From: Gammaproteobacteria bacterium | GTDB lineage: Bacteria > Pseudomonadota > Gammaproteobacteria > JAADGQ01 | Length of the DNA: 63,847 bases | Reading direction: 5' to 3' | Assembly: GCA_021648145.1 (NCBI GenBank) | Contig: JAKITI010000004.1 | Location: 1-63,847, forward strand | In this document: in pieces, positions 1-63,847 of the stretch | How positions within the stretch are numbered: the first letter of the stretch is position 1 | How the letters are laid out: each line of letters begins with the position of its first letter | Notes under the pieces: model-generated | Seen by the model: only the letters and a program-made list of their open reading frames with translations | What the model was told of the DNA's origin: nothing | Databases searched by the model: none | Translations under genes and position numbers: made by a program

Positions 1-400
<400 letters not shown>

Positions 401-499
401 ATAACACCCAAGTGTTTTGTAGATATTTTACAAATAGACGAAGTGTTATGTGACTATCTAGAATGAAGCATACCAGCTTAAGACAACTCTCCAGAATTC

Positions 500-526
500 G
501 TGACAGAGAGCAGAGCGCTCTGTCAC
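500..526 (+). other. Hairpin in the 23S-5S spacer
   Basis: The arms GTGACAGAG and CTCTGTCAC form a 9-bp stem around a 9-nt loop. It sits just before the 5S gene in a 134-nt spacer that carries no tRNA. Its position suggests a pre-rRNA processing stem. There is no U-tract, so it is not a terminator. Confidence 0.55.
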
Positions 527-534
527 AACCAGTT

Positions 535-653
535 TGTCTGGCGGCCATAGCGTGCGGGGCCCACCCGATCCCTTGCCGAACTCGGAAGTGAAAACGTACA
601 GCGCCGATGATAGTGTGGGGTTTCCCATGTGAAAGTAGGTCACTGCCAGACAT
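535..653 (+). rRNA. rrf: 5S ribosomal RNA
   Basis: A ~119-nt sequence closely matches gammaproteobacterial 5S rRNA. It starts TGTCTGGCGGCC, has the loop with TGCCGAACTCGGAAGTGAAA, and closes with CACTGCCAGACAT, whose end pairs with the 5' TGTCTGGC to make helix I. Ends are set by that pairing. Confidence 0.96.
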
Positions 654-664
654 TTATACTCCGG

Positions 665-735
665 CCCTTGCTGAGGTATTTATCATTGACATCACCGATG
701 TCGTGATCAATACTCTCAGCAGGGGCTTCTTTTTG
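665..735 (+). terminator. Rho-independent terminator of the rrn operon
   Basis: A long stem is formed by CCCTTGCTGAG (665-675) and CTCAGCAGGGG (715-725). Inside it a second paired segment, ATTGACATCAC/GTGATCAAT, has a small bulge. The 3' arm runs into CTTCTTTTT. It begins 12 nt after the 5S gene and closes the rRNA transcript. The stretch from here to trkA (about 210 nt) holds only the promoter listed next. Confidence 0.85.
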
Positions 736-886
736 GCTAAAATTCTTGCTTCGTCTGCTTCAAGAACTTCTATATCACACCCAGTTACTCTCTCTTTACC
801 GACCTTTTTTAGAGTGATTTGCCTTACGCTTTATTCATTTAGCAAGCTTTTAAACCCCCCTTATTTAAACAATGTGCTTTGCTCCT

Positions 887-895
887 TGATATAAT
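887..895 (+). promoter_or_regulatory. Extended -10 promoter for trkAH
   Basis: TGATATAAT gives a perfect TATAAT with the TGn extension, 54 nt before the trkA start. No good -35 hexamer lies 16-18 nt upstream, which is normal for extended -10 promoters. Inferred start of transcription is near 902. Confidence 0.5.
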
Positions 896-948
896 TGCTC
901 TGTGAGAATATCCTTTCATTTTTAAACGATATGTAACTCGTGTAATAG

Positions 949-2322
949 ATGAAAATAATTATTCTCGGTGCCGGTCAAGTGGGTTCTTCTGTCGCAGAAA
1001 ATCTGGTCAGTGAAGATAACGACATCACTGTTGTTGATACTGACTCGGTTCGTTTGCAGGCCATGCTTGATCGTTTGGATTTACGTACAGTTTTAGGCTC
1101 AGCATCGCACCCAGAAGTGCTTCAGCGCGCTGGTTGTGAAGATGCTGATATGATTTTAGCGGTCACTTCCAGTGATGAAACAAATATGGTCGCATGCCAA
1201 ATTGCTTATACACTTTTTCATACGCCTACAAAAATTGCACGAGTACGCAGTAGTGCATACCTTCAATATAAAGAAATTTTTACTCAAGAAGCGATTCCCG
1301 TTGATGTATTGATATCACCGGAACAAGTGATTACAAATTATGTTTGTGGTTTGATAGAAAACCCTGGCGCATTGCAGGTGCTAGACTTTGCTGATGGTAA
1401 AATCCAGTTGGTTGCAGTAAGAGTATTTCACGGAGGGCCATTAGTTGGGCATGAGTTGAGCGAATTGAAAAAGCATATGCCATCTGTAGAAACACGTGTT
1501 GCTGCAATATATCGTCGAGGCGCACCAATTGCACCAGAAGGCAATACGATTATTGAAGTTGATGATGTCGTTTTTTTTGTTGCAGCACGTGAGAATATAC
1601 GTATTGTAATGCGAGAGTTGCGACGTGAAGACCGACCGGTGAAGCGCGTTATGTTAGCTGGAGGCGGAAATATAGGGCTTCGTTTAGCAAAACTACTTGA
1701 GGGGCGCTATCAGGTAAAACTTATTGACCATAAACAGGAAAATTGTATAAGAATTGCTGAGTCTCTTGATAAGACGATTGTTCTACACGGTGATGTGGCT
1801 GATGAAAAGCTTTTGCTGGAAGAGAATATAGAAAATATAGATGTATTTTGTGCTGTAACGAATGATGATGAAGCCAATATTCTTTCAGCATTGTTAGCTA
1901 AGCGCATGGGGGCACGTAAAGTAATGGCGCTTATTAATCGAAGTGCTTATGTTGATTTGGTTGAAAGTAGTGATATTGATATCGCTATTTCACCACAACA
2001 AGCAATGATTGGTAGTTTGCTTGCCCATGTGCGAAAAGGGGATGTTGTTATGGTGCACTCTTTACGCAAAGGCGCTGCTGAAGCGATTGAGGCTGTGGCT
2101 CATGGCGATGTCAATTCATCAAAAGTAGTTGGGCGGGCAATTGAAGATATTAATTTGCCGAGAGGTGTCACGATTGGTGCAATTGTTCGTAATGATGAGG
2201 TCGTTATTGCACACCATGATACGGTGATTGAATCTGAAGATCATGTTATTTTATTTTTGGTAGATAAAAAGATGGTTTCATTTGTAGAGAAACTTTTTCA
2301 AGTTGGTGTAACTTTTATCTAA
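949..2322 (+). CDS. trkA: Trk potassium uptake regulatory subunit TrkA
   Basis: This is the cytoplasmic NAD(H)-binding gating subunit of the Trk K+ transporter, 457 aa against about 458 in E. coli. Two tandem RCK units are visible. The first Rossmann fold starts at residue 6 with [13 protein letters not shown]. The second starts near residue 238 with [13 protein letters not shown]. Each is followed by a TrkA-C module; the linker residues [15 protein letters not shown] are typical of the family. It is spaced 4 nt from trkH and forms an operon with it. TrkA rings bind the cytoplasmic face of TrkH and open it in response to nucleotide. Confidence 0.97.
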
Positions 2323-2326
2323 GTCT

Positions 2327-3778
2327 ATGCAATATCAGGCAATTTTACGTATTCTTGGCTTATTGTTAATGCTATCCAGCATTACAATGCTGCCACCCTC
2401 GATAGTTTCATTGTGGTATCAGGATGGTACAACAGCCCCGTTTTTTTTAGCTTTTTTTCTTTCTTTGATTGCTGGGTGTTTAATTTGGTGGCCTGTCAGG
2501 TCATATCAGCGTGAGCTTCGAGTAAGAGACGGGTTTGTTGTTGTGATTATGTTTTGGGTTGTTTTAGGCTTGTCTGGTTCTTTGCCTTTAGTGTTATCTG
2601 AACAACCTGATATGTCTTTTACTGATGCCGTCTTTGAGTCTGTGTCAGGTCTGACGACGACTGGAGCGACGGTTATTATTGGTTTGGATGCATTGCCAGA
2701 ATCAATTTTATACTATCGCCAACAATTACAATGGCTGGGTGGTATGGGGATTATCGTTTTAGCTGTTGCTGTACTGCCTATGCTAGGGGTTGGTGGGATG
2801 CAGTTGTATCGAGCAGAAACTCCAGGGCCTATGAAAGATGATAAATTAACTCCAAGAATAGCCGAGACGGCAAAGGCGCTATGGTATATCTATTTAGGCC
2901 TCACAGTTGCGTGTGCTGTTGCATACTGGCTTGCAGGAATGAGTCTGTTTGATGCGGTGGGGCATAGTTTTTCTACTGTGGCGATTGGTGGGTTTTCCAC
3001 ACATGACATGAGTATTGGCCATTTTCAAAGTGTTCAGATTGAAATTGTAGCAACTATTTTTATGATTTTGGCAGGAATTAACTTCGCACTTCACTTTGTA
3101 GCTTGGCGCTCATTACGACTGGGTCACTATTTCGCAGACCCGGAAGTAAGAACCTATCTTATTTTTTTACTGCTATTTTCTTCAATTGTGGTTGCTTACT
3201 TATATCGTGAAGACTTCTTTAATACATTTGATGAAGCATTAGTTCATGGTGTTTTTCAAACCGTTTCTATTGCAACAACAACGGGGTTCGGTACGGCTAA
3301 CTATCCATCATGGCCAACTTTTATTATTTTTTTATTATTAATGGCAAGCTTTATAGGGGGGTGTGCAGGTTCAGCGGGGGGTGGTATGAAAGTTATTCGT
3401 ATTTTGTTGTTGATGATGCAGGGCGCGCGTGAGATTAAAAGGTTAGTTCACCCTAATGCTATATTTGTTGTAAAAGTGGGTGGGAAAGTTTTACCGAGTC
3501 GGGTTATCGAAGCTGTTTGGGGCTTTTTCTCACTGTATATCGCTTGTTTTTGTGTCATTTCACTCTTATTAATTTTAAATGGGCTGGACTTTGTTACGGC
3601 ATTATCAGCCGTTGCTGCATGCATGAATAACCTTGGACCAGGTTTGGGGGACGTGGGGGCAAATTACAATACACTTGATGATGCCAGTAAGTGGCTATTA
3701 TGTTTTGCTATGTTACTGGGACGACTGGAAATATTCACGCTATTAGTTCTTCTGACCCCAATTTTTTGGCGAGGTTGA
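2327..3778 (+). CDS. trkH: Trk potassium transporter membrane subunit TrkH
   Basis: This is the K+-conducting inner-membrane subunit, 483 aa, the same length as E. coli TrkH. The four pore loops are recognisable from their filter glycines: SGLTTTGAT, STVAIGGFST, SIATTTGFGT and ACMNNLGPGLG. The GCAGSAGGGMK segment is the intramembrane gate loop of the family. The C-terminus LLTPIFWR is typical. It is cotranscribed with trkA and ends 12 nt from the convergent acyltransferase gene, with no terminator hairpin visible between them. In related genomes trkAH often follows ntrX; here it is next to the rrn operon instead. Confidence 0.96.
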   Translation: MQYQAILRILGLLLMLSSITMLPPSIVSLWYQDGTTAPFFLAFFLSLIAGCLIWWPVRSYQRELRVRDGFVVVIMFWVVLGLSGSLPLVLSEQPDMSFTDAVFESVSGLTTTGATVIIGLDALPESILYYRQQLQWLGGMGIIVLAVAVLPMLGVGGMQLYRAETPGPMKDDKLTPRIAETAKALWYIYLGLTVACAVAYWLAGMSLFDAVGHSFSTVAIGGFSTHDMSIGHFQSVQIEIVATIFMILAGINFALHFVAWRSLRLGHYFADPEVRTYLIFLLLFSSIVVAYLYREDFFNTFDEALVHGVFQTVSIATTTGFGTANYPSWPTFIIFLLLMASFIGGCAGSAGGGMKVIRILLLMMQGAREIKRLVHPNAIFVVKVGGKVLPSRVIEAVWGFFSLYIACFCVISLLLILNGLDFVTALSAVAACMNNLGPGLGDVGANYNTLDDASKWLLCFAMLLGRLEIFTLLVLLTPIFWRG

Positions 3779-3790
3779 TACTTCTTCCTT

Positions 3791-4669
3791 TTAATAAATT
3801 CTTTTTTCCCCCTCAGGACGATTCCGAAAGCGCTTATAAGACCACTGATATTGCTGAGGAAGTTGTCGTATACACTTTTCAATATCAGCATTTAGGCCCG
3901 TCGCAGCTATTTGTGAATTTTTATCTGAGATTTTTTTATTTGCGGGTATGAAGTGTAAATGAAAGCCCTTTCCTCTTGGCATACGCTCTGCGTAACAAAA
4001 AATAATAGGTGTGCAGTTTTTTGTGGCAAGACGAGAAAGTAGAAGCATGGTGTTCGTTTGAATGTTAAAGAATGGTGCAAATATACCACCATTTTTACCA
4101 GGATCCTGATCCGGTAAAATTCCAATGAGTTCATTACAGGCTAACGCTTTATACAGGCTTTTGACACCTTTTGCTGTAGTAGGGACAAGTTTAGCTCCAT
4201 TTTTTTGGCGGGCGGTACGTATCATGTTATCGAGTTTTTTCAGTCTAGGTGGGCGATATAATATTGTCATCGGAAAGTTTTCAGAGCAGTAGAGCCCAAT
4301 CACTTCCCAAGTGCCTAGATGAGGCGCAGCGATAATGGCACCACGATTTTGTTTCATGGCTTCTATTAAATGCTTTTTTCCACTGACTTCATGAATAAGT
4401 TTCAGAATATCTGTTTTGGGGCGAAGCCATAGGTAGCCTATTTCAGTAATACTTTTACCCATTTCTATTAAGCTTTTTTTTACTAAATCTTGTTGTTGAA
4501 GTGCTGAAAATTCAGGAAAACAGAGCTGGATATTTGTTTGGGTGATTTGACGGCTTTTATTTGGAAAGATAGCCAGGCCATAGCCAATAACAGCTCCAAT
4601 TGCATGTGCTATGGGTAATGGTAATAAAGAAAGTAATTTGAGTATTACTTTTATGAGGGTTGTACGCAT
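3791..4669 (-). CDS. LpxL/HtrB-family lipid A acyltransferase
   Basis: This 292-aa protein belongs to the bacterial lysophospholipid/lipid A acyltransferase family, which adds secondary acyl chains to Kdo2-lipid IVA at the inner membrane. The N-terminal ~28 residues are a hydrophobic anchor. The catalytic H-x4-E motif is in AAPHLGTWEVIG near residue 117. A conserved LPDQDPGKNGG and a C-terminal QYQWSYKRFRNRPEG segment are also family hallmarks. Paralogues (LpxL, LpxM, LpxP) cannot be separated by eye, so no symbol is given. It lies 28 nt downstream of the TPR lipoprotein gene and is probably cotranscribed with it. Confidence 0.9.
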   Translation of the reverse strand: MRTTLIKVILKLLSLLPLPIAHAIGAVIGYGLAIFPNKSRQITQTNIQLCFPEFSALQQQDLVKKSLIEMGKSITEIGYLWLRPKTDILKLIHEVSGKKHLIEAMKQNRGAIIAAPHLGTWEVIGLYCSENFPMTILYRPPRLKKLDNMIRTARQKNGAKLVPTTAKGVKSLYKALACNELIGILPDQDPGKNGGIFAPFFNIQTNTMLLLSRLATKNCTPIIFCYAERMPRGKGFHLHFIPANKKISDKNSQIAATGLNADIEKCIRQLPQQYQWSYKRFRNRPEGEKRIY

Positions 4670-4697
4670 TAGAGATTGATTTTATGACTCAAAAATT

Positions 4698-5678
4698 TCA
4701 TTCGGAAGGCTGGTCTTGTTTTTCTTTAATGCGCGAAAGATTGACTAGTATTTTGTTAGTACGCTCAATATTATCTAGAGCTTCTTGATTATTGGTGTCC
4801 AGGTTGAGTGTTTCTTGCCAGGAACCGAGTGCACTTTCATAGTTTCCATCGCTGTAAAATTGAAGGCCATTGCTGAGGTGTTGTTTTATTTTTATCTCTA
4901 TCTCCTCTGCAAGGCGAGTTTTTTCAGCTTTTATTTTTTTGTCATTAGGTCTAAGTTCGGAAGCTTGTTTGATAAGTTGGTGAGCTAATTGAAGTTTTTT
5001 GTTTTTATACGCTTTTTTATGAGAAGCGAGTAGTTTTTCTAATTTTATTTTTTGTGAGTCTTTTTTTGTGGCTCCTGTTAATTTTGTTGTTTTTTTATTA
5101 TTTATTTCTATGGGAGTGTGCTGATTTGGTTTTATCTGTTTTAATTGTTCTGATAAATTTAAAAGATACTCCACATTGTTGGTTTGATTATCAGTTGCAA
5201 CATAGTTTCCGTAATGAGCGAGTTGCTTTGAAATAAGCTTTATTTCATTTTTTATCGCTTTGTTTTTATACTGTGCTTTTTTACCTTTTATTTCTGCCTT
5301 TGCTAGGGACTCATACAAATAGTGGTTTTTATCTAGCCAAAGACCACGAGATATCGTGAGTTCTCGTGTTAATTTTTCAGTATACTCCCTGTTTTTTTGG
5401 TACATTTTTTTGAGGCCGACCCGTAACGCTTTACTTTGCGGACGTCGTTTTAAAGCTTCGTCGTATACGTCTTGCGCTTTATTCCATTCATTTTTTTCGA
5501 TAAGTTTTTGTGCAAGATTTAAGTGACGGCGCTCAAAAGTTCGAGCCTCTGAAAAACTCATTGGTGTGGAGGGTGTGATAAAATTTTGTGCTTGCTGTTT
5601 TAGAGTGGTGCAGGCGGGTAATTGCACAATTAATAAAAGTACACAGAGAGTAAAATAGTGTCGCGTTGTTCTATTCAT
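4698..5678 (-). CDS. TPR-containing outer-membrane-type lipoprotein
   Basis: The protein has 326 aa. A lipoprotein signal peptide ends in the lipobox LPAC (Cys23), so it is probably lipidated and periplasm-facing. Residues ~45-90 form one or two TPR-like helical pairs (KNEWNKAQDVYDEALKRRP). A Lys/Gln-rich, likely coiled-coil middle follows. A C-terminal TPR pair (FYSDGNYESALGSWQETLNL) lies near residue 275. I do not recognise a named family. The layout, between a membrane adenylate cyclase and an LpxL-like gene on the same strand, suggests a cell-envelope scaffold or assembly role, which is inference only. Codon use is AT-rich in the linker. Confidence 0.8.
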   Translation of the reverse strand: MNRTTRHYFTLCVLLLIVQLPACTTLKQQAQNFITPSTPMSFSEARTFERRHLNLAQKLIEKNEWNKAQDVYDEALKRRPQSKALRVGLKKMYQKNREYTEKLTRELTISRGLWLDKNHYLYESLAKAEIKGKKAQYKNKAIKNEIKLISKQLAHYGNYVATDNQTNNVEYLLNLSEQLKQIKPNQHTPIEINNKKTTKLTGATKKDSQKIKLEKLLASHKKAYKNKKLQLAHQLIKQASELRPNDKKIKAEKTRLAEEIEIKIKQHLSNGLQFYSDGNYESALGSWQETLNLDTNNQEALDNIERTNKILVNLSRIKEKQDQPSE

Positions 5679-5733
5679 TGTTTATATGGGGCTGGAGTCA
5701 ATTACTACTTTTTTCTTCTTGAGGGAGAGCCTA

Positions 5734-7164
5734 TCATACGATATCCGTGACTCGATGGGTAACTACCGGATTTTCTTTGCCTGGCAATATTATTGTTTTG
5801 TGGTGCGTAGAGATGATATATTTTTGAAGTTGCTCAGAGTGAGCAATGTTTTCTGGAATCAGAATTTCGCCAGGTTCTGCTGCAGAGCATAGTTTAGAGG
5901 CTGTATTTACGGTATCCCCAATCACAGTATAATCCATTCGATCAATAGATCCCATATTCCCAGCCAGCATCTCTCCACTATTAATACCAATACTAAATTG
6001 AACAGGAGTCAGCCCTTGTTTATCACGACTTTGATTGAGAGTTTCAAAAAATTTCTGGATTAATACGGCACAAGCAACGGCATGAAAGCAGTGTTGTTCA
6101 TCATGGCCAGGTACACCAAAAACCAGCATGGCACAGTCACCCATAAATTTATCAACATGACCTGAATATGCATGAGCTGCTTTAGTAATGTAGTTGAAAT
6201 ATTCATTGAGCATGCTATTAACCTCTTCGGGCTGCATATGCTCTGACATACGGGTGAAACCAACAATATCAGCAAAAACAACGCTGGCATAAACTTTTGC
6301 CCCGCCCAGCTTTGCTGGCTCCATTTCGTCTAGTACTTCCTTTGCAATTTTTGGTGAAATATAGCGTGACAGGGTACTTTCCGCTTTTTCTTTTTTGGCC
6401 AGGTCTTCTGTCATGGCATTCATCGCGAGCATCAATGTGCCTAATTCATCACGCCTTTTTTCTGTAAATCTAAAGCTATAGTTCCCTTCTGAAATAGATT
6501 TACTGGCCTCGGTTAACTTTGCAATCGGTTGAGCCAGCCGCCTGCCAAGCAGTATGGAAATAATGATACCGAGTAGAACTAATAAAATAGTGGCACCGAT
6601 AACTGTGTTCAATGTTTTTAGTTGTGCACTGTTCATAAATGAACGGTCAAAAGTCACCAAAGCATAGCCGACGGTGACATTGCGAGTCACCAGTGGGGTA
6701 AAGAACGAAACCAGTTCTGTAGGAGGAGCGCCCTCTTCGACAGAGCTACGCCAGTTAAGTTTGGTTACGCTGTTGTTGGTTGTTGCTAAAACAATTTCAT
6801 CAAGAGTTGCTCCTTCGCGTGTTTCTGGTTTACCTTCATCAGAATAGATGGCAACACCTAAAATAGACGAATGATTAACTAAGTGTTTAGCCGTTGTGGC
6901 TAAGCTGAGTTTGTCGCCGGAAAGCAGATGCTCTTTAACGTTTTTGGCCAGTTGCTCTGTTATTGTAGTACCAAAATCATGCATCTGCTGTTCAAGTAAA
7001 CGATTTTGATCTTGAACAATAAATAGGCCGAGTAATACCATGCCGGCAGTAATAAGGAGTGTAAAAACAAGTGCAAGTTTGTAGGCGATTGGAAAACGAG
7101 CACTTGATGGCTTATCAGTTTTGCCTGAGTTGAGTAATGTGCTGTATAGGTGAAGGGGAGTCAC
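5734..7164 (-). CDS. Membrane-anchored class III adenylate cyclase with HAMP domain
   Basis: The 476-aa protein has a TM helix at ~27-50, an extracytoplasmic sensor of ~130 residues, a second TM at ~185-205, a HAMP linker and a C-terminal class III cyclase domain from ~295. Both metal-binding aspartates are seen, in FADIVGFTRM and DKFMGDCAMLVFG. The adenine-specifying Lys (VDKFMGD) and Thr/Asp region (DYTVIGDTVNTASKL) fit ATP rather than GTP, so it should make cAMP. The start is GTG with only a weak GGGA ahead; no ATG exists before the first TM. It sits at the head of a possible unit with the TPR lipoprotein downstream. Confidence 0.9.
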   Translation of the reverse strand: MTPLHLYSTLLNSGKTDKPSSARFPIAYKLALVFTLLITAGMVLLGLFIVQDQNRLLEQQMHDFGTTITEQLAKNVKEHLLSGDKLSLATTAKHLVNHSSILGVAIYSDEGKPETREGATLDEIVLATTNNSVTKLNWRSSVEEGAPPTELVSFFTPLVTRNVTVGYALVTFDRSFMNSAQLKTLNTVIGATILLVLLGIIISILLGRRLAQPIAKLTEASKSISEGNYSFRFTEKRRDELGTLMLAMNAMTEDLAKKEKAESTLSRYISPKIAKEVLDEMEPAKLGGAKVYASVVFADIVGFTRMSEHMQPEEVNSMLNEYFNYITKAAHAYSGHVDKFMGDCAMLVFGVPGHDEQHCFHAVACAVLIQKFFETLNQSRDKQGLTPVQFSIGINSGEMLAGNMGSIDRMDYTVIGDTVNTASKLCSAAEPGEILIPENIAHSEQLQKYIISTHHKTIILPGKENPVVTHRVTDIV

Positions 7165-7323
7165 TATTTTTCCCGAGAGAGCGATAATAAATACTTTCTG
7201 TTCCGAAAAATAGGGTGTCGGATTAGAAGTTTTTTTAATATTAACATGCTTCCTCAGGAACTATAACCAGAAATTCGAAAAGTGCTTGAATTGGCTGGAA
7301 AACCCTTGCAAAATTATTGATAC

Positions 7324-9609
7324 TCAGCCTTTTCTAATTTTTATTAAAGGTATTTCACCGTCAATATTGATGGATAAAACCTCATGCCCATCACTTTCCA
7401 GGCTGCCGGAAACTTGAGTGGCGGACTCATTTGAATCAAGAGTGAATATGATTACATCACCATTTTGGAAGGCTTTCAGTGCATTGCGAGCCTTGATGTA
7501 ATGGAGTGGGCAACCGAAATCTGAAAGATCAACTTCAGAAGTCGTTACTCCAGTTTTTGCTTTAGCAGGTAGTGATGCACGTAAATCCAGCTGCTGATCC
7601 TGTTTTTGGCAAGCTTCAGCAGCGCGTGTTGTCCAGTTATCAAGCTCTTTGTTGACTGTATCAAAGCGCTCTTGGTTAAACTCTTTTTGGAGCTCGGAAA
7701 GAGTCGTCGCGATCTTTTCAAGTTCAGTGCCAAATGTGGAGTTTTCATGGGCTGAGCCTTTGAGTATTTTTGCTATTGCCAAGGCATTGCTATTGTCATC
7801 ACTTTTTTCTCCAGCCATAAACAGGAGAGACTCACCAATTAAGCGGCTCAGCTCTTCGGCACACTCAATGGACTCTGTATATTTTCGCTGTAATAAAAAG
7901 GCATTACGATAGTTTCTTTCGTGTGCTGCTTCTGCAAAGTTGGCAGAAACAACCTCCTGAGCCGCTCCAGCACATTCGCCTCCGCCAAAATTGGTGAGTT
8001 TGAATGAGTCTTCGTCACCATAGTCTTTAGCTAGGTTGGCGACCTCTTCAGGAGTAACTTCACTGAGATCCTTTACAAGCTCTTTAAAATAATCAGCGCC
8101 TTTTTTATGAGCCCAATCGAAGAAACTTTCATTACGAGCTGAATTTTCCTCGTAAGCATTTTCAATGCGTTCAATCGCCGTTTTAACACGCAATGTAGGA
8201 ACTGCAGGGCCTTTCAGTGCAATGGTGCCGTTGGCTGTACCATTACCTGCGATATGCAGCATATAATGAGGGATCAATTTACCATGGCGGCGTTTGCCTT
8301 CTCCATGAGCACCAATATCAGCAATATGGTGTTGCGCGCAGCTATTGTGACACCCGCTGATTCTGATACGCAGGTCAGATTGGCCGCCTGTGAGATGTTT
8401 GGCCGCCAGCTTGGACGAAGTAATGCCGAGTCGGCATGTGGTCGTGCCAGGGCAAGAGACAACATCGTCTCCTGTTTCAGGGGGGGCAAGGTCAAGGGTT
8501 TTAAGTCTGTTTAAAACGGTATTTATACGTTCATCTGGCACATTAACCAGCATTAAATTTTGACCAATGGTTGTACGTAAGTCACTCAGTTTTTCAGATT
8601 TCATGAGTTCAGCAATACCACGCATTTGGCTGATTTTGAAATCACCGGTATTTAAACGAATTGGAATGACACTGAATCCAGGTTGTTTTTGCGGGAAAAC
8701 TCGACGAGGTGCACCACCTTCAAAAGATTCGCACTCTTTACCGGTTTGCCATTGGCCTTGTGGATAGGGTTGGTTGGAAAAGGCCGTCTGAGTTCGTGTG
8801 AACTCTTTTTTATATTTTTTAATAAATTCTTCTTCACCAAACTTGTCGACTAAAAACTTGACTCGTGAGCGAGCGCGTTTTGTTCGATCAGAGTAGTGGC
8901 TATGCAGAGCAATGACAGCTTCAAAGCAAGGAAGAAGGTCTTTCTCTTCAATAAACTCTTCAATGGTGATGGCTTTATGAGGTTTGAGGCCTAAGCCGCC
9001 AGCAGCAACAATTTTGAAGCCAAATTTACCATTTTTTTGAATTGCAATAGCACCGATGTCGTGCATCATTCCAAGTGCGCAGTCTGCTTCACAAGCTGAA
9101 AAGCTGAACTTCATTTTTCGTGGTAAATGTTGTGTGAGTGGGTGCCTCAAAAAACGCTCTGTGACGGCATCAAAAAATGGTGTGATATCCGTGTGGGCTC
9201 GTGGGCATTCACCCGCCAGTGCACAGGCGGTGATATTGCGAATAGTATTACCGCATGCTTCACGAGAGGTCATTCCTCCTTCGCCTAAACGGCGCATGAC
9301 CGCAGGAGTATCTTTGAGTGGCACGTAATGAATTTGAATATCTTGGCGTGTGGTCACACAGTTATAATCATTGCTGGAGTACTGTTCGGTGACATCAGCC
9401 AGAGCTTCTAATTGATCAACTGTTAATTTGCCACCAGGGATTTTGGTGCGCACCATGTGAACACCATCCTGGCGTTGGCCATACATTCCATGTTGCAGGC
9501 GCAGAGCCATAAATCGATCAGGGTCAATTTCATTGTTAATAAAAGCCTTAACGGCTTTTTCATATCGATCAATCTCTTCTTTATCAACGAGAATTTCTGC
9601 TTTAACCAT
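7324..9609 (-). CDS. Siroheme sulfite/nitrite reductase fused to a C-terminal TusA-like domain
   Basis: This 761-aa protein has three parts. Residues ~1-480 are a NirA/CysI-type hemoprotein that reduces sulfite to sulfide (or nitrite to ammonia) using ferredoxin-like electrons. The four cysteines holding the 4Fe-4S cluster and siroheme are C386, C392, C420 and C424 (CPGTTTC, SGCHNSC). Residues ~490-680 are a helical linker I cannot name. Residues ~693-761 are a TusA/SirA-like sulfur-carrier fold, with the key Cys at C700 in DFGCPLHYIKARNAL; the usual CPxP is CPLH here. The domain mix points to sulfite rather than nitrite as substrate. The start is backed by AGGAG 10 nt upstream. It is monocistronic with its own promoter. 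Confidence 0.93.
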   Translation of the reverse strand: MVKAEILVDKEEIDRYEKAVKAFINNEIDPDRFMALRLQHGMYGQRQDGVHMVRTKIPGGKLTVDQLEALADVTEQYSSNDYNCVTTRQDIQIHYVPLKDTPAVMRRLGEGGMTSREACGNTIRNITACALAGECPRAHTDITPFFDAVTERFLRHPLTQHLPRKMKFSFSACEADCALGMMHDIGAIAIQKNGKFGFKIVAAGGLGLKPHKAITIEEFIEEKDLLPCFEAVIALHSHYSDRTKRARSRVKFLVDKFGEEEFIKKYKKEFTRTQTAFSNQPYPQGQWQTGKECESFEGGAPRRVFPQKQPGFSVIPIRLNTGDFKISQMRGIAELMKSEKLSDLRTTIGQNLMLVNVPDERINTVLNRLKTLDLAPPETGDDVVSCPGTTTCRLGITSSKLAAKHLTGGQSDLRIRISGCHNSCAQHHIADIGAHGEGKRRHGKLIPHYMLHIAGNGTANGTIALKGPAVPTLRVKTAIERIENAYEENSARNESFFDWAHKKGADYFKELVKDLSEVTPEEVANLAKDYGDEDSFKLTNFGGGECAGAAQEVVSANFAEAAHERNYRNAFLLQRKYTESIECAEELSRLIGESLLFMAGEKSDDNSNALAIAKILKGSAHENSTFGTELEKIATTLSELQKEFNQERFDTVNKELDNWTTRAAEACQKQDQQLDLRASLPAKAKTGVTTSEVDLSDFGCPLHYIKARNALKAFQNGDVIIFTLDSNESATQVSGSLESDGHEVLSINIDGEIPLIKIRKG

Positions 9610-9667
9610 TTATTAATAACTCCTGCACACGGGAATAAACTACCTTAATTTAGTATGAGACCGAGGG

Positions 9668-9694
9668 ATTATAAACCAACGGCTGAGTGTTCAA
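9668..9694 (-). promoter_or_regulatory. Candidate promoter of the sulfite reductase gene
   Basis: On the minus strand a perfect TATAAT (9668-9673) is preceded by TTGAAC (9689-9694) at a 15-nt spacing, slightly short of the optimum. It lies 59 nt upstream of the ATG. No clear regulator site was seen in the leader. Confidence 0.4.
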
Positions 9695-9715
9695 CAGAGT
9701 GGCTGTTGCTATGGG

Positions 9716-9745
9716 TGCGTCACACGGTTAATGTGACGCATTTTT
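9716..9745 (+). terminator. Perfect terminator-like hairpin in topA-sulfite reductase gap
   Basis: TGCGTCACA (9716-9724) and TGTGACGCA (9732-9740) make a perfect 9-bp stem with a 7-nt loop, followed by TTTTT on the plus strand. Both flanking genes are on the minus strand, so the U-tract points the wrong way for topA. On the topA transcript the same stem has an A-tract in front and no U-tract behind. Confidence 0.65.
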
Positions 9746-9750
9746 AGTCG

Positions 9751-12057
9751 TTAAGTTTCCTCAGAGACCCCTTCTTCTTTAAGTTCGTAAGGTTCAGAGA
9801 AATCACAGGCTTTTTGTGGGCACACTTTTTCGGTGCCTCGTCTCTTAGTGGTTTTGATGGTTAATACCGGCCATTCGCACTTTGGGCAGGGTTCAGCTAC
9901 AGGCGTATTCCAGACGGCATATTTACAATCTGGATATCGGGAGCACGAATAAAATATTTTACCGTAGCGTGATTTTCGTTTGAGCAGCGTACTTTGTTTG
10001 CATTCGGGGCATTGAACGCCTGTATCAGCGGGTGCTTCTAATGGCTCCATATGTTTGCACTTGGGGTAAGTGCTGCAACCAATGAATTTACCGTAACGCC
10101 CTGTACGAATAATCAGTGGCTCTTCACATTGAGGGCAGCTGCGGCCTTCAACAACTTCTGGCTCTTCAGGCTCCTGCTCTTCACCATCCATATTGCGTGT
10201 GTAATCACACTCTGGGTAGCCACTGCAGCCAATAAAACGGCCGCGTCGCCCGAGGCGGATTGAGAGATGTTTTTTACATTTCGGGCACTCTTCATCAAGT
10301 GCTTCTTGTGTAACATCTTTGCGATCAACATTTTTTTCAATGTCATCGACCTTGGATTTGAACGGCTCCCAAAATGAAGTCATTAATGGAATCCACTCTT
10401 TTTCGCCACGAGATACGGCATCCAGTTCGTCTTCAAGCTGTGCAGTAAAGCCATAATCAACATACTTGCTGAAATAGTTGGTTAAAAACTTGCTGACAAC
10501 ACGTCCTACATCGGTTGGTTGGAAACGTTTTTTCTCTAATGTGACATATTCACGTGCTTGTAGCGTAGAGATAATGGTTGCATAGGTGGAGGGTCGTCCT
10601 AGGTCATTTTCTTCTAGTGCTTTAATTAAACTGGCTTCACTAAAGCGTGGTGGCGGTTCAGTAAAGTGCTGTTCAGGGCGGATTTCGAGTAATTCAAGTT
10701 TGTCTCCAACAGCCATTGTCGGCAACATTTTTTCATCATTTTCTGCTGTGCTATCATCCACACCTTCCAGATAAACAGCCATAAAACCTGGGTTTGCAAT
10801 CGTTGAGCCAGTGGTGCGAAAGGTATTGTTTTCACCGGCAGCTAAATTAACACCGACAGTGTTAATTGTTGCGTGGATCATTTGACAGGCGACAGCACGT
10901 TTCCAAATCAGATTATAAAGTTTGTATTGATCATTTGTCAGACTCTGCTTTATTTCGTCAGGAATATGATCAACGTGTGTTGGGCGAATGGCCTCATGTG
11001 CTTCTTGTGCATTTTTTGACTTGGTTTTGTAAACGTTCGGCTTTGCAGGCAGGTTATCTTTGCCATAACGCTTGCTGATAAAATCACGTATTTCTGTTAA
11101 AGCATCTTGTGCTAACGTTACCGAATCGGTACGCATATATGTGATCAGGCCGACAGAGCCGCTGCCAACATCAATACCTTCATAAAGTTGTTGAGCAATA
11201 CGCATGGTGCGCTGTGCGGTATAGCCTAGCTTGCGCGCGGCCTCTTGCTGTAGTGTTGAAGTGATAAAAGGGGCTGCCGGACGGCGTTTACGTTGCTTTT
11301 TTTCAACTTCGGTGACAACCAGATTGCCATTGGCTGCTTTTAGCAGTGTTGATTGAATCTCATTGGCCTGTTTATCGTTAGTAACACTAAACTGTGTAAT
11401 TTTCTCCCCTTGATAGCGTGTTAACTTACCAATAATTGATTGTTTGCCACTATTGGCATCAGCTTCAATGCTCCAATACTCACGGGATTTGAAAGCTTCA
11501 ATTTCGTCTTCTCTTTCGACAATCATGCGCAGCGCAGGGCTTTGCACTCGGCCTGCAGAGAGGCCTCTGCGAATTTTTTTCCAAAGCAGTGGTGAAAGAT
11601 TGAAACCTACAAGGTAGTCTAGTGCGCGCCTTGCCTGTTGTGCATTGACAAGATCCATGGAAAGTTCACGGGGGTTGTCAATCGCTTCTTGAACGGCGCG
11701 CTTGGTAATCTCGTTGAAAGCAACTCGGTAGACTTTCTTGTCTTTGATTAATTTTTTTTCTTTCAGGTCTTCCAGAATGTGCCATGAAATCGCTTCACCT
11801 TCACGATCCGGGTCAGTTGCGAGGTAGAGAGTGTCTGCCGTTTTAACCGCTTTTCTGATGGACTCGAGATGTTTGGCGTTTTTTTCAATGGCCTGATACT
11901 TCATTGCAAAATTATTGTCAGGGTCAACGGCACCCTCTTTGGGCAGTAGGTCTCTGACATGACCATAAGAGGCCAAGATTTGGAAGTCTTTACCCAAGTA
12001 TTTTTTTATAGTTTTAGTTTTAGTCGCTGACTCAACAATAACAAGATTTTTGCTCAT
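9751..12057 (-). CDS. topA: DNA topoisomerase I
   Basis: This is a type IA topoisomerase that relaxes negative supercoils, 768 aa. The Toprim domain is N-terminal (NLVIVESATKTKTIKKYLG, then DPDREGEAIS). The catalytic tyrosine is in GLITYMRTDS, and the DNA-gate residues around SAGRVQSPALRMIVERE are conserved. The C-terminus carries four Cys-rich zinc-ribbon repeats, including CSGYPECDYTRN, CSTYPKC and CSRYPDCKYAVW. It is ~100 residues shorter than E. coli TopA, within the range for the family. It follows smg by 55 nt. Confidence 0.97.
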   Translation of the reverse strand: MSKNLVIVESATKTKTIKKYLGKDFQILASYGHVRDLLPKEGAVDPDNNFAMKYQAIEKNAKHLESIRKAVKTADTLYLATDPDREGEAISWHILEDLKEKKLIKDKKVYRVAFNEITKRAVQEAIDNPRELSMDLVNAQQARRALDYLVGFNLSPLLWKKIRRGLSAGRVQSPALRMIVEREDEIEAFKSREYWSIEADANSGKQSIIGKLTRYQGEKITQFSVTNDKQANEIQSTLLKAANGNLVVTEVEKKQRKRRPAAPFITSTLQQEAARKLGYTAQRTMRIAQQLYEGIDVGSGSVGLITYMRTDSVTLAQDALTEIRDFISKRYGKDNLPAKPNVYKTKSKNAQEAHEAIRPTHVDHIPDEIKQSLTNDQYKLYNLIWKRAVACQMIHATINTVGVNLAAGENNTFRTTGSTIANPGFMAVYLEGVDDSTAENDEKMLPTMAVGDKLELLEIRPEQHFTEPPPRFSEASLIKALEENDLGRPSTYATIISTLQAREYVTLEKKRFQPTDVGRVVSKFLTNYFSKYVDYGFTAQLEDELDAVSRGEKEWIPLMTSFWEPFKSKVDDIEKNVDRKDVTQEALDEECPKCKKHLSIRLGRRGRFIGCSGYPECDYTRNMDGEEQEPEEPEVVEGRSCPQCEEPLIIRTGRYGKFIGCSTYPKCKHMEPLEAPADTGVQCPECKQSTLLKRKSRYGKIFYSCSRYPDCKYAVWNTPVAEPCPKCEWPVLTIKTTKRRGTEKVCPQKACDFSEPYELKEEGVSEET

Positions 12058-12112
12058 AAGGGTTTTAATGTTTCAAATATAGAAGTGAAATAAATATAGG
12101 ATAGTTGTTTTT

Positions 12113-12589
12113 TTAATGCAAAGTATTTATAGATTGGTTATAAATCAAATCTTCCAGCATGCCAAGTGCTTCATCTTCGGCCGAATGGTTAAACAGAACC
12201 AAAAGTGTGATCCACTTGAGTTGCTCAAGATCCAATTCACCATCAAATGCCATCACACGTTCAACAACCAGCTCTCGTAAATACGAGTTTAGAACATTGA
12301 TCTGCTCAAGAAAGCACAAAAAACCACGCGCTTCCGTGCTTATTTTTTTGAGTTCATGAGCATTATAGATCCGAACTGAGTGATCAGAGGGCATTGGGTG
12401 TTGTTCGTTATCTCCACCAGACAAGGCAAGATCTTCAAGCCAGACGAAAGCTTTTTTGATGTCCGATCTTGGGAATCCGACGCTGTTGAGCTCTTGTTTA
12501 ACCAGCTCCTGGTCGAAGCCGAGATCCATTTCACCATCTGCATAGTTTTCAAATAGATAAACCAATATGTCGAATACATTTTCGTTCAT
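12113..12589 (-). CDS. smg: Smg / DUF494 family protein
   Basis: The 158-aa protein aligns by eye with E. coli Smg over its whole length: start MNENVFDILVYLFENY, central RIYNAHELKKISTEARGFLCFLEQINVLN, then LEQLKWITLLVLFN. An ATG 42 nt further upstream would add 14 polar residues absent from the family. The internal ATG has GAGAAA eight bases ahead and gives the usual length. Its molecular role is not established, though the family is known for its linkage to dprA and topA, which is preserved here. Confidence 0.88.
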   Translation of the reverse strand: MNENVFDILVYLFENYADGEMDLGFDQELVKQELNSVGFPRSDIKKAFVWLEDLALSGGDNEQHPMPSDHSVRIYNAHELKKISTEARGFLCFLEQINVLNSYLRELVVERVMAFDGELDLEQLKWITLLVLFNHSAEDEALGMLEDLIYNQSINTLH

Positions 12590-12648
12590 GACTTTCTCGT
12601 TATGCTGCTTGTTCGAGTTTTTTAAATTCATTATTTATGAAAGTCGAT

Positions 12649-13734
12649 CTAACTGTTGCGGATATACATACCACCAGGTGCTGTTGATACGTGCCCGTCC
12701 AGTTCTAAAAATAATATCATGGATGAAACCTCTTCTGTCGTCAATCCACTATGTTCGATGAGTTGGTCAATATGTATGGGTTCAAAGCCTATACTATTCA
12801 ATAGCAGGCTCTGTTTTTGGTCAAGCTTTGGTTTGTCTGACTGAAGGGTTGGCGATGTTTTGGTGAGTTGTTCGTCCGTTATGAGGCCGAGCTCTTCGGT
12901 GATATCTTGTACAGTTTCAACAAGTTTTGCACCTTGGCGAATCAAGTCATGACAGCCTCGTGCTAGTGGATTATGAATTGATCCGGGAATGGCGAATACT
13001 TCTCGGTTTTGCTCCAGTGCGAGGCGTGCTGTAATTAAAGAGCCACTATTGCGTGCGGCCTCAACAACCAACGTTCCCACACTCAGCCCGCTGATGATTC
13101 GATTGCGGCGAGGAAAATATTGAGGTTTTGGTGGGGTACCGATGGGCATTTCTGAAATAATCAAGCCTTTTTCTACAATTTCATGAGCCAATTTTCGGTG
13201 ACGCGCGGGATAAACTCGGTCGAGGCCCGTGGCTGTGACCGCGATTGTTGCTCCCCCATTTTTTAGTGCTCCTTTATGGGCAGCGCCATCAATACCCAAG
13301 GCTAGGCCACTGGTAATCGTTAGACCTGTGTGCGCCAGGCTGTTGGCAAATTGCCACGCGTTTTCCTGGCCAGGTGGCGTTGGATTACGACTGCCTACGA
13401 TTGCAATTTGTGTGTTGTGAAGCAGGCTTGGGTCACCTTGTAGATACAGCACAGCAGGTGGATCAGCAATTTCTTTGAGTTGCGATGGATAGTTTGCATC
13501 ATGCAGTGTAAGAATGTCGTTCCAAGGCTCTTTTTCTTGCCATGCTAAATCAGTCTCAACTGCTGCCCAGTCGGGATTTTTTAAAAAATCCCGCGTGGCT
13601 TGTTTAAGCTTAAGGTCTTTGATTTGATCAAAAACATTTTGGGCTGAACCACAGTGATCAAGCAGTTTTTTATAGGTGATTGAACCAATGCCCGGTGCAT
13701 GATGCAGTGCCAGCCAATATGCTAGTTCTATCAT
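12649..13734 (-). CDS. dprA: DNA-processing protein DprA (Smf)
   Basis: DprA binds incoming single-stranded DNA and loads RecA during transformation. The protein has 361 aa. A helical N-terminal SAM-like segment is followed by the Rossmann core: VGSRNPTPPGQ, SGLALGIDGAAHKGAL, GLDRVYPARHR, FPRRNRIISGLS and NSGSLITARLALEQNREVFAIPG. The C-terminal ~60 residues form a winged-helix domain (IDQLIEHSGLTTEEVSSMILFLELDG). The start overlaps the stop of the upstream LysM gene by 4 nt, so the two are translationally coupled. Confidence 0.96.
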   Translation of the reverse strand: MIELAYWLALHHAPGIGSITYKKLLDHCGSAQNVFDQIKDLKLKQATRDFLKNPDWAAVETDLAWQEKEPWNDILTLHDANYPSQLKEIADPPAVLYLQGDPSLLHNTQIAIVGSRNPTPPGQENAWQFANSLAHTGLTITSGLALGIDGAAHKGALKNGGATIAVTATGLDRVYPARHRKLAHEIVEKGLIISEMPIGTPPKPQYFPRRNRIISGLSVGTLVVEAARNSGSLITARLALEQNREVFAIPGSIHNPLARGCHDLIRQGAKLVETVQDITEELGLITDEQLTKTSPTLQSDKPKLDQKQSLLLNSIGFEPIHIDQLIEHSGLTTEEVSSMILFLELDGHVSTAPGGMYIRNS

Positions 13735-14762
13735 GGTGTTTTAACGGAGTCATAGAGTTTTATTTCTCGCTTGGCATCCATGACTAATGCATAACTGACA
13801 TGCTCGAAGGCACGAAAAATCATGACCGTTCCTGCGGCTTCATCAGGCAGCGTGACCTTCTCTCCCGGTTTTTTTGCATAATGATCCCGGATGGTGCGCC
13901 CTTGTTGGTGGACGGTGAGTACATGACCTACCTCAACTCCATCTTGTAAGCCTTGATTGATCACGATGGTCTGATAGCGTCCAATTTTAGCGATACCATC
14001 AAGTACTGAAATAATCATGCCTTCAATACTTTTGTCAGGTGCACGAGGGATAAAGTTTTGATTTAAGGTTTGGTCGAGAGGTGGCAGCAAACGATCCCCA
14101 AGTAAAATTTCACGATAAGAGTGTGTCACCAAGAGTTTGGCGGGGTCACCGGTTTGTGTTATGCGTGCATCACCGACCTGAATCGCTTCAAAACCTAAAA
14201 TTTCACCTTTTTTTGAATTGGGGTTTTGATACGCTTTCCCGACATGATAAATATTGAAGTATGAGCTGCCAATGTTCTGAATATTACGCGCATACACTGA
14301 AAGCCCAGCGCCACTGATCAAGCGGCCATCATCGCCAGCAACAATGTAACCGGACTGATCCAGCTCCTGTTGGCTGATCACACGGGGGCGAGTTAAAAAT
14401 TGCTGTATCTGCTCAAGTGATACGGTAGGTATCGGGCTTTCCAGCGCTGTCGCACGTATTTGGGGGGAAAGTTTGATGGTTTTTTTTCCGCGATCCAGTT
14501 GCAGTGTGGGCTTGCCATCAATATAAACAAGCCGGATGAGATCTCCAGGATAGATCAGGTGGGGGTTTTCAATGGCAGGGTTAATATGCCATACATCCCG
14601 CCATAACCAGGGGTCTGTTAAAAATCGTGCTGAAATGTCCCATAAAGTGTCGCCTTTAACGACTACATAGCGATCAGGGTGATCAGCACGTAGTGCCAAG
14701 GTGTCAGCGAGTAAGGCGGTGCTATATAACAACAGTAAGACGGCAGCAATATTTCTTAACAT
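13731..14762 (-). CDS. Secreted LysM-domain protein
   Basis: The 343-aa protein has a Sec signal peptide (MLRNIAAVLLLLYSTALLADT), then a LysM domain at ~33-85 (VVKGDTLWDISARFLTDPWLWRD), which binds peptidoglycan. The rest is an uncharacterised C-terminal region typical of the LysM protein found next to dprA in gammaproteobacteria. The start chosen has AAGGA about 8 nt upstream; a longer frame begins 57 codons earlier but lacks both signal peptide and ribosome site. It is divergent from def. Confidence 0.88.
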   Translation of the reverse strand: MLRNIAAVLLLLYSTALLADTLALRADHPDRYVVVKGDTLWDISARFLTDPWLWRDVWHINPAIENPHLIYPGDLIRLVYIDGKPTLQLDRGKKTIKLSPQIRATALESPIPTVSLEQIQQFLTRPRVISQQELDQSGYIVAGDDGRLISGAGLSVYARNIQNIGSSYFNIYHVGKAYQNPNSKKGEILGFEAIQVGDARITQTGDPAKLLVTHSYREILLGDRLLPPLDQTLNQNFIPRAPDKSIEGMIISVLDGIAKIGRYQTIVINQGLQDGVEVGHVLTVHQQGRTIRDHYAKKPGEKVTLPDEAAGTVMIFRAFEHVSYALVMDAKREIKLYDSVKTP

Positions 14763-14878
14763 AATAAATCCTTTTCCATGATCCATACTGAACTGATACG
14801 ACTCGTTTTTGTCGAGTGTATACAATAAATGACGGCCGTCCAATACAAATTGAGTGAGCCGATAAAGATAATTAACGG

Positions 14879-14884
14879 TATAAT
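14879..14884 (+). promoter_or_regulatory. Candidate -10 box upstream of def
   Basis: A consensus TATAAT lies 34 nt before the def ATG in the 155-nt divergent gap. The matching -35 is weak (TGAGCC at 18 nt). The same gap holds a small stem, ACTCG/CGAGT around TTTTTGT near 14800-14816, of unknown role. Confidence 0.35.
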
Positions 14885-14917
14885 TGACCATTTTTATTAC
14901 AAAAATCGAATGAAGCA

Positions 14918-15421
14918 ATGACAATTTCCACAATTTTACATTATCCAGACACTGATTTGCTGAAGAGTTCTATGCTAGTCAAGAGTGTAAATGACGATAT
15001 TCAAGTATTGGTTGATGCGATGTTTGAAACCATGTATCAAGCGCCAGGAATTGGTCTGGCTGCACCTCAAATTGGTGTTTTATTACGTGTTGTGGTGATT
15101 GATGTTTCTGAAAATAAGAGTGCTCCACTATGTTTGATTAATCCTGAAATTACTCACTTAGAAGGCGAAATTGAGTCGGAAGAGGGGTGCTTGTCTGTGC
15201 CAGGAATTTATGAATCAGTCACTCGTGCCGAGCGTGTGAGCGTGATGGCGCTGGATCGAACAGGGCAGGCCATCAAGCTGGAAGCCGATGGTTTGTTGGC
15301 GGTCTGTATTCAGCATGAAGTTGATCATTTGAATGGTAAGTTGTTCGTTGATTATCTTTCTGAAATGAAACGACAGCGCATACGCAAAAAATTGCTCAAA
15401 CAGAGCCGGCAAACAATGTAG
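14918..15421 (+). CDS. def: Peptide deformylase
   Basis: This Fe2+-dependent enzyme removes the formyl group from nascent N-terminal methionine. The 167-aa protein has all three signature motifs: [10 protein letters not shown] (residues ~45-54), EEGCLSVPG (~87-95) with the metal-binding Cys, and QHEVDHLNG (~129-137) with two metal His and the catalytic Glu. It is the first gene of def-fmt-rsmB-DUF4390-ntrY-ntrX. Confidence 0.97.
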
Positions 15422-15454
15422 TATGTTTTTCAAATATAGAGCAATAGAACGATT

Positions 15455-16417
15455 ATGACGGATGTATTAAAAGTTGTTTTTGCTGGAACGCCAGAGTTTG
15501 CTGCGGTTGCAATGCAATCACTGCTTGATTCACGGCATACAGTATGCGCTGCTTACACTCAGCCGGATCGCCCTGCCGGGCGGGGTCGAAAATTGAAAGC
15601 CAGCCCAGTGAAAGTGTTGGCTGAAGTTCATAATATTCCAGTGTATCAACCTGTTTCACTGAAGTCTCAAGAGGATCAGGCGGTATTGAGGTCACTTAAC
15701 CCTGATGTCATGGTTGTTGCTGCTTATGGGTTAATTTTGCCCCCCGCTGTATTAACGATTCCACGTTATGGCTGTATTAATATTCATGCTTCATTGTTGC
15801 CACGCTGGCGTGGTGCTGCACCGATTCATCGTGCCATTCTAGCCGGTGATGATATGACAGGTATCACCATTATGCAGATGGATGAAGGGCTGGATACGGG
15901 CGACATGCTGCTTCGCGTCGAATGCCCCATTGAAATTAATGATACGAGTGCCGTTTTACATGATCAACTGGCAAGTCTTGGTGGGCGTTGCTTGCTCAAC
16001 GTGCTTGATCAAATTTGTGGTGGCACTGTTCATGCGACTGTTCAAGATAATCATTTAGCAACCTATGCTGAAAAACTAAAAAAAAGTGAAGCTGATATTG
16101 ATTGGCAGCAATCCGCACTGGTTTTGGCGCGTACTGTTCGGGCATTTAATCCCTGGCCTGTAACACGAGCCACGCTATCGGGGGTGACCTATCGGATCTG
16201 GATGGCGATGGCAGTGGATGATTGTGTGGACGAAAAACCCGGAACAATTGTTAATGTTGGTCGTGAGGGCATTGATGTCGCGACAGGGCAAGGAGTTTTA
16301 CGACTACTACAAATTCAAAGACCCGGAGGACGCCCACAGTCTGTGGCAGATTTTATGAATGCACATGGTGCATTGATGGAGCGCGGTGCGCTCTTTCAGC
16401 AAATACTCAACCCATGA
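15455..16417 (+). CDS. fmt: Methionyl-tRNA formyltransferase
   Basis: Fmt transfers a formyl group from 10-formyl-THF to Met-tRNAi. The 320-aa protein begins [11 protein letters not shown] and contains the formyltransferase core [16 protein letters not shown] with the catalytic Asn in CINIHAS just before it. The Asp of the active site is in [11 protein letters not shown]. The C-terminal OB-like tRNA-binding domain is complete. The stop overlaps the rsmB start by 4 nt. Confidence 0.97.
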
Positions 16418-17712
16418 GTGCACGGCTGGCAGCAACAAGAGTATTAAGTGAAGTTTTAGGGCAGCGTCACTCGCTCTCTGCTGTATTGCCGCCGGCTTTA
16501 CTTTCGCTGAAAAAAGCTGAGGATCGGCCACTAGTTTCAGCACTCTGTTACGGTGTGTTGAGGTGGCACCTTCGTTTAAATGCGATTGTCCAGCACTTTA
16601 TGCATAAACCGCTGAAAAAAAAGGATGTCGATATTCAGTGTTTGTTATTGCTGGGGCTCTACCAACTGATCTATATGAGGGTGCCGAAACATGCAGCAGT
16701 GTCTGAAACGGTGGCTGTTACAAACGCATTGAACAAGTCTTGGGCAAAGGGGTTGGTTAATGCCGTTTTGAGAAACTATCAACGTAACAGCGGTGTGTTG
16801 GAAATGCTGGATAAGGATGATTCGGTGGCGATGGCTCATCCGGATTGGTTGTTGGGTAAAATAAAAAAAAACTGGCCTGATGAATGGCCAGTGATTGTCA
16901 ACGCAAACAATAGATCAGCACCGATCGTATTACGTGTCAATATAAATAAAATTAAGCGACAGGATTATCTGAATATCTTGCTGGAAAATGGCACTGATGC
17001 AGAGCCACTTTCTTATGCACCACAAGCGATAAAACTGGCCAAATTACAAGATGTCACTGCGTTGCCTGGCTTTGATCAAGGCTGGTTTTCAGTGCAGGAT
17101 GGTGCAGCACAACTGGCCGCACCATTGCTGGATGTGCAGCCGAATATGCGTGTGTTGGACGCATGTGCCGCACCAGGTGGAAAATCCTGCCATATATTAG
17201 AGTGTGAACACAGTGTAGAATTGACGGCATTGGATCATGATGAGCATCGTACAAGCCGAATTCATGAGAACTTGCAGCGATTAGGGTTTAAAGCGAAAGT
17301 ATTGGTGGGAGATGCATCGCGGCCAGAATCATGGTGGGATGGTCAGCCGTTTGATCGCATTTTACTGGATGCGCCCTGCTCGGCAACGGGAGTGATTCGT
17401 CGTCACCCCGATATCAAGTATTTACGCCGAGCGGATGACATTGCAGGTTTGGTAAAAGTTCAAGGTGAACTATTACGTGCTTTGTGGCAACTGCTGAGGC
17501 CTGGAGGGCAGCTATTATATGCGACTTGTTCAGTGTTGTCTCAGGAAAATTCAGGGCAAATCTTAAGTTTTTTAAAACAGCAAAAGGATGCGCGTGAAGT
17601 GTTTATTCAAGCACCATGGGGGATGCATGTTGCGGTGGGTTATCAAATTATGACGGGAGATAACGATATGGATGGTTTTTATTATGCCTGTTTAAAGAAA
17701 GCAGAGATTTAA
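16414..17712 (+). CDS. rsmB: 16S rRNA m5C967 methyltransferase RsmB
   Basis: The 432-aa protein joins an N-terminal NusB-like RNA-binding domain (~1-140) to a Rossmann methyltransferase. The SAM site is [10 protein letters not shown] (~249-258). Motif IV is [17 protein letters not shown] and the catalytic Cys lies in [10 protein letters not shown]. It methylates C967 of 16S rRNA. It overlaps fmt by 4 nt, and its stop shares one base with the DUF4390 start. Confidence 0.96.
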
Positions 17713-18281
17713 TGCGGCCAAACAAAAAAAATCTTAATTTTCTGTGGATGTTCATTGCCGCGCTGTTTGTTGGCACAGTAGAGGCAAAAGATTTTATTAT
17801 AGAGCATGCGGAAACGGGATTGGTTGGTGAAACTTATTATCTTGATGCAACGGTAAATTATCAACTTTCAGACCAGGCTAAGGAAGCTTTGCTCAAAGGT
17901 ATTGAGCTCACTTTTAAGCTGAAAATTGAAGTCGTCCGAAAAAAAGGTTTTTTATGGCTGCTGGATAAAAAAGTCGGCCAATCAGTGCAGAGTTATACTC
18001 TGAAATATCAGCCGCTCACACAGCAGTATCAAGTGCTTCATGTGAATAGCGGAAAACTACGGAACTTACCCAGTTTAAGCACCGCGATCTGGATATTAGG
18101 TGTCGTTGCAGATTTACCTTTGTTGAAACATGAAGAGATTAATCCAAAAGCCCAATATGTTGTACGTTTGAAGGCGCAGCTCGATATTGAATCACTGCCC
18201 GTGCCGATTCGGTTGCTGGCCTATTTTGCGCCGAGCTGGTATATGTCCAGCGATTGGTATGTATGCCCTCTAGAACCTTAA
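17712..18281 (+). CDS. DUF4390 exported protein
   Basis: The 189-aa protein has an N-terminal signal or anchor helix (FLWMFIAALFVGTVEA) and a mainly beta body. It matches the DUF4390 family, found between rsmB and ntrY in many gammaproteobacteria, so it probably works in the periplasm with the NtrY sensor. No catalytic motif is visible. Its 3' end overlaps the ntrY start. Confidence 0.85.
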   Translation: MRPNKKNLNFLWMFIAALFVGTVEAKDFIIEHAETGLVGETYYLDATVNYQLSDQAKEALLKGIELTFKLKIEVVRKKGFLWLLDKKVGQSVQSYTLKYQPLTQQYQVLHVNSGKLRNLPSLSTAIWILGVVADLPLLKHEEINPKAQYVVRLKAQLDIESLPVPIRLLAYFAPSWYMSSDWYVCPLEP

Positions 18282-20449
18282 AGCGTTATACGCAGGGCAT
18301 TCGCCCAATTATTCTGCTCTGTGTGTTGTTGTTGGCATCACTTCTATTAATGGGCGAAGCGATTCAAAACTCTGAACAATTCGGCATCATCTATTTTTGG
18401 TTGCTGGTATTTAATGTATTTGCATTGCTGGTGTTGTTGGCACTGATTGCGATTAATCTTTTTCGTTTGGTCAAACAGTATCGCGCTCAAGCCCCAGGTT
18501 CACGTTTAACCGCGCGTCTTGTGGTTGTTTTTGTTACTTTGGCGGTACTTCCTGTTGTGGTTGTATTCTATTTTTCTTTAAATTTTTTAAATCGAAGTAT
18601 TGATAGCTGGTTTGATGTGCATACCGAAGCTGCTTTGGCTGATGCATTGAAATTAACACGAGCCACGCTGAATGATCGTCAGCGGGATGCAAGTCGACGG
18701 GCGGAGCGGGTTGTTAAAGCACTTTCTGATGTACCAGACAACCGAATGTCTCTCATGCTTAATGATATACGTCACCGTAATGATGCTTTTGAGCTGACAT
18801 TACTGGGTTCGAATGGGCGAATTATTGCAACAACAAGCCAAACAATGGAAGCGATTTTTCCTGATTTGCCCAGTGATGTCGTATTGGCTCAGGTGCGAAC
18901 TGGTGAGCCTTATGTGGGGATTGATTCAATTGAAGAAAAAGGGCTGTTTATTCGTGTTGTGGTTGCTATGTCTAGCCCTAAATCAATTGCAAATGTTCGC
19001 ATTCTACAGGCACTTTATGAGGTGGAGGCACGAACCAGTGAGTTGCTGGCAGATGTTCAATCTGCTCATGATGAATATAGGAAGCTGAGTTATTTGCGCA
19101 AGCCACTTAAAATCAGTTTCACATTCACCTTGTCTTTAGTCTTGTTATTGAGTTTGTTAACGGCGGTATTAGCTGCTTTTTTTTTGGCTCAGCGCCTGGT
19201 CGCACCGATTCGTGCCCTAGCAATTGGAACGCGTGCGGTTGCTACGGGTAATTATAGTCAGCATTTGCCGCTGACATCTAATGATGAATTGGGTTTTTTG
19301 GTGAAATCTTTTAATGATATGACACAAAAAATTGCACTCTCTCAGGATGAAGTTCGGCGCAGTCAGGTGCATGCAGAGAAGCAGCGTATTTATTTAGAGA
19401 CCGTATTGGGTCGCTTATCTTCAGGTGTGCTGACTTTTGATAAGGATCATACTTTACGTATGGCAAATAGCGCCGCGAATCAAATTTTGGGCGTTGATCT
19501 TGTTCATCGTCTGGGTGAATCATTAACTGTGTTAGGGGAGGATTACCCGCACTTGACTCAATTGGTAGAATCTATTTTGCCTCATTTGCATAAAATTGAC
19601 GAAGCGTGGCGTGAAGAGATTACCATTTTTGGGCCGGAAGGTCGGCAAGTTTTGATGTGTCGTGGCAGTGCATTACCGGCAATGGGTGATGATATCGTAG
19701 AGCGTGGATTCGTGGTGGTATTTGATGATATGACATCCCAGATTAATTCCCAGCGTGATGCGGCTTGGGGGGAGGTAGCACGTCGCCTGGCTCATGAAAT
19801 TAAAAACCCACTCACCCCCATTCGCCTTTCAGCCGAACGGTTACGCCACAAATATCTCACAACAATGAATGCGGAGGATGCTAAAGTGCTGGATCGTTCT
19901 ACGCGAACAATTGTTGAGCAAGTAGAATCCATGCAAGAGATGGTGACGGTTTTTTCTGAGTATGCCAAGCCACCAAAGCTTATGATTCAGTCGATTGTAC
20001 TTAACGATCTCATTAATAATGTGCTGGAACTCTATTCCGGACATAAAGTTCAAATTAAAACAAAACTTGCCCCCAGCTTACCGTTAATTAATGTGGATGC
20101 AGGCCGATTGCGGCAAGTGCTGCATAATTTGATTAAAAATGCCATGCAGTCTATGGAAGGCCGTTCAAGCGGATCTGTTTTTGTAAGTACGCGCTTGCGA
20201 GATGAGCAAGATCTTGAGGCGATAGAAATTTGTGTGGTTGATGATGGCGATGGCATCCCTGAAGAAATTCTCGAACAGATTTTTGAGCCAGGCGTGACGA
20301 CAAAAGGGCGTGGTAGTGGTTTGGGATTGGCTATTGTTAAAAAAATTATAGAAGAGCATAGCGGCGTGATTTATGTGAAAAACAGGCCGGAAGGCGGAGC
20401 TTCATTTATTATTCACCTGCCAGTGGAAAATAAAAAACACTTACAATAG
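18263..20449 (+). CDS. NtrY-like membrane sensor histidine kinase
   Basis: The 728-aa protein has several N-terminal TM helices (to ~110), an extracytoplasmic loop, a further TM near 290-315 and a HAMP linker. A PAS domain (~375-480) precedes the HisKA domain, whose phospho-accepting His is in RRLAHEIKNPLTPI. The HATPase domain shows N, G1 and G2 boxes (NLIKNAMQSM, VDDGDGIPEE, GRGSGLGLAI). The ATG at 18263 is preferred over an in-frame TTG nine bases earlier; neither has a strong ribosome site and both sit inside the DUF4390 gene, so coupling is likely. The partner regulator starts 12 nt after its stop. Confidence 0.93.
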   Translation: MPSRTLKRYTQGIRPIILLCVLLLASLLLMGEAIQNSEQFGIIYFWLLVFNVFALLVLLALIAINLFRLVKQYRAQAPGSRLTARLVVVFVTLAVLPVVVVFYFSLNFLNRSIDSWFDVHTEAALADALKLTRATLNDRQRDASRRAERVVKALSDVPDNRMSLMLNDIRHRNDAFELTLLGSNGRIIATTSQTMEAIFPDLPSDVVLAQVRTGEPYVGIDSIEEKGLFIRVVVAMSSPKSIANVRILQALYEVEARTSELLADVQSAHDEYRKLSYLRKPLKISFTFTLSLVLLLSLLTAVLAAFFLAQRLVAPIRALAIGTRAVATGNYSQHLPLTSNDELGFLVKSFNDMTQKIALSQDEVRRSQVHAEKQRIYLETVLGRLSSGVLTFDKDHTLRMANSAANQILGVDLVHRLGESLTVLGEDYPHLTQLVESILPHLHKIDEAWREEITIFGPEGRQVLMCRGSALPAMGDDIVERGFVVVFDDMTSQINSQRDAAWGEVARRLAHEIKNPLTPIRLSAERLRHKYLTTMNAEDAKVLDRSTRTIVEQVESMQEMVTVFSEYAKPPKLMIQSIVLNDLINNVLELYSGHKVQIKTKLAPSLPLINVDAGRLRQVLHNLIKNAMQSMEGRSSGSVFVSTRLRDEQDLEAIEICVVDDGDGIPEEILEQIFEPGVTTKGRGSGLGLAIVKKIIEEHSGVIYVKNRPEGGASFIIHLPVENKKHLQ

Positions 20450-20461
20450 AGGATAATATAC

Positions 20462-21838
20462 ATGAGCGCACCTCATATATTGGTCGTTGATGATGAACCT
20501 GATATTCGAAACCTTGTTAAAGAGATTCTGGATGATGAAGGGTATGAGGTGAGTGTTGCTGAAGATGCAGACTCTGCGCGCAAGCAGCGACGCGCCCGTC
20601 GCCCAGACCTGATTTTACTCGATATATGGATGCCAGGAACCGATGGTATCTCCTTGCTGAAAGAGTGGGGTGAGTCTAAGGGTGCGGGTGTGCCTGTTGT
20701 CATGATGTCTGGGCATGGCTCAGTAGAAACTGCAGTGGAAGCAACCCGTTTGGGTGCTTATGATTTTCTTGAAAAACCACTCTCTTTAGCTAAATTGCTG
20801 GTAACCGTTAAACGCGCACTTGAATTAGCACAATTGCATCGGGAAAATGAAGGGTTACGTCAACATGTCAGCGAGCTTGTGGCTCCGTTGGGAAAGAGTG
20901 CGTTAATGCAAACAGCTCGCGCTCAAGCGCAACGTATTGCGGAGCATGATGCCTGGGTGCTAGTGCGCGGTGAACCAGGCACCGGAAAAAAATTATTTGC
21001 TCGTTATATTCATCACAGCAGTGCTCGGCGTGATGCTTCTTTTGTTGATGTAGGGGTTGTTGGGCTGGATCAACGAGGAGCCGCTGAAACACTGTTCGGT
21101 TATGAGCGAGAGGGGAAAATACGCTTTGGGCTGCTGGAGCAGGCCAATGGGGGGACGCTTCTTCTCGATGAAATTGGTGAAATGGAGCCTGCGATTCAAG
21201 CCAAACTGTTATCAACACTTGAAACAGGAGTGTTTCATCGTGTGGGTGGTGAGTCACCTGTACAGCTGAATATACGCATTATTGCAACCACTCACCGCAA
21301 TCTGGAGCAGGATGTGAAAGAGGGGCGGTTTCGTGAAGATTTGTATTATCGGCTGAATGTTGTTCCATTAAATGTGCCATCGTTACGAGAGCGGTGTGAA
21401 GATGTCCCCGAGTTGCTTGCGTACTACACTAATTTTTTTGTGAGTAAAGAGGGTTTGCCGTATCGGCGCTTTTCAGTTGCAGGGCAAAATAGCTTACGTA
21501 ACTATCTTTGGCCAGGTAATGTGCGTGAGCTTGAAAATCTTGTGCAGCGGTTGTTGATTTTAGGTACAGCTCCAGAGATTGGGCAAGAAGAGGTCATGTC
21601 TGCATTAGGGAATCAGCACTGTCCTATAGTTCGTGAAGGGTTTGCAGGTTTTGATTTGCCTTTGCGTGAAGCGCGTGAACTATATGAAAAAGCTTATCTG
21701 GAGTACCAATTGCGTATTGCAGATGGCAGTGTTGGCAAAGTGGCAAAAGCAGCGGGTGTTGAGCGCACTCACCTCTATCGTAAATTACGAGCACTAGGAA
21801 TTGATGCTCGGCAATCCAGTTTTAAAAGTTCCAGTTGA
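20462..21838 (+). CDS. NtrX-like response regulator lacking the GAFTGA loop
   Basis: The 458-aa protein has a receiver domain with phospho-acceptor Asp54 (LLDIWMPG), an AAA+ domain and a Fis-type HTH (VAKAAGVERTHLYRKLRALG). Walker A is GEPGTGKK (170-177) and Walker B LLLDEIGEM (234-242). Where sigma-54 activators carry the GAFTGA contact loop (about residues 210-222) this protein reads ETLFGYEREGKIRFGLLEQA, so the loop is shortened and lost. Loss of that loop in other family members goes with sigma-70 control or repression. It is paired with the NtrY-like kinase. The 3' end overlaps the convergent TPR gene by 17 nt. Confidence 0.93.
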   Translation: MSAPHILVVDDEPDIRNLVKEILDDEGYEVSVAEDADSARKQRRARRPDLILLDIWMPGTDGISLLKEWGESKGAGVPVVMMSGHGSVETAVEATRLGAYDFLEKPLSLAKLLVTVKRALELAQLHRENEGLRQHVSELVAPLGKSALMQTARAQAQRIAEHDAWVLVRGEPGTGKKLFARYIHHSSARRDASFVDVGVVGLDQRGAAETLFGYEREGKIRFGLLEQANGGTLLLDEIGEMEPAIQAKLLSTLETGVFHRVGGESPVQLNIRIIATTHRNLEQDVKEGRFREDLYYRLNVVPLNVPSLRERCEDVPELLAYYTNFFVSKEGLPYRRFSVAGQNSLRNYLWPGNVRELENLVQRLLILGTAPEIGQEEVMSALGNQHCPIVREGFAGFDLPLREARELYEKAYLEYQLRIADGSVGKVAKAAGVERTHLYRKLRALGIDARQSSFKSSS

Positions 21839-24398
21839 AGTTTAACTTGAGTGATTGGTGAACGTAGCTTCCCAGAGAGCTGCTTTGAAAGCTGACGGGG
21901 CCATTGCTCACATCCAGAATGTAACCTGTTGGCAAGTTCGCATCATTCCTGCCTAAAGTATAGGTCGCGTCAAGTACCATATTACTGTTTATGCGATAGT
22001 TAAGCGTTGTTGCAAGGGCGTTATAGATGCTTTTTCGCTTGTATTGTCGTCTTGAAAAGCTGTCGGGGTTGCTATACATAGAAAAGGATAGGGTGTAGTT
22101 GAGTCGGCCACTCCAGCGTGAAGAGAATGATTTGCTTAATGAGGTGTTGATCGCGTGTTTTTGGTAAGCATAATCATCTCCTTCCGGGTTTTTATTTTGG
22201 TTGATTGTCAATGTATAGTTTGGTGTGAATATCCAAGTGTCAAAAAGTCGGGTGCTGTAAGATGCGATGGCTGTGTAACGAGTTGCACTGAGCTCGCGAC
22301 TTGCGAATGACTCATAATCATTATTTGATAGTGACAGTGACAGTAGTTGTGATGGGATGGTCTTTTTGAGTGCTTTAGGGGTCAGTGGAGGTAATGTTTC
22401 CAGTCTGATTCGGGCGGTTGCGCTGATGTTGTGAGTTTGGCTGATTTTTGTTTCATCCAGAAAGTTGGATTGATCTGTTTGGGAGTAACCAATATCCAGA
22501 CTGTTCCTGTTATTGCCCCATGTGAGTATGGCATTGCTTTTATTGTTAAAAAAATCTGTTCCTGTCTTAATGTATGAGGTCAGTGATGGTGCAAGTGTGA
22601 GCGCGAGCTTCAGTCTTTTAGCAACCTTGTAGTTGTAAGTGAGGCTGAATGAAAGGTCTGAGCGAATATCAACAACAGGTTTTGACCGAAAGTCGAAAAA
22701 AGGACGTTCGCTACTAAGAAAAGGGTTGTCGTCCGCGAGTAATGCTTGTCTTAATCTGTAGGAAAAACCATTAATCTGTTTAGTTAGTGATTTGAGTTTT
22801 CGTGATGCGATTTTTGCGGTGGCGCTGTCATTTAAGTTGTTTGCAAGTTGGCCATAAATACGAGCCGCCTTAAATTCATTCCACTGTTGGTGGTATATGT
22901 TGGCCATATTAAGCTTTACACGACTGTGATCAGGGTTAATATCTAATACCTTCTGGTACTCGGCTAGCGCTTCATCAAAATAGTTATATTGAGCATAAAT
23001 TGCAGCGAGATAATAGTGTGTTTCAGCATTACTGGGATAAGTCTCAATAATATCAATCAGTGACCTTGCTGCTTTGTCGTAATCACTCGATGCAATCCAT
23101 GATTTCACGCCAATCATTTTAAGTTGCAGCTCTATTTTGTCATTGTCAAAGAGTTCATTCAGGTTTAATTCCATGACTTTTCGGTAAGATTTGCTGGCTT
23201 TTTCATATAGTTGAAGCTGCGTTTGAGTATCTGCCAGCACGTAATGAGCTTTGATGTTATTTGGTTGGAGTTTGACTGTTTTTTCCAAGTGTTCAGCTGC
23301 TTTTTGAAACTCGTTATAGCTCAGGTAAATGAGTCCGATAGTGTATTGTGTTCGGCTATTATCAGGCTCAATTTCAATCGCTTTTTTAAAATATTTTAAA
23401 GCTTGGCGAGCGTTTTTCTCTTGAAGTAGTTTGTTACCATAAGAGATATAAATTTTGGGCAGTGCCAGTCGGGTTTGTTGTGTGACAACTTCATTGTTAT
23501 TAAGGCCTAAGGCTGTTTCAAAGTGCTCCAGTGCACCAGGAAATTTACCTTGTGCTATAAGCAGTGTGCCATAATTTGCATGTGTGAGAGCATGTTCAGG
23601 GTTGATTTTTAATGCTGCTTTGAAAGCTGCCTCGGCTTTTTTATATTGTTGTTGTTGTTGATAGATTGTGCCCGCTGAGAGGAGGGCAGTAATATTGTTT
23701 TTATTTGAGATGAGTATGGGTTGAATTGTTTTTAATGCAAGATCATACTTTCCTTCAGCTTTGAGTAATTCTGCAAGCTGGAGGCTCAGCATATCGTCAT
23801 CTACTTTTTCAAGCTGAGTGGCATCTCCATGTTTAATTACCAAGGCTTTTTTTAGCTGTTCGTGTGCTCTTTTCATATCACCTTTTTGTACAAAAAGTGT
23901 TGCCAGTTTTTGGTGAGCTTGAAATTTCCAACGAATAGCCTCGGTTGGATCGTCCATAAGATCTGCAATTTGAGCGGCAACAATTTCCAGTTTTTTGAAT
24001 TCATCAATCGCTGCGTTGATATTGCCTAAACCCTCATAAAGGGTGGCTAGGGAGTTGCGCAATGTCAGGTTTTCAGGAGCGAGAGCAATACTTCTTTTGA
24101 TGTATTGAAAACCTTCTTTGTAAACTTTTTTGTTGATATACACTTGCCCAATGCGGTAATAAGCTTCGACATAATCAGGCTTGAGAAACAGAGCTTCTTT
24201 GAAGCGCACCAAAGCACTGTCATAATCACCTTTCGCCAGTGCTATGTTGCCTCTTTTAAGTAAAACAGGAGCCGTACTTGCTTCTGGAAGGTCCTCTATG
24301 TTTATGGGCTCTGCCATGGTTTTTTTCTGGAAAATAAAAAAGCTCATGAATACAAAAAGTAATGCAAGGGCAGTGAGCTTGTTATCACGCAAAATCAT
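21822..24398 (-). CDS. Large TPR protein with C-terminal outer-membrane beta-barrel
   Basis: The 858-aa protein has an N-terminal hydrophobic signal sequence (~10-28) ending near TMAEP. About 12-14 TPR units follow (~45-560), for example AYYRIGQVYINKKVYKEGF and AHYVLADTQTQLQLYEKAS. The last ~270 residues are alternating polar/aromatic strands that end in LKLNFNWNF, the terminal Phe typical of BAM-inserted barrels. The architecture resembles exopolysaccharide exporters such as PgaA or BcsC, where periplasmic TPRs guide polymer to a barrel. No polysaccharide synthase lies nearby, so that role is only an analogy. Confidence 0.85.
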   Translation of the reverse strand: MILRDNKLTALALLFVFMSFFIFQKKTMAEPINIEDLPEASTAPVLLKRGNIALAKGDYDSALVRFKEALFLKPDYVEAYYRIGQVYINKKVYKEGFQYIKRSIALAPENLTLRNSLATLYEGLGNINAAIDEFKKLEIVAAQIADLMDDPTEAIRWKFQAHQKLATLFVQKGDMKRAHEQLKKALVIKHGDATQLEKVDDDMLSLQLAELLKAEGKYDLALKTIQPILISNKNNITALLSAGTIYQQQQQYKKAEAAFKAALKINPEHALTHANYGTLLIAQGKFPGALEHFETALGLNNNEVVTQQTRLALPKIYISYGNKLLQEKNARQALKYFKKAIEIEPDNSRTQYTIGLIYLSYNEFQKAAEHLEKTVKLQPNNIKAHYVLADTQTQLQLYEKASKSYRKVMELNLNELFDNDKIELQLKMIGVKSWIASSDYDKAARSLIDIIETYPSNAETHYYLAAIYAQYNYFDEALAEYQKVLDINPDHSRVKLNMANIYHQQWNEFKAARIYGQLANNLNDSATAKIASRKLKSLTKQINGFSYRLRQALLADDNPFLSSERPFFDFRSKPVVDIRSDLSFSLTYNYKVAKRLKLALTLAPSLTSYIKTGTDFFNNKSNAILTWGNNRNSLDIGYSQTDQSNFLDETKISQTHNISATARIRLETLPPLTPKALKKTIPSQLLSLSLSNNDYESFASRELSATRYTAIASYSTRLFDTWIFTPNYTLTINQNKNPEGDDYAYQKHAINTSLSKSFSSRWSGRLNYTLSFSMYSNPDSFSRRQYKRKSIYNALATTLNYRINSNMVLDATYTLGRNDANLPTGYILDVSNGPVSFQSSSLGSYVHQSLKLNFNWNF

Positions 24399-24657
24399 AT
24401 TAAGGTTAAAATGTCGGATTGCTTGTCAGGTTTTTATTGTTTTAAATTGGTGCAGATTGGGCTGAAAAAGTTCCTTAAAAGAAACGCTTACGAAATAACT
24501 TCTACACTTTGACTCTCTTTTATCTTCAGGGGTGTTATTTTGAATTTGATGGCAGTATAAACTGGATTGCATGAGCACGCATACAGGTAGGAGATGATTT
24601 AGTTAGATTTTTAGGTGATAATGCTGTTTTGTCTGGAGTGGCGGGTGTGCGATTGTT
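24399..24657 (-). other. Intergenic gap, nothing clear
   Basis: About 260 nt separate the DUF3025 gene from the TPR/barrel gene, both on the minus strand. It is AT-rich and presumably holds the promoter of the downstream gene. I see no convincing hexamer pair, hairpin or coding remnant. Confidence 0.4.
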
Positions 24658-25503
24658 TCATCTTTCACCTTGGCGCCGTCCAGGCCGAAAGTAACGAATA
24701 TTATCGTAATAACTCTCCCGCTGATTGTTCTCATCCCACCCTGGCATGCCTAATATAGGAAAAGGTGAGAGGTCTTTGGGTTTTTGCAGCGCGGCTCCTT
24801 TATTCAATAAAGGAGCGAGTTGTTTGTCGATCCAGGCAAGTTTCTCCGTGCTACTCATTTCAAAATAATCTTTTCCGCTACTCAGTAAAATGCAGTTGGC
24901 GGTCATGCCGATATAGGGTGCTAATCCTTTTTCGTAAACCGCATGGCCAAAGGGAATGCAGGAAAATTTCTGTGCTAACTCTTCTCTTCGTTTCCAGAAG
25001 AGTGTTTTCCACTGAAAGTCTCGCACCAATTGCAACAAGCTTTCATCACTGGAAACGAGCACTGCGCCTCCTTCATCAAAGAGTGAAAGCATATTTTCAA
25101 CAGGGCTGCGCCTCCCTAAATCACCGCCGTGTTCAATACGCTGCTGGGCATAGGGGATATGCATAGAGTTGATAATGGCTTTCGTAGTGGGGAACATGAG
25201 CCAGCTGAGGTATTGAAAAAAATCGTGCCAGTTTTCCAGACGTGTCTGGATTTCTCCAGTGATGTATATGCGCGGTGCATAATGTTCATTAAAGTGCCCA
25301 GGTTTACCTGCTTGAGATGCGATAGTAATGGGTTGGTTGCTCAGTGTTTTAATCGGCTTAGGCCAATTGTCTAATAATTTTTGGTACTCCTTTAAACTCG
25401 GCCACTGTTGGTATTGGTCAAAGTATTCGGCTAAGTGTTGGAGTGGTTTAAATAGTGGAGAGCGTTGATAAAAACAGGGTTCCCAGTTGGGTAGTTTAAG
25501 CAT
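24658..25503 (-). CDS. DUF3025 family protein
   Basis: The 281-aa protein matches DUF3025, a family of unknown function from gamma- and betaproteobacteria. Distinctive stretches are WHDFFQYLSWLMFPTTKAIIN (residues ~90-110), RSPVENMLSLFDEGGAV and FGHAVYEKGLAPYIGMTANC. It is soluble with no signal peptide. The ATG at 25503 is chosen because the preceding 22 in-frame codons are AT-rich and unlike the family. No operon partner. Confidence 0.85.
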   Translation of the reverse strand: MLKLPNWEPCFYQRSPLFKPLQHLAEYFDQYQQWPSLKEYQKLLDNWPKPIKTLSNQPITIASQAGKPGHFNEHYAPRIYITGEIQTRLENWHDFFQYLSWLMFPTTKAIINSMHIPYAQQRIEHGGDLGRRSPVENMLSLFDEGGAVLVSSDESLLQLVRDFQWKTLFWKRREELAQKFSCIPFGHAVYEKGLAPYIGMTANCILLSSGKDYFEMSSTEKLAWIDKQLAPLLNKGAALQKPKDLSPFPILGMPGWDENNQRESYYDNIRYFRPGRRQGER

Positions 25504-25531
25504 ATTTGTAAATATAGCCTTATTGTTGAAC

Positions 25532-25798
25532 CTAAACCAATTGTGATAAAAAAGTTTTGGTAGGCACAATTACAGGGTGCTTTACATCAAATACATTTTT
25601 ATCAATAAATTCACCATCAATGGCGACTTGAAACACATGATCTACCTTGAGTTGTTTTGCAAATACCTCGAGACTGCTGGAAAGCGGTTTATCCATGGAG
25701 GATTTAATCTCAACTATAAGCCATGGTTTGCCATCTTTTGAAACTAAAAAATCAACCTCCCTTAATTTTCGATCACAATCGGAGTTTACGACTACCAT
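25532..25798 (-). pseudogene. C-terminal fragment of a DUF4143-type ATPase
   Basis: An 88-aa frame reads REVDFLVSKDGKPWLIVEIK, then ends VIVPTKTFLSQLV. This is the C-terminal nuclease-like DUF4143 part of AAA_14/DUF4143 ATPases, which normally have about 380-420 residues. The ATPase part and most of the DUF4143 part are absent, and the sequence upstream changes character near 25799. It is therefore a truncated remnant rather than a working gene. Confidence 0.65.
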
Positions 25799-25936
25799 AC
25801 AGGTGACCGCGCCGATGGATCCGTCGAAACAGCCTCCAGCCCTGCGGCCAATAAGGTCAATTTACTGGTAGAAACCGTTGCGCTCAACTATATGACTCTG
25901 CATGGTGAAACAGGGCAATTCAAGCATGCTGGATAG
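25799..25936 (+). pseudogene. Unidentified coding remnant
   Basis: One plus-strand frame is open from the junction to a TAG at 25934. It has a protein-like composition (GSVETASSPAANKVN, then LLVETVALNYMTLHGETGQF) but no start codon or ribosome site. It looks like the 3' tail of a lost gene abutting the DUF4143 fragment. I cannot name the family. From 25937 to 26060 there is only the MscS leader, with a TTGACA at 25938-25943 but a weak -10. Confidence 0.4.
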
Positions 25937-26060
25937 TTTGACAGCTTTTCAATCTATTGTTAACAGGACAATCTGAGTAGTGGGTTGATTCTGTGACTTG
26001 GTGAAAATTAACTTAGCTGATAAGGTGCAGGAATTAAAGTTCCACCCGAAGGGATAGAAG

Positions 26061-27359
26061 ATGGAATCGTTCATTAGTAAATTTACTGAAGAGTTTGATT
26101 GGTTGCTTGGCAAAGTGGTCGCCTGGGGAGAGAGCCCTGAGTTCTACACGCAGATAGGACTGGTCGTACTGGCGATCATTGCCGCATCAATTTTTGCACG
26201 TTTTATTCGTAAAGCAACACCCTTTTTTCAGACTGAGCCTGAAGCGGGTGCTTTCCTGGTTTTGCGCCAAACATTATTTAAATTGCAAGCACTGCTGTTT
26301 CCTTTATTAATCGTCGTATTACTGGGTGCCGCAGTTCAACTGAGCGGTGCTTTTGTTGAGCAAAACTGGCTCATACGCATTGCCCAGGGGTTGGCAGTTA
26401 TTGGTTTACTCTACACTGTCGCTGTGCGATACATTAGTAACCCGCTCCTTCAAACCTTAGTTAAATGGGTAGTGCTACCCATTGCTATGTTGTATGTTTT
26501 TGATTGGCTGGATGACACCATCACTCATCTTGACGGCATTGCCATTGAAGCGGGCAATATCCGTATTTCTCTCTACGGTATCGCGCGCGTATTGCTCTTT
26601 GGTGGAGTTTTATTTTGGCTTGGTCGTTTATCAAACAACGCTGGCCAAAAAGCCATTCGCAAACAAGAAGCACTTGATCTTGGTACACGCGAAGTTATGG
26701 CTAAACTGTTCCAAATTGCCGTGTTTGCCGCGATATTTATATTGTTGTTACAAGTCATGGGAATCAATCTTACCACTCTGGCCGTCTTTGGTGGTGCTTT
26801 GGGTGTGGGGTTAGGCTTTGGCTTACAACAAATCGCTTCAAACTTTATTTCGGGTCTCATTATATTGCTTGATCGCTCTGTCACAGTAGGAGACTATATC
26901 GAATTAGAAAATGGTCAATCAGGGACGATTCGAGAACTCAGCATGCGTGCGACAACACTCGAGACTTTTGATGGTAAAGACATTGTTGTACCCAATGAAC
27001 AATTTATTACAACGACGTTCACCAACTGGACGCATCGTGATAAATTTCAACGCTATGAGATTGAATTTTCAGTCGCCTATAAGACTGATATGGATCAAAT
27101 GTTGGAGATTGTAAGAAAAACAGTCAGAAGTCACCCGAAGGTGCTGGAAAAACCTGAACTGGCTGATGCTGAAATCAGTGAGTTCGGGGAATCAGGTGTC
27201 GATATTTTAGTGGAGTTCTGGATGGATGGTATTGATGATGGCCCTAACCACGTCGATGCTGATTTGAAACTCATGATTTGGCACGCGTTGAAAGAAAATA
27301 ATATTGAGATACCATTTCCACAACGCGAAGTTAAAATAGTGGGAGAGATGAAGGGTTAG
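26061..27359 (+). CDS. MscS-family mechanosensitive channel
   Basis: The 432-aa inner-membrane protein has several extra TM helices in front of the conserved MscS core. The pore helix and beta domain are clear: AVFGGALGVGLGFGLQQIA (~243-261), then NFISGLIILLDRSVTVGDYIEL. The beta domain contains TTLETFDGKDIVVPNEQFI, typical of the family. The C-terminal alpha/beta domain ends IEIPFPQREVKI. It probably protects against hypo-osmotic shock. GAAGGGATAGAAG precedes the ATG. It is flanked by non-coding DNA and is probably a single-gene unit. Confidence 0.93.
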   Translation: MESFISKFTEEFDWLLGKVVAWGESPEFYTQIGLVVLAIIAASIFARFIRKATPFFQTEPEAGAFLVLRQTLFKLQALLFPLLIVVLLGAAVQLSGAFVEQNWLIRIAQGLAVIGLLYTVAVRYISNPLLQTLVKWVVLPIAMLYVFDWLDDTITHLDGIAIEAGNIRISLYGIARVLLFGGVLFWLGRLSNNAGQKAIRKQEALDLGTREVMAKLFQIAVFAAIFILLLQVMGINLTTLAVFGGALGVGLGFGLQQIASNFISGLIILLDRSVTVGDYIELENGQSGTIRELSMRATTLETFDGKDIVVPNEQFITTTFTNWTHRDKFQRYEIEFSVAYKTDMDQMLEIVRKTVRSHPKVLEKPELADAEISEFGESGVDILVEFWMDGIDDGPNHVDADLKLMIWHALKENNIEIPFPQREVKIVGEMKG

Positions 27360-27628
27360 TCTGCTCAGGACAATGGCAACTAAGCTCATTCAATGTTTCT
27401 TGAATGGTAACTTATGTGGACTTCTTCACATGAGGAGCTGTTTTTGATTAAATCTTTCAGCCATACACGCTGTGATGGCCAGCAATAAGACTTTAAAGAG
27501 GGATTTAAAAGACTTGCAGTTCGGATGAAATCCTATCTGGGGATTTGGGCTACTGCTAGCACTCTCAGGATTTAGGTTGTATACTTTTCGGCTATTTTCA
27601 CCATATTTTTCGAGGAAAAACTGCCTGT
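27360..27628 (+). other. Intergenic gap before hemE
   Basis: In this ~270 nt a small stem, CATTCAA/TTGAATG with a 6-nt loop (about 27388-27407), follows the MscS gene; a second weak stem with the arms ATGTGGA/TTCACAT lies near 27414-27431. Neither is directly followed by a U-run, although TTTTT occurs ten bases beyond the second. They may end MscS transcription. No gene is seen. Confidence 0.3.
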
Positions 27629-28696
27629 ATGAGTGCATTAAAAAATGATCGCTACCTTCGAGCGCTATTGCGTGAACCTGTCGATGCAACGCCTTTATGG
27701 GTGATGCGCCAAGCGGGGCGCTATCTGCCTGAATACCGTGAAGCGCGTGCGCGAGCGGGATCATTTATGGATTTGTGTACCAATCCTGATTTGGCGTGTG
27801 AGGTGACTTTGCAGCCACTTAAACGTTTTGACCTTGATGCAGCGATTCTTTTTTCTGATATTCTGACCATTCCTGATGCAATGGGGCTGGGTCTCTATTT
27901 CGCTGAAGGCGAAGGCCCTCGCTTTAAAAAAACCATTCAGTGTGCGGCGGATATTGATGCGCTGGGTGTGCTTGATCCTGAAGTCGAGCTCCGTTATGTG
28001 ATGGATGCGGTGCGCGTGATTCGTCGTGAATTGAATGGTGAAATTCCATTAATCGGCTTTTCTGGCAGTCCGTGGACTTTAGCGACTTATATGGTTGAAG
28101 GCGGTACAACCAAAGATTTCGGCAAAGTAAAAGGCATGATGTTTAGCTCTCCAAAAGAGATGCACCGTCTTTTAGATATCTTGGCGAAATCTGTTGTTTC
28201 CTACCTGAACGCACAAATTGCAGCGGGCGCACAGTCGGTGATGGTTTTTGATACTTGGGGTGGTGTGCTCTCTCCTCGTGATTACGAAGAGTTTTCACTG
28301 CGCTACATGGATCAGATTGTTAAAGGTCTTACGCGTGAAAATGATGGACGACGTGTGCCTGTGACACTGTTTACCAAAGGGGGCGGTGCCTGGTTAGAAG
28401 CCATTGCGGATACTGGGTGTGATGCCGTAGGTCTGGATTGGACAATTAATATCGGCGACGCACGCAAGCGCATTGGTGATCGAGTGGCTTTGCAGGGCAA
28501 TATGGATCCGAGCATTTTATATGCATCGCCGATGCGAATTGAGAAAGAGGTCGGTACGATCCTTTCGAGCTATGGTCAAGGTTCAGGCCATGTTTTTAAC
28601 CTCGGACATGGTATCCACCAGAAGATTAATCCTGATCATGTAAAAATATTAGTTGATGCAGTTCACGCGCAAAGCGTGCCCTTTCATGCTGGATAA
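27629..28696 (+). CDS. hemE: Uroporphyrinogen decarboxylase
   Basis: HemE decarboxylates uroporphyrinogen III to coproporphyrinogen III in heme synthesis. The 355-aa protein carries the family signatures [14 protein letters not shown] (~24-37) with the substrate-binding arginines, and [17 protein letters not shown] (~143-159). The catalytic Asp is in [18 protein letters not shown] is present 12 nt upstream of the ATG. It lies 13 nt upstream of gltB. Confidence 0.97.
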
Positions 28697-28709
28697 AAAA
28701 TAGATTTAA

Positions 28710-31700
28710 TTGAGTAAAGAAGTAGTGACTAAAAATAGATACGGTTTGCCCGCCAAACATGGGCTGTATGATCCCGCAAATGAAAAAGACAGTTGTGGTG
28801 TAGGTTTTGTTGCGAATATCAAGGGTAAACCGGATCACCAAATCGTCGTAGATGCAGACCACCTGTTGCGTCGTATGGAGCATCGGGGTGGTTTTGGCGC
28901 TGAGCCGAATACCGGTGATGGCTCGGGAATGTTGACGACATTGCCGTATGATTTTTTACGCCGAATAGCGCGTGAGACATTTGATATTGAACTGCCAGAA
29001 AATGGGCTTTTTTGTGCAGGCAATGTCTTTTTACCCACCGATGCAAAGCAGCGTTTGCATTGTAAAAAAGTGGTTGAAGAGATTGTTATTGCTCAAAAGC
29101 AAACCTTGATTGGTTGGCGTGAACTGCCTGTTGATGCACAAAAAGCAGATATCGGTCAGATTGCCCGTGATGCGCAGCCACAGATCGAGCAGCTATTTAT
29201 TTCTGCAGGTGAAGGTGTCTCTTCAGAAGCGTTTGAACGTGAGCTTTATTTGATTCGCAAACGTTGCAGTCGTTTGATTCGTAGTGACCAGTATCTTGCA
29301 CAGGCAGAGATGTTCTATTTTTGCAGCCTTTCATCACGCGTGATTGTTTATAAAGGTATGTTGACTCCTGATCAGTTGATGCCTTTTTACAGTGATCTTG
29401 CAGACCCTGATTATGTCGCCCATCTGGCGATGGTGCATTCTCGTTTCAGCACCAATACATTTCCATCTTGGGATCGTGCGCAGCCGCTGCGTTTTATGTC
29501 GCATAACGGTGAAATCAATACCCTGCAAGGCAATAAAAACTGGATGGGTGCGCGTGAAGGGTTGGCTAAAAGTGACGTATTTGGCGATCGCCTTGAAAAA
29601 CAGTTTCCGGTGATTGAAAGCGGTGGTTCGGACTCCGGTGGTTTTGACAACGTATTAGAGTTTTTATTGATGAATGGCCGCACATTGCAAGAAGCAGCAA
29701 TGATGATGGTACCGGAAGCGTGGCAAGGCAATGAGCAGATGCCACAGGATAAACGTGATTTTTATAAATATTTTTCAGCGCTGATGGAACCTTGGGATGG
29801 CCCCGCTTCCATTGCATTTACCGATGGTCACTATGTCGGCGCAGTACTTGATCGTAATGGTCTGCGCCCCAGTCGTTATTATGTCACGCACGATGATCGA
29901 GTCATTATGGCTTCTGAAGTCGGTGTGGTTGAAATTGATCCCGCGAATATAAAGCACAAAGGTCGCTTGCAACCAGGCCGTATGTTTTTGATCGACTTTG
30001 AAGAAGGACGTTTGATTCGTGACGAAGAGCTCAAACATGATTTTGCAACACGAAATCCTTACGGTACTTGGCTAAAAAATCAGGTCATCACACTGCAAGA
30101 TATCCATGCGGATAAAGAAGCGCATGGTTTTTATCCTGAGACACTATTGCCTCGCATGCGTGCTTTTGGTTATACCACTGAAACAATGCAGTTTATGTTG
30201 CTGCCATTAGTCAATGAGTTGCGTGATCCGGTGGGTTCCATGGGTAACGATGCCGCGCTGGCGTGTTTGTCAGATCAGCCCCGTATGGTTTACGACTATT
30301 TCAGACAGATTTTTGCACAGGTCACTAATCCAGCGGTTGATTCGATTCGCGAAGAAGTGGTGATGTCTCTTGAGTGTTTCATTGGGCCTGAAGGTAATCT
30401 GCTTGATACCACAGAAGAGCAGGTGCATCGCTTATTGTTGCCGCACCCGATTTTGCGTAATGAAGAGCTGACTGCGCTCAAACATATTGACCATCGTGGC
30501 TGGAAAGCCAAAACGATTGATATAACTTATCCAGAAGTGGATGAGGAGATCGGTTTATTGGTTGCGCTGGATCGCATTTGTGATGAGGCCGCAACATGCG
30601 TTGCCGATGGCTATAGTTTGATTATATTGTCTGATCGTAATATTGATGTTGATCAGGTGGCCGTCAGTACATTATTGGCAACAGGGGCGGTACACCAACA
30701 TTTAGTAAAACGCCATGATCGTGCACGTATCGGGCTAATTGTTGAAACGGGTGAGGCGCGTGAAGTCCACCACCACTGTTTGTTGATTGGCTATGGTGCG
30801 GATGCAATCAATCCCTATCTGGCTTTTGAATCACTGTGGCAAGCACAGCGTGATGGTTTATTACCAGGCGAACGTTTCGATCATGATGACAAAATCGTCG
30901 ATGCGTACCGTAAAGGTGTCGCAAAGGGCATGTTGAAAGTCATGGCTAAAATGGGAATTTCAACCTTGCAGTCATACAAGGGCGCTCAAATTTTTGAGGC
31001 TTTGGGTGTTGCAAATGAAGTGGTTGATTACTGCTTTAGCAATACAGCGAGTCGTATTAAAGGCGTTGGTTTTAATCTATTGGCTGAAGAGGCATTGCGC
31101 CGCCATCAATTAGGTTATGGCCATGAAGTGGTGAGCCTGCATAATCCTGGAGACTATCATTGGCGCTCTAAAGGTGAACGCCATATGTGGGATCCTGAAT
31201 CGATTGCAAACTTGCAGGTGGCGGCTCGCACCAACAGTGATGCAGCGTATCGAAAGTTTGCGGATCATGCCGATGGTGAAGCGACAAAAAAATGTGCGCT
31301 GCGTGGTCTGTTGAAATTTAAAAATAACGTCAATGGTGGTTCAATTGCTATTGATCAAGTCGAGTCAGCATCGGAAATTGTTAAGCGCTTTGTAACGGGC
31401 GCGATCAGTTTTGGTTCAATCTCTGCGGAGAGCCATGAGTCACTCGCCATTGCGATGAATCGCCTTGGCGGTAAATCGAATACGGGCGAAGGCGGTGAAG
31501 ATCCTGCACGTTGGAATACGATGCCCAATGGTGACAGCAAACGATCGAAAATCAAACAAGTCGCTTCAGGTCGTTTTGGCGTTACGATTAATTATCTGAG
31601 CAATGCTGACGAAATTCAGATCAAAATTTCACAAGGCGCAAAACCTGGTGAAGGTGGGGAGCTGCCGGGTTCAAAAGTCGATGAAGTGATTGCCAGAACC

Positions 31701-33269
31701 CGTCATTCGACACCGGGTGTCGGCTTGATCAGCCCACCGCCACATCACGATATCTATTCGATTGAAGATATGGCACAGCTGATTCACGATGTAAAAAATG
31801 CGAATCCATCGGCACGAATCAGTGTCAAACTGGTCTCTGAAGTCGGTGTGGGTACAGTTGCGGCAGGTGTGACCAAAGCATTGGCAGATCATATTCTGAT
31901 CTCAGGTCATGATGGCGGAACGGGTGCATCTCCTTTGACTTCGATTAAACACGCCGGATTGCCTTGGGAATTAGGCTTGGCGGAAACCCATCAAACGCTG
32001 GTGCTAAATAATCTTCGTTCTCGTGTCACCGTGCAAACAGACGGTCAATTGAAAACAGGTCGTGATGTTGCCATTGCCACGCTGCTCGGCGCTGAAGAGT
32101 TTGGTTTTGCGACAGCGCCGCTCATTACACTGGGTTGTATCATGATGCGTAAATGCCACATGAACACCTGTCCAGTGGGTATTGCGACACAAGATCCTGA
32201 CCTACGTAAAAAATTCTCAGGAAAACCCGATCACCTGGTGAACTATCTCTTCATGGTTGCAGAAGACATGCGCCGCATCATGGCTCAATTGGGATTTAAA
32301 ACCATCAATGAGATGGTTGGCCGAGTGGATGTGCTTGAAGTGGATGATGCGATTGGGCACTGGAAATCATCCGGTCTGGATTTAACGCCGATTTTAACGC
32401 CTGCCAACAATGAATCAGGTGATGATGTTTATCAAACAATGCAGCAGAATCATGGTCTGGAACAAGCTTTGGATATGCAGCTGATTAAATTATCACAACC
32501 TGCGATTCAGTCTGGAAAACCTGTTCATATCGAATTGCCTGTAATTAATTTGAATCGTGTTGTCGGCACTATGTTATCCCACGAAATTGCAAAAAAATGG
32601 GGCGCGGATCTGTTGCCGGAAGATACCATTCACATCAAGCTGCATGGCTCTGCGGGTCAAAGTTTAGGTGCATGGTTAGCGAAGGGTATCAGCATTGAGC
32701 TTGAAGGCGATGCGAATGACTTTGTAGGCAAAGGTCTCAGTGGTGGACGTATTGTGGTCTACCCTGATTGTAAGAGTACATTTAAAGCCGAAGATAACAT
32801 TATTATCGGTAATGTTACTTGTTACGGTGCAACGAGCGGTGAAGGTTTTTTCCGTGGCATTGCCGCAGAGCGCTTTTGTGTGCGAAATAGTGGTGCTTCT
32901 ACGGTGGTTGAAGGTGTCGGTGATCATGCTTGTGAATATATGACCGGAGGTCGAGTGGTTGTATTAGGTTCGACGGGTCGTAACTTTGCGGCGGGTATGA
33001 GCGGTGGTATTGCTTATGTCTGGGATCCAAAAGATGAATTTTCAGATAAATGCAACCAAGCGATGGTCGATTTAGATGCTGTCGAAACGGATGCCGATAT
33101 CAGTGAGCTGAAAGCGCTGATTGAAAAGCACCAAAAATATACTGGGTCAACGGTTGCCGAAAAAATTATTAGCGATTGGAAAAATATATTGCCTCAGTTT
33201 ATTAAAGTGATGCCGCGTGATTACAAACGGGTTTTACTGGAGCAAGCACAAAAGCAGGCGGCGGAATAG
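28710..33269 (+). CDS. gltB: Glutamate synthase (NADPH) large subunit
   Basis: GltB moves the amide nitrogen of glutamine to 2-oxoglutarate. The 1519-aa protein has an N-terminal class II amidotransferase domain that begins at Cys29 (DSCGVGFVANI) after a 28-residue propeptide. A central domain, an FMN-binding synthase domain (~820-1200) and a C-terminal beta-helix follow. The 3Fe-4S cysteines are in MMRKCHMNTCPVGIATQ. The start is TTG at 28710; an in-frame GTG at 28725 is an alternative, and neither has a strong ribosome site. GltD follows after a hairpin. Confidence 0.96.
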   Translation: MSKEVVTKNRYGLPAKHGLYDPANEKDSCGVGFVANIKGKPDHQIVVDADHLLRRMEHRGGFGAEPNTGDGSGMLTTLPYDFLRRIARETFDIELPENGLFCAGNVFLPTDAKQRLHCKKVVEEIVIAQKQTLIGWRELPVDAQKADIGQIARDAQPQIEQLFISAGEGVSSEAFERELYLIRKRCSRLIRSDQYLAQAEMFYFCSLSSRVIVYKGMLTPDQLMPFYSDLADPDYVAHLAMVHSRFSTNTFPSWDRAQPLRFMSHNGEINTLQGNKNWMGAREGLAKSDVFGDRLEKQFPVIESGGSDSGGFDNVLEFLLMNGRTLQEAAMMMVPEAWQGNEQMPQDKRDFYKYFSALMEPWDGPASIAFTDGHYVGAVLDRNGLRPSRYYVTHDDRVIMASEVGVVEIDPANIKHKGRLQPGRMFLIDFEEGRLIRDEELKHDFATRNPYGTWLKNQVITLQDIHADKEAHGFYPETLLPRMRAFGYTTETMQFMLLPLVNELRDPVGSMGNDAALACLSDQPRMVYDYFRQIFAQVTNPAVDSIREEVVMSLECFIGPEGNLLDTTEEQVHRLLLPHPILRNEELTALKHIDHRGWKAKTIDITYPEVDEEIGLLVALDRICDEAATCVADGYSLIILSDRNIDVDQVAVSTLLATGAVHQHLVKRHDRARIGLIVETGEAREVHHHCLLIGYGADAINPYLAFESLWQAQRDGLLPGERFDHDDKIVDAYRKGVAKGMLKVMAKMGISTLQSYKGAQIFEALGVANEVVDYCFSNTASRIKGVGFNLLAEEALRRHQLGYGHEVVSLHNPGDYHWRSKGERHMWDPESIANLQVAARTNSDAAYRKFADHADGEATKKCALRGLLKFKNNVNGGSIAIDQVESASEIVKRFVTGAISFGSISAESHESLAIAMNRLGGKSNTGEGGEDPARWNTMPNGDSKRSKIKQVASGRFGVTINYLSNADEIQIKISQGAKPGEGGELPGSKVDEVIARTRHSTPGVGLISPPPHHDIYSIEDMAQLIHDVKNANPSARISVKLVSEVGVGTVAAGVTKALADHILISGHDGGTGASPLTSIKHAGLPWELGLAETHQTLVLNNLRSRVTVQTDGQLKTGRDVAIATLLGAEEFGFATAPLITLGCIMMRKCHMNTCPVGIATQDPDLRKKFSGKPDHLVNYLFMVAEDMRRIMAQLGFKTINEMVGRVDVLEVDDAIGHWKSSGLDLTPILTPANNESGDDVYQTMQQNHGLEQALDMQLIKLSQPAIQSGKPVHIELPVINLNRVVGTMLSHEIAKKWGADLLPEDTIHIKLHGSAGQSLGAWLAKGISIELEGDANDFVGKGLSGGRIVVYPDCKSTFKAEDNIIIGNVTCYGATSGEGFFRGIAAERFCVRNSGASTVVEGVGDHACEYMTGGRVVVLGSTGRNFAAGMSGGIAYVWDPKDEFSDKCNQAMVDLDAVETDADISELKALIEKHQKYTGSTVAEKIISDWKNILPQFIKVMPRDYKRVLLEQAQKQAAE

Positions 33270-33299
33270 GCTCCTGTTTAATACAGTCAAATGAAATAT

Positions 33300-33329
33300 G
33301 CCGCTGTTCAGGTTTCTCTGAACAGCGGC
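33300..33329 (+). other. Intercistronic hairpin between gltB and gltD
   Basis: GCCGCTGTTCAG and CTGAACAGCGGC form a perfect 12-bp stem around GTTTCT. It starts 30 nt after the gltB stop and ends 33 nt before the gltD ATG. Only TTT follows, so it looks like a partial attenuator or an mRNA-stabilising or processing stem rather than a full terminator. Confidence 0.7.
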
Positions 33330-33362
33330 TTTAGAAGTTATAATAGTAGAGATCAAAAAGTC

Positions 33363-34835
33363 ATGGGTAAGCCAACCGGTTTTAAAGAGTTTACACGTCA
33401 AACAACCCCTTATCGCTCTGCAAAAACACGTATGGGTGATTATGGTGAAATTTATACAGTGGCCGATGAAAGCCTGCTTAAAATTCAGGGCGCACGCTGC
33501 ATGGATTGTGGCGTACCATTTTGCCACTCAGATACCGGTTGCCCAGTTGATAACCTGATTCCAGAATGGAATGATCTTGTCTATAACGGTCGCTGGCGCG
33601 AAGCGTCCATGCGATTGCATGCGACCAATAATTTTCCAGAGTTTACTGGCCGAGTCTGCCCAGCACCTTGTGAAGGCTCGTGTGTTCTGGGAGTGATTGA
33701 ACCGCCTGTTACCATTAAAAATATCGAACAAGCGATTGTTGATCGTGCTTTTGATGAACGCTGGGTTAAGGTTCAACGGCCTGAAATACGCAGCGGTTAT
33801 GAAGTGGCCATTATCGGCTCAGGCCCAGCGGGTTTGGCTGCTGCGGAGCAGTTAAATCTTGCAGGTCATCTGGTCACAGTCTTTGAACGTGCCGATCGTA
33901 TCGGTGGTTTGCTGATGTACGGCATTCCCAATATGAAGTTGGATAAAGAACTTATTAATCGCCGTGTACAGTTGATGCGTGATGCGGGAATTACCTTTGT
34001 TGTTAATGCCGATGTTGGCGGTGAGGGTGAAGGCAGTGTTGATGTGAATGAGCTGATTGAAGCTTATGATGCCGTTCTTTTTGCGACAGGCGCAACTCAG
34101 CCACGAGACCTTCCGATTGAAAATCGTTCATTGCAAGGCGTTGAGTTTGCAATGGATTTTCTGACTGCAAATACTCGCAGTTACCTTGACTCCCATTTAG
34201 AAGATGGCAACTATATCTCAGCTAAAGATAAAAATGTTGTGGTCATTGGTGGCGGTGATACGGGTACAGACTGTATTGCAACTGCGCTACGTCACGGTTG
34301 TACTTCGGTGGTTAATTTTGAATTGATGTCCGAGCCTCCAGTAAAACGTGCTGAAAACAATCCGTGGCCTGAGTGGCCGCTGATTCTCAGAACAGACTAT
34401 GGTCATGAAGAAGCCATTGAACGTGATGGCGATGATCCTCGTTGCTATAATTTATTAAGCAAAGGCTTTGTCGGTGATGATAGTGGTCATGTGACTGCGA
34501 TTAAAACCGTAGAAGTTGAGTGGAGCAAAGAGTCTGGTCAATGGAAGATGAGCGAAAAAGCAGGCACAGAAAAAACCTGGCAAACAGATTTAGTGTTACT
34601 TTCTATGGGGTTTGTCAGCCCAGAGCACTATATCAGTGAAGCAAGTGGGGTCGATCTGGATCAGCGGGGAAACTATAAAGCGGATTATGATCAATATAAC
34701 ACCAATGTAGAAAAGGTCTTCACCGCAGGTGATTGTCGCCGAGGTCAGTCTCTGGTCGTTTGGGCGATTAATGAAGGGCGTGGCGTGGCGCGTGAAATTG
34801 ACCGTTTTTTGATAGGTGAGAGTGATTTGCCTTAG
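33363..34835 (+). CDS. gltD: Glutamate synthase (NADPH) small subunit
   Basis: GltD passes electrons from NADPH through FAD and two 4Fe-4S clusters to GltB. The 490-aa protein has N-terminal cluster cysteines in CMDCGVPFC and CPAPCEGSCVLG. The FAD site is GSGPAGLAAAEQL and the NADPH site GGGDTGTDC. The ATG at 33363 gives MGKPTGFKEF, the family's usual beginning; a frame extending 24 codons upstream would translate the hairpin and is rejected. It is probably cotranscribed with gltB. Confidence 0.96.
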   Translation: MGKPTGFKEFTRQTTPYRSAKTRMGDYGEIYTVADESLLKIQGARCMDCGVPFCHSDTGCPVDNLIPEWNDLVYNGRWREASMRLHATNNFPEFTGRVCPAPCEGSCVLGVIEPPVTIKNIEQAIVDRAFDERWVKVQRPEIRSGYEVAIIGSGPAGLAAAEQLNLAGHLVTVFERADRIGGLLMYGIPNMKLDKELINRRVQLMRDAGITFVVNADVGGEGEGSVDVNELIEAYDAVLFATGATQPRDLPIENRSLQGVEFAMDFLTANTRSYLDSHLEDGNYISAKDKNVVVIGGGDTGTDCIATALRHGCTSVVNFELMSEPPVKRAENNPWPEWPLILRTDYGHEEAIERDGDDPRCYNLLSKGFVGDDSGHVTAIKTVEVEWSKESGQWKMSEKAGTEKTWQTDLVLLSMGFVSPEHYISEASGVDLDQRGNYKADYDQYNTNVEKVFTAGDCRRGQSLVVWAINEGRGVAREIDRFLIGESDLP

Positions 34836-34897
34836 AGTTGATGTGGAGGTAGGATTGACCCCTTATCGAACCTGGATTAAATGGGTGTAATAAAGCA

Positions 34898-36214
34898 ATG
34901 ACGAGTAAAAATACAAAGACCGAGCCTGCTCAAAAAATTGACCATGGTTCTGCAGCATTTGTAGCAAAATACGCAGGTCGCGATATTCAAGCAGGTGTGA
35001 TCACAGCAACGATGGCCATTCCATTGTCCATCGGAATTGCGATGATGTCCGATTATCCCATTCAAGTTGGCTTAGCAACCGTTGCATTTGCCTCTTTTAT
35101 TGGTTTCTTATTTGCTTGGTTTCGTCCGGGTAACTTTATTGGAGCCCCAGGGATTGCGGCGGGGTTAGCGCCCATTCTTGCCATGGGGGTTGCCTCGTTT
35201 GGCCTTGAAAACATGGCTTTCATTATTTTTATGACGGCCAGCTTTCAAGCCGTGATATGGCGGTTTAATTGGCAACGCTATCTTTTAATGGCGGTTCCAC
35301 CTTATTTAGTGGAAGGTTTGTTAGCCGGAATTGGTTTAAAGATTGCTCTTAAATTTTTACCTTTTCTCTGGATGTTACCCGTTGGAGTTGCGGTGAGTGA
35401 AGAGTTTTGGCTGGATTCTCGAATTCAAGTCATCATACTGTCGGTTATTGGAGCGATCTTATTTCTTGCGTTATTTAAGAAATTTAAAGACACCAAACCC
35501 GCGTTACCCTATTTTGCATTGATTGTGTTTGGTATTGTGGCTTCTCAACTCATTGAAGTTAAAATGCTCATGGTCGAAGACATTGGGTTAGAGCTTAGAT
35601 TACCGATACCCGAGTTTGATACTGTGTATTTGTGGCTCTATGCCATTGTTTTCTCTTTAATGCTTGCGGTGGTAGATGTGATTGAGCAAGTCATGAGTAA
35701 TGCAGCCATTGAAAAAATTGACCCCTTAAAACGACCTTGCAACTCAAACAACTCGTTATTATCTATTTGGGTCTCTAATATGGGTTCCAGTTTCTTTGGT
35801 GGAATGACAAACCTTGATGGTTTAGCAAAATCATCAACCAACCGTTTAGCAGGTGCATACACAAAGTTTTCTGTGTTAATTATCGGATTATTGATTGCCT
35901 TTTTTGTGTTTAATGTCCAGTATTTAGATAATTTACCTTACTTTGCATTGGCGATTATTATGACGTTTGTGGGCATCAAAATGATCTTAGGATTATTGCA
36001 CGTTGCCACCCACGGACCTTATGCAGTGCTGCTTGCAACCGTTTGTGGCTTACTTGTCTTTTTGGTGGGTATTTTTGAAGGGTTGATTATTACGTTAGTG
36101 ATTCACGCGGTTATCAGTTATGTTATTTTTTCCAAAATTGAGCGTATGCCAGGTCGTGCCATTGTAAGACAATACTTTAAAAAATTTAAAGACGACGAAC
36201 AAGGGATAAACTAA
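34898..36214 (+). CDS. SulP-family anion transporter without STAS domain
   Basis: The 438-aa protein has about 11-12 hydrophobic helices. Family features are the TM1-3 region (ATMAIPLSIGIAMMSDYPIQ, then GNFIGAPGIAAGL) and FGGMTNLDGLAKSSTNRLAGA near residue 310. SulP proteins carry sulfate, bicarbonate or organic acids with Na+ or H+. The cytoplasmic STAS domain, usual in the family at ~450-550, is absent: the protein stops shortly after the last helix. The substrate cannot be read from sequence. It stands alone, 62 nt after gltD, and the leader has partial copies of the repeat found at 42765. Confidence 0.85.
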   Translation: MTSKNTKTEPAQKIDHGSAAFVAKYAGRDIQAGVITATMAIPLSIGIAMMSDYPIQVGLATVAFASFIGFLFAWFRPGNFIGAPGIAAGLAPILAMGVASFGLENMAFIIFMTASFQAVIWRFNWQRYLLMAVPPYLVEGLLAGIGLKIALKFLPFLWMLPVGVAVSEEFWLDSRIQVIILSVIGAILFLALFKKFKDTKPALPYFALIVFGIVASQLIEVKMLMVEDIGLELRLPIPEFDTVYLWLYAIVFSLMLAVVDVIEQVMSNAAIEKIDPLKRPCNSNNSLLSIWVSNMGSSFFGGMTNLDGLAKSSTNRLAGAYTKFSVLIIGLLIAFFVFNVQYLDNLPYFALAIIMTFVGIKMILGLLHVATHGPYAVLLATVCGLLVFLVGIFEGLIITLVIHAVISYVIFSKIERMPGRAIVRQYFKKFKDDEQGIN

Positions 36215-36367
36215 GGTTTTTTAACAAACACCCTCGCAACGGTGCGCCCGTATTGGTCTTAGGATGGACTCCTTATTTAAAGTGCTCCCTAAGTATATGC
36301 CTGACATATGCCGTTGCTTATTTATACACTTCGTATCGCTTTCCATGGCAGTTAGCGGAAGTTTTCT

Positions 36368-37024
36368 CTACTTATTTACCATTAGCACCACAATGACAGG
36401 TTCCAGATAAAGGGTTTCATATAGTTGCCTGCTTTGTTGTTTAAATTGTGCCTGTTTTTTCATGTCATTAATATTTAATTGTGATGCTAATTCCTTTAAT
36501 GCTGATCCCTCTCCTTGTTGGATAGATATACGCAATGCTTCAAAATTTTTATCGGTATAATTTTTAATCACAAGGCGTGCCTCTGTGTAGCTAAAGCCAT
36601 TGATTTTTTTATCTTTTTGTTTGACAGAATACAACGAAATAAAGCGGTTTATTAAGGCATCGGTAACGATGTCTGAATTTTGGAAATAGTCGGCTTTGTT
36701 TGTGATTAAATCGTTCTTGGTTTCATCGCGCTTACCTCCTTTTATTCCCGTAACATCAAGGGCACCTTCAAGCGCCTTTCCGCCTCCTTGCATCACATCC
36801 TGACGAATAGCGAGATAATTCTTCGCAACATAGGAAGCGACTTTTTTTCGTTTGGCTTTATAAATGGTATTTTCAAAGGCTGAACCAATAATAGCGCCTG
36901 GGAGCTCTAATGGTGATGGTAAGTGGCTGGCACTATCACTGGCGCAAGCACTCAAAAAAAACATGAATACAGTGGCTAAAAATAGTAACTGACCGTATGG
37001 TTTTAAAAGTTTTTTATTTTTCAC
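36368..37024 (-). CDS. Small lipoprotein of unknown function
   Basis: The 218-aa protein has a lipoprotein signal (LFLATVFMFFLSAC) with Cys27 as the lipidated residue; the following Ala does not signal inner-membrane retention. The mature part is helical and Lys-rich, with two similar phrases, RQDVMQGGGKALEGAL and RISIQQGEGSALKELA, suggesting an internal repeat of ~100 residues. I do not recognise the family. It is divergent from nothing and convergent with the SulP gene across a 153-nt gap with no clear terminator. Confidence 0.7.
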   Translation of the reverse strand: MKNKKLLKPYGQLLFLATVFMFFLSACASDSASHLPSPLELPGAIIGSAFENTIYKAKRKKVASYVAKNYLAIRQDVMQGGGKALEGALDVTGIKGGKRDETKNDLITNKADYFQNSDIVTDALINRFISLYSVKQKDKKINGFSYTEARLVIKNYTDKNFEALRISIQQGEGSALKELASQLNINDMKKQAQFKQQSRQLYETLYLEPVIVVLMVNK

Positions 37025-37096
37025 TTCGTCTTAATCCAGTTATTTGAAAAATTCAGGCCATTTTAACGTGATTAATCTCACTTTGTAGAAATTTTG

Positions 37097-37262
37097 TTAA
37101 GGTTGATGGCGGTACAGTTCAATCCCATGAAGCTTGTTTATTAAGATATCCAATAGAGATTTTTCTAACTCTTCGTATTGAAATGTATAGCCTGAATCCG
37201 CTGAGTATTTTATCATCCATAGTACTTGTCAAAAAATCCAGACTAACCAAATCAACGTCCAT
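37097..37262 (-). pseudogene. Possible remnant of a minimal nucleotidyltransferase gene
   Basis: The minus strand encodes MDVDLVSLDFLTSTMDDKI then LSGFRLY, resembling the C-terminal strand-helix of MNT-type nucleotidyltransferases (pattern VDLVxLD...ILxxGxxLY). After that Tyr a +1 frame continues more plausibly (TFQYEELEKSLLDILINK) to a stop at 37097. This implies a frameshifted fragment. It starts at the 3' end of the IMPase gene and the N-terminal GSxxxGxxxxxSDxD part is absent. The match is by eye and short. Confidence 0.3.
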
Positions 37263-38079
37263 ATTGACTTGAATCCACGATGGCTGAGCGCCAAGCTTCA
37301 AATTGTTCACGTCCTGCCGCGGCGACGATTGAGCGGGGTTCAAGGCTGGAGCGAAATACTGTTTCGCCCTCCAGTGTCATCGCATGGCCTCCAGCTTCAG
37401 CCAGGATTAATTGACCTGCTGCAATATCCCAAAGCTTCTGTTGGCCATGCAAATAGAGCTGCACTCTGCCCATAGCCAGCCAGCACCAATCCAAAACGCC
37501 CGAACCAAAACTTCGCTGAGAACTGTAAGGTATTTCACTGACCAGGCGAACGGCCAGTGTGGTTGGTAATCGCTTAAAATCAATCTGCGCCATACACTTT
37601 TCCAGAGGCAGCGTAGTATTATCAGGGTGCAGTGGCTTACCATTCAGCCATGCACCTTGACTATGAATGGCGCTGAAACACTCTTTTCGTAGTGGGTCAT
37701 AAATAATGCCCAGCCGAATTTTTCCATCACACAATAGAGCCAACGAGACGGCAAAGCAGGGAATTCCAGAGGCAAAATTACTGGTGCCATCCAACGGGTC
37801 TAGAATCCAAAGTCCATCTCTGGATTCATTCAGTAACTTCTGCTGCTGCTTGGGCTCCATCTCTTCGCCTAGCACAGGAATTTTTGGCCACTGTTTATTT
37901 AATGTTGTGATCAAGGCATCCTGGATGGCATGATCCGCTTGGGTCACAATGCTACCATCACCTTTGAAATAGCGGGTCGTTTGACCAAAGCGTGGCAACA
38001 GATGCTGATGAGCGGCCGTTATCACTAAAGTTTTGAGCTGCTCCAGATCGGGTAATGATTTTTCTGGTTGAGTATTCAT
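37252..38079 (-). CDS. Inositol monophosphatase family protein
   Basis: The 275-aa protein belongs to the Mg2+-dependent, Li+-sensitive IMPase superfamily (SuhB, CysQ, HisN relatives). Metal ligands are seen in VLGEEM, DPLDGTSNFASG and the C-terminal LWDIAAGQLILAEAGG. SuhB and CysQ motifs are not decisive, so the substrate (inositol phosphate, PAP, histidinol-P) is open. The start at 38079 gives MNTQPEKSLPDLEQL; 19 further upstream codons are basic and not family-like. The gene is followed by possible MNT debris and preceded by a toxin-antitoxin pair on the same strand. Confidence 0.87.
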   Translation of the reverse strand: MNTQPEKSLPDLEQLKTLVITAAHQHLLPRFGQTTRYFKGDGSIVTQADHAIQDALITTLNKQWPKIPVLGEEMEPKQQQKLLNESRDGLWILDPLDGTSNFASGIPCFAVSLALLCDGKIRLGIIYDPLRKECFSAIHSQGAWLNGKPLHPDNTTLPLEKCMAQIDFKRLPTTLAVRLVSEIPYSSQRSFGSGVLDWCWLAMGRVQLYLHGQQKLWDIAAGQLILAEAGGHAMTLEGETVFRSSLEPRSIVAAAGREQFEAWRSAIVDSSQYGR

Positions 38080-38104
38080 TATTTTTAGATCTCTTGTGAA
38101 ACCG

Positions 38105-38122
38105 CGTAAACAGCCGATTCGT
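38105..38122 (+). repeat. 18-bp direct repeat, copy 1
   Basis: CGTAAACAGCCGATTCGT is exactly repeated at 39198-39215 inside the YejF-like ATPase gene. The copies flank the AbrB/PIN pair. GCTGAGTC occurs close to both copies, which hints that a fragment of the ABC gene was duplicated here. Confidence 0.6.
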
Positions 38123-38148
38123 TTGGCTTGTGGCACAGAGCTGAGTCG

Positions 38149-38577
38149 TTACGAAAATTCCGAGCCAGGAATGAATGCCCTCGGTGACATGCCAAGTCGG
38201 TTTAATCGACGAGCAAACTTTTTATCATCAAAGGTTGCGATACGCTCACAAGATTTATAACTCGCATGATGCAACGCGTCGGCAAAATCCAATCCATCGG
38301 CTAAACCAGAGATTGCACTCACTACGGTTTCGCGCTCTTCCATCGTGATGTGCTTCATAGAGAGAAGGTGCTGGAATACACTGGCAATGTCATTCGGCTT
38401 AAAACCGTAATAACCGCGCATGACCCATTCAAGCTCAAGCAAAACAGTCTTACATACCATTAAAGGTCTGCCAGACTCGATAAGTGCGCGTGCGCAGAGG
38501 CGCTGTTTACTTTCTTCGCTGTCGCCGCTATCTTCAATGTAGTAGCGTGCTAAAACGTTTGTATCCAGACCAATCAT
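38149..38577 (-). CDS. VapC-like PIN-domain toxin
   Basis: The 142-aa protein has a PIN ribonuclease fold. The acidic residues are in place: IGLDTNVLARYY (Asp5), LLELEWVMRG (Glu near 49), DGLDFADALHHA (Asp near 98) and ATFDDKKFARR. VapC proteins cleave tRNA or rRNA when freed of antitoxin. It is 8 nt downstream of an AbrB-type antitoxin gene and is clearly its partner. Confidence 0.88.
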   Translation of the reverse strand: MIGLDTNVLARYYIEDSGDSEESKQRLCARALIESGRPLMVCKTVLLELEWVMRGYYGFKPNDIASVFQHLLSMKHITMEERETVVSAISGLADGLDFADALHHASYKSCERIATFDDKKFARRLNRLGMSPRAFIPGSEFS

Positions 38578-38585
38578 AACTCGGC

Positions 38586-38822
38586 CTAATCTTTCTCTAG
38601 CAGCGCTGCGGGATCGAAATCGACGGGTACTGCTGAACGTCGTGCTTTTAACATACCAAAGCCGCTGGATGAAACATCCGCTGGTGTGCTCTTGATTTTA
38701 AGCTCTATATGGTCGTTTACCACCTCAAAGGATATCTTGCTGCCCTTTCTGATTCCCAACTGTTGTCGAATAGGTTTGGGAATAGTGACTTGGCCTTTGC
38801 TTGTTACAGACGTGTCTAACAT
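38586..38822 (-). CDS. AbrB/SpoVT-type antitoxin
   Basis: The 78-aa protein opens with the swapped-hairpin DNA-binding fold TSVTSKGQVTIPKPIRQQLG, followed by GSKISFEVVNDHIELK. The C-terminal ~30 residues (FGMLKARRSAVPVDFDPAALLEKD) should bind the PIN toxin. The start at 38822 has GAGAAAA about 5 nt upstream; a frame extending 26 codons further is not family-like. It should autoregulate the pair. Confidence 0.87.
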   Translation of the reverse strand: MLDTSVTSKGQVTIPKPIRQQLGIRKGSKISFEVVNDHIELKIKSTPADVSSSGFGMLKARRSAVPVDFDPAALLEKD

Positions 38823-38927
38823 TATTTTCTCAAAACAGGTAAGTAATACCTGGTAAGAATAGCGGGTTTTGAAAGTAAATGCTATTCTCCCGCTAATCAT
38901 TTAGAAACTCTAACTTAATTAACAGCC

Positions 38928-40574
38928 ATGCTACTTCAAGTAAAAAAACTTAAAACCTACCTGAAAAGTGGGGGTGAAATAGTTAAAGCAGTGGACGGTG
39001 TGAGTTTTCACATTGATCGTGGTGAGACGTTTTGCCTGGTCGGAGAGTCGGGAAGTGGTAAGTCAATCACCGCACTTTCTGTGATTCAGCTGCTACCGCA
39101 AGATATTAGCTCTCACCCTGAAGGTCAGATTCTGTTTGACTATCGGCATGATGATGGGCAGGTTGAAAATGTCGATATGATTACGCTTGCTGAGTCACGT
39201 AAACAGCCGATTCGTGGCTCACGTATTGCGATGATCTTCCAAGAGCCGATGACTTCACTGAATCCCGTTTTTACCGTGGGCGACCAAGTGATTGAAGCGT
39301 TGCAACAGCACCATCCTGAAATGAGCCATGCGCAGGCACGAGCTCGCACCATTGAAGCTTTTAAACAGGTGAAAATACCAAATGCCGAGCAGCGTATTGA
39401 TGAGTATCCTCATCGTTTATCGGGCGGGCAACGTCAACGGGTGATGATTGCCATGGCGATGGCCTGCGAACCAGACTTGTTGATTGCTGATGAGCCGACG
39501 ACGGCACTGGATGTCACGGTGCAAGCTGAAATTCTACGTTTGATGAAAGATCTTCAGCAGCGCTGTGGTACCAGTATTCTATTTATCACCCATGATTTTG
39601 GTGTGGTGTCGCAGATGGCCGATCGTCTGGCGGTGATGTGTCAAGGAAAAATAGTTGAATGTGGTACGTTAAAAGAGGTTTTGAAAACACCTAAACATGA
39701 ATACACCAAGCAGCTACTCGCTGCATTGCCTGAAAACCTCCCCAGAGTAGAAAAGCAACAGTTGACTTATAATTCAGGTCAAAAAGCATTACTTGATATA
39801 TCGGCTCTGAAAGTTCATTTTCCGATCAAAAAAGGTGTGTTACGCCGAACCGTTGACTATGTTCGAGCGGTTGATGAAATTGACCTGAAAATTCCTGAAG
39901 GGCAAATTCTTGCTCTGGTGGGGGAATCTGGGTGCGGTAAAAGCACGTTAGGTCGGGCGTTACTGCGATTGATCGACTCAACGGGAGGAGAGATCCATTT
40001 TGATGGCAAATCCCTGATTGGGTTGTCACGTAAACAGATGCGCCCATTTCGGCGGCAAATGCAGATCATCTTTCAAGACCCCATGTCTTCGCTCAATCCG
40101 CGTTTAACTATTGCCAACACGCTCACCGAGCCGATGAAAGTGCATGGCATTGGTTCATCCCATAAGGAGCGTTTGGATATTGCACGTAAAACGATGGAGC
40201 AAGTGCAGCTCGACCCTGACTATATCTGGCGATATCCCCATGAGTTTTCAGGAGGGCAGCGACAGCGCATCGGAATTGCACGGGCACTTGTATTAGAGCC
40301 TCGCTTTATTGTTTGTGATGAGATCACAAGTGCCCTGGATGTCTCTGTGCAAGCAGATATATTAAAGTTGCTGCTGGATATTCGTCAAGAGCGAAATCTC
40401 ACACTGCTATTTATTACGCATAATATCGGCGTTGTAGAGTATGTGAGTGATGAAATGGCGGTGATGTATGAAGGTAAAATTGTTGAGCGTGGTTTGACCT
40501 CTGAAGTGTGTCATCGGCCGCAACATGAATATACCAGGCAGTTACTATCTGCTGTACCGCGTATTGAAATTTAG
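38928..40574 (+). CDS. Fused double-ATPase of a peptide/nickel-type ABC importer (YejF-like)
   Basis: The 548-aa protein joins two nucleotide-binding domains of the DppD/DppF type, as in YejF. Walker A motifs are GESGSGKSI (~39) and [11 protein letters not shown] (~330). Signatures are LSGGQRQRV and FSGGQRQRI, each with Walker B ([23 protein letters not shown]). It energises oligopeptide or microcin C-type uptake. The permeases and binding protein (YejA, B, E) are not beside it, so partners lie elsewhere or are missing. It is divergent from the toxin-antitoxin pair with a ~105-nt gap. Confidence 0.9.
39198..39215 (+). repeat. 18-bp direct repeat, copy 2
   Basis: CGTAAACAGCCGATTCGT encodes part of SRKQPIRGS in the first ATPase domain. 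It is identical to 38105-38122. As coding sequence of a conserved protein, this copy is likely the source. Confidence 0.6.
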
Positions 40575-40696
40575 AAGCGAGAAATGATATAGATTCAATT
40601 CAAAGAGGTTCTCGTATTGGTATTCGGTTGTTTGGTACTCGACGGGTATTTCATCGGCCACATCAGTAACTAAATATTTAATGAAGAAGCTAATTA

Positions 40697-41602
40697 TTGA
40701 AAATTCAAACGATCAATTTAACGAAGCGATTTAATGGCCGTGCTGTTGTTGATGCCGTGACATTAGGTATCAAAAAGGGTGAAATTTTTGGCTTGCTGGG
40801 CCCAAATGCGGCAGGTAAAACAACCGTCATTCGTCTTCTGTGTGGAATTATTCAAAGTGATGATGGTGAAATTAGAATCAATGGTATGGCGGTTGAAAAG
40901 GCCAAAACAGACTTTGGTTATGTTTCACAGCACTTTAGCCTCTATGAAGAACTGAGCGTTTGGGAAAATCTGAAATTTTACGCAAGCATGTATCGTGTAA
41001 CCGATGAAAAGAAATTATTATCTCTGCTAGAGCGCTATAATTTAGAACCCTTTAAACATCAGGCCGCAGGATTACTTTCAGGGGGTTACCAACGGCGATT
41101 GGCATTAATTTGCGCATTGGTTCATGATCCAAAAGTACTGTTTCTGGACGAACCGACCGCAGGCATTGATCCAGTCACTCGGAAATTATTGTGGGACGAT
41201 TTCTATCAGTTAAGTGCAGAAGGTAAAACCCTTTTTGTAACCACGCACTACATGGAAGAAGCTCAGCGTTGCCATCAGTTAGCATTTATCTCTTCTGGAA
41301 AAATTGTCGCGCAAGGAACGCCGGATACAATCAAACAGGCACTTGGAGATATTCGAGTGTATTCCATGAAAATGGCTTATCGACCTGATGTTCGAAGTGC
41401 TTTGCTCGATTTGAAAGGAATGGTACTGGTTAACCAGTTTGGTAATGAATTACGTATGGTAGTAAAACCTGAGCTTAACCATTTGACGCTACAAGAAATA
41501 ATCACATCTGTAACAAATCAATCTTGCGCTCTTGAGTCTTGTGAACCCAATCTGGAAGATGTTTTTATCGCATTAACACAAGAGCAATCGGCCGTTCAAT
41601 GA
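40697..41602 (+). CDS. ABC-2 type exporter, ATP-binding subunit
   Basis: The 301-aa ATPase has Walker A GPNAAGKTTVIRL (~36-48), signature LSGGYQRRLAL, Walker B VLFLDEPTAGIDP and the switch His in VTTHYMEE. It is closest in layout to the drug/carbohydrate-exporter group (YhhJ/NatA-like). The start is TTG, with GAAGAAG 8 nt ahead; the ATG at 40681 is in another frame. Its stop overlaps the permease ATG by 4 nt. Confidence 0.9.
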   Translation: MKIQTINLTKRFNGRAVVDAVTLGIKKGEIFGLLGPNAAGKTTVIRLLCGIIQSDDGEIRINGMAVEKAKTDFGYVSQHFSLYEELSVWENLKFYASMYRVTDEKKLLSLLERYNLEPFKHQAAGLLSGGYQRRLALICALVHDPKVLFLDEPTAGIDPVTRKLLWDDFYQLSAEGKTLFVTTHYMEEAQRCHQLAFISSGKIVAQGTPDTIKQALGDIRVYSMKMAYRPDVRSALLDLKGMVLVNQFGNELRMVVKPELNHLTLQEIITSVTNQSCALESCEPNLEDVFIALTQEQSAVQ

Positions 41603-42714
41603 TTCTCGCAATCATCAAAAAAGAGTTCTTACAGCTACGTCGTGATCCACGCCTGATCGGGCTGATTGTCGTCATGCCGCTGTTCTTACTGATCCTTTTT
41701 GGTATGGCTCTGAAGCTGGAGCCTCAAAATGTCAGGATGGCCTATTTTGATGAAGATGAATCTTTTTTTACTAATCTTATTAAAACCACTCTATGGAGTG
41801 ATGGCTATTTTGACCTATACGAAGTCGATTCAAAACAAGAAATTATTGAGGAGATTAGATCAGGTCGAGCAAAGGCCGGGTTATATATCGATCAGGATTT
41901 TTCGTCATTAATCACCGAAAATAGCCAGCCACATATCATCTTTTATGTTGATGGAACCATGCCATCACTCACAACGGCAATGAAATATCACTCTGGGGGC
42001 ATCACGGATGAAGGTGTCACCAATGATATGTATTTCTCAGGTGCCGATGCAGAAAATGTCGTCATAGCTCAAGATCCTTTCATCATGGATACGGTCATAC
42101 TGTTTAATCCCGATGAAAAAGAGACCTGGTTTTTTCTGCCGGGTGTCATTGGTGTTTTGATTATGCAGATCGCATTGATACTCACGGGCATTTCAGTGGT
42201 GCGTGAACGGGAAAAGGGAACGCTTGAACAGTTGCTGGTCACACCTCTGAGTAAAACAACACTGATCCTTGGAAAGTTGATCCCCTATATTATTATTGCG
42301 CTCCTCGATTTTTATTTTATTCTTGGTGCAGGGTGGCTTTTGTTCGACTTGCCTCAACCTTCGTCTCATTTTCTTCTGTTTGTTTTGGCGCTGACCTATG
42401 TCGCCGTGATGATCTCTTTGGGGCTACTCATCTCTTTGATTGCAAAAACACAACAACAGGCGATGTTCATTGCAATCTTTATCATTGTTCCCTCAATTTT
42501 ATTATCTGGCTTTATTTTTCCGATAGAAGCGATTCCTGAAGCGGTAAGAACCATCAGTTACGCCATTCCATTTACCTACTTTGTTGAAATTATTCGTGGC
42601 TTGTTAATCAAACAGACTGAATTTTCGGATCTGTTCTATGCTTTTGCTGCATTGCTGGGTTTTGTTGTTATATTTATTATTGCCAGTATTGTGAAGTTTA
42701 GAAGAACTCTTTAG
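41599..42714 (+). CDS. ABC-2 type exporter, permease subunit
   Basis: The 371-aa permease has one N-terminal TM (~21-40), a ~140-residue periplasmic domain and five C-terminal TMs (~175-367). The ABC-2 signature region VVREREKGTLEQLLVTPLSK lies between the second and third helices. It pairs with the overlapping ATPase gene; there is no second permease or HlyD-like adaptor, so the exporter is probably a homodimer of this subunit. Substrate unknown. Confidence 0.9.
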   Translation: MILAIIKKEFLQLRRDPRLIGLIVVMPLFLLILFGMALKLEPQNVRMAYFDEDESFFTNLIKTTLWSDGYFDLYEVDSKQEIIEEIRSGRAKAGLYIDQDFSSLITENSQPHIIFYVDGTMPSLTTAMKYHSGGITDEGVTNDMYFSGADAENVVIAQDPFIMDTVILFNPDEKETWFFLPGVIGVLIMQIALILTGISVVREREKGTLEQLLVTPLSKTTLILGKLIPYIIIALLDFYFILGAGWLLFDLPQPSSHFLLFVLALTYVAVMISLGLLISLIAKTQQQAMFIAIFIIVPSILLSGFIFPIEAIPEAVRTISYAIPFTYFVEIIRGLLIKQTEFSDLFYAFAALLGFVVIFIIASIVKFRRTL

Positions 42715-42764
42715 GGTCGATAATGAACCTCAGTCTGCGATACACTGCAAGAGATCGAACAATA

Positions 42765-42782
42765 AATGGGTGACCCCAATTA
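42765..42782 (+). repeat. 18-bp direct repeat, left copy, flanking the DUF3087 gene
   Basis: AATGGGTGACCCCAATTA occurs here and exactly at 43404-43421, 639 bp apart. The core GGGTGACCC is palindromic about the central G. Similar but incomplete pieces (TTGACCCC, AAATGGGTG) lie at 34850-34885, before the SulP gene. Confidence 0.8.
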
Positions 42783-42832
42783 CTTATTGCAATTATTTTG
42801 ATTTGTAATCTCTGAAAATAGTAATCACAGCA

Positions 42833-42861
42833 TTGACACGGTAAAGTGCCCGCCATTAAAA
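42833..42861 (+). promoter_or_regulatory. Candidate promoter of the DUF3087 gene
   Basis: A consensus -35, TTGACA (42833-42838), is followed after 17 nt by TTAAAA, a poor -10. It would give a short leader of ~15 nt before the ATG at 42883. It lies inside the segment bracketed by the direct repeats. Confidence 0.3.
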
Positions 42862-42882
42862 AAACCAGGGAAATACTAAAGC

Positions 42883-43401
42883 ATGTTTAAAATCGAACCG
42901 ATGGATCCCGCTTATTACCGTAAAAAAACCCGTAATGCTACGCTGATTATTATGGCGGCTTTTATTGTCATTGGCTTTGGCTTTGCCAGCCTTACCGTTC
43001 ACTATTTAGGCAACTTATCTAATAATAAAATGGTCTTAAATTTTATGGGTGCCTTTGTTGGACTTATGCTCACCGCTTATATCATAAAGAAATTTTTTGC
43101 CCATAAGCCTTGGATGAAAGAGTCGATATACGCTTGGCAATTAAAACGTAGCCTAATGCACATCACCAATGTTCTTAAACAAGTACAAGAGGCCGCGAAA
43201 CAAGGTGACCTACACGCCTTAAAAGTCATGCGCTTTTACTACATTGGGTTAGAGCACATGCATAAGCTCGAAGCCAACAGTTCTGCACTGATCGATATTG
43301 TGGCGGAGAAAAAAGAAGTTGAGGGACAAATGACAGAGCTGAAATTAGAGTTAAATCAAACTGAATTTGATCCTGAGTGGGTTGAGCGTTATAAGAAGTA
43401 A
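42883..43401 (+). CDS. DUF3087 membrane protein
   Basis: The 172-aa protein has two TM helices (~19-40 and ~50-70) and a soluble helical C-terminus of ~95 residues with a coiled-coil look (IVAEKKEVEGQMTELKLELNQ). It matches DUF3087, a gammaproteobacterial family of unknown function. The gene and its likely promoter are bracketed by an exact 18-bp direct repeat, which suggests it moved as a unit. Confidence 0.82.
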   Translation: MFKIEPMDPAYYRKKTRNATLIIMAAFIVIGFGFASLTVHYLGNLSNNKMVLNFMGAFVGLMLTAYIIKKFFAHKPWMKESIYAWQLKRSLMHITNVLKQVQEAAKQGDLHALKVMRFYYIGLEHMHKLEANSSALIDIVAEKKEVEGQMTELKLELNQTEFDPEWVERYKK

Positions 43402-43403
43402 AT

Positions 43404-43421
43404 AATGGGTGACCCCAATTA
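43404..43421 (+). repeat. 18-bp direct repeat, right copy
   Basis: AATGGGTGACCCCAATTA, identical to 42765-42782. It starts 3 nt after the DUF3087 stop and includes an in-frame ATG that would add 11 residues to the next gene, which is not believed to be its start. Confidence 0.8.
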
Positions 43422-43437
43422 TTCCGAGAAGAAAATC

Positions 43438-44262
43438 ATGAGTGAAAAACCTAATATGTTAGCAGAGCCTGATCCATGGAATCGGGTCGCAAATGGTTAT
43501 GCAGATACGACTATGCTAATGCTGAGCCAGTATGCTGAAGAGGCCATTTCCAGTTTGGAGCTCAAAACAGGGGATAAAGTACTTGATGTGGCTTGTGGCC
43601 CAGGAACGGTTTCTCTCATGGTTTCAAAGCAAGTGGCATCGGTACATGCCATCGATTTTTCAGAATCAATGCTTTCAATTCTTAATAACAAAATTAATGA
43701 TTCAGGGTTGAATAATATTCAGGTGTCTCACGGTGATGGCCAGGCTTTACCCTATGGAAATGACTCTTTTAATGCTGCATTTTCGATGTTTGGCTTGATG
43801 TTCTTTCCTGATCGCTGCAAAGGATTTTCTGAGATATATCGAACATTGAAAGCGGAAGGACGAATTGCAGTCAGTAGTTGGGCGCCTGTTGAGCAGTCAC
43901 CTGTGATGAAAGCGATGTTTGGTGCTTTGCGTGCAATCAAGCCCGACCTGCCAGAACCAGAAGCGGTGATGGAGTCACTGGAAAACCCAGAGGTGTTTGA
44001 AAAAGAGCTTCAAGAGGCTGGGTTTCATGATGTCCGTATTCAACGTATGCGCAAAGAGTTTTCTGTTGAATCAGTCCGAGTATTTTGGGATGGTATGGTG
44101 CTGGGGAGCGTACCTATTGTGATGATGAAAAACTCTATGGGTGAAACTGAGTGGCTCAAGAAAGAGCGATTGGCATTGGAATATCTGGAAAAAATACTCC
44201 CCATCACACCCACCTCTCTAGCTGCTGATGCGTGGCTGGGGGTGGGTGTTAAAAAAATATAG
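43438..44262 (+). CDS. Class I SAM-dependent methyltransferase
   Basis: The 274-aa protein has a UbiE/Methyltransf_11-type Rossmann fold: motif I VLDVACGPGTVSLM (~41-54), motif II acid in VHAIDFSESML, and motif IV SMFGLMFFPD. The substrate is unknown. The ATG at 43438 (MSEKPNML) is preceded by GAGAAG; the in-frame ATG at 43405 lies inside the direct repeat and is rejected. It is convergent with the monooxygenase-fold gene, 11 nt apart. Confidence 0.87.
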   Translation: MSEKPNMLAEPDPWNRVANGYADTTMLMLSQYAEEAISSLELKTGDKVLDVACGPGTVSLMVSKQVASVHAIDFSESMLSILNNKINDSGLNNIQVSHGDGQALPYGNDSFNAAFSMFGLMFFPDRCKGFSEIYRTLKAEGRIAVSSWAPVEQSPVMKAMFGALRAIKPDLPEPEAVMESLENPEVFEKELQEAGFHDVRIQRMRKEFSVESVRVFWDGMVLGSVPIVMMKNSMGETEWLKKERLALEYLEKILPITPTSLAADAWLGVGVKKI

Positions 44263-44273
44263 CGATATTATTC

Positions 44274-44582
44274 TTACGATACAATCGATTCAAACCCTTC
44301 AAATTGTGGTGGCCCAAGGTAGATCTCTTTGCTTTTTCCACCCGCCCCAGCATGAGCTTTGCGAAACTGCTCTGACTCAGTCCAGTTGATAAAGTCTTGT
44401 TTTGATTCCCAGGTGGTGTGTGACGCAAATAAAGTATATTCATCGTGGCTTTTATTTTGTAACAGATGAAATTCTTTAAATCCAGGCACACTGTCAAGAT
44501 GGGTTTCTCTGTTTTTCCAGATATCAATAAAAGTTTGCTCGCAGCCTGGTTTGATTTTAAAACGATTCATTGCAATGTACAT
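44274..44582 (-). CDS. Antibiotic biosynthesis monooxygenase (ABM) fold protein
   Basis: The 102-aa protein is a small dimeric ferredoxin-like ABM domain. It starts YIAMNRFKIKPGCEQTFIDIW, has VPGFKEFHLLQNK and ends with FRKAHAGAGGKSKEIYLGPP. The family includes heme-degrading IsdG/HmoB-like enzymes and quinol monooxygenases. The Asn and His positions hint at the heme-degrading group, but this is not certain. It is alone on its strand, 81 nt from dbpA's stop. Confidence 0.83.
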   Translation of the reverse strand: MYIAMNRFKIKPGCEQTFIDIWKNRETHLDSVPGFKEFHLLQNKSHDEYTLFASHTTWESKQDFINWTESEQFRKAHAGAGGKSKEIYLGPPQFEGFESIVS

Positions 44583-44663
44583 TTATATAGCTCCGTGTGA
44601 ATAGTGCTGGGTAGTATATACCCCGAGCGTCCTCAGATTCATAACGCTCTTCTAAAATAAGGC

Positions 44664-46052
44664 CTAAAACAGCTCCAGTTCCCTCACTTTAAAGCGACGG
44701 CCTTTGAGTTTGCCCTCCGATAGCTGTTTAAAAGCTTTGCGATTCATGCTGCGATCAACTGCAACATAAGCAATACGATCAAATATATCAATTTTCCCCA
44801 CTTTGTTGCCTGCGATGCCACCATCGCCCGTCAGTGCGCCCAGTATGTCCCCAGGGCGGACTTTATCTTTACGACCGCCATCAATGCAAAAAGTAACCAT
44901 AGGGGCTTGCTGTTTGGGGTCTTCTTTGGCTTCAGTATTATTGTTTAAACTTTCAATTTTGATAGAGGTTTTCAAGTACTCTTCTAATGCATTAATCCGA
45001 GCGGCTTCGGCCGCCGTAAAGAGGCTGATCGCAATACCTTTATTGCCTGCGCGGCCGGTACGGCCAATGCGGTGAACATGTATTTCAGGGTCGCGCGACA
45101 GTTCAAAATTGATGACGGCCTGGAGGTCTTTGATATCCAGACCACGAGCGGCAACATCGGTTGCGACAAGAATAGGACAACTTTTATTGGAGAACATAAC
45201 GAGAACTTGATCTCGCTCTTTTTGATCTAAATCACCGTGCAGTGCAAGTGCCTCAAAGCCACTATGTTGTAGTTCAATCACCACCTCTTGGCATTGAAGG
45301 CGGGTATTACAGAAAATAATAGTGGATTCAGGTTTGTGTTTGGCCAGTAGCGTAGTGACCGCATGTATGCGTTGGTTTCTATCAATTTCATAAAAATGTT
45401 GCTTGATGTGGCTGTCACTGTGAGTGGCTTCAACGGTGACCATTTCGGGGTTGCGCTGAAAGCGGTGACTCATTGTTTTGATTGAGTCAGGGTAGGTGGC
45501 GGAGAAGAGTAAGGTCTGCCGTTCGGTGGGTGTTTTGGCGATCACAGTGGCGATATCGTCATAGAAACCCATGTCGAGCATTCGGTCTGCTTCGTCAAGC
45601 ACTAAGGTTTCAATGAAGTTTAAATTCAGTGTGTCTTTTTTCAAATGTTTCAATATTCGCCCCGGTGTTCCAACGGCGATATGAGCGCCATGTTCAAGCG
45701 ATCCCACTTGTGGTCCAAAGGCTTTGCCACCACAGAGACTCACCAGTTTAATATTGGGGGTGGCTCGCGCTAAGCGCCGAATTTCTTTGCCAACCTGGTC
45801 GGCGAGCTCTCGGGTGGGACAAATGATCAGTGCCTGGATTTTGAATTGAGCTGCATTTAATTTATGGAGCAAGCCAATACCAAAGGTTGCAGTTTTACCA
45901 CTGCCGGTTTTCGCTTGGGCAATGAGATCTTTACCTTGCAACAATAAAGGCAGACTGGCCGCCTGAATGGGCGTCATTATTTGGTAATTTAACGAGGTGA
46001 GATTGCTCAACATCTCGGGGCTTAGCGGCAAGCTTGAAAAGTCTGTACTCAT
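44664..46052 (-). CDS. dbpA: ATP-dependent RNA helicase DbpA
   Basis: The 462-aa DEAD-box helicase acts on helix 92 of 23S rRNA during 50S assembly. Motifs seen: Q-motif with PIQAASLP, AKTGSGKTATFGIGLL, PTRELADQ, VLDEADRMLD, SAT, and HRIGRTGRAGNKG. The C-terminal ~75 residues are the DbpA-type RRM (GDILGALTGDGGIAGNKVGKIDIFD). The start at 46052 (MSTDFSSLPLSPEML) has GAGAG upstream; a frame extending 25 codons further is not family-like. Confidence 0.95.
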   Translation of the reverse strand: MSTDFSSLPLSPEMLSNLTSLNYQIMTPIQAASLPLLLQGKDLIAQAKTGSGKTATFGIGLLHKLNAAQFKIQALIICPTRELADQVGKEIRRLARATPNIKLVSLCGGKAFGPQVGSLEHGAHIAVGTPGRILKHLKKDTLNLNFIETLVLDEADRMLDMGFYDDIATVIAKTPTERQTLLFSATYPDSIKTMSHRFQRNPEMVTVEATHSDSHIKQHFYEIDRNQRIHAVTTLLAKHKPESTIIFCNTRLQCQEVVIELQHSGFEALALHGDLDQKERDQVLVMFSNKSCPILVATDVAARGLDIKDLQAVINFELSRDPEIHVHRIGRTGRAGNKGIAISLFTAAEAARINALEEYLKTSIKIESLNNNTEAKEDPKQQAPMVTFCIDGGRKDKVRPGDILGALTGDGGIAGNKVGKIDIFDRIAYVAVDRSMNRKAFKQLSEGKLKGRRFKVRELELF

Positions 46053-46198
46053 GGGGCTCTCAGTCACGTGGAGAATTTGGGCAACAAGTTTTGCATATTG
46101 CTGCCCATAATACGAATGTACGTGCAAGAAAAATATCAGTCGCAGGTTTTAATGTTGCTCTGCCCCGATTACTGTTTTTTCAACGCGTTGTACTGACT

Positions 46199-48130
46199 TT
46201 AGAATAGCTCTACATTTTCAGGCAGTTCTGCTTCTGAGCGGGTGTTGTCGCTCTTTGTTGCTGGGGTGCTGGAGAAGTCTGCGACCAGTGATTCCAGTTG
46301 CACGGAAAATTGTGACAAATCACCATTGTCGGAGATATTTTTGCGTGCAAGATCGGATAAATCCTGCACACTGTGATGAATTTGATGGATGTTGTCGCGC
46401 ACTTCGTTGGCCAGGCTGGATTGTTGTTCGGCGAGGATAGTGACCTGCACGTTGCTTTCGTTGATGTCACTGACGGCGTTGGTAATGATAGCAAAGGTCT
46501 CGCCTGCAGCGTGGGTACGCTCCAGATTGCGTGCGGAAACTTTGGTGCTGCGAGCCATCAGTGAAACGGCCTCTTGATTGCCCGCACGGATCGTGTCCAT
46601 GAGTTTACGGACTTCATCTGTAGCTTCGGTAGTACGTTGCGACAAGGCGCGCACTTCATCAGCAACGACTGCAAAACCACGGCCATATTCACCCGCTCGG
46701 GCGGCTTCAATGGCGGCATTGAGAGCCAGTAAATTGGTTTGCTCGGATATGGTGACGATCATGTCCAGAACCTGCCCGACATCTTCGTGATGCCCAGTCA
46801 GGGCGCTGATACTCTTTTCTAAATGGCTGACTTCAGTCTGCATCTCCTGCATTCCATTGATGGCGCTGTCGACCACAATTCGACCTTCGGTGGCTTTTTG
46901 TTGAACCTCTTGCGCGGTATCACTGGCTGCATTAATAGCGGTGCGTACCTGTTGTGTGCTACTGGCCATTTGTCCGATGGCATCGTTTAATTGCGTAATG
47001 GCATCAACCTGTTCCTCAATTGAGCTACTGGTGGCTTGAGTAATCTTCTGCGTGCTCAGGCTGCTTTGTGATAGGTTGGTGGCGACCATCAACACTTGTT
47101 GCACGGTGTTATCCAGCTTTTTTGTGAAGCGATTGAAGGCACGGGCAATCTGCGCTGTTTCATCGCGGCCATCTTCGGGTAGGCTGGCACTCAGCGCTGC
47201 ATGGCCATCGGCCACCTGCTCCATGGCATGGGTGATGCGCGACAAGTTACGCGTAATATTGCGTGAAAATAGCAGGGTCATGCCGATGAGGATGCTGATC
47301 AGTATCAGGGTGCATATGAAAATAATCTTTTTTGTGGCTGACCGAGCCTCTTCAATGGTCGTCTGGGTGGTTTCGATCAGGGTGCCTTGGCGCTGTAGTG
47401 CCTGCTGAATGCTGTTGGCTAGCTCGGCACGCAGACCTTCACTTTCACTCAGTCCAAGCTGACGCTTACTGTTCACCAGTTGATGGAAGCTCTCAGCATA
47501 GGAATCAATATAGTGCTTTATTTCGCTGCGTATGGTTGGATCCAGGTCACTCTGTTCCATGGTGCTTAGCAGAGATTTATAGGCCTGATCGTATCTGTCA
47601 ACATATTTATTGTTCAGGCGCAACAGGAAATCTTTTTCGTGGCGGCGCAGCATAAGCAGGTGGGTGAGCAGGTGATAGTTGTTGGTGGTCTGAAGTATTT
47701 CTTCTACGCGGTGGGCTGATTGACGCAGGATGCCACGTAAGCCTTTATTTTCATTGATGCCAATGGTCCGCACGAGGTGCTCTAGTGCGCTGAAGTGTGA
47801 TGTTGAGATATTTAAGTCTCGCTGGAGCTCGTCGAGAGGGGCTGTATTCATGCTCAGTTCGCTCATGATTTCGGAGAGCTCTTGTAGCTCCTCAGCCATG
47901 TGCTGCTGTTTTTGGAAAAAGGAGCTGCGCGAGTCCTGACTGTGGGTGAGTAGATAGTTTTGCTCAATGGCAAAGATGCTCTGCATATCGGCTTCCACAT
48001 CAAGCAAAGTGGTAACACCACGGTGCAGGAGGTCGGAACGTTGCGTATTGTATTGCTGTAGAGCGAGCAGGAAAAGAGCAGCAACAGTAATGGCGGCCGA
48101 GAGCAGGAATAACTTATGTTTAATGGTCAT
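46199..48130 (-). CDS. Methyl-accepting chemotaxis protein with HBM-type sensor domain
   Basis: The 643-aa protein has a TM at ~8-24, a ~240-residue periplasmic all-helical sensor, a TM at ~268-288, a HAMP domain and a cytoplasmic signalling hairpin. The sensor includes [19 protein letters not shown], typical of helical bimodular (HBM) domains that sense organic acids in relatives. The hairpin tip [32 protein letters not shown] is well conserved, quoted here in part as its known core. No CheR-binding pentapeptide ends the protein. No che gene is nearby. Confidence 0.93.
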
Positions 48131-48397
48131 AGCTGAATTTTAAGGTGACTTATTATGAGGTTAATAGCGGCTCATTTATGTGTTGTCTTGAGTGCCAGTC
48201 GTCATAATGAGGTCAGCAAAATTAAATTTACTGAGTCGTTAATTGCTGGTGTTGGTTTTTCCAGAATATGCTGATGCTTTATTTTTTCTATCATTACGCT
48301 ATGATCTTGGTTGAGACAAAAAATCTGATTTAGATGACCCTCTTGGTGTCAATGTCTCACTTGCATATTTTCGAACAAATCAAAAGGACTTGATGAA
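48131..48397 (+). other. Divergent gap between chemoreceptor and TPP enzyme genes
   Basis: This 267-nt region must hold both promoters. I see no confident hexamer pair. A stem could form between GAGACA (about 48313) and TGTCTC (about 48353) before the TPP gene. AAGGA at 48382-48386 is its ribosome site. Confidence 0.35.
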
Positions 48398-50293
48398 ATG
48401 ACATCCAATTTAGCGGCTATTCGAAGCCATGAAAAAAGTGTGGCAGACCTTATTGTTGATTATTTACACCAGATTGGTGTGGAGTATGTTTTTGGTGTGC
48501 CCGGCAATGCAATGGAGCCGTTGTATGATTCGCTTGCCCGCAGTAAACGGATGGGTGGGCCGAGAGCGATTGTTGCGCGCCATGAAACGGGTGCAGCTTT
48601 TATGGCAGAAGGCTATACAAGGGAAACGGGTAAGCTGGGTGTGTGTTGTACGACAGCAGGTCCAGGTGCGACTAATATTATTACAGGGGTTGCTTCTGCT
48701 TATGAAGAGCGTACCCCGATGCTTGTGATTACAGGGCAAACACCACTCCCTTCGCTGGGGTTGGGAGCAATTCAGGAATCATCGTGCAGTTCAATTGATA
48801 TTGTCAGTATGTTTCAAAAATGTACACGCTATAGCACTTTGGTGTCACACTCGGCACAACTTGAAGGCAAGCTTATTCAAGCAGTTACAACCGCATTTGG
48901 GCCTATTCCTGGTCCAGTTCACTTGAGTATTCCCAGAGAAGTTGGTTGGAATGCTATTCAAAACGATGGCTTTGTATATGACTTGAAGTCATTAATCTCC
49001 AAAAAGCCTTTATATCACACGTCCGATGCAGAAATTAATGAAATTTTTAATGAAGTTTCTCACTCAAAGAGTAGCGTTATATTGATCGGCAAGCGTAGTG
49101 GTGCAGCAATTGATGCTATTTTTGAGTTTGCCGCGCTCACCCGAATACCTGTGGTTGCGACACCACAAGGCCGAGGCTTTGCAAAAAGTTACCACCCGCA
49201 ATTTAGAGGTGTCGTGGGGCTGGGGGGGCATTCTGATGCTAAAAAAATATTGGAGAGCAGTTCACTTGAGCGCATTATTGCTGTGGGTGCCGATTTTAAT
49301 GAGCTTGATACTGGGGGGTGGTCGGCTCATATTTTATCGGACAAAGTAATGCATATCGACTCGACGACAGAATATTTTTCTCGTTCATTTATGGCTCATT
49401 CACACACATGCGGTGATCTTTTTGAAATCTTTGGCAAACTCATCAAATGTGTCAAAGCAGGCCATCAACCGATGAGTGTTGGTAATGATGTGAATAAGCC
49501 ACTGGATGTCATAAGTTTTGATCGGCGAAGTGGCCAACAAAGGCGTAAAGAGAGAGAAAATGGGGCAAACTGTCAACTGATATCGTTGCATGATGAAGCT
49601 GAAAAGCGTACCGGAAAAGATCGACGTTGTTTGAAAAGCCAAGGAAGCTGGGCGGTAAAACGTTATTTTAGTGTTGAAGATGAAAGTGGCTATGTGAACA
49701 ATAATAATGCGCCCCTTATAAAACCACAACACTTAATGTACGAGTTATCTCGCTTATTCCCAACTAATACACGCTTTCTTGCGGATACCGGAAATGGCTT
49801 CATTTGGGCGATCCACTATTTACACCCCTACGCGTCGCCTGATACAAAAAGCAGAGCTTGTGGTAATGAAGTGCTAAGAACGGGTTTTGCTTTTGCTTCA
49901 ATGGGCTGGTCTATTGGGGCGGCTGTGGGCACAGCGATGGGCAACCTGAATCAATCTGTCGTTTGCATTGTTGGTGATGGTAGCTTTTTAATGAGTGGGC
50001 AGGAAATTTCGGTCGCAGTTGAGGAAAAATTGAATATTACTTTTATATTATTGAATGATCGTGAGTTGGGTATGATAAAGCATGGTCAAAAGATAGTTGG
50101 TATTGAAGAGACGAGCTGTGAACTGCCCACAGTGAATTATTGCCAAATTGCTAAAGCAATAGGCGCTCAAGCCTTTGAGGTGTCTTCAGCCGATGATTTG
50201 GCGGCTTTGGATATTCAGGCAATATGCCGTTACCCTGGTCCTACATTGATTGATGTACATATTGACCCTGATGAACTTCCGCCTGCAAGATAA
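48398..50293 (+). CDS. Acetolactate synthase-like TPP-dependent enzyme with basic insert
   Basis: The 631-aa protein has the three domains of the ALS/POX family. The catalytic Glu is E63 (ARHETGAAF). The TPP-Mg site is GDG (526-528) through LLND (551-554), where the usual second Asn is Asp, as in several ALS-like enzymes. Between the central domain and the PP domain (~355-430) there is an extra ~70 residues with two copies of an RR(S/T)GxxRR motif: DRRSGQQRR (375-383) and KRTGKDRR (403-410). Typical family length is ~550. The substrate is unknown; it lacks an IlvN-like regulatory subunit. It ends 2 nt from the convergent kinase gene. Confidence 0.87.
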   Translation: MTSNLAAIRSHEKSVADLIVDYLHQIGVEYVFGVPGNAMEPLYDSLARSKRMGGPRAIVARHETGAAFMAEGYTRETGKLGVCCTTAGPGATNIITGVASAYEERTPMLVITGQTPLPSLGLGAIQESSCSSIDIVSMFQKCTRYSTLVSHSAQLEGKLIQAVTTAFGPIPGPVHLSIPREVGWNAIQNDGFVYDLKSLISKKPLYHTSDAEINEIFNEVSHSKSSVILIGKRSGAAIDAIFEFAALTRIPVVATPQGRGFAKSYHPQFRGVVGLGGHSDAKKILESSSLERIIAVGADFNELDTGGWSAHILSDKVMHIDSTTEYFSRSFMAHSHTCGDLFEIFGKLIKCVKAGHQPMSVGNDVNKPLDVISFDRRSGQQRRKERENGANCQLISLHDEAEKRTGKDRRCLKSQGSWAVKRYFSVEDESGYVNNNNAPLIKPQHLMYELSRLFPTNTRFLADTGNGFIWAIHYLHPYASPDTKSRACGNEVLRTGFAFASMGWSIGAAVGTAMGNLNQSVVCIVGDGSFLMSGQEISVAVEEKLNITFILLNDRELGMIKHGQKIVGIEETSCELPTVNYCQIAKAIGAQAFEVSSADDLAALDIQAICRYPGPTLIDVHIDPDELPPAR

Positions 50294-50295
50294 TA

Positions 50296-51246
50296 TTAGT
50301 CTTGTTGCTGTGGGATTAAGAACGAAATCATTGCGCCTTTCTCTTCATTATTTTCGGCCCATATTTTACCATGATGAAGAGCAATGATTTCTTTGGATAT
50401 AGCCAGGCCAAGCCCCGTTCCACCCGTACCACTTTTTGTTTTGCTGCTTTGTACAAATTGATCAAAAATAAGCTCAGTTTCACCTTCAGGAATTCCCGCA
50501 CCTTCATCTGATATAGAGACTTTTATTGCGGGTGTGGCATCACCTTCAGTTTCCAGGGTACTGGAGGTGATGTTGATATTGATTGTTGAGCTTTTAGGTG
50601 AAAACTTAAATGCATTAGAAACAATGTTGTGTAACACTTGTGTAATTTTTCCATCATCGCATTGAATTTCTATTGGAACACTGTTTTCGTGATGAACCTT
50701 CATTTGTACTTGTCGTTCACTCAGTAGTGTCGTGTACTCTTCTTTAATATTGAATACTATTTGTTTTAAATTGACTCGGTTTAACTGAAGTTTCATCTGC
50801 CCCGCTTCAAGTTTGGATAGGTCAAGCAGGTCATTCAGCAGCAATAAAAGTCTTTTTCCACTGCTATTTATTTTTGAAAAATAGCTGCCAATTTTTTCTA
50901 TACTGATATTTGTGTGTTTATCCATGCCAAACTTTGAAAAACTGAGTATTCCATGCATCGGTGTTCTTAGCTCGTGTGAAATGTTGGCCAAAAATTCACT
51001 TTTGCTATGATTGGCCTCTTCGGCAGTCTCCTTTGCTTCCGATAAGACTTTTGTATGTCGTTTAATCTCTTCCTGAAGGCGTATATTCATTTCAAAAACT
51101 GATGAAGAGTCTTGAGCCGAATGAAGGCTTTTTTTGATTCGATCTTTGAGCGCATCATTAATTTTTATCTGTTTTTCTAATGACTTTATATGTTCACATT
51201 CACTGCAATTATGTGGTGATGTGGCTTCTTCTTGAGGTAAGTTCAT
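50296..51246 (-). CDS. Soluble histidine kinase paired with a FIST sensor
   Basis: The 316-aa kinase has no TM helix. An N-terminal HNCSECEH (Cys14, Cys17) could bind metal, followed by a coiled coil (~20-80). HisKA has phospho-acceptor His91 in NISHELRTPMHGI. HATPase boxes are NIVSNAFKFSP, DEGAGIPEGE and GTGGTGLGLAI. It overlaps the upstream FIST gene by 4 nt, so FIST is almost certainly its input. No receiver-domain protein is encoded alongside. Confidence 0.9.
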   Translation of the reverse strand: MNLPQEEATSPHNCSECEHIKSLEKQIKINDALKDRIKKSLHSAQDSSSVFEMNIRLQEEIKRHTKVLSEAKETAEEANHSKSEFLANISHELRTPMHGILSFSKFGMDKHTNISIEKIGSYFSKINSSGKRLLLLLNDLLDLSKLEAGQMKLQLNRVNLKQIVFNIKEEYTTLLSERQVQMKVHHENSVPIEIQCDDGKITQVLHNIVSNAFKFSPKSSTININITSSTLETEGDATPAIKVSISDEGAGIPEGETELIFDQFVQSSKTKSGTGGTGLGLAISKEIIALHHGKIWAENNEEKGAMISFLIPQQQD

Positions 51247-52361
51247 CTGCGCTTGGTTCCAAAGGTAATGCCTGTAAGAGTTTGATTGACATGAATGGAG
51301 TTATATTGTTCACCGTATGTATTAAAACCATAAAGATTAATTTGATTTAACTTTTCTTCTACTTTTGCAGTTAAATCACAGGCTGTAATTTCCAGTTTTC
51401 GAGATAAACAATCACAACCGAGCGTGAGCTGAATGTTTGAGAATTTTTGTTTTAACTGCGATATTTGCTCTTCTAAAGACTGGAGGATGTCTTCAGGTTT
51501 GCCTAATGTCAGTGGTGTTCCATTTTCAATGGCACAAGCTGTGTACAGGCTACCATCACTATTGACCACTGTGAATGAACGGAGATACCATTCGCTGCCG
51601 ATCTTCAGCATGGTGGGATGCTGTGTAAATGATTCTGTAGAGAGTTCATCTATGGGGATATTAAAGAGTGATGCAAAGTATTCAGTTGCAGGCTCACCAT
51701 CAATTTCATAAACAATACGCTTTTCAGGGTCAGATTGAGTGATGACAAAGTCAATATCTGAGGGCGAAAAATGTTGCAGTTTGAATATTTCAAAATCCAA
51801 TAGGGTTTCTATCACTGTAAAAACAGCCGCATTGTGATGAAAGATACCTTCTGAATATACAAATGTTTTTTCAAACCTCATTCCATCACCTGCGGATCCT
51901 CCAATGATTGGAAGCGGAGAAAATATATTGTATATCGTGTTGATCACAGACTCTTCTTTAGCTGACATGCCATCAACCAATAAAAAACCGACTTTGTTCT
52001 TAAATGCAGAAAGGGTGTTACTCGTGCTTTTGAGTTTTTCGATGGTTTCAGAGTTGACGTGACTGACATCTTTAATGAGTGTCGGGGTGAGTTTGAATGC
52101 TTTAGAAGAAAAACTGATGCCAACAATGCTGTTATCAGTATAGTTCTCTCCAATTTCTCCGGCTGTTGTGCAGCCTATAACGGGGCAATCAAAGTGTTTT
52201 TCAAGTGATTTTCCAAGCAATTCCAGATTGTAATTGGGTGAACAGAAGAAAATGACTCCCGCCATATTTTTTTGATAAATCTTATCTTTTAATAAAGCGG
52301 CCGCGATCGGTGCAGACAGATTGGTAATCTGTGCAGTTTTAACATATTTTTGGCTTTCCAT
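51243..52361 (-). CDS. FIST-domain signal-sensing protein
   Basis: The 372-aa cytosolic protein has FIST_N (~30-215; FDCPVIGCTTAGEIGE, GGSAGDGMRFEKT) and FIST_C (~220-365; YEIDGEPATEYFASLF, TLTGITFGTKRR at the end). FIST proteins are proposed to bind small ligands such as amino acids and to feed kinases, cyclases or chemoreceptors. Here the stop overlaps the kinase start. The start at 52361 has AAGGAAAA upstream; a frame 26 codons longer has no ribosome site. Confidence 0.9.
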   Translation of the reverse strand: MESQKYVKTAQITNLSAPIAAALLKDKIYQKNMAGVIFFCSPNYNLELLGKSLEKHFDCPVIGCTTAGEIGENYTDNSIVGISFSSKAFKLTPTLIKDVSHVNSETIEKLKSTSNTLSAFKNKVGFLLVDGMSAKEESVINTIYNIFSPLPIIGGSAGDGMRFEKTFVYSEGIFHHNAAVFTVIETLLDFEIFKLQHFSPSDIDFVITQSDPEKRIVYEIDGEPATEYFASLFNIPIDELSTESFTQHPTMLKIGSEWYLRSFTVVNSDGSLYTACAIENGTPLTLGKPEDILQSLEEQISQLKQKFSNIQLTLGCDCLSRKLEITACDLTAKVEEKLNQINLYGFNTYGEQYNSIHVNQTLTGITFGTKRR

Positions 52362-52598
52362 AAGCAGACTTTTCCTTGAGTTTCTAGTAGGTGTTGTCGG
52401 TTGCTGGTTGTCTTTTCTTAACCTGTATATGCCAACCAAAAGTTACCGCCTCTTTTTTGATCCCACAAGGGCTCGAAGGCTTTGTTGCGATTTATGAATT
52501 TTCTGGTTGTAGCTCTCTTTTTAAACGCCGGTAGTGTTGATGTCGATGCTGGCAGGTGCTATCATTTTTGCTGTTATTATGATTAATAGAGAGCGACA

Positions 52599-52835
52599 TT
52601 GGCAAACTTGAGTGTAAGAAAGATTGATGATGAAACGGTGGAGCTTTTACGAGCTTGTGCAGAGCGTCATGGCGTTTCGATGGAGGAAGAGGTTAGGCAG
52701 ATACTAAAGCGTGCAGTGGCGGCTCCAGAACAAATGGGGGATTTTGCCGTAAGTCTTTTTAGTCCGGCTTATGGTGGAGATGAGCTGATACTACCAAAGC
52801 GTGAGGCATCTGAACCCATGGAATTTCCCGAGTGA
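52599..52835 (+). CDS. FitA-like antitoxin
   Basis: The 78-aa protein has a ribbon-helix-helix N-terminus (NLSVRKIDDETVELLRACAE, RHGVSMEEEVRQILKRAV) as in FitA/StbC antitoxins. The acidic C-terminus (REASEPMEFPE) would contact the toxin. The start is TTG with GAGAG ahead. The stop overlaps the toxin's GTG start by 3 nt. Confidence 0.88.
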   Translation: MANLSVRKIDDETVELLRACAERHGVSMEEEVRQILKRAVAAPEQMGDFAVSLFSPAYGGDELILPKREASEPMEFPE

Positions 52836-53257
52836 TTATTTTAGATACAAATATTATCTCGGAATTTATGACATCATGCCCTAAAAAATCGGTACTTGAA
52901 TGGCTCAACGCCCAAGACTCAGTAACACTATATTTAACCACGATTTCCATAGCTGAAATTGGGTTTGGGCTTCGAATTATGCCAGTGGGTAAAAGGCGTC
53001 AATTGCTTAATGATCGATTTAAACAATTCATTACAATGGCTTTTAAATCTCGTATTTTGACTTTTGATGAAGCAGCAGCTCAGGTTTACGGTGATATTAA
53101 AGGATATCGAAAAGAAATTGGCCGCCCTCTATCTGATTTGGATGGTCAAATTGCGGCCATCGCCCGAGCGAAAGGGTGTGTAGTTGCAACAAGGAATATT
53201 AAAGATTTTGAAGAGTGCGGGATCGAGTTAATCAACCCATTTGTTTCTGGGTCATAA
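52832..53257 (+). CDS. FitB-like PIN-domain toxin
   Basis: The 141-aa PIN nuclease has Asp5 in IILDTNIISEFM, Glu near 42 in ISIAEIGFGL, LSDLDGQIAAIA (Asp near 104) and ATRNIKDFEECGIELINPF at the end, all typical of FitB/VapC. The GTG start is coupled to the antitoxin stop. It is the second type II toxin-antitoxin pair in the window. Confidence 0.9.
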   Translation: MIILDTNIISEFMTSCPKKSVLEWLNAQDSVTLYLTTISIAEIGFGLRIMPVGKRRQLLNDRFKQFITMAFKSRILTFDEAAAQVYGDIKGYRKEIGRPLSDLDGQIAAIARAKGCVVATRNIKDFEECGIELINPFVSGS

Positions 53258-53384
53258 CGGTAGCTATCAGTTAGTTGCAGTAACGCAAGATTGTTTTCCA
53301 AAAAGTCACTGATAAGGCTATCGTTGTTGTTCAGTGCCGTTATCACTATTAACTAAGCCTATTTCACAATGGTAAAATTTACAG

Positions 53385-54398
53385 ATGAAAAATTTAAAGT
53401 TAGTTGTCGCATTAATTCTATTCATTCCACAACTGTCCTGGGCAGGTGAGGCGACTAAAGTAAAGGCAGTTCCTTTTTCAGAGCTGGCTTTCTATCTTGA
53501 ATACTCTGCACCCGCAACGGTTGAAAGCTTGAATGAAAGCACACTGAGCGCGGAGCTGAGTGCGCGCATTACCCATTTAAATGCAAAAGTGGGCGAACAG
53601 TTTAAAAAAGGAACGGCATTGGTTCGTCTGGATTGTGGTGATTACAAACTGGCACTTCAGCAAGCACAGGCGGGTTTGACAGGTGTGAAAGCACGCCACG
53701 ATTTTGCGCAGCAGCGCTTGATACGAGCAGAGCGCTTGCAAAGTCAGCAAAATATTTCTGAAGAGTTATTAGAGCAGAATCAGATGGAACTGGCAGGACT
53801 GGAATCCGAGTTATCTGTACAAAAAACTGGAATCAATATCGCTGAGCGCAACATCTCAAAATGCACTGTTCGTGCTCCTTTTGATGCCATTGTACTGGAT
53901 CGATTAAGCGGTGTGGGTGCGCTTGCAAATCCTGGTACGCCTCTGATTAAAGTCATTGATGCTGGGCAAAAAAGCCTGGAAGTGACCGCTCAAGTGATGG
54001 CTCAGCAAGTCGAGTTATTGCAGCAAGCCAGTCAACTTGAATTTCGTAGTAACGACCATGTTTATCCCGTCAAATTACGCATCGTCGTGGGCGTGGTTGA
54101 GCCTTTGCAGCGAAGTCGTGATGCACGTTTGATTTTTGTAGAAAAACGGCCTTTACCCGGTCAAAGCGGGCGTTTGATCTGGAAGGATTCTCAGGCCGTT
54201 ATTCCTGCTGATTTTTTGATGGAGAGAGGTGGCAGTCTGGGAATGTTTGTGGCTGAAAATGGTATTGCAAAATTTTATAAAATACCGGATGCATTGGAGG
54301 GTCGGCCACTACGGATTGATCTGCCACAAAATGCATGGGTGATCACTGAAGGGCGCTATGGTTTGAATGATGGTGATCGCATTAATCGGGTGAGATAA
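53385..54398 (+). CDS. RND efflux periplasmic adaptor (MFP)
   Basis: The 337-aa protein has a signal peptide ending in WAGEATK, a lipoyl half-motif, a short coiled hairpin (~95-150) and a beta-barrel domain. It lacks a lipobox, so it is probably free in the periplasm. It lies 2 nt before the pump gene and shares its operon. No outer-membrane TolC-like factor is encoded here, so a genomic one must be shared. Confidence 0.9.
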   Translation: MKNLKLVVALILFIPQLSWAGEATKVKAVPFSELAFYLEYSAPATVESLNESTLSAELSARITHLNAKVGEQFKKGTALVRLDCGDYKLALQQAQAGLTGVKARHDFAQQRLIRAERLQSQQNISEELLEQNQMELAGLESELSVQKTGINIAERNISKCTVRAPFDAIVLDRLSGVGALANPGTPLIKVIDAGQKSLEVTAQVMAQQVELLQQASQLEFRSNDHVYPVKLRIVVGVVEPLQRSRDARLIFVEKRPLPGQSGRLIWKDSQAVIPADFLMERGGSLGMFVAENGIAKFYKIPDALEGRPLRIDLPQNAWVITEGRYGLNDGDRINRVR

Positions 54399-54400
54399 GT

Positions 54401-57400
54401 ATGTATCAACGATTTTTACAAAACCATGTGCTCGCCAACCTGACATTTGTTCTGGTATTAATCATGGGCGCTTCGTCTTATATGATGATGCCGCGCGAGC
54501 AAGATCCAACCATTAATTTTAACTGGATTGATATCACCACTTTTTTGCCGAATGCGACGGCAGAAGATGTTGAAAAACGAGTTACCGATGTGCTGGAAGA
54601 GGCGATTCGCAAGGTGCCTGATGTAAAATTTGTATCGAGTATCAGTCGTGACAGTTTTTCCAGTATTTTAGTTCGTTTTGAAGATATTGATGAGCGCCTG
54701 TTTGATAAACGTTTAAATGATCTGCGCCGAGAGCTGCAAAGTAAAGAGGATGAGCTGCCTGAAAATGCTGAAACGCCTGATGTCATGGAGATCACGACAT
54801 CGAATGCATTTCCTTCGGCGGCACTGGTGGTGACAGGGGCTGCGAATGATGAAAATTTACGTCGTCAGGCTGAAAATATAAAAACAGATATTGAACAGAT
54901 GGACGGTGTTGATGCGGTGATGGAAAGCGCTCTATTAGCCCCGGAACTGCAAGTCAATTTTTTCCCTGAGCGTTTGGCCAGTGTCGGCATTGGCCCCGCT
55001 GCTTTAGCGGATACGGTGCGTTCACATTATAAGGATACGGCCGCAGGCAGCCTGCATGTCGGCGATCAAAAGTGGCTGGTGCGGATGCAGGGCAGTGAAA
55101 GCAGCCCTGATTATTTGGCGCAATTACCGGTTAATCAGACTCAAGGTGAAGTATCGCTGGGTGAACTCTCTGAAGTTGTCTATGGCAGAGAAAAAGCGAC
55201 TCGACTGGTTCGCTATAATGGACAACATGCAGTGATGCTATCCATCACCAAACAGGCGGAATCCAATACGCTGGAACTTGTTGAACGTATTACCGAATAT
55301 ATTGAAAGCCGTAATCAATACCATTCTAGTACAGGTGTACAGCTGGTACTCATTGATGATCAAACCGATATTACCCGTACTGCGTTGAACATTATGCAGA
55401 CGAATGCAATGCTGGGTTTGATTTTGGTGCTTTTTGTCACATGGGTTTTTCTGGGCAGCCGTATCGCATTTTTTACTACGATTGGCATTCCTTTTACATT
55501 GATGGGAACGTTTTGGCTGCTGAGTAATATGGGGCAGACGCTCAATGTGAATATACTGCTGGGCGTGGTGATTGCACTGGGAATGTTGGTGGATGATGCC
55601 GTGGTCGTGGTGGAAGCGATCTATTACCGTTTGCAGCGAGGCGCTGATGTCGTAACAGCGACCGTAGAGGCTTTTCGTGAAGTAGTAGCGCCAGTGACGA
55701 CCGCCGTGCTGACAACCATCTGCGCCTTCCTGCCCCTGATGTTATTGCCAGGGATTGTCGGTAAATTTATGTTTATTATCCCACTCGTTGTGACGGTGGC
55801 GCTATTGATCAGTTTGATAGAAGCCTACTGGATGTTGCCAGCACATGTGATGGCCGGCGGTGTTGGCAGTCAAAAACCATCACGTATTCAGCCTTATCGT
55901 ACGGCTTTGTTGCATAACATAAGAATTAAATACACACGCTTGCTGGTACGCGCAATGCGTTATCCAATACGAATCATGACTTTCGTGGTATTTCTTTTTG
56001 GTCTATCGGTTTATGCGATGTCTGCGGGCTGGGTGAAAATGGATTTTTTCGCCAGTGATCCGCTGCGTCTTTTTTACGTCAATATTGAAATGGCTCCCGG
56101 CACATCTCTGGATAAAACCATGAATAAAGTGCTGGAAATTGAAAATAAAGTTCGAGCCAATACGGATGAATCAGAGGTCCGTGCCCTTGCCAGTTACAGT
56201 GGGCAAATGTTTACTGAGATGGCTCCCTATTTTGGAGACCATTACGGCCAGATTATTGTCTCTTTGAATCCCAAAACAGAAGAGATGCGGGGCGTGGATG
56301 ATGTTATGGATGCCATGCGGGAAGAGGTTTTAAGCACGGTGGGGCCGTTAAAAATCTCTTTTCTGCGGCTGGCGGGTGGCCCTCCGAGTGCCAAACCGGT
56401 CAGTGTGAAAGTGCGTGGCAATGATATGGCTGAACTGCGTTTGGCGGTGGCCGATCTCAAAGCGATTTTGACAAAAAATGAAGCCATTCTTAATGTCACC
56501 GATGACGATAATCCGGGTCAGCTTGAACTGACATTGAAAGTCAATCTGGATGCGGCGCGTCGTGCTGGCATTGATCCTCAAACGATATCCCGAACACTGC
56601 GTCTATTAGTGGATGGTGAAGTCGTTGCCAGTATGCAAAAGTCAGGTGAAACACTGGATGTACGGGTACGGGCAAAGCCAAAAACTTACCGTTCACTGGA
56701 TGAGTTGCTCGAATATACTCTGCCCATGAGCGAAGGGCGAGGCCGTATTGCGCTCGGTGAATTGGTGCATCAAAATCGAGCGACGGGAATGGGGCAGATT
56801 CGCCATTATAATTTTCGTCGAACAATTACAGTGGAAGGGGATATTGATAAAAGCCTGACAGATACGGTGGCAGCCAATCAATGGATCATGGAACAGTGGG
56901 AAGGCACACAGGGGAAATACCCCAATATCAGCCTTGATTTCAGCGGTGAGCTGGATGATATTCAGGAGAGTCTTGATGCGATGGCGATGTTGTTTTTAAT
57001 GGGTATTGGCTTAATCTATCTGGTGCTTGGAACGCAGTTTAAGAGTTATTTTCAACCATTGATTATTCTTGCAACCGTACCGATGGCATTTATTGGAGTG
57101 GTCGCTGGATTGTTGATTACACAAAACCCACTGAGTCTGTTTACGATGTATGGCGTGATTGCATTGGCAGGAATTGCAGTGAATGCCGCGATTGTGCTGA
57201 TTGCTGCTGCGAATACACGTTTGAAAGAGGGTATGAGTGTCTCGCATGCGACCATCTATGCGGCGCGTCGGCGTGTGGTTCCTATATTAATTACAACGTT
57301 TACGACAATTGCCAGTCTGTTTTCACTGGCGATTGGTCTCGGTGGAGAGTCACTGATCTGGGGGCCAATGGCGACAGCGATTGTTTGGGGGCTATGTTTC

Positions 57401-57469
57401 TCTACACTATTAACACTGTTTGTCGTGCCGCTGCTGTTCCGTATTTTTATGCGGCGTTCAAACGGTTGA
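54401..57469 (+). CDS. RND-family efflux pump, inner-membrane subunit
   Basis: The 1022-aa protein has the RND fold with two sets of six TMs and large periplasmic loops. The proton-relay aspartates are in VIALGMLVDDAVVVVEA (TM4, ~392-408). PREQDPTINFNWIDITTFLP near the N-terminus and the TM10-12 region are typical of the hydrophobe/amphiphile group. Substrate is not readable. Its 3' end faces the FliL-like gene. Confidence 0.92.
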   Translation: MYQRFLQNHVLANLTFVLVLIMGASSYMMMPREQDPTINFNWIDITTFLPNATAEDVEKRVTDVLEEAIRKVPDVKFVSSISRDSFSSILVRFEDIDERLFDKRLNDLRRELQSKEDELPENAETPDVMEITTSNAFPSAALVVTGAANDENLRRQAENIKTDIEQMDGVDAVMESALLAPELQVNFFPERLASVGIGPAALADTVRSHYKDTAAGSLHVGDQKWLVRMQGSESSPDYLAQLPVNQTQGEVSLGELSEVVYGREKATRLVRYNGQHAVMLSITKQAESNTLELVERITEYIESRNQYHSSTGVQLVLIDDQTDITRTALNIMQTNAMLGLILVLFVTWVFLGSRIAFFTTIGIPFTLMGTFWLLSNMGQTLNVNILLGVVIALGMLVDDAVVVVEAIYYRLQRGADVVTATVEAFREVVAPVTTAVLTTICAFLPLMLLPGIVGKFMFIIPLVVTVALLISLIEAYWMLPAHVMAGGVGSQKPSRIQPYRTALLHNIRIKYTRLLVRAMRYPIRIMTFVVFLFGLSVYAMSAGWVKMDFFASDPLRLFYVNIEMAPGTSLDKTMNKVLEIENKVRANTDESEVRALASYSGQMFTEMAPYFGDHYGQIIVSLNPKTEEMRGVDDVMDAMREEVLSTVGPLKISFLRLAGGPPSAKPVSVKVRGNDMAELRLAVADLKAILTKNEAILNVTDDDNPGQLELTLKVNLDAARRAGIDPQTISRTLRLLVDGEVVASMQKSGETLDVRVRAKPKTYRSLDELLEYTLPMSEGRGRIALGELVHQNRATGMGQIRHYNFRRTITVEGDIDKSLTDTVAANQWIMEQWEGTQGKYPNISLDFSGELDDIQESLDAMAMLFLMGIGLIYLVLGTQFKSYFQPLIILATVPMAFIGVVAGLLITQNPLSLFTMYGVIALAGIAVNAAIVLIAAANTRLKEGMSVSHATIYAARRRVVPILITTFTTIASLFSLAIGLGGESLIWGPMATAIVWGLCFSTLLTLFVVPLLFRIFMRRSNG

Positions 57470-57492
57470 TTCAAGCTCCTTACTGAATCACC
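57464..57492. other. Hairpin across two convergent stops
   Basis: GGTTGATTCA and TGAATCACC pair with one bulged T and a 10-nt loop, spanning the stop codons of the RND pump and FliL-like genes. There is no U-tract on either side, so a terminator role is uncertain. Confidence 0.3.
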
Positions 57493-57941
57493 AAGTCAGT
57501 AAAATATAGCTCCTGAACCCCGGCAGGGTGGCTTTTTTCCTCTAGGTCTTTGACTGTGTCGTTGGGGCTGATATGGGCATATTTTTCCAGATTTTCCTGG
57601 ACAATTTTTAAGGCTTCATGACGAATACGTTCACGCTCTTTAGCATTTTGCATGGTTTCTATTTTTTGGTCAGAGAGCAGCATTAATAAGTCGTGGCGTA
57701 TTGGCGCTGCATGGGTTTGCAGGGCTGTGACTGTTGCGGCATCGTAAGTCATGATCTGAATTGCAGCCTGCATATAGCGTAAGCCACGTTTACCATGAAT
57801 GTTGACGACAAAGTTGGGTTCAAGCAATAAATAGTTTATTTTTCCGGTGGTGATGGCATTCTCTTTTTCACCACCGCCACCTGCGGCTGCAAAAACGGGT
57901 GAAATTATCAGAGTTAACACAAGTGCTAAAATACTTTTCAT
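57480..57941 (-). CDS. FliL-like secreted protein
   Basis: The 153-aa protein has a likely signal peptide (LALVLTLIISPVFA), then a Gly-rich spacer and a FliL-type domain: NYLLLEPNFVVNI, RYMQAAIQIMTY, APIRHDLLMLLSDQ and YFTDLVIQ at the end. FliL proper is a TM-anchored stator-associated protein in flagellar operons. This copy seems to be cleaved and secreted, and no flagellar gene is nearby. It may be a paralogue with another role. Confidence 0.78.
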   Translation of the reverse strand: MKSILALVLTLIISPVFAAAGGGGEKENAITTGKINYLLLEPNFVVNIHGKRGLRYMQAAIQIMTYDAATVTALQTHAAPIRHDLLMLLSDQKIETMQNAKERERIRHEALKIVQENLEKYAHISPNDTVKDLEEKSHPAGVQELYFTDLVIQ

Positions 57942-58015
57942 GGCTGAGTCCTAGTGTGAATATTAATCTCAATACTCATCGGCAGAGTATGACTCATAAA
58001 TTAGAAATATCAGAA

Positions 58016-59020
58016 TTAATCCCAGATAAGGGGTGGTTCATTCATCAGTGCTGCTTGTTCACGTAGTGATTGAATATGCTCTTCCCAGTAATTGAGTGTG
58101 TTGAACCAAGGGAAGGCGAGGGGGAAGGCGGGGTCGTCCCAGCGAGAGCCTAGCCAAGCTGCATAATGAATCATACGTAAGGTACGCAGTGCTTCGATCA
58201 AGTGCAGCTCTGAGGGATTAAAATCATAAAACTGAGTATAACCTTCCAGCACATCGGCGAGCCGCGCGGTCATATAGCTCCGGTCTCCAGAGAGGAACAT
58301 CCATAAATCCTGAATGGCAGGCCCCATGCGAGCATCATCAAAATCAACAACATGAGGCCCTGCATCTGTCCAGAGAATATTACCAGGGTGACAATCACCA
58401 TGTAGACGCAGGTATTGAATGTCACCTGCGCGTTCGAAGCACTGTTTTATCTGAGTTATCAGGTCTGTGGTGAGTGATTGATATGCTTCCAGTAGGTGGC
58501 TTGGTATAAAATCATGGTCAAGTAAAAAACGGCGGGGCTGTATGGCAAAGCTTTCAATATCGAGTGTGGGTCTGTGTTCGAAAGGCTGGGTTGCCCCCAT
58601 GGCATGGATGCGCCCGATGAAACGCCCCATTTGCTCAAGATGATCTGGGTTGTCGAGCTCTGGCGCACGTCCGCCCCGACGAGGATAGAGTGCAAATCGG
58701 TATGATTCATATTGGTGCAGGGTGTTGCCATTCAAGTCAACGGTTGGCGGAATGACGGGGATCTCCTGCTCGGCCAGTGCCAGTGTGAACTGATGCTCCT
58801 CAAGAATGGATTTATCACTCCAGCGGTTGGGGCGATAGAATTTAGCAACTAAAGGTGTACCTTGATCAAGACCCACTTGATAGACTCGGTTTTCATAGCT
58901 GTTCAAAGCTAGAAATCGACCATCACAACATAAACCTGTGGACTCAATGGCATCTAACATGGTGTCTGGAGTGAGGTTGGAAAAAGCTTGTAACGCTGAA
59001 GGTATATTCTTTTTTTTCAT
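58016..59020 (-). CDS. srkA: Stress response Ser/Thr kinase SrkA (YihE/RdoA)
   Basis: The 334-aa protein is an APH-type kinase. The catalytic loop is LRLHGDCHPGNILW and the Mg site VVDFDDARMGP. Family stretches FALYPRRGGRAPELDN and QMGRFIGRIHAMGA are present. SrkA counters stress-induced cell death in E. coli. The ATG at 59020 overlaps the phoR stop by one base; an in-frame ATG six codons earlier lies inside phoR and is less likely. Confidence 0.93.
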   Translation of the reverse strand: MKKKNIPSALQAFSNLTPDTMLDAIESTGLCCDGRFLALNSYENRVYQVGLDQGTPLVAKFYRPNRWSDKSILEEHQFTLALAEQEIPVIPPTVDLNGNTLHQYESYRFALYPRRGGRAPELDNPDHLEQMGRFIGRIHAMGATQPFEHRPTLDIESFAIQPRRFLLDHDFIPSHLLEAYQSLTTDLITQIKQCFERAGDIQYLRLHGDCHPGNILWTDAGPHVVDFDDARMGPAIQDLWMFLSGDRSYMTARLADVLEGYTQFYDFNPSELHLIEALRTLRMIHYAAWLGSRWDDPAFPLAFPWFNTLNYWEEHIQSLREQAALMNEPPLIWD

Positions 59021-60318
59021 TAGGGGAACCTTTGCCATCCTGCTTGAAAAATGCAGGTAAACGTACTGCCTCGACCAGGGGTGCTATCAATATGCAGATC
59101 AGCACCATGGCGACGTAAAATTTGTTCTACGATAGAGAGTCCAAGGCCCGTTCCGCCTGTTGCTTTGGAGCGGCCGGAGTCAACACGGTAAAATCGTTCT
59201 GTTAAACGGGGAATATGCCCCCATGCAATACCAATGCCCTTATCTTTGACTTCAAAGCAGGCCGTATTGTTATCTTTATTCAGATACCATCGAATACTGA
59301 TTTTTTTCCCTTCAGGTGTGTAACGTATTGCATTGTTGGTCAGGTTAATAAATGCGCTGTGTAGCTCATCTTTAATGCCAAAGAGGTGGGTATCTGTTTC
59401 AATGCTGCATTGAATCACATGTTTTCCATTGCTGATATGTTGAGCCTCATCTGTGACTTGCTGAGCCAGACTGGGAATATCAATCTTGGTATTCTTTTCT
59501 TCGTTTGAAGTGGTGTCAAGCCGAGAGAGCATCAAGAGGTCATCCACCAAGGTCTGGATGCGTTTGGTGGGTGATTGCAGTTTAGCTATTTGATCACGTA
59601 GTTTTTGGGAGTCAGTATCGGCTGGGGCGTTTAATAGCATCTCTAGATAACCGAGAATAACCGTTAATGGTGTGCGTAATTCATGTGATATGTTTGCAAC
59701 TAGGTCGTGACGCATGGTCATCAGGTGGTGAATGTGCGTGATGTCTCTGATGACTAACAGTCGTTGGTTTTCTCCATAAGGGCGGATGCGCGCATCCAGT
59801 AAAATATTTTCATCCAGAGGTGAATTAATCTCCAGATGTTTACTGTAATCACCTTTGCGAAGAAATTTATGAAAGGCAGGGCTTCGTAGTAAGTTGTTAA
59901 TATTTTGGCCAATATCAGATTTTGTGACTCCAAGGGTTCGGGTCGCGGCATTGTTGATCCATTCAATCTCCTCATTTGAAGTGAGTACGACGGCAGCATC
60001 GGGCAGTGCTTGCGTGGATTTTTGAAAACGGCGAATGACATCCGCCATGCGTTTTCGGCGTTTTCTGCTTCGCCGACGATTTTGATGAATACGGTAGGCA
60101 AGGTTATGCCATATTCCTTCTAGTTCGTAAGGTGGAATCGTGAGGTCGTTATCAAGCCAGCGCTCCAGATGGCGGACTTGCAATGCTTGCCAAAATAGAT
60201 AAAGAAGAAGCCCGGTGGCCAGTGACCATGCGATGGACTCTAATACCAGACCAAAAATGAGGCTGATGCAAATCACGCCAAGAAGACGCCACAGTTCAGT
60301 TTTCCATAGTGTAGACAT
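59020..60318 (-). CDS. phoR: Phosphate regulon sensor kinase PhoR
   Basis: The 432-aa kinase has the PhoR layout: two TM helices with almost no periplasmic loop (~10-45), a basic linker, a PAS domain (~90-190), HisKA with His in NISHELRTPLTVILGYLEML, and HATPase boxes (NLTNNAIRYTPEG, DKGIGIAWGHI, GTGLGLSIVEQ). It senses phosphate through PstSCAB-PhoU in relatives. It follows phoB by 9 nt and precedes srkA. Confidence 0.95.
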   Translation of the reverse strand: MSTLWKTELWRLLGVICISLIFGLVLESIAWSLATGLLLYLFWQALQVRHLERWLDNDLTIPPYELEGIWHNLAYRIHQNRRRSRKRRKRMADVIRRFQKSTQALPDAAVVLTSNEEIEWINNAATRTLGVTKSDIGQNINNLLRSPAFHKFLRKGDYSKHLEINSPLDENILLDARIRPYGENQRLLVIRDITHIHHLMTMRHDLVANISHELRTPLTVILGYLEMLLNAPADTDSQKLRDQIAKLQSPTKRIQTLVDDLLMLSRLDTTSNEEKNTKIDIPSLAQQVTDEAQHISNGKHVIQCSIETDTHLFGIKDELHSAFINLTNNAIRYTPEGKKISIRWYLNKDNNTACFEVKDKGIGIAWGHIPRLTERFYRVDSGRSKATGGTGLGLSIVEQILRRHGADLHIDSTPGRGSTFTCIFQAGWQRFP

Positions 60319-60327
60319 CGGGGGGGT

Positions 60328-61017
60328 CTAAAAGTCTCTGGAAAGCCGGTAACCGGCACTGCGAACGGTTTGGATCATTTTCTCTTGCGCATAAGGGCTT
60401 AACAGTTTGCGTAAGCGTAATATGTGTACATCCACCGTTCGTTCCTCAACATAAATACCAGGACCCCATACTCGATCGAGCAGTTGTTCTCGACTATAAA
60501 CTTTTTCGGGGTGATTGAGAAGAAACTCTAATAAACGATATTCTGTGGGGCCAATTTTAACCTCTTTTTCATCAATAAATAGACGGTGTGAGCCTGTGTC
60601 CAGGCAGAGTTTGCCAACTTGTATTCGTGTATTCAGGCCTTTTCCACTGCGGCGTAGCAATGCGTTAATACGAGCGATGAGTTCGCGAGGCGAGAATGGT
60701 TTGGTGATGTAGTCATCGACGCCTGCATTGAGGCCTCGAACGATATCATCCTCTTCACCACGAGCGGTCAATAGAATGAGTGGGGTCTCTTGTGTGGCCT
60801 CTTCTTTACGCAAACGTTTAGCCATTTCCACGCCACTGATTCCAGGGAGCATCCAGTCGATGATAAAAACATCGGGCAGCTGCAATTTAATTCTTTTCAA
60901 CCCTTTTTCAGCCGATGAAACTGCAGTGACGATGAATTTAGCTTGCTCTAAAGCTTCAGTAATCATTTCACGAATGCCATCATCATCTTCAATCAGTAAT
61001 AGTGTCGGATTGCTCAT
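60328..61017 (-). CDS. phoB: Phosphate regulon response regulator PhoB
   Basis: The 229-aa OmpR-type regulator has a receiver with acidic pocket (LLIEDDDGIRE), phospho-acceptor Asp53 (VFIIDWMLPG) and Lys in DDYITKPFSPREL. The winged-helix output is PTEYRLLEFLLNHPEKVYSR then VEERTVDVHILRLRKLL. It controls phosphate starvation genes. It is cotranscribed with phoR; no pho box was recognised in the 42-nt gap before it. Confidence 0.96.
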   Translation of the reverse strand: MSNPTLLLIEDDDGIREMITEALEQAKFIVTAVSSAEKGLKRIKLQLPDVFIIDWMLPGISGVEMAKRLRKEEATQETPLILLTARGEEDDIVRGLNAGVDDYITKPFSPRELIARINALLRRSGKGLNTRIQVGKLCLDTGSHRLFIDEKEVKIGPTEYRLLEFLLNHPEKVYSREQLLDRVWGPGIYVEERTVDVHILRLRKLLSPYAQEKMIQTVRSAGYRLSRDF

Positions 61018-61059
61018 AAGCCTATGCTCTCAATAAAAATCGTTTATTACAGTCGCTTT

Positions 61060-62382
61060 TTATGACAATTTAATGACTGTTGCAGTTAAGTCATGCTCAT
61101 CAGCTTCTGTAATTTCTACATTGATAAATGAGCCAGGTGTGAGTTCTGTTTCGTTGGGCAGGAAAATCATACCATCCACCTCAGGGGCTTCCCGCTGGCT
61201 GCGGCCAAATGCCCCTTCTGTGGTGACTTCATCAATAAGTATGCGCTCTTGTTGGCCAATACGTTGCTCTAGGCGTGATAAACTGACTTGTGCCTGAAGT
61301 GTCATGAGGCGTTCCAGGCGTTCTTCTTTAATGTCTTCGGGAATATGATTTGAGAACGTGTTGGCTTTTGCTCCTTCGACATCAGAATAAGTGAAGCAGC
61401 CTACACGGTCCAGTTGAGCTTCTTCAAGAAAACCAAGCAGTTGATTAAAGTCACTCTCTGTTTCACCAGGAAAACCCACGATAAATGTGCTGCGGATGGC
61501 AATCTCGGGGCATATTTCACGCCAGCGTTTAATGCGTTCTAGTGTATTTTCACTATGGGCAGGTCGTTTCATGCTTTTGAGCACATTCGGGCTGGCATGT
61601 TGAAAGGGTATGTCGAGATAAGGCAGCAACTTTCCTTCGGCCATCAATGGGATCACATCATCGACATGCGGGTAAGGGTAAACATAATGCAGTCGTACCC
61701 AGATATCGAGTTGACTTAATGCGGCGGTAAGATCATAAAAGCGAGTTTTGATGGGCTGACCTTGCCAAAAATGAGTGCGATATTTTGTGTCAACTCCATA
61801 AGCACTGGTATCTTGCGATATGACTAAAAGCTCCTTAACACCAGCCTCTGCAAGCTTTTCAGCTTCTTCCATCACATCATTGGATGGACGGCTGACCAGT
61901 TTTCCACGTAGGTCAGGAATAATGCAAAATGTACAGTTGTGGTTGCAGCCTTCTGAAATCTTTAAATAAGCATAATGGTGGGGTGTGAGCTTGATGCCTT
62001 GTGACGGAATTGATCCATTGTCTAGAGCGTGCGGTGGTGGTAGATGTTCATGCACAATAGACAGAACTTCTTCTGATGCATGTGGCCCTGTAATCGCGAG
62101 GACATCAGGGAAGTTTTCAATGACAGTATCTCCTTTGGCTCCAAGGCAGCCTGTGACAATGACTTTGCCATTTTCAGCAAGAGCTTCACCGATGGCATCA
62201 AGTGACTCTTCCACGGCAGCATCAATAAAGCCACAAGTATTGACAATAACGAGGTCGGCACCTTCATAGCTTGGGCTGATTTCATAGCCTTCTGCTTTGA
62301 GTGGTGTGATGATTTGCTCCGAGTCAACGAGTGCTTTAGGGCAACCAAGGCTGACAAAACCGATGCGTGAGGGTGAGTTCAT
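61060..62382 (-). CDS. rimO: Ribosomal protein S12 methylthiotransferase RimO
   Basis: RimO is a radical-SAM enzyme that adds a methylthio group to Asp89 of ribosomal protein S12. The 440-aa protein has an N-terminal UPF0004 domain with three cluster Cys ([39 protein letters not shown]), the radical SAM Cys in [11 protein letters not shown], and a C-terminal TRAM domain (IEITEAD...). It is 12 nt downstream of glgA. Confidence 0.96.
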
Positions 62383-62394
62383 AAAGGGGGTTAT

Positions 62395-63847
62395 CTATTG
62401 TTGGGAATATTGAATAGCGCGTTGATAAAGAATTGAATACTGTTTTGCACTTTGCTTCCAGCTAAAATCCTGTTTCATGCCGGTTTTCATGAGTTGTTTC
62501 CAGACTTTGGGTTGCTTGTAAAGGGCGATGGCACGCTGTAGGGCTGTTAATAAAGATGCAGGTGTGGGTTCATTAAAAACAAAACCTGTGGCAGTTTTTG
62601 CTTTTTGATTCTCTTCGCTGGCATCAACCACGCTATCTGCGAGTCCGCCGATATGATGAACAATGGGCACCGTGCCGTAGCGCAAGCTATAGAGTTGATT
62701 CAGGCCGCTTGGCTCAAAGCGTGAAGGCATTAAAAACATATCTGAGCCGCTCTCTATGTGATGCGCTAAAGTTTCGTCATAGCCGATCTGTACAGATATA
62801 TTCTGTGGGTATTGAGTGGCGGCAGCTTTAAATGCTTCTTCGAAGTGAGGCTCGCCACTGCCGAGTACAACGAGCTGTACCCCACTTTTTATTAATGGAT
62901 CAATATTGGCTAATAATAAATCAAACCCTTTTTGTTCGACCATTCGTCCAATGACACCAATGAGGGGGGTGTTTTCTGAAGCAGGCAGCCCCATATGCTC
63001 TTGCAGTGCTGATTTATTCACACTTTTAAAACGAATGGTTTTTGATGTATAGGGTTTTATAATATAAGGGTCATTTTTAGGATCCCACAGTGCATAGTCA
63101 ACACCATTTAAAATCCCCATTAAACGATCAACGCGGTGCTCAAGCAACCCTTCAAGGCCATAACCAAACTGTGGTGTACGAATCTCTTTAGCGTAAGTCG
63201 GGCTGACCGTACTCAGCATGTCCGCTGTCGCAAGCCCGCCTTTAATAAAAGAAAAATGGCCATGAAACTCTACGCCATTCATTGACCAAAGCTCAGGAGG
63301 GAGCTGTAAATCAAAAAACTCTTTTTGAGAAAACAGGCCTTGGTAGGATAGATTATGAATGGTGAAAACGGTCGCCGGACGGTTTTTCTGAGAAGCAATA
63401 AGAGGTGGAATGAGGCCGCATTGCCAGTCATTGCAGTGTACGACATCGGGTTTCCAGTTCAATCTGATTTGACCCATTGCAATGATGGATACGGCTCGAC
63501 AAAATATGCCAAAGCGCTGAGCATTATCATACCAATCAGTGCCATCTTGATCTGCATAAGGGCCTCCTGGTCGGTCGAAAAGGGGGGGGCAATCAATCAG
63601 CCATATAGGAAGAGTACTGCCTGGAAGTGTGCCTTCCAGTAAACGCACATGTGCAGGGGCAGAGGGGACTTCAAATTTGGCGACCTCTTTTAAGTCACCT
63701 GCCTGACGGCGTGCCATGCTATAAGCAGGCAAGATCAAGCGAACATTGTGTCTGGATGAGTTCAACGCAACAGGTAAACTACCCGAAACATCACCGAGTC
63801 CACCCGTTTTTATGAGAGGCAATGCTTCGCTGGTAGCAAATAGAATT
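62395..63847 (-). CDS. glgA: Glycogen synthase GlgA, 5' end beyond window
   Basis: GlgA elongates alpha-1,4-glucan from ADP-glucose. The N-terminal region reads ILFATSEALPLIKTGGLGDV, open to the window edge; the true start is just outside. The ADP-binding KTGGLGDV, the HCNDWQCGLIPP region, MVEQKGFDLLL and the C-terminal FEPSGLNQLYSLRYG are family features. About 475 residues are present, nearly the full usual length. It heads the rimO-phoB-phoR-srkA run. Confidence 0.95.
   Translation of the reverse strand, partial: ILFATSEALPLIKTGGLGDVSGSLPVALNSSRHNVRLILPAYSMARRQAGDLKEVAKFEVPSAPAHVRLLEGTLPGSTLPIWLIDCPPLFDRPGGPYADQDGTDWYDNAQRFGIFCRAVSIIAMGQIRLNWKPDVVHCNDWQCGLIPPLIASQKNRPATVFTIHNLSYQGLFSQKEFFDLQLPPELWSMNGVEFHGHFSFIKGGLATADMLSTVSPTYAKEIRTPQFGYGLEGLLEHRVDRLMGILNGVDYALWDPKNDPYIIKPYTSKTIRFKSVNKSALQEHMGLPASENTPLIGVIGRMVEQKGFDLLLANIDPLIKSGVQLVVLGSGEPHFEEAFKAAATQYPQNISVQIGYDETLAHHIESGSDMFLMPSRFEPSGLNQLYSLRYGTVPIVHHIGGLADSVVDASEENQKAKTATGFVFNEPTPASLLTALQRAIALYKQPKVWKQLMKTGMKQDFSWKQSAKQYSILYQRAIQYSQQ

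Follow-up and report, generated by a model that had tools for sequence, protein, structure and literature searches.

Three genes make up the locus, which lies within a 63,847-nucleotide stretch of gammaproteobacterial DNA that was analysed as a whole (the window). A gene for a TPP-dependent enzyme on the forward strand converges on an overlapping pair of reverse-strand genes encoding a FIST protein and a histidine kinase. The following features were assigned, with the basis of each assignment given last:

48398..50293, + strand: TPP-dependent enzyme of the acetolactate-synthase (ALS)-like superfamily (P0001), 631 aa; Pfam N, M and C domains, tree
49451..49708, + strand: M-C interdomain linker of the enzyme, variable and predicted to be disordered; alignment, pLDDT
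49520-49546, + strand: Arg-rich repeat DRRSGQQRR, residues 375-383 of the enzyme
49604-49627, + strand: Arg-rich repeat KRTGKDRR, residues 403-410 of the enzyme
50294..50295: gap of 2 bases between the convergent stop codons of the enzyme and kinase genes; sequence
50296..51246, - strand: NosK-like soluble histidine kinase (P0002), 316 aa; Pfam HisKA, HATPase_c
51049..51177, - strand: N-terminal kinase segment typical of NosP-linked kinases (LEKQIKINDALKDRIKKS...SVFEMNIRLQEEIKRHT); alignment against paralogues
51243..51246, - strand: overlap of the FIST and kinase genes, 4 bases, ATGA type; sequence
51243..52361, - strand: NosP-like FIST + FIST_C protein (P0003), 372 aa from ATG; Pfam, NF041558

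The initial annotation had described an ALS-like gene lying tail to tail, at 2 nt, with an overlapping FIST-kinase operon that lacks a response regulator, and this layout was borne out in full. The TPP_enzyme_N, _M and _C domains all exceed their Pfam cut-offs, and the gap and the overlap are as listed. No receiver gene was found between positions 44 and 58 kb of the window; the nearest response regulator (60328-61017) is paired with its own kinase (59020-60318). The ATGA-type overlap suggests that translation of the FIST and kinase genes is coupled. An alternative TTG start at 52439 would extend the FIST protein to 398 aa. All three reading frames are intact and under purifying selection, with NG86 dN/dS values (0.13-0.16 for the enzyme, about 0.13 for the kinase, 0.09 for the FIST protein) that are approximate because dS is high. 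Promoter and terminator signals were no commoner across the locus than expected by chance.

Directly beyond the FIST gene lies a FitA-like antitoxin and PIN-domain toxin pair (52599-53257). On the other side, a methyl-accepting chemotaxis protein (MCP; 46199-48130) is encoded divergently from the TPP gene. Relatives have an MCP at this position too, but the two are not orthologous. We considered whether the window MCP is a remnant of an ancestral chemosensory block and rejected this, as it shares only about 26% identity, confined to the signalling domain, with the true members, which are 64-65% identical among themselves.

The FIST protein and its kinase

The FIST protein combines FIST (PF08495) and FIST_C (PF10442) domains and matches the NCBIfam model for the nitric-oxide sensor NosP (NF041558) with E=2.7e-108 over its full length (protein residues 16-368, profile positions 7-368 of 368). 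Its score of 362 bits lies below the curated equivalog cut-off of 450, and we therefore call it NosP-like and not a NosP equivalog. The orthologue in G001, the second genome of the genus, scores 371 bits, while in 14 control genomes the sole match was a Methanocaldococcus jannaschii protein below the cut-off. NosP genes are encoded together with a histidine kinase or a c-di-GMP enzyme, and here the partner is a kinase. A second, divergent FIST protein, about 26% identical and overlapping a 642-aa gene, is present in G001 (L051:4386-7446, contig C80) and is unrelated to the trio.

The kinase consists of an N-terminal coiled segment followed by HisKA (His in SHELRTP) and HATPase_c domains, with neither a receiver nor an obvious transmembrane segment. 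This corresponds to the published NosK of Burkholderia, a DHp-CA kinase without a recognised sensor domain whose gene adjoins nosP and which is under NO-dependent control by NosP (PMC12570481). The SHELRT sequence of the window kinase also agrees with the phosphatase motif H-E/D-x-x-T/N quoted in the same paper, where a partner response regulator is said to be 'often' but not obligatorily part of the operon (PMC12570481); in the window it is not. Like the window, NosP-NosK-NosR of Burkholderia and NosP-NahK of Pseudomonas and Legionella pair a stand-alone FIST/FIST_C protein with a soluble kinase encoded alongside it. The window differs from them in that its locus encodes neither a receiver nor a c-di-GMP output protein, in the convergent TPP enzyme gene and in a FIST score below the NosP equivalog cut-off. 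The earlier suggestion of an undescribed kind of sensing system thus does not hold for the FIST-kinase pair, which is of the described NosP/NosK kind (PMC12570481). What is new is its combination with this TPP enzyme.

Aligning the kinase against paralogues revealed that about 45 residues near the N-terminus form a segment common to five NosP-linked kinases (window, G001, G180, G058 and G080) and absent from five kinases that are not NosP-linked (four of G000, the genome of the window, and G001, and one of G369). This segment may be a docking region for NosP. The G180 kinase was also considered as a mere paralogue; we rejected this on the basis of its NosP-kinase-like N-terminal segment, though its position in the tree is poorly supported (0.68).

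Elsewhere in the genome of the window, norC, norB and norQ lie in a row with a divergent Crp/Fnr-type regulator alongside (L116:217-3755, contig C13). NorB matches the solved cytochrome-c-type NO reductase (cNOR) 3o0r with E=1.4e-224. Judging by these genes, the genome can probably reduce NO via a reductase of this type, and the organism thus probably handles NO.

The TPP enzyme and its ancestral locus

The enzyme carries the traits of the ThDP-dependent 2-keto-acid decarboxylase/carboligase superfamily, namely N, M and C domains, a catalytic Glu and a GDG-X(24-27)-N motif. Glu63, GDG526-528 and Asn553 are invariant in the alignment of all 48 family members. We infer from this that it acts as a decarboxylase or carboligase on a 2-keto acid. 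Scores against NCBIfam ALS models are all far below cut-off (at best 292 bits vs 538). While ALS large subunits (TIGR00118, AlsS) share the three-domain ThDP fold, the catalytic Glu and the GDG...N motif, the window enzyme has a replaced RFDDR motif (GADFNELDTGGW), a long Arg-rich M-C linker and no small subunit nearby. By sequence, it belongs to an uncharacterised gammaproteobacterial clade outside every curated ALS family. The nearest solved structures, BbmA and CsmA (PDB 8x3x, 8x3z; E=1.6e-78), are distant, with a linker of about 31 residues compared with about 87 here, and nothing on their function turned up in the literature searched. An AlphaFold2 model of the enzyme shows the three-domain layout with moderate confidence (mean pLDDT 63), falling to a pLDDT of about 26 over residues 356-438.

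This low-confidence stretch contains the extra basic insert of the initial annotation. The insert is real in that both Arg-rich repeats are present, but it proved to be a variable interdomain linker also found in some relatives, and family members differ in its length (29-86 residues). Besides the trio enzymes, those of 12 of the 44 non-trio loci carry Arg-pair repeats, mainly where the neighbours are chemosensory (Fisher p = 3e-4, uncorrected for relatedness). Within the trio, linker identity is 45-50% compared with 73-74% over the whole enzyme, and both repeats are kept.

The 44 loci outside the trio place the TPP enzyme in other company. Two citryl-CoA-lyase-like genes (CS1 and CS2) were found in at least 32, a TonB receptor in at least 29 and a PF04392 periplasmic binding protein (SBP) in at least 22, all lower bounds because contig ends truncate some of the loci. 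Sensory genes are also among the usual neighbours. The full locus is widespread in gammaproteobacteria (L040:6022-14345; L037, L039, L068, L041, L045, L046, L084, L087 and others), encoding the TPP enzyme, two half-length CS-like proteins, a TonB receptor, the PF04392 protein and a sensor kinase, often with MCP/CheW/CheR/CheA and an EAL-GGDEF regulator. CS1 and CS2 are similar in length to citryl-CoA lyase (PDB 6hxp) and match it weakly (E 9e-5 and 1e-3). They differ from citrate synthase/citryl-CoA lyase at both catalytic-His positions, CS2 having YGG for HGG and GYGRP for GYGHR. A single 886-aa ORF of G039 (L044:8276-10936) joins the TPP enzyme to the first of the citryl-CoA-lyase-like proteins, and this fusion suggests that the two act together.

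In the enzyme tree, the trio enzymes form one clade (SH-aLRT 100) on a long branch (0.74), sister to the enzyme of G002 (99). G002 has the canonical locus, with CheA-CheR-CheW-MCP next to TPP-CS1-CS2-TonB. The window has no citryl-CoA-lyase-like genes near its TPP gene, although the enzyme itself falls in the family tree; CS1, CS2 and SBP are absent from the whole genome, CS1 and CS2 from G001 and CS1 from G180. Given this tree position and the absent CS partners, we conclude that the enzyme left the ancestral locus and came to adjoin NosP/NosK. The TPP-CS1-CS2-TonB-SBP locus is a more surprising lead than the sensor pair and is apparently undescribed: no description of it turned up in the literature searched, which is weak evidence since journal coverage was incomplete. 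A new diffusible or nutritional signal may originate from it.

Recurrence of the trio and its possible meaning

We surveyed 369 gammaproteobacterial genomes and found the TPP family in 48 and NosP-like proteins in 16. Five genomes hold both, where about two would be expected by chance, and in three the genes are adjacent. Conservation of the three genes together, on which the initial annotation hinged, was thus seen in part: the trio occurs in the genome of the window, in G001 and in L030 (G369/G180, another family), while NosP is found near the TPP enzyme in none of the family's 44 other loci. G001 has the same gene order with both flanks different from those of the window. In L030 the trio is rearranged as kinase (-), TPP (+), FIST (-), on a single 15.8-kb contig whose end cuts NosP. 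We found no support for this contig being a contaminant from a window-like genome, and it is not an obvious contaminant since its composition is that of its own genome (tetranucleotide profile 0.91, compared with 0.83). The TPP enzyme was not found in two other genomes of that family, and in G002, the sole other genome searched from the family of the window, the enzyme is present and NosP was not found. The enzyme gene is 2 nt from its neighbour in the window and 38 nt in G001, and in L030 its distance from the FIST gene is 92 nt, so the tight spacing is not conserved.

What the FIST protein senses can be approached from its neighbours and from its family. The original proposal for FIST domains was that they sense small ligands, and the initial annotation suggested that the signal could be what the TPP enzyme consumes or makes, with pyruvate, acetolactate and amino acids as candidates. 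Adjacency in three genomes speaks for this idea, and the TPP family as a whole is indeed accompanied by sensory genes. The FIST sequence is of NosP type, however, and 13 of the 16 NosP-bearing genomes have no TPP enzyme adjacent to NosP, which shows that the sensor does not need the enzyme. NosP genes in other genomes often adjoin a kinase or a GGDEF/EAL gene and not this TPP enzyme. We consider such metabolite sensing highly improbable. The NosP-like FIST protein, the NosK layout of the kinase and the cNOR genes instead make NO, or haem, the likely signal. Haem itself has a precedent in Vibrio cholerae CdpA, a FIST-FIST_C protein described as responding to it (PMC8846402), and the NosP match below cut-off leaves room for a similar role. 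The separate FIST gene overlapping a sensorless kinase is nevertheless the NosP arrangement and cNOR is encoded in the genome, so that a haem sensor of the CdpA type appears unlikely here.

Whether the enzyme belongs with the sensor pair is a separate matter, and a functional link between them is possible. The three genes might form one functional module in which NO signalling has the enzyme as its effector or as a co-regulated target; NosP/NosK might, for instance, turn it on during NO stress, or the Arg-rich linker might tie it to them physically. The trio was kept in both genomes of the genus despite different flanks and recurs, rearranged, in another family, and it is precisely in the trio clade that the enzyme parted from its ancestral partners. 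Yet only three genomes are involved, which may reflect one event followed by inheritance and transfer; the copy in the other family is limited to the truncated contig described above, with two relatives lacking the enzyme; and the convergent genes cannot share one transcript. On balance, we find a functional module doubtful. Chances are about even for the view that coincidence alone, in one recent lineage, made neighbours of an NO-sensing pair and a TPP enzyme unrelated to it. The absence of the trio from G002 and the 44 other loci, the unconserved spacing and the small sample fit this view, and the sharing of one genome by both genes is expected by chance. Against it, every one of the three TPP-clade members has NosP and NosK no more than about 2 kb away, and these members span two families and two gene orders.

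Taken together, we consider it probable that the locus holds a NosP/NosK-type pair beside a TPP enzyme that has become detached from its ancestral locus and partners. Counting against this reading are the FIST score below the NosP cut-off, the response of CdpA to haem and a structure model of the FIST protein that, for lack of sequences, reached a pLDDT of 36. Judging by its family and by published analogues, the FIST protein is probably a haem-binding NO sensor. Through contact, it would alter how the sensorless soluble kinase balances autokinase against phosphatase activity, and the kinase would signal in trans to a response regulator whose gene lies elsewhere. The enzyme facing the pair would carry out decarboxylation or carboligation of a 2-keto acid, having descended from a conserved gammaproteobacterial locus and lost its partners there. 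A rather unlikely extension is that the TPP family and the two altered citryl-CoA-lyase-like proteins make a small metabolite signal in an undescribed sensory locus, and that the window enzyme was detached from it and rewired to the NO-sensing pair; if true, keto-acid chemistry would be joined to NO sensing. The vague idea of metabolite sensing is in any case replaced by a testable one, an NO-sensing pair neighbouring a keto-acid enzyme. NosP-linked kinases in other genomes include two large hybrids: one (L048:4227-9373, G058) is 1328 aa long and combines several receivers with Hpt, GGDEF and EAL, and the other (L049:6333-9310, G080) has 607 aa and two receivers.
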